Shown: one piece after another, positions 1 to 64,000 of the stretch
Layout of the letters: every line of letters starts with the position of its first letter
How positions within the stretch are numbered: position 1 is the first letter of the stretch
Origin: Williamsia sp. DF01-3
GTDB lineage: Bacteria; Actinomycetota; Actinomycetes; Mycobacteriales; Mycobacteriaceae
Length of the DNA stretch: 64,000 bases
Reading direction: 5' to 3'
NCBI RefSeq assembly: GCF_023051145.1
Contig: NZ_JALKFS010000005.1
Span: 372,001 to 436,000 of the forward strand
Notes under the pieces: model-generated
Database searches by the model: none
The model's input: the letters and a program-made list of their open reading frames with translations, nothing else
Told to the model about the DNA's origin: nothing
Made by a program: the position numbers and the translations under genes

Positions 1-574
1 GGCGATCACCACCTTCGAGGGCACAGACGATGTCGCCGCCGCGCGCCGCGACCTCACCGCCGCCCTGTTCTCGGCTGCCGGCGCCACATCGATGGGCGCC
101 GAACCAGCAGACGCCTGGGCGCACGGCAGGTTCAACGCCCCATACCTACGTGATGCGCTGCTCGCGATCGGCGTCGGTTGCGAAACCCTCGAGACCGCGA
201 CCACGTGGGCCGAGCTGGCAGACACGAAGGCTGCCGTGGCCACAGCCCTGACCACCGCCATCGAGGAATCCGGGTCCCCCGCCCTCGTCCTCTGCCACAT
301 TTCCCATACCTACCCCACCGGGGCTTCGTTGTACTTCACGGTGGTCTACCGGGCCACAGATGATCCCATCGGGCAGTGGATGCTTGCCAAAAGCGCTGCA
401 TCACAGGCGATGATCGATTCCGGTGCGACGATCACCCACCATCACGCCGTCGGCGCCGACCACCGGCCGTGGCTGGCCGACGAGGTCGGCGACGTGGGAC
501 TGCGGGTGCTGCGCGCGGTGAAATCCGCGCTCGACCCCACCGGCATCCTCAACCCGGGCAAACTCATCCCATGA
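1..574 (+). CDS. FAD-linked oxidase, C-terminal part (alkyl-DHAP synthase-like), cut by window edge
   Basis: The reading frame is open from base 2, so the gene starts to the left of the window and about 190 C-terminal residues are visible. LCHISHTYPTGASLYF and ITHHHAVGADHRPWL, followed by the tail LDPTGILNPGKL, are characteristic of the C-terminal cap domain of vanillyl-alcohol-oxidase-type flavoenzymes, in particular the alkyldihydroxyacetonephosphate synthase branch (M. tuberculosis AgpS-like). The FAD-binding half is not in view, so substrate cannot be judged; glycolate/lactate-type oxidases share this tail. Its stop overlaps the ATG of the lipid kinase (ATGA), which suggests co-transcription and perhaps a shared lipid-related role. 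Confidence 0.85.
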   Translation, partial: AITTFEGTDDVAAARRDLTAALFSAAGATSMGAEPADAWAHGRFNAPYLRDALLAIGVGCETLETATTWAELADTKAAVATALTTAIEESGSPALVLCHISHTYPTGASLYFTVVYRATDDPIGQWMLAKSAASQAMIDSGATITHHHAVGADHRPWLADEVGDVGLRVLRAVKSALDPTGILNPGKLIP

Positions 575-1470
575 GCACTGCGATCACCAGGGTGTCCGCT
601 CTGATCAATCCCGCTGCCCGTCATGGCCTCGGCGTGCGAGCCGCAGCCACCGCACTCGCCGCGCTACGTGACCGCGGTGTGGAGGTGACCGAACTGGTCG
701 GCCGCGACCCAGACGAAGCCCTCGAACTCGCGCGCACGGCGGCCGCATCCGACATCGACGCCCTGGTGGTGGTCGGCGGCGACGGCAGCGTTCGCCTGGC
801 CCTGGAGGCCATGGGCGACACCGGTGTCCCGCTGGGTCTCATCCCGGCCGGGACCGGCAACGACCACGCGCGCGCTCTGGGGATCCCCACCGACGACCCT
901 GCTGCTGCTGCCGCCATCATCGTCGCCGGGCGTCGCCGACCGTTCGACATCGCGGTCATCACGCCGGCCGACGGGCCACGTGCGATCTTCGGAACGGTCG
1001 CGGCCACCGGGCTCGATGCACTGGTCACCGAGCGCGCGAACAACATGTCCTGGCCAAAGGGACAATTGCGCTATCCACTGGCGGCGGTCGCCGAACTGGC
1101 GCGGATGAAGCCGTTTCACTATCGGATCACGGTGGATGACAACACATTCGAACGCGACCTCATCCTGGCGGCGGTGGGCAACACACCTTCATACGGCGGC
1201 GGGATGAAGATCACGCCGTCGGCGGTCATCGACGACGGTCTGCTCGACCTCACGCTGATCTCTCACGGACCACGTCTGAAGATGTTCGGGTTGTTCCCGA
1301 CGATGTACAGCGGCAAGCACATCGAGCACAAAGAGGTCGAGCAGTTCCGTGGTTCACGCATTGTGCTGGACTGCGTACCCACCGCGCCGATCTATGCCGA
1401 TGGCGACCGGATCGGGCGTTTGCCGGCAACCATCGAGGTACGACCGGGTGCGGTAACGTTCCTGGCGTAG
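571..1470 (+). CDS. diacylglycerol kinase family lipid kinase
   Basis: This 299-residue cytosolic protein has the diacylglycerol-kinase catalytic fold: the nucleotide-binding GGDGSVRLALEAM near residue 69 and PAGTGNDHARALG near residue 92, with a C-terminal beta-sandwich ending in a typical IYADGD segment near residue 275. The family phosphorylates diacylglycerol or related lipids with ATP; the mycobacterial relative Rv2252 makes phosphatidic acid for phosphatidylinositol mannoside synthesis. The start ATG at 571 overlaps the upstream stop by four bases. A longer reading frame from 376 runs through the upstream gene and is rejected. Lipid substrate is not shown by the sequence. Confidence 0.9.
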   Translation: MSTAITRVSALINPAARHGLGVRAAATALAALRDRGVEVTELVGRDPDEALELARTAAASDIDALVVVGGDGSVRLALEAMGDTGVPLGLIPAGTGNDHARALGIPTDDPAAAAAIIVAGRRRPFDIAVITPADGPRAIFGTVAATGLDALVTERANNMSWPKGQLRYPLAAVAELARMKPFHYRITVDDNTFERDLILAAVGNTPSYGGGMKITPSAVIDDGLLDLTLISHGPRLKMFGLFPTMYSGKHIEHKEVEQFRGSRIVLDCVPTAPIYADGDRIGRLPATIEVRPGAVTFLA

Positions 1471-1567
1471 CCGCCGTCGTCGTCGGGCACCCATGTAAGC
1501 CGCACGGGGCTCTTCCCTTCACGCCGAGTCCCGTCTCTGCCGAGTCCCGTTCTGTCGAGGAGTTCCT

Positions 1568-2374
1568 GTGCTCAAACGTGATGTATCCGCCCATCTCGAC
1601 GTCGACATCACCGGCGAGACCGATCTGGAGTTCCAGATCACCGTTGCCCCGCATCCCGGGGCCGAGGTCACCGAGTCGCTGTCCTTTGTACTGGACGGAA
1701 AACCCCTGTCCGCCAAGGAGATCAGCGGTACGCACGGAAGCCGCATCCACATGCTGCACGCCGGGGTGGGCAATCTGCAGGTGGAGTACACCGCCACCGT
1801 CCTCGGTTCCGCCGACCCGGCACCGGTGTCCGACCACGACCTGTCGATGTACCTGCGGCCGAGCCGATACGCCGAGGCCGACAAGTTCTTCGGTTTCGCC
1901 GCAAAGCAATTCGGCGACCTGACCGACCCCGCGGAGCTGCTCGAAAAGGTCGCTTCGTGGGTGGGTACGCATCTGGACTACGTCCCGGGTTCCAGTGACC
2001 CCATCGACGGTGCCGCCGACACCCTGCTGGCCGGCGCCGGCGTCTGCCGCGATTACGCACACCTGGTGGTCGCGATCCTGCGGGCGGTGAACGTCCCGGC
2101 TCGACTTGTCGCCGTGTACGCGCCCGGTTGCGATCCGATGGACTTCCACGCCGTCGCCGAGGCATTCGTCGACGGCCGGTGGCGAGTTGTCGATGCCACC
2201 TGCCTGGCGCCTCGCCAGACATTGGTCCGTATCTCGACCGGCCGTGACGCCGCGGACACCGCCTTCCTCGACAACCACAGGGGTGCGATCACCCTGAACA
2301 AGGCAACGGTGACCGCTGTGGTCGACGGTCCGTTCCCGAACGACGACATCTGCGAGATGGTGTCACTCAGCTAG
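1568..2374 (+). CDS. transglutaminase-like protein
   Basis: A 268-residue protein with an N-terminal beta-rich region (about 1-110) and a C-terminal transglutaminase-like core. The expected cysteine-histidine-aspartate triad is present: Cys160 in GAGVCRDYAH, His194 in MDFHAVAEAFV and Asp209 in VVDATC. Such proteins act as cysteine proteases or amidases more often than as cross-linking enzymes. I see no signal peptide, so it is probably cytosolic. The start is GTG at 1568, with GAGGAG five or six bases upstream. It faces cca tail to tail with a 16-base gap. The specific substrate is unknown. Confidence 0.88.
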   Translation: MLKRDVSAHLDVDITGETDLEFQITVAPHPGAEVTESLSFVLDGKPLSAKEISGTHGSRIHMLHAGVGNLQVEYTATVLGSADPAPVSDHDLSMYLRPSRYAEADKFFGFAAKQFGDLTDPAELLEKVASWVGTHLDYVPGSSDPIDGAADTLLAGAGVCRDYAHLVVAILRAVNVPARLVAVYAPGCDPMDFHAVAEAFVDGRWRVVDATCLAPRQTLVRISTGRDAADTAFLDNHRGAITLNKATVTAVVDGPFPNDDICEMVSLS

Positions 2375-2390
2375 CCGAGGAACAGCCGGG

Positions 2391-3866
2391 TCAGCTCTGC
2401 TGCTCGGCGGCCCACCATTGCCGCAACGACTCTTCGGCCTCCTCGCGCGACATGGGTCCGCGATCGAGCCGCAATTCCTTGAGATACCGCCAGGCCTTGC
2501 CGACCATCGGGCCGGGGGGCAGATCGAGCAACTCCATGATGGTGTTGCCGTCGAGGTCGGGCCGGACCTTCGCCAGGTCTTCCTGTTCGGCGATCCTGGC
2601 GATGCGCTGCTCGAGGTTGTCATAGTTCTGCTGCAACTTGCGCGCCCGGCGCTTGTTGCGAGTGGTGCAGTCGGCCCGCACCAGTTTGTGCAGCCTCGGC
2701 AGCAGGGGACCGGCATCGGTCACGTAGCGTCGCACCGCCGAGTCGGTCCATTGATTGTCGCCGTAGCCGTGGAACCTCAGATGCAGGAACACCAGGTTCG
2801 CGACGTCCTCGATGACCGCCTTCGGATACTTCAGAGCTCGCAGGCGTTTACGGACCATCTTGGCGCCGACCACTTCGTGGTGATGAAAACTCACCCCACC
2901 GTTCGGTTCATGACGCCTGGTTGCCGGCTTGCCGATGTCGTGCAGGATCGCCGCCCACCGCAAGACCAGATCGGGATCGCCGTCCTCGAGGTCCATCGCC
3001 TGGGCGAGCACGGTGAGGGAGTGGGTGTAGACATCCTTGTGCTGATGGTGTTCGTCGATGGCCAGCTTCATCCCGGGTATCTCGGGGATGATCAGCTCGG
3101 CCAGGCCGGTCTCACACAGCGTCTCGACTCCCTCGACCGCATGTTCGCCGAGGATCAGCTTGTCGAGTTCGGCTGCAATCCGCTCCACGGTGATCCGTTC
3201 GATCTGGCCTGCCATCTCCACCGTGGCCGCGAACACCCGTGGTGACAGCGAGAACCCGAGCTGCGAGACGAACCGCACACCACGCAACATGCGCAGCGGA
3301 TCGTCGTTGAACGAATCCTCGGGCGCGGCGGGCGTGTCGATCACCCCGGCCAGCAACGCGTCCATCCCACCGAGAGGGTCGATGAACTCCTGGCTGCCGT
3401 CGGCACCGATCTTCACGGCCATCGCGTTCATGGAGAAGTCGCGGCGCACCAGATCGTCTTCGAGTCGATCACCGAACCGCACCTGCGGGTTGCGGCTCAC
3501 CCGGTCATAGGAATCTGCCCGGAACGTGGTGATCTCGATCTGGATACCCGCCCGGACCGCGCTTATGGTGCCGAACTCGATTCCGGTGTCCCAGATGGCC
3601 TCGGCCCACCCGCGCAGCAACTCCTGCACCTGCTCGGGACGTGCGTCGGTGGTGAAGTCCAGGTCGCCGGTGCTGAGCCGGCCCAGCACCGCGTCGCGCA
3701 CCGAGCCGCCCACGAGGAACAGCTCGTGTCCCGCTGCGGCAAATCGCGCGCCGAGGGGATCGAGGGTGTCCGAGAGTCCCCGCAACGACACCGCAGCGGC
3801 TGCGAGCAACCTGGTGCGTCGCTCATCGGCGGCCGAGGTGCCGGTGGAAGAAGGGGGAGTTGTCAC
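2391..3866 (-). CDS. cca: CCA tRNA nucleotidyltransferase
   Basis: This 491-residue enzyme adds or repairs the 3' CCA of tRNAs. The class II polymerase-beta-type head is clear: GGSVRDAVLGR followed by DLDFTTDA (the metal-binding acidic pair), then RRDFSMNAMAV. The middle carries the RNA-binding helices and an HD domain (ILHDIGKPATRR, with FHHHEVVGAKM), as in the mycobacterial PcnA-named proteins. The start is GTG at 3866; the first 40 residues are low complexity and poorly conserved. It is divergent from mutT4, matching Rv3907c/Rv3908. Since none of the tRNA genes here encodes CCA, this enzyme is needed for their maturation. Confidence 0.95.
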   Translation of the reverse strand: MTTPPSSTGTSAADERRTRLLAAAAVSLRGLSDTLDPLGARFAAAGHELFLVGGSVRDAVLGRLSTGDLDFTTDARPEQVQELLRGWAEAIWDTGIEFGTISAVRAGIQIEITTFRADSYDRVSRNPQVRFGDRLEDDLVRRDFSMNAMAVKIGADGSQEFIDPLGGMDALLAGVIDTPAAPEDSFNDDPLRMLRGVRFVSQLGFSLSPRVFAATVEMAGQIERITVERIAAELDKLILGEHAVEGVETLCETGLAELIIPEIPGMKLAIDEHHQHKDVYTHSLTVLAQAMDLEDGDPDLVLRWAAILHDIGKPATRRHEPNGGVSFHHHEVVGAKMVRKRLRALKYPKAVIEDVANLVFLHLRFHGYGDNQWTDSAVRRYVTDAGPLLPRLHKLVRADCTTRNKRRARKLQQNYDNLEQRIARIAEQEDLAKVRPDLDGNTIMELLDLPPGPMVGKAWRYLKELRLDRGPMSREEAEESLRQWWAAEQQS

Positions 3867-3990
3867 GACTGGCCAGACTACCGACCGACCGGCGACGATC
3901 CGAACCCCGATCGCGCGGCATGACCAAACCGCAGCGGGTCCAGGGCGCCGCCATCGGCCCCGCTGGCAGAAACGGTGGGTTAACGGCGAC

Positions 3991-3996
3991 TAGCAT
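3991..3996 (+). promoter_or_regulatory. candidate -10 element of a leaderless mutT4 transcript
   Basis: TAGCAT lies seven bases before the GTG start of mutT4, and no Shine-Dalgarno sequence precedes that start. This spacing would put the transcription start at or next to the start codon, the arrangement of leaderless mRNAs that are common in mycobacteria. Inferred from spacing alone. Confidence 0.4.
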
Positions 3997-4003
3997 CGTG
4001 TGA

Positions 4004-5116
4004 GTGTCAGCCGAACCCACCGAGCCGAATAGGGACGTCCCTCGACGTCCGCGGCGCAGGCGCGGCAATCGGCGCGGCGGATCGACAGCCACCGGGATCG
4101 ACAGCTCTCATCACAGTGGAGCAGAGCCCCGTCCCCAGCCGAGTCCTCAGCCAGGTCCGGAACCGCAACGCAGCGACGATTCGGCCGTCACCGACGCCAC
4201 CGCGTCGGCCCCCGGATCGCGGCGATCGCGCCGCGGACGTCGCCGAAAGCCGTCACGCCCCGCCGACCACAGCGTCGAGGCCGCCCGTAGTGAATCCACC
4301 GGGGTCGCCGGAACCCATGTTGTCGAAGGTCGGACCGCGCAGGTCAAGCCGTCGGATGTGGGCAAGGTCAAAGCCCCTGCCAAGGTGCCTCCGAACCTGG
4401 CCAAACAACGACTTCGCACGGTGCGGGAGACCTCGGCCGGCGGGCTGATGGTGTCGGGCCTCGACGGCCCGCACGACCAGCGGTGCGCCGCACTCATCGG
4501 GAGGGTCGATCGCCGCGGCCGAATGATGTGGTCGCTGCCGAAAGGTCACATCGAGACGGGGGAGACCGCCGAACAGACGGCGATCCGTGAGGTCGCCGAA
4601 GAGACGGGCATCGAGGGCAACGTTGTGGCCCCCCTCGGAAAGATCGACTACTGGTTTGTCAGTGAGGGCAAACGGATCCACAAGACGGTGCACCATTACC
4701 TGATGCGCTTCACCGGTGGTGAACTCTCCGACGCCGACTACGAGGTGGCCGAGGTCGCCTGGGTTCCACTCGCCGAGCTCCCTCGTCGACTGACCTATTC
4801 GGACGAGCGACGATTGGCGCGCGTCGCCGAGGACGTCATCGCCGAGCTCGTCGCCGACCCCGACCGGATGGCCGAGTCTGAGGCCAAGGGGGCGCGCACC
4901 GAGCCGAACGCCTACGAGAAGGCCGCGGCCGCGCGGAACCAGAAGCGCAACGAGCCTCCGCCCGCACCGGCGAGGCCTCGCCGCAGACGCCGCCGGGGAC
5001 GTCGCGGCGGCGGTGGCGGAACCGAGACCACATCCGAGAACAGCGGGGTCGGCAACAGCGGGGGACCGGCCGCCCATGCACCACCGCCGGAATCCGGCCC
5101 GCACGTCGCGACGTGA
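4004..5116 (+). CDS. mutT4: MutT4-like NUDIX hydrolase with long basic tails
   Basis: A 370-residue protein with a central NUDIX domain (about 140-285). The NUDIX box runs from about 181 to 203: [20 protein letters not shown], followed by TG, with all catalytic acids present. The core resembles M. tuberculosis Rv3908 (MutT4), a nucleotide-pool sanitising enzyme. It is flanked by long Arg/Pro/Ala-rich arms: [13 protein letters not shown] near the N-terminus and [13 protein letters not shown] near the C-terminus, which make it about 120 residues longer than Rv3908. The GTG start has no Shine-Dalgarno sequence, and a TAGCAT lies seven bases upstream. The stop overlaps the next gene's GTG, so the two are translationally coupled. 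Confidence 0.88.
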
Positions 5117-7665
5117 ACGGCCGATCGATGCGGGCGCTGACGATCCTGGTCAGCGTTCTCGCCCTGGTGTTCGGGCCCCTCGCGGTGTCGGCGGTGGCCG
5201 CACCCGCCGACGACACCTCGCAGACCGGGGAGTTCCTGCGGATCTCGCTCGAGTCGATCGATCCCTCCACAGTCACCACCTCCAGTCCCGGCGTCGTCAC
5301 CGCCAGCGGGACGCTGACCAACGTCGGGGACCGGCCGGTCCGCAACATCGCCATGCGCCTGCAGCGCGGGGCCGCCATCACCACCAGTGCCGGCCTCGGC
5401 GACTCCCTGTCCGCCGACGCGAACAGTTTCGAGACCGTCGGCGACTTCACCGATGTCAGTCAGCAGCTCGGACCCGGGCGGTCGATTCCCTTCTCGCTAC
5501 GAATTGATCTGTCCGTCAATGCTTCTGGTGCGCCCAGCTTCCAGATCGACAAGCCCGGTGTCTATCCGGTGCTGGTCAACGTCAACGGCACCCCCGACTT
5601 CGGCAACCCGGCACGGCTCGACGACGCGCGAGTACTCCTGCCCGTGGTCGGCCTCCCGCCGAACCCGCTGCGCGCTCAATCCCAGGCCGACGACAATGCT
5701 TCAGGCGACCCTGTCGCCGCGCCCATCGGAGCCGACGGTTCGGTGGCGCCGGACATCTCACAACCGGTCGGCATGACCATGCTCTGGCCGATTGCCGCAC
5801 CGGCGTCGCTCGCGCCGGGTGTCACCGGGGGAGGCGACGAAACGGTCCGGTTGATGGACAACGGTCTCGAGCAGTCACTGGCCGCCGGAGGACGTCTCGA
5901 TCGACTCGTGGCGACCATGGAGCAGATCCGGACGCGAGATCTGGAGTCGCCGCTGGCGCGCAGTCTGTGTCTGGCGGTGGACCCCGATCTGCTGATCAGC
6001 GTGCAGGCGATGACCGGCAGTTATCTGGTCACCACCGACCCCGCCGATCCGACCGGTCCGGCTCGTGAGGGCACCGGGTCCGAGGTCGCGGCGGCCTGGC
6101 TCGCTCGGCTGCAGGCCCTGGCCACCGGGATGTGCGTGGTGGCCACCCCGTTCGCGCACGTCGACATCACCGCGCTGACCCAGGTCGCCGACTCCGACCT
6201 GTCCGACACCGCATTACGCGCACCCGCCGACATCGTCGACCGCATCCTCAACGTGAAGAGTGTGCGTGGCCTGGCGATTCCGGCCTCGGGGGTCCTGGAC
6301 ACCGCAGGCGCCGAACTGATCCGCGACAAGGGCGCGGTGGGCACCGTCGTCGCAGCGTCGAGCGTCAGAAACCTCACCCCCACCTCGACAAACGGCGAAT
6401 ACCCCCTGGGCGAGGACCTCGCCGTCCAGACCTATGACCCGGCGGTGGCAAGCGGCCTGTCGGCACTCGGTCCGGGTCCGCGGTCGGCCCAGGTCACCCC
6501 GACAGCCCAGCGAGCCGGCTGGCTGGCCGGCACCGAACAGGTCCGCCGCCAGAACGCGGTCGCGGCGATGATGTTCTCTGCGCTCGCACCGTCCACACTC
6601 GCCGACGACTCCGGGACCGCCGACACGGGCACGCAATCGTCGGACGCGCAGGCCGTGGCCGACCCGATCGCCGAACGCATCGGGCGCGGCGCGGTGCTGG
6701 TGCCCCCGCCCACGTGGTCGGCGTCCGAGGATGACACCCGTGCGGTGTTGTCGGCGATGTCGCTGCTGCTCGGTTCAGACCTCGCGATTCCCCGGCCGCT
6801 GGCGGGGGTGGCGACTGATCTCACCGCCACCTCGGGTGCGCCCGCGGGTGCAGAACTGGTGGCCCCACCCGAGGCCGCCGTCACCGGTCCCGATCCCCGG
6901 GTCATCGCCTCGGTACGCGCCGACCTTCAGCAGACGCGTGACCTGCAGGACTCGATGACGCGCCGCGCGGACGTGCCGATCACCCCGGGTGCCTACCTGG
7001 CGCCGCTGCGCGAGGACATGCTGCGGGCAATGGCGTCCGTGGCGCCGCAGGATCAGCAGGCCGCGGCGCGGTCGGCGTCGATGCGCACATCTGCGGTCGC
7101 GACCACGCTGACGAACATCCGCAACGGTGTGGGCATCCTCGACCCCGGTGGGCGGTTCACCCTGGCCTCCGAACGCAGCCCGCTGCTCCTGGTGATCCGC
7201 AACGATCTGCCCGTGGCGATGCGAACTCGATTGAACGTCTCGGCACCGAGCGGCATGACCGTCGGAGACATGGGTGTGTTGGAGATCCCGCCCAGGGGCA
7301 CCCGTCAGATCCAGGTCCCGACCCGCGCCGACCGGTCCCGTTCGATCACGGTGGAGATCGGTCTGGTGACCACAGGCGGAGTCCCGTTGGGCGACTCGAT
7401 CAACCTGTCAGTACATTCCAATGCATATGGTAAACCGCTATTCATCATCACAATCTGTGCCGGCGCACTCCTGGTGTTCTTGTCGGGCAGACGGTTGTGG
7501 CATCGATTCCGTGGGGAACCCGATCCCGCCGACCTCGACCGGCCCGAACCCGACGAACGCGATCGTCTGATGGCGGACAGCCGCGCGTTGCACAGTCCAC
7601 CCGAGCGCGAGCACCACCTCGGCCGACATCACCCTGATCACGACACCGGCGGCGACAGGTCATGA
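5113..7665 (+). CDS. DUF6049 membrane-anchored extracytoplasmic protein (Rv3909-like)
   Basis: An 850-residue protein with an N-terminal signal sequence (hydrophobic stretch about 8-32, ending near AVAAPADD), a large extracytoplasmic body, one C-terminal membrane helix (about 775-795) and a short basic cytoplasmic tail. Its place between mutT4 and murJ matches Rv3909. Function is unknown, but strict conservation next to the lipid II flippase suggests a part in envelope assembly. The start is GTG at 5113, overlapping the mutT4 stop (GTGA); ATG at 5128 is an alternative. Its stop overlaps the murJ ATG, giving a coupled mutT4-DUF6049-murJ unit. Confidence 0.85.
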
Positions 7666-10600
7666 CCAACGGTGGAATGCAGCCGCCACCTCCGCGCCGA
7701 CGGCCCCCGCCCCGGTCTGTGGGGGTCCCGCCCGGTGCACCACGCGACCCCGCACCCGGACCACGCCTGACAGCCGGTGAACTGGCGTCGGCTGCGTCCG
7801 GCAAGATGACGACGTCCACGGCGATCGACCCCGGTGCTCGCGTCCGCGAACAGCCGTCCGACGACAGCGTCCTGCGCACCAGCGGATCCATCGCGCTGGC
7901 CACCCTTGTCTCACGCATCACCGGATTCGTACGCACGGTCCTGGTGCTGGCTCTGCTCGGCGCCGCGGTCGCTTCCTCGTTCCAGGCCGCCTACGTACTG
8001 CCCAACATGGTCGCCGAGGTGGTCCTCGGTGCCGTCCTGACCGCCATCGTGATCCCGGTCCTGGTACGCGCCGAATCCGAAGACGCGGACGGGGGAGTGG
8101 GATTCATCAACCGAATCTTCACCCTCGCGGTGACCGTGCTGGGGGTGGCCACCCTCGCGGCCCTGATCGCTGCTCCCGCGCTAACGATGCTCAACCTCGG
8201 TGACGGCAAGGTCAACCGCGACCTCGCCACCGCACTCGCGTTCCTGCTGTTGCCCGCGGTGCTGTTCTACGGATTGTCGGCGCTGTTCATCGCCATCCTG
8301 AACATGAAGGGCTTCTTCAAGCCCGGCGCCTGGGCACCCGTGCTCAACAACGTCGTACAGATAGTCACCCTGATCGCCTATGCGGTCGCCCCGGGTGACA
8401 TCTCGCTGAACCCGGTCAGCATGGGCGACACCAAGCTCCTGATCCTGGGCGTCGGCACCACCCTCGGTGTGGTCGCCCAGACCGCGATCCTGCTCCCCGC
8501 CATCCGGCGCAGCGGGGTGAAGCTGAAACTGCAGTGGGGTCTGGACGACAGGTTGCGCAAGTTCGGCAACATGGCGCTCGCCATCGTTCTGTACGTCGCG
8601 GTTCTGCAGGTCGGTCTGATCGTCACCTATCGCATCGCCTCGAGCGCAGCCGAATCCGGCGTCAGCGTCTACGCGACACACTGGCAGCTCCTGCAGCTGC
8701 CCTACGGCGTTCTCGGCGTGACCATCCTGACCGCGATCATGCCCCGCCTCTCCCGCAACGCCGCCGCGGACGACACCCACTCGGTGGTCGATGATCTCTC
8801 CCTGGCCACCCGGTTGACGATGGTCTCGCTGGTGCCGGTCATCGCGTTCATGACGTTCTTCGGACCGGCCATCGGTATCGCGGTGTTCAACTTCGGCAAG
8901 TTCGACGCCGAGACCGCCTCACAGCTCGGCAGCGTGCTCTCGTGGGGCGCGTTCACGATGATCCCGTACGCGATGACGCTGGTGCAGCTCCGCGTGTTCT
9001 ACGCCCGCGAGGACGCCTGGACCCCGACCTACATGGTCATCGGGATCACCGCGGTGAAGGTGGCGGCGTCCTATCTCGGCCCGGTCCTGTTCGACGACCC
9101 CGACGCGATCGTCCGGTGGCTGGCCCTGTCCAACGGTCTCGGCTACCTCGTCGGTGCGGTGGTCGGCCACTATCTGCTGCGCAGCCGGCTCGGTGGCGCC
9201 CGCATGACCAACGTCGGCCGCACGGTCATCTGGACCATCGTGGTGTCGGTGGCGTGCAGCGCCCTGGTGTGGGCGCTGGCCGAGGTGTCCGGACTCCACA
9301 ACCTCAGCACCGACCACGGCAAGGTCGGCTCCCTCGCCTATCTCTTGCTCGTCGCGGTTGTCTCCATCGGCCTCACCTACACGGTCCTGACCCTGCTGCG
9401 TGTTCCCGACGTACTCGCAGTGGTTGTTGCGGTCCGGCGGGTCATCGGCCGGTTCATCCCCGCTGTCGCCCCGGCCCCCGAACCCGCTACCGACGGTGCT
9501 GCCACCATGACCGTTCAATTCCCGCGGATCTCTGGCGACGAATCGGTTCCGTATTCTGGTCAGGTCGAGGTCATTCAGCGCTTCGACCGGGGAACATCGA
9601 GTTGGCAGGCGTATTCGGTCACCAGTGGTGGTGCCGCCGGAATGGGCGTCCGCCAACCCCAAGATCTTCGCTATCGGAGGAGAGGAGCAGGTGTCTTGAA
9701 CAAACCAGAGCCCGACAGCAAACCGGCCGGGCCGCCCACGCCTGCTGCCGGTTCCACCGCCGTCTCGCCAGAAGACACTCCCGCCACCAAGGCGATGCCC
9801 AGTCAGGCCGGCGCCCGTCAACCCGCTCGCGAGCAACCGCCGGCCGACCGACCAGCATCAGGTTTACCCGGACCTCGCCCACCCGCGGCGGCTGGCGACG
9901 GAGCCCCGCGTCCTCCCGAGGCGCCATTGCCGGGCCCACGGCCACGACGCGGTCCCCGGCTGGTCCCGGGCGCTGCCGTCGCCGGGGGCCGCTACCGTCT
10001 GCTGCAGCACCACGGTGGCGCGCGCGGACTCCAGTTCTGGCAGGCCCGTGACATCAACTTGGACCGCGACGTCGCCCTGACGTTCGTCGACGCACAGCAG
10101 CTCGCACCACCACCAGACCCCGGCGCGCGTATCGATCCGCGCGACGAGGGTCCACAGGCGGTGCTCTCGCGCACCCTGCGACTGGGACGCATCAACTCGC
10201 CCGGGATCGCTCGGGTACTCGACGTGGTGCGCGGATCGTCCGGCGGAATCGTTGTCGCCGAATGGGTTCCGAGCTCGTCACTGGCCGATGTCGCCAAGAC
10301 CAGCCCGTCTCCGGTCGGTGCGGCCCGCGCCGTCCGGGCTCTCGCAGCCGCGGCCGAATCGGCACACCGCAACGGCGGCGCGCTGTCCATCGACCATCCC
10401 GAACGCATCCGGATCAGCCAGGACGGCAACGCGTTCGTCGCGTTCCCCGGCACGCTGGCCGACTCCGACAAGTCCACCGACGTCCGTGGTCTCGGTGCCG
10501 TCCTGTACGCATTGCTGCTGGCCCGTTGGCCACTCGACGCCGACACGGGTAGGGAACTGGCGACCAACCGGACATCGAACGAGCCCGTCGGGGGACTGCT

Positions 10601-11501
10601 CCCGGCATCACCCGGGGCCGGCGACCTGCCCCGCGAGCCGCGCGCCGAGCGTCCCGACGTCCCGTTCGAGATCTCGGCGGTCGCCGCCCGGGCTCTTGAG
10701 GGGAACAGCGGGATACGTACCGCGGCAACGGTTCAGCACGTTCTCGACCAGGCAACCGTGCTGGATCAGAAGACCGATCTCATCGCCCAGGTCCGCGACG
10801 ACGACGGGCCCGGTTCGTCGTCGCGCGCGACACCGCGCATGCTCGGCACCGGGGGTGACGGTAAGAAGCCACGGTCGGTGCGGATGATGGCGCTGATCGC
10901 CGGGGCCGTGCTGCTCACGTTGTTCCTCATCATCGCGATGGTGGTCTGGATCTCGAACTCGGTCGGGGGCAGCAACGAGACCCCCGACATCGACAAGATC
11001 TTCTCGTCCTCGGCCGGCGCCCCGTCCCCCGGTGCACCCGCGCCTGCCGTCGGGTCGGCTCCGCTTGCCTTGACCGGCGTGACGATGCTCGACTACTCCG
11101 ACCAGGAGCCGGACAGCCGGACGAATCTGAACAACGTCATCTCGGGCCAGGCCCCGGCATGGCAGACAGACGAGTACCGCGGCGGACCGCGGTTCGGGAA
11201 CCTCAAACCCGGTCTGGGTCTGATGTTCACACTGGACCGCGACGCCACGCTGACCGAGGCCGTCATCCGGACCCCCACACCGGGCCTCCAGGTCCAGATC
11301 CGCACCGCCGACGACCCACGCGCCCCGTTCGAGGCCACCACACAGGTCGGCGCAGCGACCCTGGACAACGAGACCACCACCATCCCGATCGCCGGCGCCG
11401 GCCCCTCGCGGTACGTCATGGTGTGGCTGACGTCGTTGCCCCGCAACGACAGCGGCCGCTACCAGGGGTCGGTCGCCCAAGTCACGCTCACCGGTTCCTA
11501 G
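7662..11501 (+). CDS. murJ: MurJ lipid II flippase fused to a pseudokinase and extracellular domain
   Basis: A 1279-residue protein. Residues about 70-590 form the multi-helix MurJ/MviN core that flips lipid II, the peptidoglycan precursor, across the membrane. After a Pro/Ala-rich linker, residues about 768-1010 resemble a Ser/Thr kinase fold but lack HRD and DFG catalytic motifs, so it is a pseudokinase. A membrane helix at about 1075-1095 leads to a secreted beta-rich domain of about 180 residues. This is the architecture of M. tuberculosis Rv3910, whose pseudokinase is phosphorylated by PknB and then bound by FhaA; both genes lie in this window. It starts within the upstream stop (ATGA), and tag follows after 12 bases. 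Confidence 0.95.
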   Translation: MTNGGMQPPPPRRRPPPRSVGVPPGAPRDPAPGPRLTAGELASAASGKMTTSTAIDPGARVREQPSDDSVLRTSGSIALATLVSRITGFVRTVLVLALLGAAVASSFQAAYVLPNMVAEVVLGAVLTAIVIPVLVRAESEDADGGVGFINRIFTLAVTVLGVATLAALIAAPALTMLNLGDGKVNRDLATALAFLLLPAVLFYGLSALFIAILNMKGFFKPGAWAPVLNNVVQIVTLIAYAVAPGDISLNPVSMGDTKLLILGVGTTLGVVAQTAILLPAIRRSGVKLKLQWGLDDRLRKFGNMALAIVLYVAVLQVGLIVTYRIASSAAESGVSVYATHWQLLQLPYGVLGVTILTAIMPRLSRNAAADDTHSVVDDLSLATRLTMVSLVPVIAFMTFFGPAIGIAVFNFGKFDAETASQLGSVLSWGAFTMIPYAMTLVQLRVFYAREDAWTPTYMVIGITAVKVAASYLGPVLFDDPDAIVRWLALSNGLGYLVGAVVGHYLLRSRLGGARMTNVGRTVIWTIVVSVACSALVWALAEVSGLHNLSTDHGKVGSLAYLLLVAVVSIGLTYTVLTLLRVPDVLAVVVAVRRVIGRFIPAVAPAPEPATDGAATMTVQFPRISGDESVPYSGQVEVIQRFDRGTSSWQAYSVTSGGAAGMGVRQPQDLRYRRRGAGVLNKPEPDSKPAGPPTPAAGSTAVSPEDTPATKAMPSQAGARQPAREQPPADRPASGLPGPRPPAAAGDGAPRPPEAPLPGPRPRRGPRLVPGAAVAGGRYRLLQHHGGARGLQFWQARDINLDRDVALTFVDAQQLAPPPDPGARIDPRDEGPQAVLSRTLRLGRINSPGIARVLDVVRGSSGGIVVAEWVPSSSLADVAKTSPSPVGAARAVRALAAAAESAHRNGGALSIDHPERIRISQDGNAFVAFPGTLADSDKSTDVRGLGAVLYALLLARWPLDADTGRELATNRTSNEPVGGLLPASPGAGDLPREPRAERPDVPFEISAVAARALEGNSGIRTAATVQHVLDQATVLDQKTDLIAQVRDDDGPGSSSRATPRMLGTGGDGKKPRSVRMMALIAGAVLLTLFLIIAMVVWISNSVGGSNETPDIDKIFSSSAGAPSPGAPAPAVGSAPLALTGVTMLDYSDQEPDSRTNLNNVISGQAPAWQTDEYRGGPRFGNLKPGLGLMFTLDRDATLTEAVIRTPTPGLQVQIRTADDPRAPFEATTQVGAATLDNETTTIPIAGAGPSRYVMVWLTSLPRNDSGRYQGSVAQVTLTGS

Positions 11502-11513
11502 GCCGACGAAGCG

Positions 11514-12122
11514 GTGACAACCGACGGACTGCCCGCGGGTGCAGTGCGGTGTGAGGACGGGCTCATCCGTCCGCTGTGGGCCGCACAGACCGGCCTGATG
11601 CGCGATTACTACGACAACGAGTGGGGCATGCCGGTCTCCGGCGAGAACGCCCACTTCGAAAGACTTGTGCTGGAAGGCTTTCAGGCCGGCCTGTCATGGG
11701 CGACCATCCTGCGCAAGCGACCCGCCTTCCGTGAGGTCTTCCGCGATTTCGACGTCAACACCGTCGCCGCGTTCGGCGACCGCGAAATCGAAGCGATGCT
11801 GGCCGACGCGCGCATCATCCGCCATCGCGGAAAGATCGAGGCCGCCATCGGGAATGCCAGAGCCACACAGCAATTGCGCGCCGATGGTGGCCTGGTCGAC
11901 TTCCTGTGGTCGTTCAAACCCGATCGCACCCCTGAGCCCGAAGAGATGGCCGACGTACCGACCACCTCGGCTGAATCCATCGCGATGTCGAAGGCCCTGC
12001 GCGCACGCGGCTTCCGGTTTGTCGGGCCCACCACGATGTTCGCCTTGATGGAGGCCATCGGCATCGTCGACACCCATCTGCTGAGCTCCCACCGCCGCGG
12101 CAGTTCCGGTATCTGGCCCTGA
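11514..12122 (+). CDS. tag: DNA-3-methyladenine glycosylase I-like protein lacking two zinc ligands
   Basis: A 202-residue protein of the Tag family, which removes 3-methyladenine from alkylated DNA. It carries VRCEDG at the N-terminus, YYDNEWGMPV, LEGFQAGLSWATILRKR and ARIIRHRGKIEA. By comparison with E. coli Tag, as recalled (zinc ligands Cys4, His17, His175, Cys179), the cysteine of RC and the histidine of DTHL are kept, but YHDNEWG has become YYDNEWG and the second cysteine is serine. The zinc snap is therefore probably absent. The start is GTG at 11514, only 12 bases after murJ. M. tuberculosis does not have tag at this place. Confidence 0.88.
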   Translation: MTTDGLPAGAVRCEDGLIRPLWAAQTGLMRDYYDNEWGMPVSGENAHFERLVLEGFQAGLSWATILRKRPAFREVFRDFDVNTVAAFGDREIEAMLADARIIRHRGKIEAAIGNARATQQLRADGGLVDFLWSFKPDRTPEPEEMADVPTTSAESIAMSKALRARGFRFVGPTTMFALMEAIGIVDTHLLSSHRRGSSGIWP

Positions 12123-12180
12123 TAGGCGAACGCCCAGGAGTTTGTCCGTGCCGGGCACTTCCGTAGGGGACGGGCGTCGG

Positions 12181-12645
12181 TCAGCCGGTGGGACGGCCCA
12201 GGTGCCGTCGGACCAGATCCGCAAGATTGCCCGGGTAGATCATCTCGTCACTCGACTCGATCTCTTCGGGCTTCCACCACCGATGGCCGAGTATCGAGCT
12301 GCGCTCCAAATCCGTCCAGCCCGCCGAGTGGGGCTCGAACGTTCCCACATGCGCCACGAAGAAGGTCTCCACCTGATGGATCGGCTCGCCCCCGAAGACG
12401 ATGTCGAACTCACGGGCATAGACGGGCGCCGACATCTCGGTGACCTGCAAGCCGGTCTCCTCGTACACCTCACGGCGCGCCGCCTGCTCATCGGTCTCGT
12501 CGCCTTCTCGGCCGCCGCCAGGGGTGAACCACCACGGCCCGGCCGACGGGTTCTGTGGATCCACACCCCGGAACAGCAGCGTGCGGCCCTCCTCGTCGAT
12601 GAGGATGATGCGGGCGGCGCGACGCAGCCGGCGAACGATCTTCAC
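12181..12645 (-). CDS. NUDIX hydrolase
   Basis: A 154-residue stand-alone NUDIX domain. The box [18 protein letters not shown] followed by YEETGL has the full set of catalytic glutamates. Family members hydrolyse nucleoside diphosphates linked to another group; the substrate here cannot be read from the sequence. I chose GTG at 12645 because GGAGA lies just upstream on the minus strand and the domain begins immediately ([16 protein letters not shown]). The frame stays open to 12741, but those extra residues look unlike the family. It is convergent with tag (58-base gap) and divergent from the phosphodiesterase. Confidence 0.85.
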
Positions 12646-12864
12646 AGCTCTCCACCTCTCAGGCGGCTCCCAGCGTGCCAGACCGGTCCTGGTGCCGCGA
12701 CATCCGCACGACCGCAGCTGTTCACCCTGCCGCGGCGGCACGGGCCCCGGCTGGCAGTTTCAGACTGTTTGGCTACTGTGGACACCGCGGCGGTCACCTG
12801 ATCACCGCACCACTCCACGCCAGCAGTCTCCTCCAGCGCCAATCCGATCGGAAGCGAGAGACCG

Positions 12865-13775
12865 ATGATGGCTCGGACGGCCGAGTATCCCCGGCCCAAC
12901 CACTGCATCGTGCACGTCAGCGACACCCACCTCATCGACGGCGACGGCGATCTCTACGGGGAGTGGACAGCACCTCACGCCTTCGTCAGATACTCACCGA
13001 ACTCACCGGTTCCGGTTCGAGGATCGATGCTCTGGTCTTCACCGGCGACCTCGCCGACAAGGGTGATCCACGCGCCTACGAGACCCTCCGGACGATGGTC
13101 CAGCCTGTCGCCGACGACCTCGGAGCCCAGTTGATCTGGGCGATGGGCAATCACGACGACCGCGCGAACTTCCGGGTGAAGCTGCTCGACCAGGAGCCAT
13201 CGACCACAGCGGTCGACGCGGTGTACGACATCGATGGTCTGCGGATCGTCACCCTCGACACCACGGTGCCCGGGCTCCACCACGGCGAGATCGCCGACGA
13301 GCAACTCGACTGGCTGGCAGGGGTTCTCGCCACTCCCGCCGACTTCGGGACCATCCTCGCCATGCACCACCCTCCGGTGCCCTGTGTGCTGGACCTGGCT
13401 GTCCTGGTCGAACTACACGACCAGAACCGTCTCGCAGACGTGTTGCGCGGCACCGACGTACGATCCATCATCGCCGGACACCTGCACTACTCCACCACCG
13501 CCACATTCGCCGGCATCCCGGTGTCGGTGGCCGCAGCCACCTGCTACAACCAAGATCTCAATGTCCCTGCCGGCGCCATGCGTGGCCGCGACGGAGGCCA
13601 GGGTTACAACCTGGTGCATGTCTACGACACCACCATCGTCCACTCAGCGGTGCCGATCGGTACGTATGAGACTGTCGGAGAGTATGTTTCGCCGGCCGAG
13701 AGCGCGCGCCGACTGGCCGAGGCCGGCATCGTCATCGCCGACGGGCGCAGAACCGATTCGGTCAGTCGCGTCTGA
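12865..13775 (+). CDS. Rv0805-like class III cyclic nucleotide phosphodiesterase, frameshifted in this sequence
   Basis: The protein is split over two frames. Frame one, from ATG 12865, encodes the first metal motif [18 protein letters not shown]. The matching continuation, [14 protein letters not shown], is in another frame from 12963. It then holds [29 protein letters not shown] and [10 protein letters not shown], the rest of the binuclear metal site. Joined, it aligns end to end with M. tuberculosis Rv0805, a metallophosphoesterase that hydrolyses cyclic AMP and other phosphodiesters. One base is missing within GGGGAGTGGAC (about 12958-12967). An internal start at GTG 12963 would remove the DxH ligands. 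Either a base-calling error or a true pseudogene. Confidence 0.8.
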
Positions 13776-13791
13776 GCGGAGACGTGGCCGC

Positions 13792-15459
13792 CTACGCGGA
13801 GGACGCTACCGTCGCAGCGGTCTCCCATGGGGCGACGATGGGGAAGTAGCGGTCGAGGAAGCTCGTGACCGTCTGCGTCCGCAGTTCGAGGTCGACCTCC
13901 GGAACGCTGCCGTCGTTGAGACAGAAGAAATCCACCGCACGCTTGGGAAGCATCTTCTCCATGTCCTTGAGCCCGGCGTACTCGGTGGTGTCGATGTAGC
14001 GCACCTTCGCGTCTTTCTGCACCACCGCGCGCCCGGTCATCAACGCGTAATAGTGGTAGAGCGAGTTGGTCACCGAGATGTTGCTGCTCGACCGGAACGC
14101 GCTCGCCGCGGTGGCGGCGAACTCCGCGGGGAACTCCCTCTCCATCTCTTCGAGCACACTCTTGCGTAGCGGGGTGGCGGCATGTTCGAGGTGCCGAGTT
14201 GTCATGAGCCCGAACCGATCCTGCAACAGCCGACGGTTCACTCTCGCCGCATTCTCGAACCCGCTGCGGTCCTGGTCGCTGTATCCGAGCCCGATGCGCG
14301 TGGTGGCCTCGATGAACATGCTCACGCCGCCGGAGGAGAAGAACGCCTCAGGGCTGACCGGCCGACCGAAGAACATGTCGTCGTTCGAGTACAGGAAGTG
14401 TTCCGACAACCCCGGGATACGGTGTAGCTGACATTCCACGGCCTGCGAATTGTGTGTCGGCAGAACCGATGTGTCGGCAAAGAACTCCTCGCTCGGCACG
14501 AAGGTGACCCGCGGGTCGTCGGCCAGCCAGGACGGCCGCTCGGAATCGGTGGCCACGAAGATACGGCGTATCCAGGGTGCGTACATGTACACCGACCGCA
14601 GCGCATACTTCAGCTCGTCGATCTGCCGGTACCGCGCAGCCGACGCATCCCCTTCTCCGACAACGTAATTCTGCATCCGCTTGGCGCGCTGGGCCTGGAA
14701 CTCGGCCGACGAACCGTCGACCCAGGAGAAGACGATGTCGATGTCGAAGTTGATGTCGGAGGCATGACCGGCAAACATGTTCTCGATGGTCGGCCACGTC
14801 TTGCCGAACTTGTCCACCGTGCCGCGCACCGCCTCTTCTTTGCGGATCGTGCGACGGGTGAGTGAATTCTCGATCGGGAGAATGATCTCCGTCGGCGTGA
14901 ACGACCACAGCTCCACCTGGACAGCCGTGGATGCGCCGTAATGCAGGCCGCTGACCGGCTCCACCCGCGGCCGGTACAGCCGGAAGATCCGCGCCTTGGA
15001 CGACGCCGAGAGGCGGCCGTCACCGACAAAGACGGCTTTACCACGTTCTGCGTCAACGGTTTTCGAGTAGAAAGGTTCGCGTTCGCAGGCATCCGCGAGA
15101 GCTCGTGTCATCGCTTTGCGGTCGGTCCATGCCACTGCGATCACCGGACGTTCGTCGTTCCCACGTACAAGCAGGTATTCGATCTGCGCTCCGTCGAGGA
15201 CATCCCGGATGAACAGCAGATCGTCGACCATCGCCTGGTGAGGTGTGGTCGAGGTGATGGTCAGCGCGTATCGACCCTCGAACCCGACGACGTCGGGCCG
15301 CTCCCGGAGCCGCGCGACCGAAGCCGGTGATTCACGAAGAACGGCCTCCGGTTTGTCGAGCTCCGGAGGAACGAGGTAGATCTCATGTGGCGCAGACGAC
15401 AGAGTGATGTGGTGATCCTTCCGGGGAGCACAGCCGAGAATTCCCCGCCGATCGGTCAA
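13792..15459 (-). CDS. Stealth-family hexose-1-phosphate transferase
   Basis: About 555 residues with the conserved Stealth regions: DIDIVFSWVDGSS (CR1), a long second region including RRIFVATDSERPSWL, THNSQAVECQLHRIPGLSEH and FLYSNDDMFFG, and a C-terminal block with DFFCLND. Stealth proteins move hexose-1-phosphate onto capsular or exopolysaccharide chains; the family includes GlcNAc-1-phosphotransferase. The open frame runs back to 15711 across the sigM start. I propose TTG at 15459, with GGGGAGAG eight bases upstream on the minus strand. No polysaccharide cluster surrounds it, so the acceptor is unknown. It is convergent with the phosphodiesterase and divergent from sigM. Confidence 0.88.
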   Translation of the reverse strand: MTDRRGILGCAPRKDHHITLSSAPHEIYLVPPELDKPEAVLRESPASVARLRERPDVVGFEGRYALTITSTTPHQAMVDDLLFIRDVLDGAQIEYLLVRGNDERPVIAVAWTDRKAMTRALADACEREPFYSKTVDAERGKAVFVGDGRLSASSKARIFRLYRPRVEPVSGLHYGASTAVQVELWSFTPTEIILPIENSLTRRTIRKEEAVRGTVDKFGKTWPTIENMFAGHASDINFDIDIVFSWVDGSSAEFQAQRAKRMQNYVVGEGDASAARYRQIDELKYALRSVYMYAPWIRRIFVATDSERPSWLADDPRVTFVPSEEFFADTSVLPTHNSQAVECQLHRIPGLSEHFLYSNDDMFFGRPVSPEAFFSSGGVSMFIEATTRIGLGYSDQDRSGFENAARVNRRLLQDRFGLMTTRHLEHAATPLRKSVLEEMEREFPAEFAATAASAFRSSSNISVTNSLYHYYALMTGRAVVQKDAKVRYIDTTEYAGLKDMEKMLPKRAVDFFCLNDGSVPEVDLELRTQTVTSFLDRYFPIVAPWETAATVASSA

Positions 15460-15610
15460 GTCTAATGCTCTCCCCGGTCTACCCCGTCCGCTGCTCGGTA
15501 CGGTGGGCCCATCGGTGCCGGTCAAGGCCTTTTTCGACGTGTTGTCATACAAACAGATGCACTTGCATCTGGTCTCGCACGAGACATTGGGGTCCATTAG
15601 TCTCACTCCC

Positions 15611-16198
15611 ATGGCCAAATGGGGGAGGGCCGGCGGTGACGTGCGGACCGATGGGGAATTGCTTGCAGCGCATGTGCAGGGGGACAGGGATGCGTTTGCG
15701 GTTCTGATCACCCGCCATCAGAGCTATCTGTGGGCAGTCGCCCGCCGCACCTCGCATTCCGACGAAGACGCCGCCGACGCACTTCAGGAAGCCCTCCTCA
15801 ACGCCCACCGCATGGCCCATCGGTTCCGCGCCGACGCCAAGGTCACGTCGTGGCTGCATCGTATCGTCGTCAACGCATGCCTGGATCGGATCCGCCGCAA
15901 CAAATCTCGGCAGACAGTTCCTCTACCCGAGTTCGACATCGCACAACTCGCAGACCCCCATGACCGCACCGGCACCGTCGACCTGTCCATGTCGATCGGG
16001 CGTGCGCTCGACTCTCTGCCCCCTGAGCAGCGAGCGGCGATCGTTGCCATCGATGTCGAGGGTTACTCGGTGGCGGAGGCGGCCGAGCTCCTCGGCGTTC
16101 CCTCCGGGACCATCAAGAGTCGCTGCGCCCGCGGCCGCGCGAAGCTTGCGGTACTGCTGGGACACCTGCGTGACACTGCCGACGAGGCCCAGGGATAG
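15611..16198 (+). CDS. sigM: ECF RNA polymerase sigma factor SigM
   Basis: A 195-residue extracytoplasmic-function sigma factor. Region 2 begins at DGELLAAHVQGDRDAF and contains HSDEDAADALQEALLNAH and SWLHRIVVNACLDRIRR; region 4 contains YSVAEAAELLGVPSGTIKSR. This matches M. tuberculosis SigM (Rv3911), including the position upstream of an RsmA-like anti-sigma gene and trxB-trxA-cwlM. The start ATG 15611 is chosen because homology begins there; the frame stays open upstream to 15503, and GTG 15638 is possible. No strong Shine-Dalgarno sequence is visible. In mycobacteria SigM controls a small set of surface and secretion genes in late growth. Confidence 0.9.
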   Translation: MAKWGRAGGDVRTDGELLAAHVQGDRDAFAVLITRHQSYLWAVARRTSHSDEDAADALQEALLNAHRMAHRFRADAKVTSWLHRIVVNACLDRIRRNKSRQTVPLPEFDIAQLADPHDRTGTVDLSMSIGRALDSLPPEQRAAIVAIDVEGYSVAEAAELLGVPSGTIKSRCARGRAKLAVLLGHLRDTADEAQG

Positions 16199-16289
16199 CC
16201 ACCCTCCACCACTTCAGGCCACGGCTTCACGCTGAGCTGATCCGGACCGTCTGTGGAATCCGCGCGAGACCGTGCGGTCTACTGGTTCG

Positions 16290-16868
16290 ATGGGCTTCAC
16301 ACGCGCCGAACTCGAGTCGTATCGCGATGCCGTCGTCCCCGATCTCATCGGGCCCGACTGCAGATTGTTGTTCGTCGGGATCAATCCCGGACTGTGGACG
16401 GCGGCGACCGGCGCACACTTCGCCCGGCGCGGCAATCGCTTCTATCCCGCTCTGTGGCGAGCCGGGATCGTCGATCGATTGATCGACGCGTCGGCGGGTA
16501 TGAGCGATGACGATCAGGCCCTGTTGCTCGACCGGGGGATAGGCATCACCAACGTGGTCCCGAGGGCGTCTGCACGGGCCGACGAATTGACCACCGAAGA
16601 ATTGGTCGAGGGCGGCCGCAAGCTGATCGAGACGGTCACCCGCGTGCACCCGAAGGTCATCGCGGTCGCGGGAATCACGGCCTACCGCACGGCTTTTGGG
16701 GACCGGAAGGCAACTGCCGGACGTCAGGACCGTACGATCGGCGACACGGTGGTGTGGGTTGTTCCCAACCCGAGTGGTCTCAACGCACACCACACCGTCG
16801 ACACCCTTGCGGAGGCGTATCGGGCCGCGGCGATCGAGGCGGGCGTGGTCCAGGAAAGTCGGCAATAA
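16290..16868 (+). CDS. mug: mismatch-specific uracil/thymine DNA glycosylase (MUG/TDG family)
   Basis: A 192-residue member of uracil-DNA glycosylase family 2. Motif A appears as FVGINPGLWTA and motif B as VPNPSGLNAHH. The family excises uracil, ethenocytosine or thymine mispaired with guanine. The start ATG 16290 (MGFTRAELESYR) fits the usual N-terminus; in-frame GTG 16272 is an alternative. It lies between sigM and the anti-sigma-M gene, which are adjacent in M. tuberculosis, so it looks like an insertion into that pair. About 90 bases on either side leave room for its own promoter. Confidence 0.88.
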   Translation: MGFTRAELESYRDAVVPDLIGPDCRLLFVGINPGLWTAATGAHFARRGNRFYPALWRAGIVDRLIDASAGMSDDDQALLLDRGIGITNVVPRASARADELTTEELVEGGRKLIETVTRVHPKVIAVAGITAYRTAFGDRKATAGRQDRTIGDTVVWVVPNPSGLNAHHTVDTLAEAYRAAAIEAGVVQESRQ

Positions 16869-16954
16869 AAGACAGTGTGTCGAGGGAACCGTTGCGAAGA
16901 AACTGGCGTCCTAGCTGTCACATCAAGAAAACGAGGGAAACTGGGGTTCGAACG

Positions 16955-17689
16955 ATGTTCGGAATCGGCAATCGGCACCACACTGACCGCGAGCTGCCAG
17001 ATCCGCCGTACCCGCTGGACATGATCGCTGACCTCCACGCCGGCGTCTATCCCGACGAGGTGGCCGATGCCCTGCGCGCAAAGGTGTTCGACGACCCGGA
17101 TTCGATGGCCATCTGGAAAGCGCTGGACGCAACCGCCGGCGAACTAGCTTCTGCGCCGGTCGTGGAGGAGCCATTGCCCGCCTACGCGCAGCACAAGCTC
17201 GACCAGGCGCTTCACATGATGGCCGCTGACCATCACGATGCACCTACAGAGGCTGTCACCCCACTGAGGCGGCATCGGGGTGTAATTCTGTTATCTGCTG
17301 TCGCCGCGGCGGCAGCAGTGGCTGCGATCGCGGTCGCGACCACCTTTGCCTTCAGCGGACGCTCCGAGCCCGCAATCGCCGAACAGAACGCTCCCACCCC
17401 CACTTCCATTGCCGTGCCTTCGGATGCCACCCTGCTCAGCGCGCTCGGCCAGTCGGCCGACACCGCGTTCGGCGACCTCGCCCGCCGCGACCGATGTCTG
17501 GCGGCCAATGAGATAGAACCGGCCACTCCTGTGTTGGGTACGAGCTCAATTCAGGCCGGTGGCGGCCCTGCGGTGGTGATATTGCTCAGCACGGGTATGG
17601 CGGGACGGTTCGATGCGCTGGTGGTCGGAGCCGACTGCGACACGGCCAATCCGGCGACGCTCAGTCGCACCACCATCGGCAACAAGTGA
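16955..17689 (+). CDS. rsmA: anti-sigma-M factor RsmA-like membrane protein
   Basis: A 244-residue protein with an N-terminal cytosolic sigma-binding region (about 1-100, including YPLDMIADLHAGVYPDEVAD), one membrane helix at about 110-130 and a small extracytoplasmic domain. The last part contains CLAANEIEPATPVLGT and PAVVILLSTG, resembling Rv3912, the antagonist of SigM. The name should not be confused with the rRNA methyltransferase RsmA. The start ATG 16955 fits the homology; a longer open frame from 16754 overlaps mug. Its last 144 bases overlap, tail to tail, the PAP2 gene on the other strand. Confidence 0.82.
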   Translation: MFGIGNRHHTDRELPDPPYPLDMIADLHAGVYPDEVADALRAKVFDDPDSMAIWKALDATAGELASAPVVEEPLPAYAQHKLDQALHMMAADHHDAPTEAVTPLRRHRGVILLSAVAAAAAVAAIAVATTFAFSGRSEPAIAEQNAPTPTSIAVPSDATLLSALGQSADTAFGDLARRDRCLAANEIEPATPVLGTSSIQAGGGPAVVILLSTGMAGRFDALVVGADCDTANPATLSRTTIGNK

Positions 17690-18445
17690 CGCCACGGCAG
17701 CTGCCGCGATGAGTCCCACCGGCAGCACCGCCACATGCCCCGTTCCCACCGACCACACCACCGGTCCCGTCGCTGCTGCGGCTGCTGTCCAGACTCCCGC
17801 CCGCACGCCTGACACTGTGCGACCGCCGAGTTCGTAGGTATGTCGCCGGGTCGGCGGCACCAGATGCATCAGGGCCGTCGCAAGCAGGATCGACCCGATC
17901 AGGTCGCTCGGCCGGTGCCATCCCCAGACCATCAGGTCCTGACCGACAAGCGTCAACCATCCGACTCCGAGGACGGCCAATACCGGGGCCACCCGTCTCG
18001 GAGCCGCTCGTACGATGGCCGCCACACATCCGGCAGCTGCGGCGGCGTGCCCGCTCGGGAAGGTGTTCGACAGCCAGGCGTCTCCGACGAAGTCGGGGCG
18101 CAGCAGCACCTCGTCCCGCAGGAATTGAGCCAGCAGGATCCCGGCGATCGGCAACAGCAGCAAAGGCAGCAGACTCCAGCGCCGCCCCGCGACAAAGCCC
18201 AGACCGATGATCAGGGCCGCTGCAACCGTCCACAGTCGGTAGTCGGTGATGGACCCCAGACCGACCATGTGGGGCAGGTCAGCACTCGCCCCGGTGCCGA
18301 GGAGGGTCAGGTAGGCCTGCTGGTCGAGATATTGACCCCACTGGGTACGGACAGCCAGTAGGTATACGGCGCCCATGGCAGTTGTCAGCGTCGCCACACC
18401 GGCCAGCGGAGGCCACGTGGAGAGTCGCGAGGGTCGCAGGAGCAT
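17546..18445 (-). CDS. PAP2 superfamily membrane phosphatase
   Basis: A 299-residue integral membrane protein with about six helices and the PAP2 signature: FLRDEVLLRPDF, then NTFPSGHAAAAAG, then DLMVWGWHRPSDLIG, giving the active-site Arg, Ser-Gly-His and His-Arg-Pro-Ser-Asp. The family dephosphorylates lipid phosphates such as phosphatidate or undecaprenyl pyrophosphate. The start ATG at 18445 comes just before the first helix; the frame extends further but runs antisense through trxB. The last ~48 residues are hydrophilic and antisense to the end of rsmA, so the true C-terminus may be shorter if a base is wrong near 17690. It is absent from this place in M. tuberculosis. Confidence 0.85.
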   Translation of the reverse strand: MLLRPSRLSTWPPLAGVATLTTAMGAVYLLAVRTQWGQYLDQQAYLTLLGTGASADLPHMVGLGSITDYRLWTVAAALIIGLGFVAGRRWSLLPLLLLPIAGILLAQFLRDEVLLRPDFVGDAWLSNTFPSGHAAAAAGCVAAIVRAAPRRVAPVLAVLGVGWLTLVGQDLMVWGWHRPSDLIGSILLATALMHLVPPTRRHTYELGGRTVSGVRAGVWTAAAAATGPVVWSVGTGHVAVLPVGLIAAAAVASLVADGGATERRRIGRVAVGSDHQRIEPSRHTRAEQYHHRRAATGLN

Positions 18446-18494
18446 GGATCCATCGTGCCGAACATTTCTGTGAGCTCTCACAGGGTCTGCGCAC

Positions 18495-18528
18495 CTGTTC
18501 CGGGAACAGATCCCTTTAGGCTGGTGTT
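18495..18528 (+). promoter_or_regulatory. candidate SigH/SigR-type promoter and palindrome upstream of trxB
   Basis: CTGTTCCGGGAACAG (18495-18509) is a perfect 15-base palindrome. Its right half supplies GGAAC at 18503-18507, and GTT follows at 18526-18528 after 18 bases. GGAA(T/C)-N18-GTT is the promoter form recognised by the thiol-stress sigma factors SigH (mycobacteria) and SigR (Streptomyces), which control thioredoxin genes. The palindrome may also be a repressor site overlapping the -35 element. Confidence 0.55.
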
Positions 18529-18638
18529 GTCCATCGCGGGTGAAGAAAACGTCAAGGCTTCGCTGACAGCGGAGCCCACCGCCTCGCCCCGACAGGCCAC
18601 GAGCCCAGGTTGAACCACCGTAAGGAAGTAGAGCACCG

Positions 18639-19625
18639 ATGACCTCAGCAGGTACCGAGACCGTCCACGACGTGATCATCATCGGATCCGGACCGGCCGG
18701 ATACACAGCAGCCGTGTATGCCGCACGTGCCGAACTCTCTCCGGTGGTCTTCGAGGGCACCCAGTTCGGTGGTGCGTTGATGACCACCACCGAGGTGGAG
18801 AACTTCCCGGGATTCCAAAAGGGGATCCAGGGTCCCGAACTCATGGACGAGATGCGTGAGCAGGCCATTCGGTTCGGTGCTGATCTGCGCATGGAAGACG
18901 TGGATGCGGTCCGCCTCACCGGCGAGATCAAAGAGGTCGACGCCGGCGGCGAGACCCACCGGGCAAAGGCCGTCATCCTCGCCATGGGCGCCGCAGCCCG
19001 CTACCTCGACATTCCCGGCGAGCAGGATCTGCTCGGCCGAGGTGTGTCGGCGTGTGCCACCTGCGACGGCTTCTTCTTCCGTGACCAGGACATCGCCGTC
19101 ATCGGCGGCGGTGACTCCGCCATGGAGGAGGCGACCTTCCTCACCAAGTTCGCACGCAGCGTCACCGTCATCCATCGCCGCGAGGAGTTCCGTGCCTCAC
19201 GGATCATGCTCGAGCGGGCCCGCGCGAACGACAAGATCCGCTTCGTGACCAACGCGACCATCGGCCGCGTTCTCGGCGAGACGTCGGTCACCGGCCTGGA
19301 GCTGGTGGACACCGTCACCGGCGCCACCTCGCAGATCGATGCCACCGGCATGTTCGTGGCCATCGGCCACGACCCGCGCAGCGCGCTGGTCAAGGACCAG
19401 GTCGACCTCGATCCCGACGGCTACGTGCGGGTTCAGGGCCGTACCACGTATACCTCGCTGCCCGGCGTATTCGCTGCCGGTGACCTGGTGGACCACACCT
19501 ACCGGCAGGCCATCACGGCCGCCGGCTCCGGTTGTGCCGCCGCCATCGACGCCGAGCGTTGGCTGGCCGACCAGAACGACATCAGCCCGCTCGAGGTTCC
19601 CGAGGCAGCCGGCGTTCAGGCCTGA
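18639..19625 (+). CDS. trxB: thioredoxin-disulfide reductase
   Basis: A 328-residue FAD/NADPH flavoenzyme that reduces thioredoxin. The FAD-binding [16 protein letters not shown] is at the N-terminus. The redox pair is CATC at 139-142, and the NADPH-binding [12 protein letters not shown] follows. The C-terminal FAD motif is [10 protein letters not shown]. Length and motifs are typical of low-molecular-weight reductases. ATG 18639 is preceded by AAGGAAG. trxA begins 60 bases later, forming the thioredoxin operon, probably induced by thiol stress through the promoter at 18503-18528. Confidence 0.97.
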
Positions 19626-19685
19626 CCGCTCGAACCGACCGGTTCGACCGAACCGGCCCCCACAAACGAACCAAAGGAGATCAAA

Positions 19686-20018
19686 ATGGGTGCAAACACC
19701 GTTGCAGTGACAGATGCCACATTCAAGGAGGAAGTGCTCGGTGCCGGCAAGCCGGTGCTGGTCGACTTCTGGGCCACCTGGTGCGGACCATGCAAGATGG
19801 TCGCTCCGGTGCTCGAGGAGATCGCCGGGGAGAACTCCGACAAGCTCACCGTCGCCAAGCTCGACGTTGACCAGAACCCAAATGTCGCAAGGGATTTCCA
19901 GATCATGTCGATCCCCACGATGATCCTCTTCGAAGATGGCAAGCCCACCAAGACCATCGTCGGGGCCAAGGGCAAGGCAGCGCTCCTCCGCGAACTCGAC
20001 GGGGTTCTCGGCAAGTAG
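19686..20018 (+). CDS. trxA: thioredoxin
   Basis: A 110-residue thioredoxin with the active site WCGPC at 32-36, the conserved FWATWCGPC context and the cis-proline motif MSIPTM. It passes electrons from TrxB to protein disulfides. A strong AAAGGAG precedes the ATG. It corresponds to M. tuberculosis TrxC (Rv3914) by position, directly after trxB and before cwlM. Confidence 0.97.
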   Translation: MGANTVAVTDATFKEEVLGAGKPVLVDFWATWCGPCKMVAPVLEEIAGENSDKLTVAKLDVDQNPNVARDFQIMSIPTMILFEDGKPTKTIVGAKGKAALLRELDGVLGK

Positions 20019-20047
20019 TCGTCCCTGATCAGCAGCCCCCTCGCCAG

Positions 20048-20100
20048 CGGTCACGTACCAGTACTGAGATGATTACGGTCATCAAATTGGTACGTGACCG
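20048..20100. repeat. 13-base inverted repeat between trxA and cwlM
   Basis: CGGTCACGTACCA (20048-20060) and TGGTACGTGACCG (20088-20100) are perfect complements separated by 27 bases. The position 30 bases after the trxA stop would suit a terminator, but no U-rich run follows. The long A+T-richer spacer also fits a two-site operator for a dimeric regulator of cwlM. Confidence 0.7.
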
Positions 20101-20227
20101 TATTGGCTCTGACGGTCGATTGCTGAGACACTCGTAGCTGACTCGGAGCCCTGCGCTCCGAAAACCACGCCGAGCGCGGTACCGCTGTGCCGCCGACGCC
20201 CGAGTTGACGCCAGAAGGGAAGGCCCC

Positions 20228-21409
20228 GTGACGCCGTTGTTCCGGTTGGGAGATCACGGCTCGGCTGTGGCCGAAATTCGTGGCATTCTCACCGGACAAG
20301 GTCTGCTGAACGACGCCCCCTCACCGGCCGGCCGGCTGGTCGATCCGAACGGCTGGGCACAACCCGAAGCCGTCTTCGACCTCGCAACCGACCACGCGGT
20401 CCGGGCATTTCAGCAGCAACGTGGTCTGATCGTCGACGGTGTTGTCGGGCCCGCGACATTCCGTGCCCTCCGCGAGGCGTCGTACCGCCTCGGTGCACGA
20501 GTGCTCTCGTACCAACTCTCCGCTCCCATGCACGGCGACGACGTCGCCACTCTGCAGGCGCGCCTGCAGAACCTCGGCTACTACACCGGATTGGTCGACG
20601 GGTTCTTCGGTGCGGACACGTACAACGCGCTGTGCAGCTACCAGTCCGAGTTCGGGCTCAGTTCAGACGGCATCTGCGGGCCTGCGACCCTTCGTTCCCT
20701 CGAACTGCTGGGTACACGTGTCACCGGTGGATCACCGCACGCGATCCGCGAAGAAGAACACGTCCGCCGACTCGGTCCCCAACTCTCCGGCAAGCGGATC
20801 GTCATCGACCCGGGTTCCGGCGGATCTCACCCCGGCACCGACCCGGCAACGGCAAAGATCGAAGAAGAGATCCTGTGGGACCTCGCCCGCAGGCTCGAAG
20901 GCAGAATGATCGCCGCCGGCATGGAGACCTTCTTCTCGCGCGCCCAAGGCGAGGACCCCACCGATGAGGAGCGCGCCGAGACCGCCAACGCGATCGGTGC
21001 CGATCTACTTCTCGCGCTACGGTGCGCCCACTATCCGAACGACCGCGCCAGTGGCGTCGCGACGTTCTATTTCGGTACGCCACACGGCTCTTCGTCCACC
21101 ATTGGCCGATCGCTCGCCGGGTTCATCCAGCGTGAGATCGTCGCCCGCACCCATCTGCGCGACTGCCGGTGGCACGAGCGCACGTGGGACATCATGCGGC
21201 GCACACGAATGCCTGCCGTGCAGCTCGACGTCGGCTATATCAGCAACCTCCACGATGCGACCGAGCTGAGTGACCCGGCGGTACGCGACACCATCGCCGA
21301 GGCCATCTTGGTCGCCGTGAAGCGGTTGTACCTACTTGGGCGCGATGATCAGCCGACCGGCACCTACACCTTCGCCGAGTTGCTCGCCTCAGAGGAACTC
21401 GCCCGCTGA
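20228..21409 (+). CDS. cwlM: CwlM, catalytically altered amidase-like regulator of peptidoglycan synthesis
   Basis: A 393-residue protein with two peptidoglycan-binding-1 repeats (about 5-75 and 90-155) and an amidase_3 domain (about 185-375). There is no signal peptide. In mycobacteria CwlM stays in the cytoplasm, is phosphorylated by PknB and then activates MurA, the first enzyme of peptidoglycan synthesis. Catalytic residues are replaced: DPGSGG instead of DPGHGG, RCAHYPND where enzymes have SIHAN, and LDVGYISN where enzymes have ELGF. This supports a regulatory role. The GTG start at 20228 has a purine-rich Shine-Dalgarno. The gene order trxB-trxA-cwlM matches Rv3913-Rv3915. Confidence 0.93.
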   Translation: MTPLFRLGDHGSAVAEIRGILTGQGLLNDAPSPAGRLVDPNGWAQPEAVFDLATDHAVRAFQQQRGLIVDGVVGPATFRALREASYRLGARVLSYQLSAPMHGDDVATLQARLQNLGYYTGLVDGFFGADTYNALCSYQSEFGLSSDGICGPATLRSLELLGTRVTGGSPHAIREEEHVRRLGPQLSGKRIVIDPGSGGSHPGTDPATAKIEEEILWDLARRLEGRMIAAGMETFFSRAQGEDPTDEERAETANAIGADLLLALRCAHYPNDRASGVATFYFGTPHGSSSTIGRSLAGFIQREIVARTHLRDCRWHERTWDIMRRTRMPAVQLDVGYISNLHDATELSDPAVRDTIAEAILVAVKRLYLLGRDDQPTGTYTFAELLASEELAR

Positions 21410-21488
21410 CCGCTCGCCGGTGACCGCGTCTGGCGGTTGAACGCACGACGTCGCCTGGTTCGGATACCTCGCACGCACCCCTGACTGG

Positions 21489-22202
21489 CTACTGCTCGGT
21501 CCCCCGTCGCAGTCCGGCCTTCTGACCGACCGGTACTGCCGTCCGCTCGCGCCCCGCAACGTCAATGGCTGCCATCACGACAAGTTTCTCGAGCGCACTT
21601 TCCACGCCGGCCTTCCAGCCGAGATCGTCATCGAGTTCCAAACGCAGTCGCGGGTATCGGTGGTGAGCCGACACGACGTCGAACCCTGCACCTTTGAGGA
21701 AGTGCGCGTCGATCATGCAATGCGGACAGATCGATTCTTGATCGGGTTCCTCCACCGATGTGGTGTGCGCCGACCGGACGATTCCGAACGACTCGATCGC
21801 CCGGACGCCACGACGGGTGAGATCGCCGACGACGGCGGTGGCCAATTCGTCGGCCGTGCCGTCAAAGCCCGGGTCGACCCAGAGCGACGTCAGGATCACT
21901 GCGTCAGCCGACACCGGGGAAGTGGGGAACATCAACGAACGCGGCACGCTGCGTGGGGGACCGTAGAAGGCCGCCCCGACCACTTTGCCGGTATGGGTGT
22001 TGATCGCGAGTTGTCCGCACGTGCCCCACTCGAGGAGCATCATCGACACCCAGGCTTCTTTGTCGAACTCGCTGTCGAACTCTCCGCCGCCTGGATTCGC
22101 GGGAATGAGCTCTGGATCCATCTCCCAGAAGACACACCGACGAGTGTGCGTGGACAGTGACTCGAATCCGTCCATGGTGAGCGGCGTTATCGTTACCGAC
22201 AC
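21489..22202 (-). CDS. GNAT-like acetyltransferase family protein (Rv3916c-like)
   Basis: A 237-residue protein resembling Rv3916c, which has the same place between cwlM and parB. LTMDGFESLSTHTRRCVFWE at the start and SLWVDPGFDGTADEL in the middle fit the divergent GNAT-type family; a CPHC motif sits near residue 155. Whether it is an active acetyltransferase and what it modifies is unknown. GTG 22202 is preferred because AGGAGG lies ten bases upstream; the longer frame to 22337 has no ribosome-binding site. Its constant position next to parB in this order is the only hint about role. Confidence 0.78.
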   Translation of the reverse strand: MSVTITPLTMDGFESLSTHTRRCVFWEMDPELIPANPGGGEFDSEFDKEAWVSMMLLEWGTCGQLAINTHTGKVVGAAFYGPPRSVPRSLMFPTSPVSADAVILTSLWVDPGFDGTADELATAVVGDLTRRGVRAIESFGIVRSAHTTSVEEPDQESICPHCMIDAHFLKGAGFDVVSAHHRYPRLRLELDDDLGWKAGVESALEKLVVMAAIDVAGRERTAVPVGQKAGLRRGTEQ

Positions 22203-22364
22203 GGCCCCGCCGCCTCCTGAACACACCTGATTGGAACGAATTCTGCCCTGAACGCTTTCCAGTTTAAGTGATGATCGGTGATCGGTTGAGATGAGCCGCG
22301 CAGATTCCGAAAGACCATGTGCAACAGCGAGTTCCACGTTCTCCGAGCACCTCGTGACGGGGCT

Positions 22365-22379
22365 ACGTCACAGTGACGT
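22365..22379. promoter_or_regulatory. perfect 15-base palindrome between parB and the Rv3916c-like gene
   Basis: ACGTCACAGTGACGT reads as two complementary 7-base arms around a central A. It lies 44 bases beyond the parB stop and about 160 bases upstream of the acetyltransferase start. It is a plausible operator for a dimeric regulator, but nothing in the sequence identifies that regulator. Confidence 0.45.
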
Positions 22380-22422
22380 TTCATCCCGACACTGGGGTAC
22401 TCGGAAATTCGCGGCTCAAATC

Positions 22423-23508
22423 TCATCTTTGCGCGATGATCTCCACGAGTCGTTCGAGGTCGCCGACCGACCCGAATTCGACGGTGATCTTGCCTTTGCG
22501 CTTGCCCATCGCGACCGTCACGCGCGTATCCAACTTGTCTGACAGGCGCTCGGCGACGTCTTGGAGCCCGGGCATCTGCATCGGTTTGCGTTTCTGCTGA
22601 GCTGGAGCAGCCGGTCCATCGCCTCGGTTGGCAAGATGCACCGCCTCCTCGGTGGCTCGCACCGACATACCCTCGGCCACGATTCGTGCGGCGAGTGCTT
22701 CCTGTGCGGCTGAATCCGCTTCAAGCGCGAGTAGTGCACGTGCGTGTCCGGCCGACAGAACGCCGGCTGCGACACGTCGTTGCACGGGAATCGGCAGCCG
22801 CAGCAAACGGATCATGTTCGTGACCACAGGACGCGACCGACCGAGACGAGTTGCCAGCTCCTCGTGTGTCACCCCGAACTCCTCGAGCAGCTGCTGGTAC
22901 GCGGCCGCTTCTTCCAACGGATTGAGCTGCACCCGGTGGATGTTCTCCAGGAGCGCATCGCGCAACATGTCACCGTCGGCGGTCTCGCGAACGATCGCGG
23001 GAATCGTCTCGAGCCCGGCTTCCTGACTCGCTCGCCAGCGACGCTCGCCCATGACGAGTTGGTACTCGGCACCGCCATCTGGTTCCGTCAGGCGGCGTAC
23101 GACGATGGGCTGCATCAATCCGAATTCGCGGATCGAGTGCACGAGTTCGGCGAGCGCCTCTTCGTCGAACGCTGTACGCGGCTGCTGCGGGTTCGGCTGA
23201 ATCAGAGCCGGGGGGATCTCGCGGTAGATGGCACCCACCGTGTCATCCACACCACGCGGATCCGTCACGGTCGGGGGAGTGGGTACCGGAGAAGTGGCGG
23301 ATTCCGACGAGGTGATGGATTCCTTCGACGGGCCGAACACGGCGTCCGACGCCGCGGAACCCATCCGGGGGCCCTCGGTGGGCCCGGTCGGGATGAGTGC
23401 CGCCAGGCCTCGCCCGAGGCCACCCTTGCGCTGTGGTGCCTTTGGCTTGCCGCCCGCGGTCTTGGCCGGAGTTTTCGAAGGGCCGATGGCCTGCTCTGAC
23501 TCGGTCAC
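22423..23508 (-). CDS. parB: chromosome partitioning protein ParB
   Basis: A 361-residue ParB. A low-complexity N-terminus (about 1-95) includes the ParA-contacting [14 protein letters not shown]. The ParB/Srx CTPase domain follows (about 96-190) with [14 protein letters not shown] and the C-box GERRWRASQ. Next is the helix-turn-helix parS-binding domain and a C-terminal dimerisation domain. It loads on parS, spreads as a clamp and condenses the origin. The start is GTG 23508, overlapping the parA stop by one base (TAGTG), so the two are coupled. Three parS sites lie within 1.7 kb. Confidence 0.96.
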
Positions 23509-24524
23509 TACCGGTTCTCCTCTTCTCGATCTGACCGCAACGCCAACTCGCGGCCAGCATCCAAATAACTCATGGCTCCACGTGAACCCGGGTCGTACTC
23601 GATGATGGTGGTGCCGTAGCCCGGCGCTTCAGAGACCTTGACGCTGCGTGGAATGACCGTGTTGAGCACACGGTCGCCGAAGTGCTCACGCACGCTCTCG
23701 GCGACCTGGTCGGCCAGCTTCGTGCGGCCGTCGTACATCGTCAGCACCACGGTGGACACATGGAGGTTCGGGTTGAGGTGCGCCTGCACGAGGTTGATGT
23801 TCGACAACAACTGGCTCACACCCTCGAGGGCGTAGTACTCACACTGGATCGGGATCATCACTTCTCTCGCCGCGACCATCGCATTGATGGTCAACAGTCC
23901 CAGTGATGGCGGGCAATCGATCAGCACGAAGTCGAAGTCGTACCGGTCGAGAGTTTCTTGATCGAGTGCGTTCCGCAGCCGGTTCTCCCGCGCGACCATC
24001 GACACCAGTTCGATCTCGGCGCCGGCCAGATCGAGTGTTGCCGGCACACAGAACAGCCGCTCGTTCGAAGAGCTCTGGACAATCGTGTCGGCAAAACTCA
24101 CTTCACCGATGAGGAGTTCGTACACGGACGGGATCCCCGACCGGTGGTCGACACCGAGGGCTGTACTCGCGTTGCCCTGAGGGTCGAGGTCGATCACGAG
24201 GACGCGAAGCTGATGCACCGCCAGTGCCGCGGCCATGTTCACGGCGGTGGTCGTCTTGCCCACTCCACCCTTTTGATTGGCGATAGTGATGATCCGGGTG
24301 TGCTTGGGCCGGGGGAGTGCACCCGAGCCTCCGGGCGTCAATACGCGGCTGGCTCGTTCAGCAGCAGCCGCAATCGGGGTGTCCAGCGGGGACTCCTTGC
24401 GGAATGTGGATGTGGTCTCGTACGCGCTGGTTTCACGTGAAACTGTTTCACGTGAAACGTGCGATTCGTTGGACACGCTTGGGCTCCTTCGGCTACGCCT
24501 GCTGAACATTCTGCGCTCTGTCAC
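23508..24524 (-). CDS. parA: chromosome partitioning ATPase ParA
   Basis: A 338-residue ParA/Soj ATPase. The deviant Walker [15 protein letters not shown] is near residue 80, and [10 protein letters not shown] and [12 protein letters not shown] follow. ParA moves origin-ParB complexes toward the pole. GTG 24524 overlaps the rsmG stop (GTGA) and was chosen for that reason; the frame continues to 24719 inside rsmG. The first ~75 residues are variable, and residues [12 protein letters not shown] in it are encoded by two parS sites, so the DNA sequence rather than the protein seems to be selected there. Confidence 0.95.
24430..24458. promoter_or_regulatory. two tandem parS sites inside the 5' end of parA
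   Basis: GTTTCACGTGAAAC occurs at 24430-24443 and again at 24445-24458, separated by one T. This 14-base palindrome is the core of the actinobacterial parS consensus, the loading site for ParB. Both copies are perfect and lie about 4 kb from dnaA. Confidence 0.95.
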
Positions 24525-25225
24525 CGACGACCACCAACCCGCGCGCCAGAGACGACCGTCGTGGGGGTGGGGAGTAGTCCTGTCCCGCACACCTCTACCC
24601 GCAGTCTCGCGAGACCGATGCGGTTCAGGGTGCCTTGGTGGGTGGCGATTTCGTCGGCGGCGGAAGATCCCTTGACAGCCAAGAGCCGGCCGCCGGGACG
24701 GAGCAGGGGAGTGCACCACTTGCCGAGACGATCCAGCGGGGCTACGGCGCGCGAAGTCGCAACGTCGGAATCACCCACCGCCTTGCGCACCAACTTCTCC
24801 TCGGCCCGTCCGCGAACAACCTTCACGTCCAGTTCCAGCGCTGCGACAACCTCGTCGAGGAATGTCGCCCGGCGCAGCAGCGGTTCTACGAGGGTCACTC
24901 GCAGCGACGGTTTGGCGATGGCAATAGCGATGCCGGGTAGACCCGCGCCACTGCCAATGTCGACCACTGTCTCCCCATCGGCAATCAGCTGTGCAACCAC
25001 AGCACAGTTCAGAATGTGGCGCGCCCAGAGTCGGTCAACTTCGCGGGGCCCGATCAGTCCACGTTCAACCCCGGCGTTCGCCAGCATGTCCCAGTAGGTC
25101 TCTGCCTTACCCAGTTGGTCGCCGAACACCGTTGCTGCGGCTCGCTGCAACTGCTCGCCGTTCTCGGCAGAAAATTCTGCGGTCACCCGCGCCTCCGTTT
25201 CACGTGAAACAACTTCCCCACACAT
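24521..25225 (-). CDS. rsmG: 16S rRNA (guanine-527-N7)-methyltransferase RsmG
   Basis: A 234-residue class I SAM-dependent methyltransferase that modifies 16S rRNA near the streptomycin-binding site. The SAM motif [16 protein letters not shown] is followed by [11 protein letters not shown] and [14 protein letters not shown], typical of GidB/RsmG. ATG 25225 gives an N-terminus containing VSRETEA, encoded by the third parS site. GTG 25189 has a better-placed GGAGG and gives a start like that of the shorter M. tuberculosis protein, so the true start may be there. It overlaps parA by four bases and forms the rsmG-parA-parB group. Confidence 0.93.
25197..25210. promoter_or_regulatory. parS site at the 5' end of rsmG
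   Basis: A third perfect GTTTCACGTGAAAC, 739 bases from the tandem pair. It falls in the first codons of rsmG if ATG 25225 is used, or just upstream if GTG 25189 is used. Confidence 0.95.
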
Positions 25226-25285
25226 CCTCTCGCGCCACCTACGAACCGACCAAACGACATCGGTGTAATTCGGACCCGAGAAAGC

Positions 25286-25319
25286 AGTGGGCCCCCGGCG
25301 GATTCGCCGGGGGCCCACT
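25286..25319 (-). terminator. perfect 15-base-pair hairpin after khpB
   Basis: AGTGGGCCCCCGGCG and CGCCGGGGGCCCACT are perfect complements around a GATT loop. The hairpin begins 12 bases after the khpB stop on the minus strand. There is no clear U-tract, which is common among actinobacterial terminators. It would separate the rpmH-to-khpB group from rsmG-parA-parB. Confidence 0.85.
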
Positions 25320-25331
25320 TCTAGGTTTCGA

Positions 25332-25946
25332 TCAGGACTTCAAGACAACAACCCGACGATTGGGTTCAGCCCCTTCGCTCTCGGAGTAGACGCCACTGAC
25401 AGCGGCAACCGCATCGTGAACGATCTTGCGCTCGAACGGAGACATCGGGTCGAGCGTCTCGCGCTCGCCGGTTTCCAGCACACGTTCAGCGACCTCGCCA
25501 CCGAGCCGAGCAAGACGCTCCCGGCGATCAGCCCGCCACCGTGCGACATCAAGCATGAGACGGCTACGGTCACCCGTGGTGCGCTGCACCGCCAGACGGG
25601 TCAACTCCTGCAACGCGTCGAGAATCTCGCCGTTCTTTCCGACGAGCTTCACCAGATCCGCTCCACCGTCGATGCTCACCACTGCGCGGTCACCGTCTAC
25701 GTCCAGATCGATGTCGCCATCGAAGTCGAGAACATCGAGCAACTGCTCGAGGTAGTCGCCCGCGATCTCGCCCTCTTCGACCAGACGCTCTTCGTCAGTC
25801 ATGTCTGAATCTCTGGTGGTGTCGTCATCGGACACCGACTCTTCCGACACGGGATCTTCGGACACGGACTCCTCGGACACATGGTCCTCGGACGCCGGCT
25901 GATCGACCAGATCGTCGACAGCAACGTCCTTCGTCTCTGCACTCAT
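25332..25946 (-). CDS. khpB: RNA-binding protein KhpB (Jag)
   Basis: A 204-residue protein with an acidic N-terminal arm (about 1-60), a KH domain (about 65-140, GxxG loop as VGKNGEIL) and an R3H domain (about 145-204, with the RxxxH pattern in ERKIVHDAV). KhpB proteins bind RNA, usually with KhpA, and influence cell elongation and division. The arm contains near-repeats of [13 protein letters not shown] 25946 is chosen for its GAGGG upstream; the ATG at 25967 is an alternative. It follows yidC by 47 bases, as in Rv3920c-Rv3921c. Confidence 0.92.
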
Positions 25947-25993
25947 CGAACTACCCTCGCTTTGCACTCTTTCGGGAACCGACCGCTCATGGG

Positions 25994-27226
25994 TCAGCGC
26001 CTCTTTTTACGACGTTGTTGGTTGCCACCGCGTTGACCGCCCGGCCCGGAGGCCGGCCGTCCCGACGCCGGCTTCTTCGCACCGTTTGATCCGGGGGAGC
26101 CGCCGGCGTTCGGGGTACCGCCCTTGGGTGAACCGCTCTTGGTCTTGTCCGCACCCGAAGCGGTCGCACCGTTGGACGAGGTCTTCGACAGGTCCACCTC
26201 ATCGTCGGTCGACGCGTCCTTCGACATGCTCACGGCTGCGCCTTTATCGCCTGCGGCGTCGGTCTTCGACTTGCCTGCCGGCTTCGCACCGGGCTTCGGC
26301 TTGGACGACACCGCCGGCTTCGCACCGGGCTTGGGTGCGTTGTTCGACCGCTTCTCGAGCTTGGCAGCCTTTTCGGCTTCCTCTTCCTTCTCGATGTTGC
26401 CGAACACAACGTGCTGCTGAACGTAGGTCCACAAGTTGTTCGAGACCCAGTACAGAAGAATGGCGACCGGGAAGAATGCGCCCGACACCAGGATGCCCAG
26501 CGGGAAGACGTAGAGCGCGAGGTTGTTCATGATGCGCGTCTGTGGATTCTCCATCGCCGCCGCACTCTGTCGGGCGACTGACGCACGAGAGTTCATGTGC
26601 GTCGCAATGGAGGAGATGATCACCAGAGGGATCACCAAGATGATGATGTTCAGACGCGTGAAGTCGATGGACCCGTCAGCGCTGAACGCCACCCATTCCG
26701 AGGTGGGCTGAATGATGTACGACGAGAGCGGCACACCGAACAACCGCGCGTCGAGGAAATTCTGGACCTGGTCGACGTTGAAGATGTAGTTGCCGTACGA
26801 CCGTGTCTCCTCGGCCGTCATGCCCAGCTGGCCGAAGCCCGTGCCCATCCGGTTGAACGAACGCAGCACGTGGAACAGACCGATGAACACCGGGATCTGC
26901 GCCAGCATCGGCAGACATCCGAGCAGGGGATTGAACCCGTGCTCCTTCTGGAGCTTCTGCATCTCCTCGGTCATCTTGACCCGGTCTTTGCCGTACTTCT
27001 TGCGGATCGCCTGCATCTGCGGCTGGATCTCTTGCATCTTCCGCGTGGTGCGAATCTGCTTCACAAACGGCTTGTAGAGGATCGCGCGCAAGGTGAAGAC
27101 AAGGAAGACAACCGACAGGGCCCAGGCGATGCCGGACCCGCCTGGGGAGTCGGGGAGAACGTGGCTGAACAGCCAGTACCACACCCACATGATCGCCGAG
27201 ACCGGCCAATAGATGAAATCGAGCAC
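25994..27226 (-). CDS. yidC: membrane protein insertase YidC
   Basis: A 410-residue YidC/Oxa1 insertase, short Gram-positive type without the large periplasmic domain. Five helices lie in the first ~300 residues, with the cytoplasmic loop [20 protein letters not shown] and the hydrophilic-groove helices around [20 protein letters not shown]. The last ~110 residues are Ala/Lys/Gly-rich and end in a strongly basic [15 protein letters not shown], which probably binds ribosomes. The start is GTG 27226, four bases after the yidD stop. Confidence 0.95.
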
Positions 27227-27230
27227 GTCG

Positions 27231-27590
27231 TCAGTTCCTCACTGTTACAGCAGATTCCGGCTCACAGGCCGAGGGTTCATCAGGATTGGGTTCCGTCGGC
27301 GACGACATATGGCCGCGCCGCTCGGGAATCGGGTCGTAACCCGGCTTGTGCCAGGGACCGCATTTGAGCAGCCGGACCACCGACAGCCAGCCGCCGTACA
27401 GCACCCCGTATTCGGTGAGCGCCTCGACCGCATACGTACTGCAGGAGGGCTCGAACCGGCACGTCGGCATCCGCATGGGGGAGATCCACGTGCGGTAGAG
27501 CTCGATCAAGAAGATGACGGCGCGTCGTGGCCAGGTCCGCGCGCCCATACCTGAGCGGACTTCCTGATCGGACGACACCGACTGTGACAT
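27231..27590 (-). CDS. yidD: membrane protein insertion efficiency factor YidD
   Basis: A 119-residue member of the YidD (DUF37) family, marked by an N-terminal amphipathic helix with [20 protein letters not shown] and the cysteine motif [15 protein letters not shown]. YidD assists YidC in inserting inner-membrane proteins. ATG 27590 shares its A with the rnpA stop (TGATG). The C-terminal ~35 residues, rich in Glu and Pro, are outside the family core. Confidence 0.92.
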
Positions 27591-27958
27591 CACACGGTCG
27601 ATTCGAGACGACGCTCGGCTTTGGCGACGGCCGCCGTGAGCTGTCGTTCCAGTTCCGGTTCGAGGCACGTGGCGCTACCGGGTAGCGCACGCACGACCAC
27701 CATCGTGCTCGGATCGCATCGATCCACCAGAGGACGGGCAGCCGCACGAAGCCGTCGGGCAACCGCATGACGAACCACCGAGTTGCCCACCGACTTGCCG
27801 ACGATCAGACCGATCCGTGGACCACCGTGGGTGACGAAGTCAGGAGACTCGGGTACCAGCACGTGCGCGACCACATCACGCCGACCAACCCGCACCCCAT
27901 TTTTCAGAGTGCGGGTGAAGTCCGATCGCCGGGTGATCCGGTTAGGTGGGGCCAACAC
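27590..27958 (-). CDS. rnpA: ribonuclease P protein component
   Basis: A 122-residue basic protein with the RnpA signature [18 protein letters not shown]. It binds RNase P RNA and helps mature tRNA 5' ends. GTG 27958 gives the usual N-terminus [13 protein letters not shown]. It lies 42 bases after rpmH and overlaps yidD by one base, the standard origin-proximal arrangement. Confidence 0.95.
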
Positions 27959-28000
27959 GTGTGTTGCGGCCGGCTGCGCGGGCTGCGGTACCGTGTCGGC

Positions 28001-28144
28001 TCAGGCCGTCAGGCTCGAGCGTCCCTTGCGACGACGGGTGTTGACGATCGCGCGACCCGCACGGGTACGCATACGCAACCGGAATCCGTGCACGCGTGCA
28101 CGACGACGGTTGTTCGGCTGAAAGGTCCGCTTGCCCTTGGCCAC
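28001..28144 (-). CDS. rpmH: 50S ribosomal protein L34
   Basis: A 47-residue, very basic protein: starts with [20 protein letters not shown] and ends with [11 protein letters not shown], a clear L34. The start is GTG 28144, with GAGGAG seven bases upstream on the minus strand. It was too short for automatic reporting and was found by reading between rnpA and dnaA. It leads the rpmH-rnpA-yidD-yidC-khpB group away from the origin. Confidence 0.97.
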
Positions 28145-28577
28145 GGTGAAACTCCTCGTGTGACGGGCTCGCGTCCATGATTGAGCCCAGCTTGTTAATA
28201 GGTGGTCTGGTCGCTACCCCGATGCTTCGGCTCCCGAACCACTCGCGAGTGGTTCACCTCAGCCGGAATCGACGTTCGGCGACCGTTCGAGACTACTGAC
28301 TCGCCAACGGCCGGTCAAACCGCCTCCGTACCACGAAGCGGGCCGCGACCTGCGGTATCGGCGGACGACACGCCTCGATCGGCCAGATTCTTGCCTTTAC
28401 CTGCAACATGTGGTGATCAGTTGTGAGCCCCGGCCAATGTCTGTTAACTTCACCCAAGCTATCCACCCGGGGCGGAATCGCGACAACCCTTTCTGGGGTT
28501 CGCTGTGTCTCGCTGTTCCTCCACACCTGTGGATAACGGTGTGGACAATTGGTGACGAACCACAAAGAGGGATGACC
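28145..28577. other. rpmH-dnaA intergenic region, dnaA promoter side of oriC
   Basis: A 433-base region without a gene. It must hold the divergent rpmH and dnaA promoters. Two perfect DnaA boxes are at 28528-28536 and 28540-28548, 29 bases upstream of the dnaA start, where they could autoregulate dnaA. A weaker CTATCCACC lies near 28457. A ribosome-binding AGAGGG is at 28566-28571. Confidence 0.75.
28528..28548. promoter_or_regulatory. pair of perfect DnaA boxes upstream of dnaA
   Basis: TGTGGATAA (28528-28536) and TGTGGACAA (28540-28548), same orientation, three bases apart. They are the complements of TTATCCACA and TTGTCCACA, the E. coli and mycobacterial consensus boxes. Confidence 0.85.
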
Positions 28578-30211
28578 ATGCCAGCCGATTCGGATCACGA
28601 TTCGTTCAGTGTGATCTGGCGCAAGGTGGTCACAGAACTCAACGACGACACATCTCCCGGTAGCTACCCCCTCTCCAAACAGCAGAAGGCGTGGCTCTCG
28701 CTCGTCCGCCCGCTGACACTCGCCGAAGGCTTCGCGCTCCTCACCGTCCCGACCCCCGGGTCCAGGAACAGATCGAACGCGGTTTGCGGGAACCGATCGT
28801 GTCCGCCCTCAGTCGTCACCTCGGCCATTCGGTGGATCTCGCGGTGCGCATCGATCCGATCGCAGCCGACGCCTACGAGCCTGATCCTCCCGCCGAGCCC
28901 GAGGCGGTCGTGGCAAACGGCCGGCCCCACCGCATAGACGACATCGGGGGTGGCCCCCGGATGAACGGGGACTCCCGCATCGACGCCGGACCACGGCTCG
29001 ACGGCGATTCCCGGAACGTCCATTCGATGGCATCGCCGCCGCCGGAGACCTTCGCCGACCGCGACCGCGACATCAACGGCGGCTCCGGTGGAGACTGGCC
29101 GAGCTACTTCAACACCGACTCCGGTTCGAGGCGCCACGTCGACTCGTCGCGGAGCAGCACGTCGGGCAATTCCAGCGGCGACTCCAGTCTGAACTCCAAG
29201 TACACCTTCGAGACGTTTGTCATCGGTGCCTCGAACCGCTTTGCGCACGCCGCTGCCGTTGCCATCTCCGAGGCACCTGCCCGGGCCTACAACCCGCTGT
29301 TCATCTGGGGAGAATCCGGCCTCGGAAAAACCCACCTGCTCCACGCGGCGGGCCATTACGCGCAGCGGCTGTTCCCCGGCATGCGGGTGAAGTACGTGTC
29401 GACCGAAGAGTTCACCAACGACTTCATCAACTCCCTTCGCGACGACAGGCGAGTGGCGTTCAAGCGCCGCTACCGTGACATGGACGTGTTGCTCGTCGAC
29501 GACATCCAGTTCCTCGAGGGCAAAGAAGGCATCCAGGAAGAGTTCTTCCACACCTTCAACACCCTGCACAACGCGAACAAGCAGATCGTGGTGTCGTCCG
29601 ATCGGCCTCCGAAACAACTTGCGACACTTGAAGATCGGCTACGAACCCGGTTCGAGTGGGGTCTCATCACAGATGTCCAGCCGCCCGAGCTGGAAACCCG
29701 CATCGCCATCCTGCGCAAGAAAGCGCAGATGGACGACATCCGTGTGCCCGACGACGTCCTCGAGCTCATCGCGTCGAAGATCGAGCGGAACATCCGCGAA
29801 CTCGAAGGTGCGCTGATCCGCGTGACCGCTTTCGCGTCCCTCAACCACTCCGAGCTCGACACCGCCCTGGCGGATGTGGTGCTGCAAGCGCTGCTACCCG
29901 ATTCGGCCAGCCTGGAGATCACCGCGGCGACCATCCTCGCGGTCAATGCCGAGTACTTCGACATCAGCATCGAAGAGCTGCGTGGGCCCGGCAAGACCCG
30001 CTCGATCGCCCAGGCGCGGCAGATCGCGATGTATCTCTGTCGCGAACTCACCGACCTGTCCCTGCCGAAGATCGGCGAGACATTCGACCGTGATCACACC
30101 ACGGTGATGTACGCAGACAAGAAGATTCGCAAAGAGATGACCGAGCGTCGGCGCGTGTACGACCAGGTCCAGGAACTCACCGCCAGGATCAAGCAGCGCT
30201 CACGCCGCTGA
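28578..30211 (+). CDS. dnaA: chromosomal replication initiator DnaA, frameshifted in this sequence
   Basis: The protein is split over two frames. From ATG 28578 (AGAGGG six bases upstream; ATG 28572 possible) domain I reads through [20 protein letters not shown] to LLTVPTP. It then continues in another frame from about 28756 as [17 protein letters not shown]. Domain III follows with Walker [12 protein letters not shown] and Walker B LLVDDIQF, and domain IV with [14 protein letters not shown]. One base is missing near the run GACCCCCGGG (28751-28760). Restored, it would be about 544 residues, the usual length. DnaA is essential, so a base-calling error is the simplest reading; a -1 slip on CCCCC would also restore the frame. 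Confidence 0.93.
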
Positions 30212-30511
30212 CGCCTGCCGTCTCACACCCTTCTGTTCTTCTCCTACACGCCGTTCTTCTCCCGCGCCCAGAGCGCTTCTGCGTGGTCCGGTGCTGCGTC
30301 CTGGCTGATACCTGCGTCCTGACTCACCCTCCATGATCACAATGCGTCGCTGATACCTACCTCCGCGCCGGCGCCGCGGCCCCTGGAGAGCGTGCCTCGG
30401 GGAGCCGCATCCCACCCGGCGTCCCGCAGAAAACGACAAGTCTCGACCACTCCCGCAGACTTTCCAGACTTGTCATCCCATTCCCTGGTGATCTGCGTGA
30501 CTCGATCTGCC

Positions 30512-30552
30512 TGTGTACAAGCCCGTGGATAACTACCGAAATCTGTGGATAG
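30512..30552. promoter_or_regulatory. cluster of three near-consensus DnaA boxes in oriC
   Basis: TGTGTACAA (30512-30520), CGTGGATAA (30524-30532) and TGTGGATAG (30544-30552), all in the same orientation, each one mismatch from TGTGGA(T/C)AA. Spacing between the first two is three bases, as in the pair upstream of dnaA. Confidence 0.7.
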
Positions 30553-30667
30553 ACAGTGGACCGTTCCCGCGGCGCCGGGTTGTGTTCACATGTACTTCAA
30601 CTTCACGCGACATCGGCCAACGTTTCGCCCCCAGGCCCGCAGACCGGCCACCAGCCAACAAGACCTG

Positions 30668-30760
30668 TCATCCACAGATTTCACAGGACCTATTACTAAG
30701 AAGAATTTCTCTCTTAACAAGACTCTTTAAAAGAAGGTGTGTGCACAACCCTCGTCCACA
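30668..30760. promoter_or_regulatory. DnaA-box-like sites flanking the A+T-rich block
   Basis: TCATCCACA (30668-30676), TGTGCACAA (30740-30748) and TCGTCCACA (30752-30760) surround the A+T-rich block. Each is one mismatch from consensus. The first and third point opposite to the cluster at 30512-30552. Confidence 0.6.
30691..30736. other. candidate DNA unwinding element
   Basis: Twelve G/C among 46 bases (about 26% by hand count) in a region that is otherwise near two thirds G+C. Its place between DnaA-box-like sites in the dnaA-dnaN gap fits the duplex-unwinding element of oriC. Confidence 0.7.
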
Positions 30761-30927
30761 GGTCTCACAAGACATCCGGGGACGTCGGGGCGAGCGCACC
30801 CCATCGCCACCGAATACTTGTCATCCGCTTTAGAGTGGAGACCCTGACGCCTGCGCTCCGAGGAGTTCACCGCCCGCCGGCGACCTCTTGCGCAATGGAA
30901 CGATCAACCAGAAGGAAACTGAAGACG

Positions 30928-32097
30928 ATGAAGTTTCGGGTGACTCGCGACGAGTTCGCAGATTCGGTCGCGTGGGTTGCACGCAGCCTGCCCAGCCGGC
31001 CACCGGTTCCGGTCCTCGGCGGTGTCTTGCTGACCGTGACCGAGACCGGACTGTCAGTCTCGGGTTTCGACTTCGAGGTCTCGGCACAGGTGAACGTCTC
31101 AGCCGAGGTCGCCGACGAAGGTCAGGTCCTGGTGTCGGGCAAGTTGTTGGCCGACATCACGCGCGCCCTCCCTGCCAAGCCCGTCGACGTGCAACTCGAC
31201 GGAACCCGCGTCGCGATCGTCTGCGGTAGCGCGAAGTTCTCGCTGCCGACGATGCCGGTCGAGGACTACCCGCAGCTTCCCGAGGTGCCCGACAACACCG
31301 GGTCCATCCCGGCCGATGTCTTCGCCGAGGCGATCACCCAGGTTGCGGTGGCCGCCGGCCGCGACGACACCTTGCCGATGCTCACCGGTATCCGCCTGGA
31401 GATCGACAACGAGACCGTGGTGCTCGCCGCGACCGACCGTTTCCGGTTGGCAGTTCGTGAACTCACCTGGAAACCGGAAGTCGCAGGCACCACGTCCGCT
31501 GTGCTCGTCCCGGCGAAGACACTTGCCGAAGCGGCTCGCACAGCCGGATCCGACGGAACCTCGGCCGTCGGCCTGGCCTTTGGATCTGGCGGGAGCATCG
31601 GTGCGGACGGACTGCTCGGCATCCTGGGATCTGGCCGTCGCACCACCACCAGACTGCTCGATGCGGAGTTCCCGAAGTTCCGTCAGCTGCTGCCCCCCAC
31701 CCACACATCGGTGGCCAACATCGAGATCGCACCGCTGACCGAGGCGATCAAACGTGTGGCTCTGGTCGCCGAGCGCGGTGCGCAGGTGCGGCTCGAGTTC
31801 GGCGAGGACACCGTGCTGCTCACCGCCGGCGGCGACGATGCAGGTCGCGCTGAGGAACAGCTGGATGTGAAGTTCTACGGCGACCCACTGACCATCGCGT
31901 TCAACCCGGGTTACCTGCTCGACGGACTCACGTCGCTGCATTCGTCCACCGTTGACTTCGGGTTCACCACACCGTCGAGGCCGGCAGTGCTGCGGCCGGG
32001 CGCCGAGACCGAACCGGTCACCGACGAGAACGGCGCGTACGCCGCACCCAACAGCGAGTACACCTACCTGCTGATGCCGGTTCGGCTGCCGGGCTGA
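30928..32097 (+). CDS. dnaN: DNA polymerase III sliding clamp (beta subunit)
   Basis: A 389-residue beta clamp with three repeated domains. It begins [19 protein letters not shown] and includes [11 protein letters not shown] and [10 protein letters not shown] at the C-terminus, the usual clamp ending. The dimeric ring tethers polymerase III and other partners to DNA. ATG 30928 is preceded by GAAGGA; the frame is open upstream to 30739 through oriC sequence, which is rejected as coding. Confidence 0.97.
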
Positions 32098-32281
32098 TCT
32101 GTCGACGACACCGCGTCAGATGACCAGGTCGGCCGGAAAGGTCAGCGCACCGAGCCACACTGACCGAGAATGAGTGCGGTGATCAGCGACTGACGCAGGT
32201 TGCCCGAGCGTTGATCCGACTCGAATCGATTCGCGGCCATTTGACCGCGAGGACCGTGACTGGCAAAGGACTGGTGGAACG

Positions 32282-33178
32282 ATGCAGCTGGGTTTGGTGG
32301 GACTGGGAAAGATGGGCGGGTTCATGCGGACCCGGGTCAAGAACGCCGGAATCGAGGTCATCGGATACGACCCGCGTCCGGAGGTCACCGACGTCGGATC
32401 GCTCGCCGAACTCGCCTCCGCGCTCGAGGCCCCGAGGATCATCTGGGTGATGGTGCCCTCGGGTGAACCGACCCGGTCCACCGTGCGGACTCTCTCGGAC
32501 ATCCTTTCGCCCGGAGACCTCGTCATCGATGGCGGGAACTCCAAGTACACCGACGACGCGATCAACGCAGAATTGTTGAGCGCCAAGGGAATCAGTTACG
32601 TCGACTGCGGGGTGTCGGGTGGTATCTGGGGCCTGGAGAACGGATACGGCCTGATGTGCGGGGGTGCGAAAGACGACGTCGAACGAGCGATGCCCATCTT
32701 CGACGCGCTGCGGCCTCCCGGCGAGCGGGCCGATGGATTTGTCCACGCCGGGCAGGTCGGCGCCGGCCACTACGCCAAGATGGTCCACAACGGCATCGAA
32801 TACGGACTGATGCACGCCTACGGCGAGGGCTACGAGATCCTCGATGCCGAACCCCTCATCGAAGACGTCACCGGCACCCTGCGGGCCTGGACAAACGGCA
32901 CCGTAGTGCGGTCATGGCTCCTCGAGCTGCTGGTCAAGGCACTGCAGGAAGATCCGGGCCTTGCCGAGATCTCCGACTACACCACCGATTCCGGCGAGGG
33001 CCGCTGGACAGTCGAAGAAGCCATCAGGCATTCGGTACCCGCCAATGTCATCTCCGCGGCACTTTTTGCACGCTTCGCCTCGCGCCAAGAAGGTGGCTCA
33101 CCTGCGCTCAAAGCCGTGTCGGCATTGCGCAACCAGTTCGGCGGACACTCGGTGGTTCCGAAGTCGTCGGGCGACTGA
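32282..33178 (+). CDS. gnd: 6-phosphogluconate dehydrogenase, short form (decarboxylating)
   Basis: A 298-residue enzyme of the short Gnd type. The Rossmann motif GLVGLGKMGGFM is at the N-terminus, DGGNSKYTDDAI in the middle, then VDCGVSGGIWGLENGYGL and the catalytic KMVHNGIEYG. It oxidises 6-phosphogluconate to ribulose-5-phosphate with release of CO2. The short form lacks the C-terminal extension of the E. coli enzyme. It lies between dnaN and recF, as in some Mycobacteriales but not M. tuberculosis. Confidence 0.93.
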   Translation: MQLGLVGLGKMGGFMRTRVKNAGIEVIGYDPRPEVTDVGSLAELASALEAPRIIWVMVPSGEPTRSTVRTLSDILSPGDLVIDGGNSKYTDDAINAELLSAKGISYVDCGVSGGIWGLENGYGLMCGGAKDDVERAMPIFDALRPPGERADGFVHAGQVGAGHYAKMVHNGIEYGLMHAYGEGYEILDAEPLIEDVTGTLRAWTNGTVVRSWLLELLVKALQEDPGLAEISDYTTDSGEGRWTVEEAIRHSVPANVISAALFARFASRQEGGSPALKAVSALRNQFGGHSVVPKSSGD

Positions 33179-33198
33179 TCGGGAGTTGATCTGAGCAG

Positions 33199-34371
33199 GT
33201 GTACGTCCGCAATCTGTCGCTGCGCGACTTCCGTTCCTGGGATGAGGTCTCGATCGAACTCAGCCCGGGCACAACACTTTTCGTGGGGAGGAACGGTTTC
33301 GGCAAGACCAACTTGCTCGAGGCGCTCTACTACGTCGCCGGCTTGCGGTCGCATCGGGTGAGTACTGATCAGCCACTGATCCGTACCGGGGCAGACCAGG
33401 CCCGGGTCACCGCGACGGTGGAGAACGACGGACGTGAACTGACGGTGGATTTGGTGATCGGCGGAGCTCGAAGCAACAAGGCGGCCATCAACGGTGCGCC
33501 GTGCCGCAGGCCACGCGATGTGCTGGGGATCCTGCGGGCGGTGATGTTCGCCCCCGAGGACCTGTCGCTGGTGCGTGGCGATCCGGGGGAGCGACGTCGT
33601 TTCGTCGATGAACTGGTCGCCATGCGTGGTCCTCGGTGGGCCGCCGCCAAGTCCGACTACGACCGGGTGTTGCGTCAGCGGGCCGCACTGCTCAAGACGG
33701 CGGCGGCCGCCCTACGCAGGGGCGGCAGCGACGCCGAGTCGGTGATCAGCACGCTGGACGTGTGGGACGCCCAGCTCGCCGCCTACGGTGCCCAGGTGAG
33801 CGCCGCGCGGATCGACTTGGTGAACGAACTGGAACCACATGTGGCACAGGCATATTCGACGATCGCGCCGCATTCTCGGCCGGCGAACATGCGCTACCGG
33901 TCGTCGGCGTCGATCGATGTGATCCCGGCGGACGGGGAGAAGGCCGATGTGGACTACATCGAAGCGGCCCTGCTCAGCGACCTCGCGGCGCTGCGTCAGA
34001 AAGAGATAGACCGCGGTGTGACGCTGGTCGGCCCCCACCGAGACGACGTCGATCTCTTGCTCGGCACCGAACCGGCGAAGGGTTTCGCCAGTCACGGCGA
34101 GTCTTGGTCAATGGCCCTGTCACTGCGCCTGGGCTCTGTGGAGTTGGTGCGTGCCGACGGCGTCGAACCGGTACTGATGCTCGATGACGTGTTCGCCGAA
34201 CTCGATGCCAAGCGCCGCGAGAAGCTTGCCGACGTCGCGGCCGGAGCCGAACAGGTGCTCATCACCGCGGCGGTGGCCGACGACATCCCCTCTCAGATCG
34301 GCGGCAGGACCGTCGCGGTGAATATCATCGAGTCGGCAGGCGTTCGAACGTCGGAATTGGTGGTCGGGTGA
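33199..34371 (+). CDS. recF: DNA replication and repair protein RecF
   Basis: A 390-residue SMC-like ATPase. Walker A is [14 protein letters not shown] near residue 31. The signature region includes [20 protein letters not shown], and Walker B is [17 protein letters not shown]. RecF loads RecA at gaps through RecOR. GTG 33199 gives the usual start [13 protein letters not shown]. It overlaps dciA at its stop. Confidence 0.96.
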
Positions 34372-34958
34372 TGACCGAGGAACCCAGCAAGGGGCAAGAG
34401 CCGGGCACAGGAAACGAGTCCGGAGGCGGCGGCAGGTCCGAGGGCAGCGGCTACGACATGGCGCGCAAAGCTCTCGAAGACGCCCGCGCTGCTGCCCGCG
34501 CGGCCGGTAAATCGGTCGGTCAGGGCCGTGCGTCTCCTGGCAGACGGACGGCGGCACCGCGCAAGGTCACCCGTCGATCGTGGACAGGTGCTCACCCCGA
34601 CGCCTACGACCCACAACCTCTCGGTCGTGTCGCCGGAGGTCTCGCCGGCCGGCGCGGCTGGAACGCCAAGCTCAGTGAGGGCACCGTCTTCGGTGCGTGG
34701 GACCGGATCGTCGGCGCCGAGATCGCGGCGCACGCGCAGCCCAAAGCATTGCGCGACAAGGTTTTACACGTCACGGCGGAGTCGACCGCCTGGGCCACCC
34801 AACTACGGCTGATCCAGAGCCAGATCCTGGCCAAGATCGCGGCCTCGGCCGGCCACGGGGTTGTCACGAGCCTGCGGATCACCGGTCCGCAGAGCCCGTC
34901 CTGGCGCAAAGGTGAACGTCATGTCCGTGGCCGAGGACCCCGCGACACCTACGGCTAG
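34371..34958 (+). CDS. dciA: DciA-family (DUF721) helicase-loading protein
   Basis: A 195-residue protein with a basic, disordered N-terminal half and a C-terminal DUF721 domain from about residue 90 ([34 protein letters not shown]). This family, including Rv0004, binds the replicative helicase DnaB and helps load it in bacteria lacking DnaC. ATG 34371 shares a base with the recF stop (TGATG); GTG 34368 is an alternative. After it, 274 bases lead to gyrB; a TAGTAT near 35105 could be a gyrB -10 element, but I see no well-spaced -35. Confidence 0.88.
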
Positions 34959-35217
34959 ACGCGGATTTTGGCGAACCGGCCACGAATCCCGTCAGAACGT
35001 GGACGACGTACCCGCTGTGTCGGTCGGACTAGGGCTCATCCGAGAAAATCCGTCTGCGGACAAGTCAGGGGTGTTGCAGGGCCATTCCTTGTCGCCTTAC
35101 CCAGTAGTATGTAGAGAGTTGCCCCGAACCGGGGTAGACCGCCGCATGGGAACCCCGAAGCAGAACAGCGATGGCTGCCGGGCGCGTACCGCGTGGTGTG
35201 ACTCAATGGCGATGTAA

Positions 35218-37374
<2,157 letters not shown>

Positions 37375-37422
37375 CGGACTCCGCTTCCATCTGCTACGAC
37401 CTGACACGACGAAAGTGAACTG

Positions 37423-39930
37423 ATGACCGACACCTTGCCACCGGACAGTGGCGCCGGAGACCGCGTCGAACCGGTAGACATCCAGCAGGAAATGCAGCGC
37501 AGCTACATCGATTACGCGATGAGCGTCATCGTCGGCCGCGCGTTGCCCGAGGTCCGCGACGGACTCAAGCCGGTGCACCGCCGACTGCTCTACGCGATGA
37601 ACGACGCCGGGTTCCGGCCCGACCGCAGTTACGTCAAGTCGGCCAAGCCGGTCGCCGAGACCATGGGTAACTACCACCCGCACGGCGACACCGCGATCTA
37701 CGACGCGCTGGTGCGATTGGCGCAGCCGTGGTCGATGCGGTACCCGCTGGTCGACGGCCAGGGCAACTTCGGTTCCCGCGGCAACGACGGCGCGGCCGCG
37801 ATGCGGTATACCGAGGCCCGGCTGACGCCGCTCGCCATGGAGATGTTGCGTGACATCGGCGAGGAGACAGTCGATTTCACTCCCAACTACGACGGCAAGA
37901 CCCAGGAACCGACGGTCCTGCCCTCACGTGTACCGAACCTCCTCATCAACGGGTCGAGCGGCATCGCGGTGGGTATGGCCACCAACATCCCGCCGCACAA
38001 TCTCGGTGAGGTCGCCGACGCCATCTTCTGGGCACTCGACAACTACGAGGCCGACGAGGAGAGCACCCTCGAAGCCTGCATGGAACGCATCAAGGGACCC
38101 GACTTCCCAACCGCCGGACTGATTGTCGGCGGCCAGGGCATCCGCGACGCGTACACCACCGGCCGGGGCAGCATCCGTATGCGAGGCGTGGTGCGGATCG
38201 AAGAGAACAAGGGTGCCACCACCCTCGTCATCACCGAGCTGCCGTACCAGGTGAATCCCGACAACATGATCCTGTCGATCGCCGAACAGGTGAACGAGGG
38301 AAAGCTCAAGGGCATCAGCAGGATCGACGACGAGTCGTCGGACCGTGTCGGCATGCAGATCGTGGTCACGCTGCGCCGCGACGCCGTGGCCAAGGTGGTG
38401 CTGAACAACCTCTACAAGCACAGCCAGCTGCAGACCAGTTTCGGCGTGAACATGCTCTCGATCGTGGACGGTGTTCCGCGAACGTTGCGCCTGGACAAGA
38501 TGATCCGCCTGTACGTCGAGCATCAGATCGACGTCATCATCCGGCGCACCCGCTACCGGCTGCGGAAGGCCGAAGAGCGTGCGCACATCCTGCGCGGTCT
38601 GGTCAAAGCCCTTGACGCACTTGACGAGGTCATCGCGCTGATCCGCCGGTCCCAGACCGTCGACCTGGCGCGTACCGGTTTGATCGAGCTGCTCGACGTC
38701 GACGAGATCCAGGCCGACGCCATCCTGGCGATGCAGCTGCGCAGGCTCGCGGCGCTGGAACGGCAGAAGATCGTCGACGAGTTGGCGGAGATCGAGATCG
38801 AGATCGCCGACTACAAGGACATTCTCGCCAAGCCGGAGCGTCAGCGCGCCATCGTGCGCGACGAGCTGGCCGAGATCGTCGAGAAGTTCGCGGACGAGCG
38901 ACGCACGAAAATCATTGCCGCAGACGGGGATGTATCCGACGAGGACCTCATCGCGCGCGAAGACGTGGTGGTCACCATCACCGAAACCGGCTATGCCAAG
39001 CGGACGAAGACCGATCTCTACCGCAGCCAGAAGCGCGGCGGTAAAGGTGTGCAGGGTGCCGGTCTCAAACAGGACGACATCGTCCGGCACTTCTTCGTGT
39101 GCTCCACGCACGACTGGATCCTGTTCTTCACCACCAAGGGCCGGGTGTACCGGGCGAAGGCGTACGAACTGCCGGAGGCCAACCGCACCGCCCGTGGCCA
39201 GCACGTCGCCAACCTGCTGGCGTTCCAGCCCGAGGAGCGCATCGCCCAGGTCATCCAGATCAAGAGTTACGAAGATGCGCCGTATCTGGTGCTCGCGACC
39301 CTCAACGGACTGGTGAAGAAGTCGCGTTTGGTGGACTTCGACTCCAATCGCTCCGGCGGAATCTTCGCGATCAACCTGCGCGGTGAGGACGAGTTGGTGG
39401 GCGCACAGTTGTGCAGCGCCGACGACGACCTGCTGCTCGTGTCGACGAAGGGACAATCGATCCGTTTCTCGGCCACCGACGACGTCTTGCGTCCGATGGG
39501 ACGGCAGACCTCCGGTGTCCAGGGCATGCGTTTCAACGACGATGACCAGTTGTTGTCGCTGAATGTGGTCCGTGAGGACACCTACCTGTTGGTCGCGACA
39601 TCGGGTGGCTACGCCAAGCGCACCGCGATGAGCGATTACCCCGTGCAGGGTCGCGGAGGCAAGGGCGTCCTGACGATCCAGTACGACAAACGCCGCGGCG
39701 CGTTGGTGGGCGCAGTGATCGTCGACGACGACAGTGAGCTCTATGCGATCACCTCCGGGGGCGGCGTCATCCGCACCGGTGCGCGGCAGGTTCGCAAGGC
39801 CGGACGCCAAACCAAGGGCGTCCGCCTGATGAACCTGGGCGAAGGAACTACGCTCTTGGCTATTGCCCGCAATGCCGATGAGCCGGACGAACCGGCTGAC
39901 ACGCAGAACGGGCCGGCCGGCAAGAAGTAG
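37423..39930 (+). CDS. gyrA: DNA gyrase subunit A
   Basis: An 835-residue gyrase A subunit. The catalytic tyrosine is Tyr129 in [15 protein letters not shown]. The quinolone-determining region reads [20 protein letters not shown], with Thr90 and Asp94 in M. tuberculosis numbering. The C-terminal beta-pinwheel includes a GyrA box-like [12 protein letters not shown]. With GyrB it introduces negative supercoils, which oriC opening requires. It is followed after 23 bases by the DUF3566 gene. Confidence 0.97.
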
Positions 39931-39953
39931 CTGAGGCGAACGCAAAGGAACGC

Positions 39954-41003
39954 ATGAGCACAACTGACGAGCCCAACGAACCCAAGGTCGCGGGCGAACC
40001 GAACGGCACCAGTGGGCCGCCGAAAGGTCCGCAGGGATCGTCGGGCAGCGGTGGTGAGCAGGACACGGCGGCTTCGGCCGCGGCGAACTCCTCGGCCAAC
40101 GGCGCACGTCCTTCGGTGTCAGTGCAGGATCAGGCCCCGCGCCCGGACGCCGGTCAGGGTCAGGCTCCGGCCCAGGGTCGGCCTCCCGGCAACGGGACCG
40201 GCCCCGGTGGTGTGCCTCCTTGGCAGCGCGCCGGTGCACAGGGCGGTCAGGGTCAGCCCACCGGTCCCGGGCAGCCGTCGGCATCGGCTACCGGTCCACA
40301 GCCGCAGATCAAGCAGCCGCCCCAGCAGCCACCTCAGCAGGGGTCGGGTAGGGGTCCGGCCGGCCCACCTCCGGGCCGTCAGCCCGGTCAGGGTGCGCCG
40401 GCGCCGACCACCAAACGCCCGGTGATCACCGGCACCGCGGCACCCAAGTTGCCGGGCTCGGAGACCGACGCGAACAGCCGGTCCCCGCTGTCGAAGCCGA
40501 TCGACGGCCCGACCCGCAACATCGACCGGCGCGACCTTCCGCAGGAAGATCTACCCGACCTCGATGCCATCCATCATCCGGAGGCCTCGCAGCCGGCCAA
40601 TCGGTCGTTCGAGGCGATGCCTTCGCCGAGTGCCATGGGTGCGTTGCGCGCTGCTGTCCAGATCCGTCGAATCGATCCATGGTCGGCGTTCAAGGTGTCT
40701 GCGGTCCTGTCGGTCGCCTCGTTCTTCATCTGGATGATCGCGGTGGGTGTGCTGTATCTCATCCTCGACGGCATGGGCGTCTGGGATCAGCTGAACAACT
40801 CCTTCGGCACGCTGGTGTCCAGTGACACCACGGCGGAATCCTCGTTCGAGATCAGCGCCGGAGGTGTGTTCGGTATCGCGGCTCTGATCGGCGCGGTCAA
40901 CGTCGTGCTGTTCACCGCTCTGGCGACCGTCGGATCGTTCATCTACAACCTGTCGTCCGACCTCGTGGGTGGTGTGGAGGTAACCCTCGCCGACCGCGAC
41001 TGA
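39954..41003 (+). CDS. DUF3566 membrane protein with disordered N-terminus (Rv0007-like)
   Basis: A 349-residue protein. Residues 1 to about 235 are Pro/Gly/Gln-rich and look disordered, with [20 protein letters not shown]. The C-terminal ~110 residues form the DUF3566 domain: an amphipathic entry [17 protein letters not shown], two membrane helices and [14 protein letters not shown] at the end. The position after gyrA and before tRNA-Ile matches Rv0007. Function is unknown. Confidence 0.88.
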
Positions 41004-41023
41004 GGGGCTTTTGACCAGCCGTT

Positions 41024-41053
41024 TTGTCGCGGAGGCACGCAGTCGGGTAATCT
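41024..41053 (+). promoter_or_regulatory. candidate promoter of the tRNA-Ile gene
   Basis: TTGTCG (41024-41029) and TAATCT (41048-41053) are separated by 18 bases and end 15 bases before the tRNA. Both resemble housekeeping sigma elements. Confidence 0.5.
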
Positions 41054-41068
41054 CTGACTTCGGTTCAC

Positions 41069-41142
41069 GGGCCTATAGCTCAGGCGGTTAGAGCGCTTCG
41101 CTGATAACGAAGAGGTCGGAGGTTCAAGTCCTCCTAGGCCCA
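41069..41142 (+). tRNA. ileT: tRNA-Ile (anticodon GAT)
   Basis: A 74-base cloverleaf. The acceptor stem GGGCCTA pairs with TAGGCCC, the anticodon loop is CTGATAA with GAT at 41103-41105, and the T-loop is GGTTCAAGTCC. No CCA is encoded. Confidence 0.97.
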
Positions 41143-41191
41143 CTGTGACGACGAACCGAACCAAGGGACCACCACCCAAGGGGATGAGCGG

Positions 41192-41320
41192 ATGAAGGCA
41201 GTTGCACTGGCGATCGCCGCAGTCGCACTCGTCGTCGCGGGCCTGCTCACGGAATCTCGGCGCAACATCGAGGTGTGGCATGGTCTACCCGAAGGTCAGA
41301 GAGATCTGACAGCCGGTTGA
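41192..41320 (+). CDS. DLW-39-like small membrane-anchored protein
   Basis: A 42-residue open frame between two tRNA genes. It begins MKAVALAIAAVALVVAGLL, a single membrane helix, followed by TESRRNIEVWHGLPEGQRDL. Its size, position after gyrA and tRNA-Ile and the helix-Arg-Arg-acid-Val/Leu-Trp pattern match the actinobacterial DLW-39 family of unknown function. GGGGATGAGCGG precedes the ATG. Confidence 0.65.
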   Translation: MKAVALAIAAVALVVAGLLTESRRNIEVWHGLPEGQRDLTAG

Positions 41321-41330
41321 TCCGGCAAAC

Positions 41331-41403
41331 GGGGCCTTAGCTCAGTTGGTAGAGCGCTGCCTTTGCAAGGCAGATGTCAGGAGTTCGAATCTCCTAGGCT
41401 CCA
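41331..41403 (+). tRNA. alaT: tRNA-Ala (anticodon TGC)
   Basis: A 73-base cloverleaf. GGGGCCT pairs with AGGCTCC (one G-T pair); the anticodon loop TTTGCAA holds TGC at 41364-41366; the T-arm has GAGTTCGAATCTC. No CCA is encoded. Confidence 0.97.
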
Positions 41404-41485
41404 CAAAGAACGAACTGCACCACCCTGATTCGGCCGTCAGGCCCCCGAGGTGGCGAATGCGATCAAAGCCCGTAAGAGTGGCTGT

Positions 41486-42412
41486 ATGGATTTGCGAATA
41501 TTTGTCGAACCCCAGCAAGGCGCCACCTACGACGACCAGCTTGCGGTCGCCAGAACCGCGGAGGCAGGCGGTTTCGGGGCGTTCTTCCGTTCCGACCACT
41601 ACTTGGCCATGAATGTCGAGGGCTTGCCGGGCCCCACCGATGCATGGACCACGCTGGCCGGACTCGCCCGCGAGACCAGCACCATCCGGCTGGGCACCCT
41701 CGTGTCCTCGGCCACCTTCCGCCATCCGGGCCCGCTCGCGGTGACCGTCGCCCAGGTGGATCAGATGTCGGGCGGTCGGGTGGACTTCGGGCTCGGCGCC
41801 GGTTGGTATGCCGCTGAACACGAGGCCTATGCGATCCCGTTCCCGGATCTTCGCGAACGGTTCGACCGACTCACCGAGCAGCTCGCCGTCATCTCCGGAT
41901 TGTGGACTACGCCGGTCGGGGAGAAGTTCTCGTATTCGGGCGATCACTACTCCGTGACCGACTCTCCGGCACTGCCCAAGCCCGTTCAGTCGCCCGCACC
42001 GCCCATCGTCATCGGTGGCGCCGGGAAGAAGCGCTCGGCAGCTCTGGCGGCGCAGTACGCCGCAGAGTTCAACGTGCCCTTTGCACCCGTCGAGGACGTC
42101 GAGGCGGCGTTCGGACGAGTCCGGGCCGCCTGTACCGACCGGGGCCGCCCGGCCGACGACCTGACGTACTCAGCGGCGCTGGTGGTGTGCGCCGGTCGTT
42201 CCGACGCCGAGCTGGCCCGCCGCGCCGACAACATCGGGCGCGGGCTCGACGATCTGCGCCGAGATGGGCTGGCGGGATCACCGGACGAGATCGTGGACAA
42301 GATCGGCACCTACGCGGCCATCGGCGCCACGAGGATCTACTTACAGGTGCTCGACATGTCGGACCTCGAGCACGTCGAGTTCATCGCCGAGACTGTGATC
42401 CCGCAACTCTGA
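41486..42412 (+). CDS. LLM-class F420-dependent oxidoreductase
   Basis: A 308-residue luciferase-like TIM-barrel protein. The start MDLRIFVEPQQGATYDD, the segment IRLGTLVSSATFRHPGPLA and VDFGLGAGWYAAEHEAY are typical of coenzyme F420-dependent enzymes. Mycobacteriales have many paralogues with unassigned substrates. ATG 41486 is chosen because the barrel begins there. It is convergent with the DUF1707 gene. Confidence 0.88.
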   Translation: MDLRIFVEPQQGATYDDQLAVARTAEAGGFGAFFRSDHYLAMNVEGLPGPTDAWTTLAGLARETSTIRLGTLVSSATFRHPGPLAVTVAQVDQMSGGRVDFGLGAGWYAAEHEAYAIPFPDLRERFDRLTEQLAVISGLWTTPVGEKFSYSGDHYSVTDSPALPKPVQSPAPPIVIGGAGKKRSAALAAQYAAEFNVPFAPVEDVEAAFGRVRAACTDRGRPADDLTYSAALVVCAGRSDAELARRADNIGRGLDDLRRDGLAGSPDEIVDKIGTYAAIGATRIYLQVLDMSDLEHVEFIAETVIPQL

Positions 42413-42443
42413 TCTCGCAGCGCTTTGACCGTGTGAGCGTCGC

Positions 42444-42986
42444 TCAGTAGCCGAACTCCCGACGTCGGCGTGACTCGATCTCGCGCCGACGCCGGAGTTC
42501 GGCCTGATCGAGGTGCCCGGTGTCGTCGTAGTCAGCTTCGTCACCGCCTGCTTGGCCGGACCAGATGCGGATACCGCCGAGGACAAGCGGGAAGACGATG
42601 AACACCAGCCAGGCGTTTGGGACGTCGAAAACCACTTGCAGCAGAAGAAAGAGCAGCAGGGTGCCGCCACCGGCGAACAGGTTGAGCGTTTGTATCAGCT
42701 TCTTGCCCGGCGCGTTCTGGACGCTGTTGCGAGGTGCCTGCGCAGGGGAAGAATCACGCGCGAGGGCAGGCGCCGACGACCCCGAGCCGAACGGGGTGGG
42801 TTCGGGTAGATCGCCGAAGAGCTTGTCGAGCTCGGAGCGGGTGTGCGCGGCCGCGGCCAGCTGAACGCGTTCTTCGTACTCGGTGTGGTCGAGTCGACCA
42901 CTGGTGAAATGCTCACCGAGTGCGTCGAGTGCGCGACCCCGCTCATCGTTGCCGATCCGGATGTCGCGGGTTTTGTCATCGTCCAT
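42444..42986 (-). CDS. DUF1707 domain membrane protein
   Basis: A 180-residue protein. The N-terminal DUF1707 domain (about 5-60) starts RIGNDERGRALDALGEHFTS and includes GRLDHTEYEERVQLA. A linker leads to two close membrane helices (about 97-135), and the C-terminus is charged (ELRRRREIESRRRREFGY). DUF1707 proteins are common in actinobacteria and have no assigned function. ATG 42986. Confidence 0.85.
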   Translation of the reverse strand: MDDDKTRDIRIGNDERGRALDALGEHFTSGRLDHTEYEERVQLAAAAHTRSELDKLFGDLPEPTPFGSGSSAPALARDSSPAQAPRNSVQNAPGKKLIQTLNLFAGGGTLLLFLLLQVVFDVPNAWLVFIVFPLVLGGIRIWSGQAGGDEADYDDTGHLDQAELRRRREIESRRRREFGY

Positions 42987-43067
42987 GGAGCAATTCGATC
43001 ACGCGCCGGCGGTCCGTGCCCTGTGGTTGGAAGGCTCTGCGGTTGGAAGGCTCTGTGGTCGAGAGGC

Positions 43068-43409
43068 TCAGTTGCCTTGGCCGACGATGTACAGATATCC
43101 GGCGAGGACCAAGATGCCCGCTGCCAGATAGAGATACCCGACCCACAGGGCAGCCACGGCGAACGGCATACCCTGCTCGCCGGTCCGCCGGATCTGCGAC
43201 CGCGCAACGTGGCCGCAGACGATCCCGATCACCGAGGTGACTCCCAGCACCGACAGGATCAAGGCGATGATGGCGGTGACATTGGTCTTGTTGGATCGCG
43301 ACGCGGGCGCAGGACTCATCTCGGCTCCGGACTCCTGATCTGCTGGGTTGTCGCCCTGCGGACCGTCATATCGGGTTTCTGCCGGATCGGACGTCTGCGA
43401 GTACGGCAC
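43068..43409 (-). CDS. DUF4190 two-helix membrane protein, possibly the second half of a split gene
   Basis: A 113-residue frame with two membrane helices and the DUF4190 pattern: TNVTAIIALILSVLGVTSVI, then CGHVARSQIRRTGEQG between helices. The start GTG 43409 has a stop codon two codons upstream and no ribosome-binding site. Family members usually carry a Pro/Gly-rich N-terminal arm. Exactly such an arm is encoded in another frame just upstream (43366-43734), so a one-base error or true frameshift may have split one gene. Confidence 0.75.
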   Translation of the reverse strand: MPYSQTSDPAETRYDGPQGDNPADQESGAEMSPAPASRSNKTNVTAIIALILSVLGVTSVIGIVCGHVARSQIRRTGEQGMPFAVAALWVGYLYLAAGILVLAGYLYIVGQGN

Positions 43410-43734
43410 TGCTCAACGGCGCGGGTGAGGCACCGAGACCAGCCGCGGGGCCGCTCAGTGGTGCCGGAGAGGAGGGAGGCGCCTGACGGCGCCGAGGATC
43501 TTCTCGCGGGCGGCCGACCGGGCCGGGATCGAAAGGCGGTGGTCCGCTGGGACCAGGCCGTGGGGCATAACCACGACCCGGCTCGGGCGGAAGGCCACCG
43601 TGAGGTGCCGGAGCCTGCGGGGGACCGGGCCGGTAACCCGGCGGTGGGCCCTCGGCAGGCCCGGTGCGCGGTTGCCATGCCGGGATGGGCTCGCCATGGC
43701 GGCGTCGGTTGCCCTCGCCGTTCTCAACACTCAC
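43366..43734 (-). CDS. proline-rich open frame, probable N-terminal arm of the DUF4190 protein
   Basis: A 122-residue frame beginning SVENGEGNRRRHGEPIPAWQ and continuing as Pro/Gly/Arg-rich sequence. The arm resembles the usual N-terminus of DUF4190 membrane proteins of Mycobacteriales. It runs 44 bases into the DUF4190 frame and ends without a domain of its own. The start is GTG 43734. Best read as one gene with 43068-43409. Confidence 0.5.
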   Translation of the reverse strand: MSVENGEGNRRRHGEPIPAWQPRTGPAEGPPPGYRPGPPQAPAPHGGLPPEPGRGYAPRPGPSGPPPFDPGPVGRPREDPRRRQAPPSSPAPLSGPAAGLGASPAPLSSAVLADVRSGRNPI

Positions 43735-43780
43735 CCGTCACACCGTACCTGCCGCAGCGACCTCAACTGCCGCGCGAACC

Positions 43781-44398
43781 TCAATTGGCGGATTGCCCGT
43801 TCGTGGACTGGCCGGCGGGGTCGACGGACTCGGCTTCGGTCTCGACAACCGGTACGTCGGCCAGACGCGGGGGCGCAGCGGCCACCGATGGCGGCTGCGG
43901 ACGCGTGCGACGACTGATCGTGAATGCGGCCGCACCTGCGCCCACCAGCCCGACCACGATGAGGGCGATCCTGAGGCGACGACGAGACGGCGACTTCGTG
44001 GTCACCAGCTGGTTGGGGAGGGCATCGACGAGACCGGCGCGTTCGAGCGCATCGATGACGGTGGGGTTGCTGATCGTCACCGGGAGCACGTCGGCGGCCC
44101 GGTCGCGGTACGCAGCGGTGAGTTCGCGAGCCTCGGCGGCGAGCTCGGACTCCTTCGAACGCGCCTGGGCCGCGACCTTCTTGGCGCCGGCGAGTGCGAC
44201 ATTGCCGGCCCCTCGGGTGGCCACGGAGGCACCGAGCAGCGACTTGCGCGCGCCGGCGACGCTCAACCCGGCGGACCCACGGGTGAGGTTCGACAACCCG
44301 GCCAGGGTCTGTCGACCGCCGAGCTTCACCCGCTGCCCGGCGCTGCGGGCAGCGGCACGTTGACGGACCGCTTTCAGTTCGGATTCGAGTTTGCTCAT
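43781..44398 (-). CDS. cwsA: cell wall synthesis protein CwsA
   Basis: A 205-residue protein with an Ala/Arg-rich N-terminal region, a coiled-coil-prone stretch (KESELAAEARELTAAYRDRA) and one membrane helix at about 155-175 (RRLRIALIVVGLVGAGAAAF) followed by TISRRTRPQPPS. The C-terminal part resembles Rv0008c, CwsA, which localises to poles and septum and interacts with CrgA and Wag31 in mycobacteria. It is about 60 residues longer than the M. tuberculosis protein. ATG 44398 has a perfect GAGGAGG upstream. Confidence 0.8.
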   Translation of the reverse strand: MSKLESELKAVRQRAAARSAGQRVKLGGRQTLAGLSNLTRGSAGLSVAGARKSLLGASVATRGAGNVALAGAKKVAAQARSKESELAAEARELTAAYRDRAADVLPVTISNPTVIDALERAGLVDALPNQLVTTKSPSRRRLRIALIVVGLVGAGAAAFTISRRTRPQPPSVAAAPPRLADVPVVETEAESVDPAGQSTNGQSAN

Positions 44399-44504
44399 GA
44401 AACCTCCTCGGTGAAACCAGACTCTTGACCACCCTAGTGCGCGGGGCGGGGTCAGGGGTTCACCCGGTGGGGAGCGGGGACTGCCCCTGATACGCCTGCA
44501 CACA

Positions 44505-44562
44505 CCACAACGCCGCACCTTCGGCGAACCCATGCCGGGGGCTACAAGGTGCGGCGTTGTGG
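44505..44562 (-). terminator. 17-base-pair hairpin after the DUF6480 gene
   Basis: CCACAACGCCGCACCTT (44505-44521) and AAGGTGCGGCGTTGTGG (44546-44562) are perfect complements around 24 bases, which can form a small inner CGGC/GCCG stem. It lies nine bases after the stop of the minus-strand DUF6480 gene, upstream of cwsA. No U-tract. Confidence 0.75.
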
Positions 44563-44571
44563 AGGGTGGAT

Positions 44572-44826
44572 CTAAGCCATCTGGACGACTATCGCGACCG
44601 CCGCGGCGACGAACAACAGCACCAGGATGATCAGCCCGATGACCATGGCGATGCCGGTGGGTGGGAACCGATTACTGGTTCTCGGTTCGGAGTCCGACAG
44701 GCCTGAGGTCTGTGGTGCATCAGGTGGCGTCGATCCCGGCGCCACCCCGCCCCCAGCCTCGAGTCCTGGTGTGTTCGCCGGATCCGGGTTGGTCTCGCTG
44801 TGGACCGGGCCTGAGTTCTGGGTCAT
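44572..44826 (-). CDS. DUF6480 small membrane protein
   Basis: An 84-residue protein with an N-terminal [20 protein letters not shown], a Pro-rich middle with NRFPPTG and one C-terminal membrane helix. This is the pattern of the DUF6480 family, of unknown function. ATG 44826 overlaps the stop of the acidic small protein upstream (ATGA), and a hairpin follows the stop. Confidence 0.8.
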
Positions 44827-45020
44827 CGATCCTCGAGTTGTTCGGCAGATGCCCCCGCGTATCCCGAGCTGTTGTCCCAATTGTCGGGTAGATCGCTGCC
44901 GTCTTTCGGGAGTTCGGTTGCGTCCGGAGCGGTGGTTCCGTCGAGGGCTGTCTCTGGCTCCTGCGGTGCCTCGTCGACTCCCGGGGTGGTGCCGGAAACG
45001 TCCTTCTTTGCGTCGGTCAT
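44823..45020 (-). CDS. small acidic hypothetical protein
   Basis: A 65-residue, strongly acidic frame ([20 protein letters not shown] at the start, [17 protein letters not shown] at the end) without domains or helices I recognise. Support comes from position: its TGA overlaps the ATG of the DUF6480 gene, so the two would be co-translated. A weak GTGAGAG precedes ATG 45020. Confidence 0.55.
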
Positions 45021-45184
45021 CGTCTCTCACTTTCGTCTCGACTCGTCACCAGCGAGGATCTCGAAGGTGGAGGGGCCACGGACTACTGCCGGGCTCCCGT
45101 GAGGTGGGTAGTACCCGCGGTGGCGATGGCAAAACCTGGCATGCTCGTCGGCTGACGTCTGCGCCGACGGCGTTCAGTGGCACC

Positions 45185-45724
45185 ATGGAGGCCGTGACCA
45201 CAGCATTGAAAACCGCAACCGCGACCCTGCACACCAATCACGGTGACATCAGAATCGCCCTGTTCGGTAACCACGCGCCCAAGACCGTCGCCAACTTCAC
45301 CGGCCTCGCCGAGGGGTCGAAGGAGTACTCCAAGCCCAACGCTTCCGGCGGCGACGCCGGACCGTTCTACGACGGCGCGGTGTTCCACCGCATCATCTCG
45401 GGCTTCATGCTCCAGGGCGGCGATCCCACCGGGACCGGTATGGGCGGACCGGGCTACCAGTTCGAGGACGAGTTCCACCCGGAACTCACGTTCAACCAGC
45501 CGTATTTGCTGGCCATGGCAAACGCCGGACCCGGCACCAATGGGTCGCAGTTCTTCATCACCGTCGGCCCGACCCCTCACCTGAACCGCAAGCACACCAT
45601 CTTCGGTGTGGTCGAGGACGAGGAGTCCCAGAAGGTCGTCAACGCGATCGAGGCCGTCCCGACCGACCGTCGTGACCGTCCGCTGGACGACGTGATCATC
45701 GAAAAGGTCACCATCGAGTCCTGA
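45185..45724 (+). CDS. ppiA: peptidyl-prolyl cis-trans isomerase A (cyclophilin)
   Basis: A 179-residue cyclophilin. [20 protein letters not shown] holds the catalytic Arg and Phe, and [18 protein letters not shown] forms the other side of the active site. It matches Rv0009 in sequence and place. ATG 45185 is used; GTG 45194 is nearly as likely, since a GGAG lies just before it. No signal peptide, so it is cytosolic. Confidence 0.95.
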
Positions 45725-45770
45725 CAGACCGCCATTCGGTCGTGCCGAGTTCTGCTCAGATGAGGACTGT

Positions 45771-46658
45771 GTGACATTCCAGAATCCGCCGTCGCCGCCC
45801 ACCCAGGTGTGCGTCCGGCATCCTGACCGGCCGACGGGTCTGGCATGCAGCCGGTGCGGCCGTCGGGCATGTCCACAATGTCTCACCCCGGCCGCAGTCG
45901 GCCAGCACTGTGTCGACTGCGTCCGGGCATCCGGGCGGGACACCCCACGGGCAACCGTGGCCGGACCTCGGGGCATCGGGTCGAAGACCCCGTGGGCGAC
46001 GTATGTCCTGCTCGCCGTCAACATCGCGGTGTTCGTGGCCACGGTGGCGCAGGCCGGTAGCTTCACCGAAGTCCGCGGCTCGCGAATCTTCTACGAGGGC
46101 GCGCTCTTCGGGCCCTTCCTCGCCGATGGCGAGTACTGGCGCCTGCTCACCGCCGGCTTCTTACACTTCTCGTTGATTCATGTCGCGGTCAACATGTTCT
46201 CGCTGTACATCCTGGGCCGTGACGTCGAAATCACTTTGGGCACAGCACGTTTCGTAGGCATCTACCTGGCGTCGCTGCTCGGTGGCAGCGCGATGGTCAT
46301 GCTGTTCGAGAACCCGAACGCCATCAACGCGGGCGCTTCCGGAGCCATCTTCGGGTTGATGGGGGCCACGCTGGTGGTGGTGCTGCGGGCCAAGGTTCCG
46401 GCGGGGTTCGTACTCGGTGTGATCGGGCTGAACATCGTTCTCTCGCTGACCATCCCCAACATCTCCCTGTGGGCCCACCTCGGGGGACTGGTCTTCGGCG
46501 CCGCCGCGGCCGCAGGGGTCCTCTACGGCCCCGGTCTTCTACCCGCTAGTTCGCGTACCGCCCGCAACGTCGCCGCCGTCGGGTGGGCTTCGATTGCCGG
46601 GCTGATCGTGCTGGCCTTGCTGATCGGCGTGGTGCGCGCAGCAACTCTCACCGCCTGA
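45771..46658 (+). CDS. rhomboid family intramembrane serine protease
   Basis: A 295-residue protein. The N-terminus has a B-box-like zinc finger (CVRHPDRPTGLACSRCGRRA and more cysteines to about residue 50). About six membrane helices follow with the rhomboid dyad: Ser190 in NAGASGAIFG and His236 in SLWAHLGGLVFG. It cleaves membrane proteins within the bilayer. GTG 45771 has GAGG six bases upstream. In M. tuberculosis the related gene is Rv0110, not adjacent to ppiA. Confidence 0.92.
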   Translation: MTFQNPPSPPTQVCVRHPDRPTGLACSRCGRRACPQCLTPAAVGQHCVDCVRASGRDTPRATVAGPRGIGSKTPWATYVLLAVNIAVFVATVAQAGSFTEVRGSRIFYEGALFGPFLADGEYWRLLTAGFLHFSLIHVAVNMFSLYILGRDVEITLGTARFVGIYLASLLGGSAMVMLFENPNAINAGASGAIFGLMGATLVVVLRAKVPAGFVLGVIGLNIVLSLTIPNISLWAHLGGLVFGAAAAAGVLYGPGLLPASSRTARNVAAVGWASIAGLIVLALLIGVVRAATLTA

Positions 46659-46687
46659 TCCAGCCGATCGCAAGACGCGAGCGGCAG

Positions 46688-47149
46688 CTACTTTCTCGTC
46701 TCCACGGGCAATCCGGCCCCGCGTAGTGCATCTGCCACATCCAGCGGGTTGGTCCCGAGATCCCACCGGCCGAGGATCACCAATCTCTCCCCTTCGCGGG
46801 CCGCGGTGTCGTCGAGGTCGAACTCGAGATGCGGCACCTGGCGGCCGTAGCGCGAGTAGGTGAGCACCTGGGCGCGGCGCACCGCATCGAATGGATATCT
46901 GCGCGCGCCGGTCACCGTGCGGATCTGGATCAGGTGTCCGTCGATGACGGCGAGCCTGGGCCGCACCACCAGCGCGATCACGCCGAGCACCACCAACAAC
47001 AGTGCTGCGATCGACATCAGCACAAGGCCGGCCGGGTCAGGAGCAGAGAATGCTGCGGCGCCGCCGAGGAGTATGCCGCCGACTACCATGACCGCGCCCA
47101 TCGAAGCCGGGGTGGACCACGCGAGAGAAGGCTGTGCCGAGTTATCCAC
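46688..47149 (-). CDS. PH-domain membrane protein (Rv0010c-like)
   Basis: A 153-residue protein with two N-terminal membrane helices (about 15-65) and a C-terminal PH-like domain (about 70-153, with RRYPFDAVRRAQVLTYSRYG and ILGRWDLGTNPLDVADAL). Position between ppiA/rhomboid and crgA matches Rv0010c. GTG 47149 is chosen from the similarity; it falls inside a DnaA box (47142-47150). An upstream ATG at 47182 would overlap the second box. Function unknown. Confidence 0.78.
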   Translation of the reverse strand: MDNSAQPSLAWSTPASMGAVMVVGGILLGGAAAFSAPDPAGLVLMSIAALLLVVLGVIALVVRPRLAVIDGHLIQIRTVTGARRYPFDAVRRAQVLTYSRYGRQVPHLEFDLDDTAAREGERLVILGRWDLGTNPLDVADALRGAGLPVETRK

Positions 47150-47163
47150 AGGCCTTATCCACA
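47142..47163. promoter_or_regulatory. two perfect DnaA boxes upstream of the PH-domain gene
   Basis: TTATCCACA occurs at 47142-47150 and again at 47155-47163, in the same orientation, starting 13 bases apart. A third, TGTGGATGA (47197-47205), with one mismatch, is inverted. This is a dense cluster 17 kb from oriC, in the short gap between crgA and the PH-domain gene. Confidence 0.8.
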
Positions 47164-47219
47164 GTGGGGATGAATTACACACATGTTGTTCAAGACTGTG
47201 GATGAACCATAACGCCTGG

Positions 47220-47510
47220 TCAGCGCCATTTCATGGTCATCAGGAGTCCGGCCACCATGAAACCGAAACCGATCAGGAAGTTCCAGGGTCCCAACTCGTA
47301 CATCCAGTTGAGGATCTTGCCGTCGGCGCCGAGCGACTCCGGGGTGGCAACCAGATAGAAGACGATCAGCCAGAGCAGTCCCAGCACCATCAGGCCGAGC
47401 ATGGTGGAGACGTACACCGGGCTCGACGGTCCGGTCTTCACCTTGACCGGAGTGCGGCTGGCGGGGTTGATCGTGTAATCGGTCTTCTTGCGGACCTTCG
47501 ACTTGGGCAT
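47220..47510 (-). CDS. crgA: cell division protein CrgA
   Basis: A 96-residue CrgA with a basic N-terminus ([20 protein letters not shown]), two membrane helices and the conserved [19 protein letters not shown]. CrgA coordinates the actinobacterial divisome with FtsZ, FtsQ, FtsI and PbpA. ATG 47510 has AGGAA upstream. Its order next to pabA and the pknB cluster matches Rv0011c. Confidence 0.95.
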
Positions 47511-47610
47511 GGTTTCCTCGGTTCGCGGGCAAAAACGTCTCCCTATAACCTAGCCCACCTGGGATCGACGATGGGAGGCCCTCGCGCGCACCCAGGTATT
47601 GTTGACCACT

Positions 47611-48276
47611 GTGAATGAGCCACAGCCCGCGCGAATACTCGTGGTGGACAACTACGACAGCTTTGTCTACAACCTGGTCCAGTATCTGGGCCAGTTGGGT
47701 GTGCATGCGCAGGTGTGGCGCAACGACGATGCTCGGCTCGCCGAGCCGGACGGTGCGATCAAGGATTTCGACGGTGTTCTGCTGTCGCCGGGTCCGGGCA
47801 CCCCTCAGCGTGCCGGCGCCACCATGCCCTTGGTGAAAGCTGCGGCCGACCAGGGCACCCCTTTGCTCGGGGTCTGTCTGGGCCACCAGGCGATCGGCGC
47901 GGCCTTCGGTGCCACCGTGGACCGCGCGCCCGAACTACTGCACGGCAAGACGTCGTTGGTCACCCATGACGACGACGCAGATGGCGTCCTGGCGGGCCTG
48001 CCCAACCCGTTCACGGCAACCAGGTACCACTCACTCACCGTGCTACCCGAGACGATTCCGGCCGAGATCCAGGTGACCGCGCACACCGAGAGCGGCATCG
48101 TGATGGCCATGAAGCACCGCGAACTCCCCATCCACGGTGTGCAGTTCCATCCGGAGAGCGTGCTGACCCAGGGCGGGCACCGGATGCTGGCGAACTGGCT
48201 GACCGTGTGCGGCATGACCGTCCCCGATGGACAGGTCAGCACCCTCGAAGCGCAGGTGGCCGCAGCGCTCGGCTGA
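47611..48276 (+). CDS. pabA: aminodeoxychorismate/anthranilate synthase glutamine amidotransferase subunit
   Basis: A 221-residue class I glutamine amidotransferase that supplies ammonia to chorismate-using partners in folate or tryptophan synthesis. ILVVDNYDSFVYNL opens the protein, the nucleophile is Cys89 in GVCLGHQAIG, and GVQFHPESVLTQGG holds the catalytic His and Glu. Equivalent to Rv0013 (trpG). GTG 47611 is chosen; TTG 47599 is possible. It converges on pknB with a 75-base gap. Confidence 0.93.
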   Translation: MNEPQPARILVVDNYDSFVYNLVQYLGQLGVHAQVWRNDDARLAEPDGAIKDFDGVLLSPGPGTPQRAGATMPLVKAAADQGTPLLGVCLGHQAIGAAFGATVDRAPELLHGKTSLVTHDDDADGVLAGLPNPFTATRYHSLTVLPETIPAEIQVTAHTESGIVMAMKHRELPIHGVQFHPESVLTQGGHRMLANWLTVCGMTVPDGQVSTLEAQVAAALG

Positions 48277-48351
48277 GGACCACCGGACCGCTCCCCATTG
48301 CCGGACGGATTGGTGTGACTGCTGTCCTCCCCGCAGTCAGGGAAGTAGCGG

Positions 48352-50259
48352 TCAGGGAAGTAGGCTCGCCCGTCCGACCGTGATCGACACCGCCGCGTCC
48401 TTACGGAGAAGACTGCCGGCCACGGGAGCCTGTTCGAGGACCTTCTCGTCGTCGGGACTGCCCAGCGGCACGTTGCGCTGCACGGTGGTGAGGGTGGTTC
48501 GTTCCCACCCTGCCGACGTCAGGATCGACTGGGCCTGCGCCGCCGTCCGGCCGCGCAGGTCGGGCACCACGAACATGTTGCCGCGGCTGATGGTCACCTG
48601 CACGACACTGCGCTCGTCGACCACCTCGCCGGCGTTCGGCGATGAGCTGATCACCGTGCCCGACGGCAATTCCGAGTCGGTGGCAACCACAGCGATATCG
48701 AGGTTGAGCTGGTCGAGATTGGTTCGCGCCTGCGCCTCGCGCTGCCCGGTGAGGTCGGGGACGGTGACCTTGCGTGGACCGGTACCGACCTGGATGGTGA
48801 TGAGCTCGGTGACCGCTTGCGTACTACGCGCGGCAGGTGCGGTGGCGACCACTTTGTCCTTCAGGTCGGCGGTGGAGGACACCTCGATCGACCGGGTGTT
48901 GGTGAATCCCAGATTCCCGAGCTCCGCCGTCGCCTGCGCCAACGTCCGACCACGCAGATCCGGGACCTGTTGGCGCAGTGGACCGGTGGAGACGTACAAG
49001 GTGACCGTGGCCCCCTTGTCCACCTTCACGCCTTCACCCGGGGTGGTCCGGGTGGGCGCACCAACCGCGACGGTCGGGCTCGGCTCGTCGCGCTGGTTCA
49101 CGCGGAAGCCCATCCGTTCGAGTTCGGCCTTTGCGTCCACGGCGGACATGTCGGTGACCCGCGGAATCGACACTTGCGGCGTCACATCCGACGCCCAGGG
49201 ACGCAGCAGCAACAGGCTCACAGCAGCGATCACCAAGGCCGCGAGCACACCGAATCCGGCGAACTTGAGGGCCTTGCGTCGCGTCTGTGAGTCATCGTCG
49301 TCATCGTCGCGACGGTGGCTGGTGCCGCTCGGCCCGACCCGGGAGACCCGCGCGCGAGGACCGGTGTCGATCAGCGCGGTGCGGTCCTCGTCCGACATCA
49401 CGATCGGGGCACTGGGTTTGCCGCCGGCGAGCACCTTCATCAGATCCGACCGCATCTCGGAGGCCGATTGGTAGCGGTTGGCCGGGTTCTTGCTCATGGC
49501 CTTGAGAACCACGGAATCCAGCTCGTGCGGCACTCCCTCGCGTACCGACGACGGGGTAGGGGGATCTTCACGTACGTGCTGGTAGGCGACGGCCACCGGC
49601 GAGTCGCCGGTGAACGGCGGTTCTCCGGTCAGCAGCTCGAACAGCACACAGCCGAGTGAGTAGACGTCGCTGCGGGCATCGACGCTCTCGCCGCGGGCCT
49701 GTTCGGGCGACAGGTACTGCGCGGTGCCGATGACGGCCGCGGTCTGGGTCACGGAGTTGCCGGTGTCGGCCAGCACGCGGGCGATGCCGAAGTCCATCAC
49801 CTTCACCGCGCCGGACTTGTCGATCATCACGTTCGCCGGCTTCACGTCTCGATGAACGATGCCGTTCTGATGTGAGAAGTGCAGTGCCGCAGCCACGTCA
49901 GCGATCCACGTCATCGCCTGCCGAGGCTTGATGTACCCCTCGGCGCGCAGGACGTCACGCAAGGTTTCGCCGTCGACGAACTCCATCACGATGTATGGCA
50001 GCGGCCCCTCGGGGGTGGTCGCCTCGCCGGTGTCGAAGACCTGGACGATCGTCGGGTGGTTGAGGGCCGCCGCATTCTGCGCCTCACGCCGGAAGCGCAG
50101 GTAGAACGTGGGGTCGCGGGCCAGATCGGCGCGCAGCACCTTGATGGCCACATCGCGGTGCAGGAGCAGGTCACGCGCGAGGTGGACCTCGGACATGCCG
50201 CCGAAACCGAGGGTCTCGCCCAGTTCGTATCGATCAGAGATCTGCCGGGGGTCGGCCAT
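48352..50259 (-). CDS. pknB: Ser/Thr protein kinase PknB with PASTA domains
   Basis: A 635-residue membrane kinase. The kinase domain (about 10-275) has GFGGMSEVHLARD, Lys40 in VAIKVL, HRDVKPANV, DFGIA and the activation-loop TQTAAVIGTAQYLSPE. A juxtamembrane linker with a run of aspartates leads to one helix (about 335-357), then four extracellular PASTA repeats that sense lipid II and muropeptides. Known targets in mycobacteria include CwlM, MurJ and FhaA-linked proteins. ATG 50259 shares a base with the pknA stop (TGATG); TTG 50262 is less likely. A GTCAGGGAAGTAG repeat spans its stop. Confidence 0.97.
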   Translation of the reverse strand: MADPRQISDRYELGETLGFGGMSEVHLARDLLLHRDVAIKVLRADLARDPTFYLRFRREAQNAAALNHPTIVQVFDTGEATTPEGPLPYIVMEFVDGETLRDVLRAEGYIKPRQAMTWIADVAAALHFSHQNGIVHRDVKPANVMIDKSGAVKVMDFGIARVLADTGNSVTQTAAVIGTAQYLSPEQARGESVDARSDVYSLGCVLFELLTGEPPFTGDSPVAVAYQHVREDPPTPSSVREGVPHELDSVVLKAMSKNPANRYQSASEMRSDLMKVLAGGKPSAPIVMSDEDRTALIDTGPRARVSRVGPSGTSHRRDDDDDDSQTRRKALKFAGFGVLAALVIAAVSLLLLRPWASDVTPQVSIPRVTDMSAVDAKAELERMGFRVNQRDEPSPTVAVGAPTRTTPGEGVKVDKGATVTLYVSTGPLRQQVPDLRGRTLAQATAELGNLGFTNTRSIEVSSTADLKDKVVATAPAARSTQAVTELITIQVGTGPRKVTVPDLTGQREAQARTNLDQLNLDIAVVATDSELPSGTVISSSPNAGEVVDERSVVQVTISRGNMFVVPDLRGRTAAQAQSILTSAGWERTTLTTVQRNVPLGSPDDEKVLEQAPVAGSLLRKDAAVSITVGRASLLP

Positions 50260-51638
50260 CAACCACCATCCTGCGGTTCGGGCTGCGCACTCGTACTGGC
50301 GTCTTCGTCGCCCTGGCCGAGCTGGTCATCGCTCTCCCGGGCCGGCAGGCCGGGGATCTGAATGCTCGGCAAGGTGAACCCACCGGTCGTCGACTCGGTG
50401 GTCGTCGTCGTTTCTTCAGTGGTTGTCGTGGTCGTACGCGTCGTTGTGGTCGTGGTTTCTTCGGTGGTGGTTTCTTCGGTGGTCGTCGGCGGAGGCGTGG
50501 TGGTCCTCGTTGTTGTCGTCGTGGTCGGTGTCGTCGACCTCGTCGGGACGTCGCCGGTGGTGTCGTCGGAGTTGAGGATCAAGAAGCCGACCAGGACCAG
50601 CGCACCGAGCAGCAGGAGTACGGCTGCGGCGGCGAGCGCCTTCTGCCCTGTGGACCAACCGTCTTGGCGGTCCACCGGCACCGGTGCGACCGCGGCACGG
50701 TGCTGCGGCGGTGGGGTGGGACGGGTAGCGCCCGTCATCGGGGCCATCATCGCGGTGGCCGGCCGCGCTCCCGCTGCGGCGGCGGTACCCGGCAACGGTG
50801 CCCGACGGCCCGCGCGCACCGCAGCCACCGCATCGGCGAACTCTCCGCCATCGGCGTACCGCTGTGTGGGGTCCTTTGCGATGGTGATCTCGATCAGCTC
50901 CCGGACGTTGACCGGGAGGTCGGTCGGCAGCGGTGGTGCCTCTTCGCGAATGTGTTTCATCGCCACGGTGATGGCGCCGTCACCGAGGAATGGACGACGG
51001 CCTGCGATCGCCTCGTAGCCGACGATGCCGAGTGAGTACACATCGGACGCCGCAGTCGCGTCTTCGCCGAGCGCCTGCTCGGGTGAGATGTATTGCGCTG
51101 TGCCCATGACCATTCCGGTCTGGGTGACCGGCGCCGCATCCACTGCCTTGGCAATACCGAAGTCGGTGATCTTCACCCGGCCGGTGGGCGTGATGAGGAT
51201 GTTGCCGGGCTTGACGTCGCGGTGCACCAGACCGGCGTCGTGGGCGGCCTTGAGCGCCCGGCCGGTCTGCTCGAGCATGTCGAGGGAGTTGTTCAATGAC
51301 AGCCGGCCGACACGGGACAGCACGGCGTTGAGCGGCTCCCCGTTGACCAGTTCCATCACCAGATAGGCCACCGAACCCGCACCCGGATCCTGCGCCTCGC
51401 CGTAGTCGAAGACGTTGGCGATTCCGGGGTGGTTCAGTTGGGCGGTGGTCCGGGCCTCGGTGCGGAACCGTTCCAAGAACTCGGGGTCGTCGGAGAACTC
51501 GGCCTTGAGGACCTTGACGGCCACGCGCCGATCGAGCCTGGTGTCCATGGTTTCCCACACCTGGCCCATGCCTCCGGTCGCGATCAACCGCATCAGCCGA
51601 TACCGGCCTGCGATGGTCGTGCCACCCTGCAAACTCAC
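50259..51638 (-). CDS. pknA: Ser/Thr protein kinase PknA
   Basis: A 459-residue membrane kinase with a complete catalytic domain (about 12-275: [36 protein letters not shown] and [10 protein letters not shown]), a linker and a single membrane helix at about 345-365. The extracellular tail of about 90 residues is dominated by threonine and glutamate ([20 protein letters not shown]) instead of PASTA domains. PknA controls cell shape with PknB. GTG 51638 aligns with M. tuberculosis PknA; GTG 51653 would overlap pbpA. Confidence 0.96.
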
Positions 51639-51642
51639 CCGG

Positions 51643-53145
51643 TCACCTCTCACCTGCGAGCGCGTTGATCACGGCACGCCCGATAGGGGCGGCTGACGAG
51701 CCGCCCGTTGCCTGTAGTCCGCCGTCGCCGTTCTCGACGATCACCGCCACCGCCACCTTGGCATTGCTGGACGGACCGAACGCGATGTACCAGGCGTAGG
51801 GGGTCTCATCGGTGCCTTGGGTGTTGGAGTGCTCGGCGGTGCCGGTCTTTGATGCGATCGACACCGGCCCGCCGGATCCGCGGGTGTTGCGTTCGGAGTC
51901 GATCATCATCTCGGTCAGGGTCGCGGCGGTCTGAGCACTGATCGGCTCGTTGAGCGAATTCGGCCGGGTGGTGTTCAGGGTCTTGAGGTCCGGACCCTGC
52001 AACTTGTCCACCAGGTACGGCTGCATGCGAACCCCACCGTTGGCGATGGTCGCGGCGATCATCGCGTTCTGTAGTGGGGTGAACCGCACATCACGTTGGC
52101 CGATGGAGCTCTGGCCGAGAGCGGCGAGGTCAGGGATCGGGCCGACCGACGATTCGGAGACGGGCAGCGGGGTGTCGGGTAGTTCGGTGTCGACACCGAA
52201 AGCGTTGGCCTGGTTCTTGACCGCTTCGATCGGGTTCTGCAGCTTCTCGGTGGACAGTTGCACAAACGCTGTGTTGCACGAGTATTCGAGGGCCTGATGC
52301 ATCGTCACCTGGCCACCGCTGGAGTCGGGGCAGGTCTGACCGCCGTAGTTGGTCAGCCCGGTCTCGGTCTGCGGCAGCGTGTAACTGCTTGCCGCCGTGA
52401 GGCGTTCGTCTTGGCCGATGCCCTGCTCGAGCGCTGCGGCAGCGGTGATCACCTTGAACGTCGAACCAGGTGGGTAGGTCTCGTTGAGGGCCCGGTTCAG
52501 CATCGGCTGGAACCCGGTTGAATCCTCGGTGGGATTCCAGGCGGCCCAGGCGTCTTCACGGACGGTGGTGTCGTGGCTGGCCAGCAGGTTGGGGTCGTAA
52601 CTGGGTGTGGACACCATCGCCAGGATCGCGCCGGTGTTCGGTGCGAGCGCCACCACGGCTCCGCGGCAGCCCCCGTTGCATCCCTTGTTCATCTCGTCGA
52701 AGGCGATCTGCTGCGCCCGCGGGTCGATGGTGGTGATCACGTTGCCGCCGCGAGGATCACGACCGGAGAACATGTCGGCGAAGCGCTGTCCGAACAGTCG
52801 GTCGTCGTTGCCGTTGAGGATGGAATCCTCGGCCTGCTCGAGTCCCGAACTTGCGTACTGGAACGAGTAGTAGCCGGTGACCGGTGCGAAGGCCGGCGCC
52901 CACGGTCCCGGATAGGTGCGCAGGTACTTGAGCCGGTCGTCGGTCGGCACCGACTGGGCGATCACGTCCTGTCCGGCGGTGATCTGGCCACGCTGACGCG
53001 AGTACTCGTCGAGGAGCACCCGCTGATTGCGGGGGTCGGCCCGTAGTTTGTCGGCCTTGAACACCTGCACGTAGGTGGCGTTTGCGAGCAGCACGAGGAT
53101 GATCACCATGACCGCGATGACCACGCGGCGAATGGGAATGTTCAT
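51643..53145 (-). CDS. pbpA: penicillin-binding protein PbpA (class B transpeptidase)
   Basis: A 500-residue transpeptidase with an N-terminal membrane anchor (about 7-27). The active-site motifs are STFK at Ser228 ([16 protein letters not shown]), the YSCNTAF SxN motif and the [13 protein letters not shown] motif. It cross-links peptidoglycan with RodA. ATG 53145 overlaps the rodA stop (ATGA). It is the Rv0016c counterpart. Confidence 0.96.
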
Positions 53146-54569
53146 GAGCGCTTGACCATCTCGGTGGGCGCCTCGGCGATGGGCGTCGACTTCTTCTTGG
53201 TCGGATCGGGCTCACGTGCGGCGTTGGACACGCGGATGAGCAACGCGACCAGGATGTAGTTCGCCAGCAGCGATGAGCCGCCGTAGGACATGAACGGTGT
53301 GGTCAGGCCGGTCAGCGGGATCAGCTTGGTCACACCGCCGACCACCACGAAGATCTGCACGGCGATCGTGAACGACAACCCGGTGGCGAGGAGCTTGCCG
53401 AAGCTGTCACGAACGGCGATGCCGGTGCGCAGACCGCGCACGATCAACACCAGATACAGCAGCAGGATCGCCGCGAGTCCCACCAGGCCGAGCTCTTCAC
53501 CGATGGTGGCGATGATGAAGTCGGTGTTGGCGAACGGCACGATGTTGGGTCGGCCAGAACCCAGACCGGTGCCGAAGAGACCGCCGGTGGCCAGACCGAA
53601 CAGACTCTGGCCGACCTGGTAGCCCTGGCCGTAGAAGTCGCTGAACGGGTCCTGCCACACCGCGACACGCACCTGCAGATGCGAGAACAGCTGGTAGGCC
53701 ACCAGTGCGCCCAGGGCGAACAGGCTGACGCCGATGATGAGCCAGCTCACCCGCTCGGTCGCCACGTACAGCATCACCAGCATGGTCGAGAAGATGAGAA
53801 GTGAGGTGCCGAGGTCGGCCTCGAACGCCAGGACGCCGATGGAGATGATCCACGCGGCGAGCAGCGGGCCGAGGTCGCGAGCGCGGGGCAGGTCCATACC
53901 GAGGAAATGCTTGCCCGCGGTGGTGAACAGATCACGCTTGGACACCAGCAGCGACGCGGTGAAGATGATGATCAGGATTTTCGAGAACTCACCTGGCTGG
54001 ATGTTGAACAGCGGGGTGCGGATCCAGATCTTGGAACCGTTGATCTCCGACATCGACGACGGCAGGATCGCCGGGATGGCCAGGAAGATCAGACCGCTCA
54101 GGCCCAGTAGGTAGCTGTACCGCGACAGCGTCCGGTGGTCGCGGATCAGGATCAGGATGGCCGCGAACGCGATGATGCCGAGAACGGCCCACAGAACCTG
54201 CTGATCGGCGTCGTTGGTGCGGTCGATGGGGTTGGCGGTCTCACCGTTCTGACCGGTCCCGAGGTCGAGTCGATGGATCAGGACGAGCCCGAGACCGTTG
54301 ATGGTGGCCACCAGCGGCAGGATCAGCGGATCGGCGTAGGGCGCGAATCGCCGCACGACGAGGTGGGCGAAACCGTAGAGCAGGACGTAGGCGGCCATGT
54401 ACTTGGCCAGTTCCCAGGTGATGCTCTGGGACTGCGCAGCCTCGACCAGGATGAGCGCGGTGAAGACGATGATGGTCGACAGGCCGAGCAACACCAGTTC
54501 GGAGTTGCGGCCTGTGTAGTTGCGGATCGGCCCGGAAGCCGGTGTCTGTGTGACGGCGGCCTGTGACAT
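53142..54569 (-). CDS. rodA: SEDS peptidoglycan glycosyltransferase RodA
   Basis: A 475-residue SEDS protein with about ten to twelve membrane helices. Family motifs visible are [54 protein letters not shown] and [16 protein letters not shown]. It polymerises lipid II with PbpA. ATG 54569 shares a base with the pstP stop (TGATG); the longer frame to 55157 lies inside pstP and is rejected. Confidence 0.96.
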
Positions 54570-56056
54570 CAGCGCCCCCGACAGTTTTCCGGGGCCGTGA
54601 CGGGCGGCGTGGTGGTGGACGTCAGCGGAGGCTGCGTGCTGGCACTGCCCGACTGTGGGAGCACCGGAGCGGGCTGTCCCGGTGTGGCCGGCGGCGGTGC
54701 GGGACTCTCGGTACCCGGGGCAAGGGGCTGGGCCGGGCCCGGGGTGACGCCCTCGGCCGAGGCGGACTCTTCCTCGGGGCACAGCGGCACGAGGTTGTCC
54801 ATCAGGTTTCGGACCTGTTCCTCGGCATCGTCGAGAGGCACCGGGTCGCGGCCGTCGAGTGACGCGGGCGCCGTGCCGGTGAGGTCGGACACCTTCAGCG
54901 GTACACAGTTCTCGGGACGGTTGTCGTAGTCGGCGATGGTGACCGTCGGCCTGTCGGTGTCCATGGCTCCGGTGCAGGTGATCTTGCTCAGCTCGTGCAG
55001 GCTCAGGCCCAGGAATGACCCTTGCAATCCGCGGTAGAGCACCACCTCGCCGTTGTCGGCGCTGACGTAGTAATTCGACCTGACGATCGCGCGGCCCACG
55101 AAGACACCGGCGATGAGTACGGCGATCACGGCGAGAGCGATGCCGCCGAGAATCCATTTGCGCCGCGGGTGTGCTTGCGGCGGTTCGGGTTCGGGGGTTC
55201 CGATGGTCGGCCGCCGGGGCGACTGGGCAGGCGGGCGCAGCGCCGCCGCACGACCGGCCGAGGTCCGCGGATCGGGGACGTACTCCTGATCGTCGCCTCC
55301 GGCCGCTCCGCCGACGATTGGCTGGCTGTCGCCGTAATCCACATCGACGACGTCGGCGACCACGACGGTGACGTTGTCGGGCCCACCGCCACGCAGGGCC
55401 AGCTCGATGAGCCGGTCGGCGCAGTCACGGTAGTTCTCCACCGACGTCATGGTGTCGGCGATGGTCTCTTCGCTGACCACGTCGGACAGGCCGTCGCTGC
55501 ACAGAAGGTAGCGGTCGCCGGCGCGGGCCTCGCGCACCGTGAGCGTGGGCTCGACCTCGGTGCCGGTGAGCGCACGCATGATCAACGACCGTTGCGGATG
55601 TGTGTGTGCTTCTTCGGCCGTGATCCGACCTTCTTCGACAAGGGTCTGAACGAACGTGTCGTCGCGGGTGATCTGGGTGAGCTGGCCGTCGCGCAACAGA
55701 TAGCCGCGCGAGTCGCCGATGTGGCACAGACCCAGGCGCGAGCCCGCGAAGAGGATGGCGGTGAGGGTGGTGCCCATGCCATCGAGTTCGGGGGCCTCGG
55801 CTACCTGGTCGGCGATCGCCTCGTTGCCATGGCGAGTGGCCTCTTCGAGTTTCGCGAGGAGGTCGCCGCCGGGCTCGTCGTCGTCGAGGGGACGTAGTGC
55901 CTGGATGACCAGCTGGCTGGCCACCTCACCGGCTGCGTGGCCGCCCATGCCGTCGGCAAGGGCCAGCAGTCGGGCACCGGCGTACACGGAGTCTTCGTTG
56001 TTCGCACGGACCAAGCCGCGGTCGCTACGCGCGATATAGCGCAACACCAGGGTCAC
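54569..56056 (-). CDS. pstP: PP2C-family Ser/Thr phosphatase PstP
   Basis: A 495-residue membrane phosphatase. The PP2C domain (about 5-235) has [48 protein letters not shown] and [14 protein letters not shown], giving the metal-binding aspartates. A membrane helix follows at about 305-330, with an extracellular Pro-rich tail. It reverses PknA/PknB phosphorylation. GTG 56056 overlaps the fhaB stop (GTGA). Confidence 0.96.
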
Positions 56057-56517
56057 GGGCGCAACTCAATCACGGTTTTGCCCACCCTGACCGGAGTTGC
56101 GAGCGGCACGCGCACAGCGGTGGTGACCTTCGCACGGTCGAGGTAGGTGCCGTTGGTGGAGCCGAGGTCTTCGACGTACCAGTCATCTCCCCGGCGGATG
56201 AGCCGTGCGTGGCGCTCGGAGGCGTACTCGTCGGTGAGCACCAGGGTCGAGTCGTCGGCGCGCCCCAGCAACACCGGTTGCGTGCCGAGGGTGATCCTCG
56301 TGTTGGCCAGGGCGCCATGGGTGACCACGAGGTATCTGGCCCCGCCTTTGACCTTGGCAGGGGAGCCACCGCGATTGCGGCGTTCGTAGCGTGTCATGGG
56401 TCGCTGGCCGGTGGCGGCGTACACATCGGTGCGGATGACCCGTAGTACTGCCCACACCAGGAGCCACAGCAGCAACAAGAAGCCGACACGCGTCAGTTGC
56501 AGCACTATGCCCTGCAC
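56053..56517 (-). CDS. fhaB: FHA-domain protein FhaB (FipA-like)
   Basis: A 154-residue protein with an N-terminal membrane helix (about 8-28), a basic linker and a C-terminal FHA domain (about 65-154: LLGRADDSTLVLTDEYASER, DLGSTNGTYLD) that binds phosphothreonine. In mycobacteria FhaB/FipA links FtsZ and FtsQ under oxidative stress. GTG 56517 has AGGAGG nine bases upstream. The pstP gene overlaps its stop. Confidence 0.95.
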   Translation of the reverse strand: MQGIVLQLTRVGFLLLLWLLVWAVLRVIRTDVYAATGQRPMTRYERRNRGGSPAKVKGGARYLVVTHGALANTRITLGTQPVLLGRADDSTLVLTDEYASERHARLIRRGDDWYVEDLGSTNGTYLDRAKVTTAVRVPLATPVRVGKTVIELRP

Positions 56518-56674
56518 GCTTTTCCACCTCCTGGGCCAGCCATCAACGTCCAGTGCATCTTATGGCCCAGTGTCGCTCCATCACGCATTCGGATGTCTCA
56601 CTTGTGCATCGAGCAGCTGTGAGCCACGCGAATCGAGGGAGCGCGCTACTGGGTAGTGACGGTTTGTGCGGGCG

Positions 56675-58057
56675 TCACTGGAAACGGACGGTGATGTCGG
56701 AATGCCCCACGCGGATCCGGTCACCATCCGCGAGCTCCCAGCTGCTGACCTGGACATCGTTGACCGTGGTGCCGTTCGTGGAGTTGAGGTCGTTGAGAAG
56801 GGCGCTCGAACCGTCCCAGCGGATCTCGACGTGGCGACGCGAAACACCGGTGTCGGGCAGGCGGAACTGGGCGTCCTGGCCGCGGCCGATGACATTCGAT
56901 CCGTTGCGCAGCTGGAACGTGCGGTTGCTGCCGTCTTCGAGCAGTAGCGTGATCGCCGTCGGTGCGTAAGCGGCGGGAGCGCCGTAGCCGGGAGCCTGGG
57001 CGTAACCGGCCTGCTGGTCGTAGCCACCCTGCTGGTCGTACCCGCCCTGTTGCGGATATCCCTGGGCGTAGCCGCCCTGCTGGTTGTAGGCGCCCTGCTG
57101 GTCGTACTCGTTCTGGCTGTACCCGGGCTGTTGGTAGCCGCCCTGGTCGTAACCTTGCTGGTCGTATCCGGGCTGCTGGTAGCCACCCTGGTCGTAGTTC
57201 TGCTGGTAGTTGCGCGGGTCGAAGCCCTGCTCCTGATTAGCCGGCGGCTGGGCGTAGCCGCCCTGGCTGTAACCCTGCTGGTCATGGCCGCCCTGCTGGT
57301 AGGCACCCTGGTCGTACCCGGCCTGGTCGTAACCACCGTGCTGGTCATAACCGCGTTGGTCATAGCCACGCTGGTCGTAGCCCTGCTGGTCGTAGCCGGC
57401 CTGGTTGTAGCCCTGTTGGTCGTAGCCACCCTGCTGGCTGTACGCCTGCGCCCCGTCGCCGGAGTTGTCCTGGCCCTGCTCGTAGGGCTGCTGGCTGTAG
57501 GCCGCCTGCGGTGGGTAGGAGCCCTGTTCGTAACCTCCGCGGGGGTCGTATCCGGAGTTCTGCGTCATGGGAGTGGCTCCTACTTGTGGGTTTCGGTTTG
57601 GCGCCGCGGGCGGCGGGTGGGGCAACGGCGGCCCTGATTGATCTGGAGGACGATGGCCTGCTTGTTGCACAGGCATCGGCCGGACGTCCGGATTGACCGT
57701 GCCCCGCGCCCGGAATTGACCGGTGTGCAGGGTGGGTGAGTGGGAGAACTCGACCACCACGTCACCGTATGTCTGCCATCCGTTGTCACGGATGAAATTC
57801 TCGAGATGCTTGGAGAAGGTCTTCCGGTTGAGCTCGTACTCGGCAACCATCTCGCGGTGGTCGGTGGAGCTGACCACCAGGTTGTAGGCGTTCGGGGCGA
57901 GCTTGCCACCATCGCCGAGGTCTTCCAAGTTGTCTTCGGCTTCGCGTTGCAGAGCGTTCTCGACCTCTTGCGGGGCGACCTTGCCGCCGAAGACGCGGGC
58001 GAAGCCGTCATCTACCGCACCTTCGAGTTTGCGTTCGATTCTTTGCAGAATCCCCAC
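56675..58057 (-). CDS. fhaA: FHA-domain protein FhaA with GYDQQ-repeat linker
   Basis: A 460-residue cytosolic protein. Residues 1-120 form the DUF3662 domain ([20 protein letters not shown]). Residues about 165-360 are a low-complexity linker built from [15 protein letters not shown] units. Residues about 370-460 form the FHA domain ([33 protein letters not shown]). In mycobacteria FhaA binds the phosphorylated MurJ pseudokinase and restrains peptidoglycan synthesis. GTG 58057 has GGGAGG upstream. It heads the fhaA-to-pknB cluster but is separated from fhaB by 157 bases. Confidence 0.95.
57000..57570. repeat. imperfect 15-base repeats encoding the FhaA GYDQQ linker
   Basis: CTGGTCGTAGCC and close variants recur every 12-18 bases. 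On the minus strand they encode repeated Gly-Tyr-Asp-Gln-Gln. The frame is kept throughout, so length variation by slippage is likely between strains without loss of the protein. Confidence 0.85.
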
Positions 58058-58409
58058 TACCGACGACCTCCCTTCGAGTTCTCAGCGTGTCGGCGTGCCA
58101 ATCGTGCTGTTTGATGATAGCGACTCACACCCCGCGTTGGACACTCCAGGCGGAACTTCTGCACCGTCCGCCACAGATGTCCCAGTAGACGCCTGGTGTC
58201 CGTTTCGGCCGTATACGTGGGATGATCGGCGGGGATAGGCCATGCAAAAGATGTGCGAGAAGTGACGTACAACTCATCGGGTCGCACGTGCCCCTGACGC
58301 GCCGCGTGTTCGACCTGTCACCCTCGCGGTCCAGAGCTGGCCGATTTCTGACGCAGGGCCGGCCCATGTTACCGTTTTCCAGTTCGTTTGAAGACCGACG
58401 AGCAGCCAC
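58058..58409. other. fhaA-tRNA-Leu intergenic region
   Basis: A 352-base stretch that should hold the fhaA promoter (minus strand) and the tRNA-Leu promoter (plus strand). Short open frames on both strands here lack ribosome-binding sites and recognisable products. I see no clear hairpin or repeat. Confidence 0.5.
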
Positions 58410-58492
58410 GGGCGAGTGGCGGAATGGCAGACGCGCTGGCTTCAGGTGCCAGTGTCCTTCGGGACGTGGGGGTTCAAGTCCCCCTTCGCCCA
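58410..58492 (+). tRNA. leuT: tRNA-Leu (anticodon CAG)
   Basis: An 83-base class II tRNA. GGGCGAG pairs with TTCGCCC (one G-T pair); the anticodon loop TTCAGGT holds CAG at 58443-58445; the long variable arm TGTCCTTCGGGACG forms a stem; the T-arm is GGGGGTTCAAGTCCCCC. No CCA is encoded. Confidence 0.97.
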
Positions 58493-58503
58493 CAGAGTGA
58501 GAT

Positions 58504-58539
58504 CAGGCCGGGAACCAAGAGTTCCTGGCCTGTTCTTTT
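58504..58539 (+). terminator. intrinsic terminator after tRNA-Leu
   Basis: CAGGCCGGGAAC and GTTCCTGGCCTG form a 12-base-pair stem with one mismatch around CAAGA, followed by TTCTTTT. It is the most canonical terminator in the window and lies 11 bases after the tRNA. Confidence 0.85.
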
Positions 58540-58568
58540 GTGGCCTCGACTTCTTTTGTGGCCTCGAC
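58533..58568. repeat. perfect tandem duplication of 18 bases
   Basis: TTCTTTTGTGGCCTCGAC occurs at 58533-58550 and immediately again at 58551-58568. The first copy includes the U-tract of the tRNA-Leu terminator; the second ends four bases from the stop of the MFS gene. Confidence 0.9.
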
Positions 58569-58572
58569 GGGT

Positions 58573-59958
58573 TCATGCCGGAACAGCGGGTGGTCTCTGC
58601 CGAGTGGTCAGCAACCACGCACCCACCGCGACAACGGCGAACACCGCTGCCATGGTCACGAGCGTCCAGACGAACCCCTGTTGCCCGCCGCCGTACACGG
58701 CCATCAACGTCACGCTGACCGCGCTTCCCACCGAGAAGCCGAGATAGCGCAGCACCATGTTGAACGCCATCGCGCTACCGGTTTCCTCCTGCGGAACGTG
58801 CGGGACGATGAGCACGGCCAGCGACGAGAACGTGAAGCCGCTGCCCAGTCCGCCGACGGCCATCCAGCCCAGAGCCCAGTAGACGTTGCTGTGCACGAAG
58901 GCCAGACCGAGAGTGGAACCCATGAACACGACCGAGCCCAGCGGCAGCAGGATGTCGGGGCCGTACTTGGCGCCGGCCGCCAGCGCGAGTCTGCTGCCGA
59001 CAACACTCGTCAGCGAGTAGGGCACCAGCATCAGCCCGGCGACGGTGACCGAATGATCAAGCCCCCAGCCAGGATCCGAACTCTGGACCAGCACGATGGT
59101 CAACGTCAGCAACGTGTACATACCGATGCCGCCGCCGAAGGCCACCAGATTCGGTGCCGCGATTCCGGAGCGAGTGGCCAGGCGGAGATCGACCAGCGGG
59201 TGATCGCGTCGCAAACTCCATCGCCCCCACACGACGAGGAACGTGAGTCCCACCAGCGCAAGGACAACGGTGCGAAGCGACGTCCAGCCCCATGTCTCAC
59301 CCCTGCTGACCGCCAGGAGTGTGGACCCGGTACCGGCGGACAGCATCACCGCGCCTGCCCAGTCCACAGGTGCGCGGATCACCGACTGGGCCCGCGGAAC
59401 AAAACTCAGCGCCATCAGCAGGGTGCAGGCACTGAGCACGGCGCCCATCCAGTAAGCGGCAGCCAAGCCCCAGGTCTGGGCCACCACGGCCGTCAGCGGG
59501 TATCCGAGGCCGGTACCGGCGACAGCTGTCACCGACAACATCGCGATGACGGCCGAGATCCTGGGTGGTCTGATGACGTCGCGAGCAACGGCCATCGCAA
59601 GGGGGACCAGCGCGAGTCCGACGCCCTGCATCGCCCGGCCGATCAACAGCGGGGCAAAGCCCCAGGGAAGTGCGGCCAGCATCGAACCCAGGGTGACGAT
59701 GACCAGACCGGTGATGATCGTCGGCCGACGCATCTGTCCGGCTCCGAGCCTTCCGATGATCGGTGTCGCCACCGCCGCGGTGAGCAGGGTGGCGGTCAGA
59801 GCCCACTGCGCTTCGGTGAGCGTCACGTTGTGTTCGTCGGCGATGGCCGGGATCAGCGGGGCCCCGAGGCTGCTGACGATCGCGGTGATGGTGGTCAGCA
59901 GACCCAGGGTCAGCAACAAGGTGCGGTATCGCGGCGCGCCGCCATCCTCCGTTGGCAT
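58573..59958 (-). CDS. MFS transporter, 14-helix drug-efflux type
   Basis: A 461-residue permease with about 14 hydrophobic helices. IGRAMQGVGLALVPLAMAVA fits motif C of the DHA2 drug:proton antiporters and GRLGAGQMRRP the cytoplasmic loop motif. Substrate cannot be predicted. ATG 59958 avoids overlap with the hydrolase; the frame stays open to a TTG at 60027. It is 43 bases downstream of the alpha/beta hydrolase and probably co-transcribed with it. Confidence 0.88.
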   Translation of the reverse strand: MPTEDGGAPRYRTLLLTLGLLTTITAIVSSLGAPLIPAIADEHNVTLTEAQWALTATLLTAAVATPIIGRLGAGQMRRPTIITGLVIVTLGSMLAALPWGFAPLLIGRAMQGVGLALVPLAMAVARDVIRPPRISAVIAMLSVTAVAGTGLGYPLTAVVAQTWGLAAAYWMGAVLSACTLLMALSFVPRAQSVIRAPVDWAGAVMLSAGTGSTLLAVSRGETWGWTSLRTVVLALVGLTFLVVWGRWSLRRDHPLVDLRLATRSGIAAPNLVAFGGGIGMYTLLTLTIVLVQSSDPGWGLDHSVTVAGLMLVPYSLTSVVGSRLALAAGAKYGPDILLPLGSVVFMGSTLGLAFVHSNVYWALGWMAVGGLGSGFTFSSLAVLIVPHVPQEETGSAMAFNMVLRYLGFSVGSAVSVTLMAVYGGGQQGFVWTLVTMAAVFAVVAVGAWLLTTRQRPPAVPA

Positions 59959-60001
59959 CAGTGGTGGAGCACCGCCATCGCCGTCGGCGCGGCGTTGGAT
60001 G

Positions 60002-60913
60002 TCACTGAGCCGAATCCCAGTGCGCAAGAATGGTTCTCAATGTGGCAACCAATGGCAGAGGCTGATCCATCATCGGGTGGTGCCCGGCCTCGGCCAATTC
60101 GACCACGGTGGCCCGCGGGACGAACAGCCCGGCGATCTCCTGGGCGGTCTCCGAAGGAACGATGCCGTTCTGGCAGCGGATGTAAGTCGCCCGCGTGCTC
60201 ACCTGCGCCAGGAAGTCCCGTACCTTGACGCGCTGGCCGCCTTCGTGCCGTTTGCGGAACATGTCGGGGTCGAACTTCCACATCCAGCCGGCCTCGGTGT
60301 CTCGCACCGATTCGCCGGCGACATGCTCGGCCACGTAGGGCAGCAACAGTTCTTGTGCCGGTTCGGTACGGAAGCGGGCCACGATCTCGGGCTTGGACGG
60401 ATACGCCCGCGACTTGCGGCTGAGCTGCCGGATGATCACTTCCTCGGGCGGTTCGTCGAGTAGGGGCGAGTCGATCACCACGATGCCCGCCACGGAGTCG
60501 CCGTGCAGGGCGCCGACTGCCGATGTCACCCAGCCGCCCATGCTGTGCCCCACCACGTACGGCTTGCCCGCGATGTCGCCGGCTTCGGCGGCGGCCAGAA
60601 CCTCGGCGGCCCAGATCTCCAGCGGATAGTCGGGGCGTGCATCGCTGTCGCCGTGACCGGTCATGTCCAGGGCGACCACTCGGTGGGAAACAGCCAGAAG
60701 TGGCGCGACATGATCCCACCAACCCGAGTGCGCGGAGCCGCCGTGTACCAGGACAACACCGGGCGTGCCGGGCTCGCCCCAGCAACGCAGATGTACCGAC
60801 GCACCCTCGACCTCGACGTCGCGATGGTCGGGCGACTGCTCGATGGCGGCGGTGAACCACGCGGGTGTTGCTGTTCCGGACCGACCCGTTGCCATTGCCT
60901 GCTCCTTCGCCAC
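60002..60913 (-). CDS. alpha/beta hydrolase
   Basis: A 303-residue alpha/beta-hydrolase-fold protein. VVLVHGGSAHSGWWDHVAP gives the oxyanion region, VVGHSMGGWVTSA the nucleophile elbow and ELAEAGHHPMMDQP the catalytic histidine. The family includes esterases, lipases and epoxide hydrolases; the substrate is unknown. GTG 60913 is chosen because AGAGG lies eight bases upstream; the frame is open to 60988. It is divergent from the DUF6328 gene. Confidence 0.88.
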   Translation of the reverse strand: MAKEQAMATGRSGTATPAWFTAAIEQSPDHRDVEVEGASVHLRCWGEPGTPGVVLVHGGSAHSGWWDHVAPLLAVSHRVVALDMTGHGDSDARPDYPLEIWAAEVLAAAEAGDIAGKPYVVGHSMGGWVTSAVGALHGDSVAGIVVIDSPLLDEPPEEVIIRQLSRKSRAYPSKPEIVARFRTEPAQELLLPYVAEHVAGESVRDTEAGWMWKFDPDMFRKRHEGGQRVKVRDFLAQVSTRATYIRCQNGIVPSETAQEIAGLFVPRATVVELAEAGHHPMMDQPLPLVATLRTILAHWDSAQ

Positions 60914-60994
60914 GGTGAAACCTCTCGGCTGACCATATCCACCGCGTTTCGGCAGGCACTTGCCAGTGCGAAGGAAGGAGTCGACCATTGGCAG

Positions 60995-61489
60995 ATGAGC
61001 GACGAGACGATCGACGACGACTGGCTGCGCAGGGAGCGCAACGAGAGTCCCACACAGCGTCTCGACCGCAACTGGGCGAGTTTGCTGCAGGAGCTCCGGG
61101 TGGTGCAGACCGGCGTTCAGCTACTCACCGGATTCCTGTTGACGGTGCCGTTCCAGGACCGCTTCTACGAGCAGGACGGTCTGTTCCAGAACGTGTATCT
61201 CGTGACGGTGACCGCCTCGGTCGGTGCAACGGTGTTGCTGCTCGCGCCGGTGGCCATGCACCGGCTGCTGTTCCGGAGGCATCGTCTCGAAGAGCTGGTG
61301 AACTCGGCCCAGCGATTCGCCCTCGGTGGGATCGTCTTGCTCGGAGTGGCGCTGACCGGCGTCATGACGTTGGTGTTCGAGTTGGTGGTCAGCAAGTCGG
61401 TGGGGTGGGTCGCGGGTCTGGTCGCTTTGCTCACCTTCGCGTTCTTCTGGTTCGCCTATCCCTGGCGCTATCGCCGGCGCGATAGCTGA
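60995..61489 (+). CDS. DUF6328 four-helix membrane protein
   Basis: A 164-residue protein. The N-terminus ERNESPTQRLDRNWASLLQE is followed by four predicted membrane helices (about 37-58, 68-92, 108-128 and 134-155) and a short basic tail. This is the DUF6328 pattern; function is unknown. ATG 60995 is used, but the purine-rich AAGGAAGGAG is a little far upstream (14 bases). Confidence 0.82.
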   Translation: MSDETIDDDWLRRERNESPTQRLDRNWASLLQELRVVQTGVQLLTGFLLTVPFQDRFYEQDGLFQNVYLVTVTASVGATVLLLAPVAMHRLLFRRHRLEELVNSAQRFALGGIVLLGVALTGVMTLVFELVVSKSVGWVAGLVALLTFAFFWFAYPWRYRRRDS

Positions 61490-61547
61490 TCGTCCAGACA
61501 TGGGCCTGGCGGTCCCTTACAGTCGGAGCATCTGGGAAAGGCGGATC

Positions 61548-62018
61548 ATGGCGCAATCTCGCAGCGGTGAAAATCTGATCGCGGCAGCCGAAGCCATCGC
61601 AGACCGCGCGCATCACGGGCAGGTCGACAAGGTCGGTGGCGAGTACATCGTGCATCCTCGTTCGGTCGCGACGAGGGTCACGCCTCAGTCGGCCGAGTAC
61701 ATCGCAACCGCCTTGCTGCACGACGTGATCGAGGACTCCGACATCACCGCCTCGGATCTGCTGGCAGAGGGCATCCCGGGAACCGTGGTGGATGCGGTGA
61801 CGCTGCTGACCCGAACCGAAGATGTTGCGCCGCAGGAGTATTACGCACGTATCCGAACGAACCGGATGGCTCTGGCCGTCAAACTCGCCGACCTCGCCGA
61901 CAACACCGATCCGGCTCGGCTGAACCGCCTGCCCGATGACATCCAGGCACGGCTGCGCATCAAGTACCGCAGCGCCTACCGGTGTCTCGGGGTCGAGTCT
62001 CTCGCTGACGCCCTGTAG
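61548..62018 (+). CDS. small HD-domain (p)ppGpp-hydrolase-like protein
   Basis: A 156-residue stand-alone HD domain resembling the hydrolase half of RelA/SpoT and the small hydrolases of the MESH1 type: HHGQVDKVGGEYIVHP, then TALLHDVIEDSDI and VKLADLADNTDPARL. These hold the metal-binding His, His-Asp and Asp. Activity on (p)ppGpp is an inference from family; other substrates are possible. ATG 61548 follows AAAGGCGG. The next gene is 87 bases away. Confidence 0.85.
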   Translation: MAQSRSGENLIAAAEAIADRAHHGQVDKVGGEYIVHPRSVATRVTPQSAEYIATALLHDVIEDSDITASDLLAEGIPGTVVDAVTLLTRTEDVAPQEYYARIRTNRMALAVKLADLADNTDPARLNRLPDDIQARLRIKYRSAYRCLGVESLADAL

Positions 62019-62105
62019 TCGGCAACGCCTGCCGGTCGCGGATCCATTGGGTCGGGCGTCGCAGAACCATGGCTGATCTGCGCGCGCAATGGCATTGTCG
62101 AGCCC

Positions 62106-62978
62106 ATGGCCATCGAATTGTCCACAGCGCGTCGTCTGTGGCGACTGCTCGAACCGATCCACGCCGTCACCTACTTCTCGGACGAGACGCGAGAGGCACT
62201 GGCAGCGGCCGGTTATCGCGGTTTTTGGATGGGGTACTTCGCGGGTCGTGCCGCGCCCTTGGGCGAGGTGGGTCCCGAGATCGTGACCGCGCTGTTCTAC
62301 AACTTCGCGCCCGACCATGTCGCCCGCGCCATCCCGGACGCCTGGCGGTTCGCTCCGCCGGAGACGGCGATCGATGTGCGCCGACAGGCCGCGGTGGCCA
62401 CTCTGCAGCGGATGCTGGGTTCGGCGGGGAACGACGAGGTGGTCGATCGGGTGGTGGCGCTGCTGAGGCCGGCAGCGCAGAACGCAGACCTGGGTGGTCG
62501 GGCGCTGTTCGCGGCGAACGCCGCGCTGCCGTGGCCGGAGGATCGATACGGGGCACTCTGGCATGCCGCGACCCTGCTGCGCGAACATCGCGGTGACGGC
62601 CACGTGGCCGCCCTGACGACCGCCGGTGTCACCGGTCGCGAGGCGGGGGTGCTGCATTCGAGTGCCGCTGCCATCCCACGGTCGGTTCTCGAGACCAGCC
62701 GAAAGTACACACCCGACGAATGGTCTGCGCTCACAGAACGTTTGGCCGAGCGCGGCCTGCTCGACCACTCAGGGGCGATCACGCCGTCCGGGAGAGCACT
62801 CAAGGGTGACATCGAGACCACCACCGATCGGCTGGCCGCACCTGCGTACAACATCCTGTCCGAAGTCGAGGTCGATGAACTCACCTCGGCATTGATGACG
62901 TTGACGAAGACAGTGGTCGCGAGCGGCGACATCCCGTCGGTCACTCCGATGGGTCTCGATCTCGACGATGTCGGGTGA
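62106..62978 (+). CDS. SCO6745-like protein
   Basis: A 290-residue protein resembling the actinobacterial SCO6745 family. It starts MAIELSTARRLWRLLEPIHA and includes AAGYRGFWMGYFAGRAAPLG and a winged-helix-like C-terminal part (WSALTERLAERGLLD, ITPSGRALKGDIE). The C-terminal part suggests DNA binding, but the function is unassigned. No membrane segment. The related family occurs near F420- and deazaflavin-dependent genes; one follows here. Confidence 0.78.
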   Translation: MAIELSTARRLWRLLEPIHAVTYFSDETREALAAAGYRGFWMGYFAGRAAPLGEVGPEIVTALFYNFAPDHVARAIPDAWRFAPPETAIDVRRQAAVATLQRMLGSAGNDEVVDRVVALLRPAAQNADLGGRALFAANAALPWPEDRYGALWHAATLLREHRGDGHVAALTTAGVTGREAGVLHSSAAAIPRSVLETSRKYTPDEWSALTERLAERGLLDHSGAITPSGRALKGDIETTTDRLAAPAYNILSEVEVDELTSALMTLTKTVVASGDIPSVTPMGLDLDDVG

Positions 62979-62986
62979 TGAGCGCC

Positions 62987-62992
62987 TAGACT
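62987..62992 (+). promoter_or_regulatory. candidate -10 element of a leaderless transcript
   Basis: TAGACT ends seven bases before the ATG at 63000, and no Shine-Dalgarno sequence is present. The same geometry is seen at mutT4. Confidence 0.4.
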
Positions 62993-62999
62993 TTTCGCC

Positions 63000-63401
63000 A
63001 TGGGCTTCAACGACGAGATCATCAAAGAGTTCCGCGCCAATCACGGCAAGGTCGGTGGCAATTTCGAGGGTGCGCCGCTTCTGTTGCTGCATCACAAGGG
63101 GATCAAGAGCGGTAAGCAGTACGTGACGCCGCTGGTCTATCTGCCCAAGGACGGCGTCTCGTACATCTTCGCGAGCGCTGCGGGCGCCGACGAGGACCCC
63201 CAGTGGTACCGGAATCTGCTCGCCGATCCGGCGACCGAGGTGGAAATCGGCGACGACACCGTCCCGGTGACCGTTTCCGAGGTCACCGGCGCCGACCGCG
63301 ACCGGATCTACGCCGAGCAGGCCGGTCTGATGCCGGGCTTCGCGGATTACGAGAAGAAGACCAGCCGCACGATTCCGGTGCTGGCGTTGTCTCGAGCCTG
63401 A
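63000..63401 (+). CDS. deazaflavin (F420)-dependent nitroreductase family protein
   Basis: A 133-residue split-barrel protein of the Ddn/Fqr family. LLLLHHKGIKSGKQYVTPL and AGADEDPQWYRNLLADPATE are the typical F420-binding and Trp-Tyr motifs, and FADYEKKTSRTIPVLAL is the usual end. Members reduce quinones and nitro compounds with F420H2. The ATG at 63000 has a -10-like TAGACT just upstream, suggesting a leaderless mRNA. Confidence 0.9.
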   Translation: MGFNDEIIKEFRANHGKVGGNFEGAPLLLLHHKGIKSGKQYVTPLVYLPKDGVSYIFASAAGADEDPQWYRNLLADPATEVEIGDDTVPVTVSEVTGADRDRIYAEQAGLMPGFADYEKKTSRTIPVLALSRA

Positions 63402-63419
63402 GGTCGGGCGGGCGCGCGA

Positions 63420-63839
63420 TCAGTATGTGCGCTGGCGGGGCGGGGGAGCGGTGATGACACCGACCTCGTCCGAATCGACGATCTCCGCGCCCAGCGGCAG
63501 CAGCGATACCGGGACCATCTTGAAGCTCGCGATGCCTAGCGGGATGCCGATGATGGTGAGGCACAAAGCGATTCCGGTGACGATGTGGCCGATGGCAAGC
63601 CAGATACCGGCGAAGATCAACCAGATCACGTTGCCGATGGCCGAGCCGACCCCGGCTGTGGGTTTGCGAACCACGGTTCGGCCGAACGGCCACAGGGCGT
63701 ACGCGGCGATCCGAAACGATGCGATCCCGAAGGGGATGGTGATGATGAGGATGCAGCAGATGATTCCGGCGGCGACGTAGCCCAACGCCATCCAGAATCC
63801 ACAGAGCACGAGCCAGATGACATTCAGAATGGTCTTCAT
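63420..63839 (-). CDS. YccF domain membrane protein
   Basis: A 139-residue protein with two copies of a YccF-type repeat: LNVIWLVLCGFWMALGYVAA and GNVIWLIFAGIWLAIGHIVT, each followed by a Gly-Ile-Pro turn (ITIPFGIASF, IGIPLGIASF). It therefore has four membrane segments. Function is unknown. ATG 63839; divergent from the last gene of the window. Confidence 0.87.
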   Translation of the reverse strand: MKTILNVIWLVLCGFWMALGYVAAGIICCILIITIPFGIASFRIAAYALWPFGRTVVRKPTAGVGSAIGNVIWLIFAGIWLAIGHIVTGIALCLTIIGIPLGIASFKMVPVSLLPLGAEIVDSDEVGVITAPPPRQRTY

Positions 63840-63940
63840 CAGTTCAGTCTGCCAAATGTGACCGACTCCGCATGGATGAACGCAGCTACCCTGTGCGTTC
63901 TTCTGAGAAGCTGACGGGACTTTCGCTTCTGAGGAGTCTG

Positions 63941-64000
63941 ATGAGATCTGGGCTTCGAGAGCTCGTGTGGTCGTTGGGGATGATCATGATCCTGCTGGTC
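63941..64000 (+). CDS. start of a membrane protein, cut by window edge
   Basis: ATG 63941 follows a perfect GAGGAG. The 20 visible residues, MRSGLRELVWSLGMIMILLV, look like the N-terminal anchor of a single-pass protein. DUF4245 proteins begin in a similar way, but too little is visible to name it. Confidence 0.6.
   Translation, partial: MRSGLRELVWSLGMIMILLV

Follow-up and report, generated by a model that had tools for sequence, protein, structure and literature searches.

Whether the gene of the replication initiator DnaA is truly interrupted in this strain, or whether the assembly has lost a single base, is the question raised by this locus. The window, i.e., the whole stretch of 64,000 nucleotides analyzed here, covers positions 372001-436000 of contig C5 (5.25 Mb) of a genome of 5.59 Mb in 6 contigs. 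A sequence-only reading of the window had reported a one-base frame change in dnaA after LLTVPTP and had attributed it mainly to an assembly error, with two alternatives, a programmed -1 slip or an internal translation start that omits domain I. Here, the junction was compared among nine genomes (this genome and eight genus-mates), and further stretches of the assembly were searched for similar defects.

The dnaA Reading Frame and Its Neighborhood

The coding sequence of dnaA starts with the ATG at 28578 and from the five-C run onward continues in the -1 frame (Table 1); the junction reads GACCCCCGGG (28751-28760). In the frame of the ATG, translation yields ...LLTVPTP up to the end of the run, then GSRNRSN..., and ends after 119 aa at a stop codon (28935-28937). 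The conserved DnaA continuation begins with GTC 28760, located 182 nt from the A of the ATG (remainder 2), whereas the same distance is 183 nt (remainder 0) in dnaA of the relatives G003, G004, and G006; the frame change reported by the sequence-only reading is thus confirmed. From GTG 28691, the downstream ORF extends without a stop codon to 30211 (506 aa), and its initial approximately 22 codons are the N-terminal region of dnaA in the wrong frame. Five bases 5' of the shortened run, at 28748, this genome carries a private synonymous C where seven of the eight genus-mates have G and G001 has T, which could reflect either another miscall nearby or normal divergence.

Table 1. Coordinates of the dnaA features within the window.
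Feature	Position	Strand	Remark
dnaA N-terminal part (domain I by position)	28578..28757	+	frame of the ATG start; codon comparison with relatives
Five-C run, place of the frame change	28753..28757	+	one base shorter than in 8/8 genus-mates
Remainder of dnaA (PF00308 and PF08299)	28757..30211	+	-1 frame
119-codon ORF created by the frame change	28578..28937	+	3' end is out-of-frame dnaA

Pfam analysis of the downstream ORF recognized the AAA+ ATPase domain (PF00308, residues 167-328, E 5.3e-77) and the C-terminal DNA-binding domain (PF08299, E 4.7e-27). Since the 61-aa N-terminal piece alone matched no Pfam family, its designation as domain I follows from its position and from the full-length DnaA of the relatives. 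A search with the DnaA ATPase family returned a single match in this genome, and therefore no second dnaA copy was found in it. The gene order, read from ORF translations, is rpmH side, dnaA, dnaN, gnd-like gene, recF, gyrB, and gyrA. Of sites resembling the DnaA-box consensus TTRTCCACA, two exact ones are located just 5' of dnaA (28528-28548) and six with one mismatch are found at 30512-30760, in the interval separating dnaA from dnaN, as expected near an origin; the whole window holds 33 such sites with at most one mismatch, as compared to 13.2 expected. At 47142-47163, distant from the dnaA-dnaN region, two exact copies of TTATCCACA occur at a spacing of 13 bases.

Comparison With Related Genomes

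The sequence-only reading had proposed an alignment with dnaA of related Gordonia as a check. When aligned at this place, all eight genus-mates carry one base more at the junction and keep the frame unbroken. With the full-length G006 DnaA as query, residues 1-544 were matched in one piece and without stops in each of the eight, as compared to two matches in this genome, the one listed spanning residues 57-544. A 26-base junction pattern, searched with up to two mismatches, was found in 5 of 400 genomes, exactly in this genome only, and in G003, G004, G006, and G008 solely in the longer form. Judged by these comparisons, no other genome among those searched shares the frame change and, because the longer form occurs in all eight genus-mates, the length difference is not a product of chance. 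An exact search of the GTDB contig collection, from which this genome and near ones may be absent, did not recover a 36-base string spanning the junction, and the plasmid collection contained no match either. The full-length DnaA query detected DnaA in 201 of 201 genomes of the family; only the eight genus-mates were used from this search since many genomes gave double or C-terminal-only matches among the matches listed, which makes a family-wide count of frameshifts unusable. The genus Gordonia, to which the earlier reading had referred this DNA, was not confirmed: dnaA of G. paraffinivorans (L147, the one locus compared out of 80) shows 87-88% DNA identity to genomes of group g9 as compared to 83% to this genome (g1).

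In the 58 codons 5' of the C run, 2, 3, and 2 synonymous differences were counted with respect to G003, G004, and G006, and no amino acid difference. Although these counts are small, they give no sign of drift in the N-terminal part, which implies that the break is either very recent or not real. This bears directly on the proposal that translation in the strain initiates internally, within the downstream frame, and gives a shortened DnaA lacking domain I. That frame is indeed open, it offers in-frame GTG, TTG, and ATG codons (e.g., at 28784, 28799, and 28961), and the ATPase and DNA-binding domains encoded by it are complete. Nevertheless, the N-terminal amino acids are unchanged as compared to three relatives, the full-length frame is kept by all eight genus-mates, and helicase loading in the bacteria studied requires domain I. 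We therefore regard the internal start, for which positive evidence was not obtained, as very unlikely.

The same comparison weighs against full-length DnaA being made via a programmed -1 ribosomal frameshift at the C run. Such a slip could come about by a proline tRNA on CCC shifting back one base and pairing anew, and would yield a protein of normal DnaA sequence; however, the arrangement is not conserved, DnaA being encoded in a single frame in all eight genus-mates, and the 93 nt 3' of the run fold no better than shuffled sequences. For a stimulatory structure in these 93 nt the z-score was +1.19, with 179 of 200 shuffles folding at least as well, in a calculation that excluded pseudoknots and other spacings. 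Among the papers listed in literature searches, titles and opening parts of abstracts pointed to no case of programmed frameshifting in dnaA. The programmed slip considered by the sequence-only reading thus gained no positive support, and its probability appears minimal. The chance that the shorter run is real and that the strain obtains full-length DnaA solely by slippage on the C run, with frameshifting setting the supply of the initiator, is likewise close to nil.

Shortened Homopolymers in the Assembly

Indels were compared over approximately 836 kb of this genome and the matching stretches of G006 and G004, of which approximately 532 kb aligned in all three. Private shortening of C or G runs of 5-6 bases was found eight times in this genome, dnaA counted, twice in G006 and never in G004 (Fisher p ~0.003, this genome against G006 and G004 pooled), and the excess persisted when dnaA was excluded (7 as compared to 2 and 0, Fisher p 0.008). 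By contrast, the total of private one-base indels was not raised (85 as compared to 87 and 83 in the two relatives); the private one-base indels of the three genomes are equal in frequency but different in kind. The whole genome contains 475 runs of exactly six C or G, i.e., 84.9 per Mb, whereas the eight genus-mates range from 87.3 to 128.9 per Mb, densities that are based on rounded genome sizes. This count is weak when taken alone because G001 is almost as low (87.3 per Mb).

The window itself contains nine private one-base indels, six of which lie outside the ORFs called in the relatives and three of which touch ORFs (12958, 28753, and 43404). A location outside called ORFs resembles that of natural indels, and these six count against an artefact. 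A metallophosphoesterase gene (12865-13772), whole in G003, G004, and G006, is broken at 12958 by a one-base difference, private to this genome, at a G run; PF00149 was detected in the 303-aa protein of a relative. The private extra base at 43404 breaks an ORF (43209-43767) called in G004 only, and it is doubtful that this is a real ORF.

Split Conserved Genes Elsewhere in the Assembly

Conserved ORFs were split in 19 of 364 cases in this genome, as compared to 6/356 in G006 and 4/354 in G004 (p ~5e-4, this genome against G006 and G004 pooled), under one filter applied to all three genomes, which admits an ORF only when both other genomes have it whole. Some of the 19 splits concern doubtful ORFs, the relatives also have some splits, and most of the 19 are located away from C or G runs of 5-6 bases. 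A count over 464 kb pointed in the same direction (11/208 here as compared to 4/204 and 5/208). dnaA is not part of the 19 of 364, as it failed the condition of being whole in both other genomes, probably as a result of an ORF that reaches further 5' than the true start.

The proteins of ten of the 19 split ORFs, leaving out the other nine, were scanned with NCBIfam, and five of those ten also with Pfam. NCBIfam matches passed the cut-offs for Pks13 and AroQ, a match to an EgtE-like enzyme fell short of its cut-off, and Pfam recognized an Emb-type arabinosyltransferase and AftA. Each of Pks13, AftA, and AroQ is whole in all eight genus-mates but consists of two pieces in this genome; for the Emb-type gene, the comparison covered G006 and G004. 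Among the 19, five split ORFs, namely pks13, the emb-type gene, aroQ, aftA, and an oxidoreductase-like ORF, fall within approximately 25 kb outside the window (G000:C5:685370-710250, L042 and L043), and their clustering suggests a poorly polished stretch. The initiator and the genes of mycolate synthesis, arabinan synthesis, and the shikimate pathway are important to the cell, and a living cell in which all of these were frame-broken would be far less likely than errors in the assembly.

The main rival to an assembly error is a true deletion of one base that arose very recently in the sequenced stock, with survival via low-level slippage on the C run or another start of replication. Single-base runs are natural hot spots for deletion, which favors such an event, as does the finding of no stand-in second DnaA in this genome. 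Against it, dnaA is an essential gene of nearly all bacteria, relaxed selection is not evident in the N-terminal codons, and other core genes of the same assembly are similarly split, so that a real deletion is considered improbable, if clearly less so than the internal start or programmed frameshifting.

An assembly error, in turn, is favored because the gene is intact in all eight genus-mates and because shortened C or G runs as well as split conserved ORFs are in excess in this assembly. Counted against it are the ordinary level of private indels, the splits lying mostly off C or G runs of 5-6 bases, and the run density of G001. Taken together, the frame change in dnaA is very probably a one-base assembly error, and the main interpretation of the sequence-only reading is supported by the intact genus-mates, the base missing from a homopolymer, and the excess of shortened runs and split ORFs. 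We propose that the assembly is one base short in the C run and that dnaA is otherwise ordinary and full-length; the gene in the cell would most likely be uninterrupted, with approximately 544 codons, and would yield normal DnaA. The cause would be an under-called homopolymer length, probably arising from long-read data without full polishing.

Meaning of the Frame Change and Comparison With Known Systems

The biological importance of the frame change is most likely none: dnaA is most likely ordinary and misrepresented by one base in the assembly. The relevance of this locus lies in quality control, as core genes of the assembly are split by frame changes, and frameshifts in it should consequently not be read as biology without the sequencing reads. 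If the shorter run were true, a replication initiator produced only through frameshifting would be remarkable.

In comparison with known DnaA proteins, the ATPase and DNA-binding domains (PF00308 and PF08299) are both complete here and the gene order around dnaA agrees with that of known bacterial DnaA loci; domain I is joined to them in one frame in all eight genus-mates but not in the given assembly. With programmed -1 ribosomal frameshifting the locus shares a shift into the -1 frame at a homopolymer run, but it differs from it in being unconserved in relatives and in the lack of a detected downstream structure. The closest likeness is to long-read homopolymer errors. Passages of one report describe homopolymer deletions as a common gene-fragmenting error in long-read assemblies, with long-read errors being mostly short homopolymer indels and the example deletions occurring most often after four to five identical bases (PMC12007338), and homopolymer-length errors are named in another as the commonest residual error of long-read-only bacterial assemblies (PMC8812927). 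The dnaA case differs in that the error is here deduced from sequence comparison; as in those assemblies, a single-base run is one base short in one assembly only, the shortening is absent in near relatives, and it is accompanied by an excess of further shortened runs and by split genes in the same assembly.
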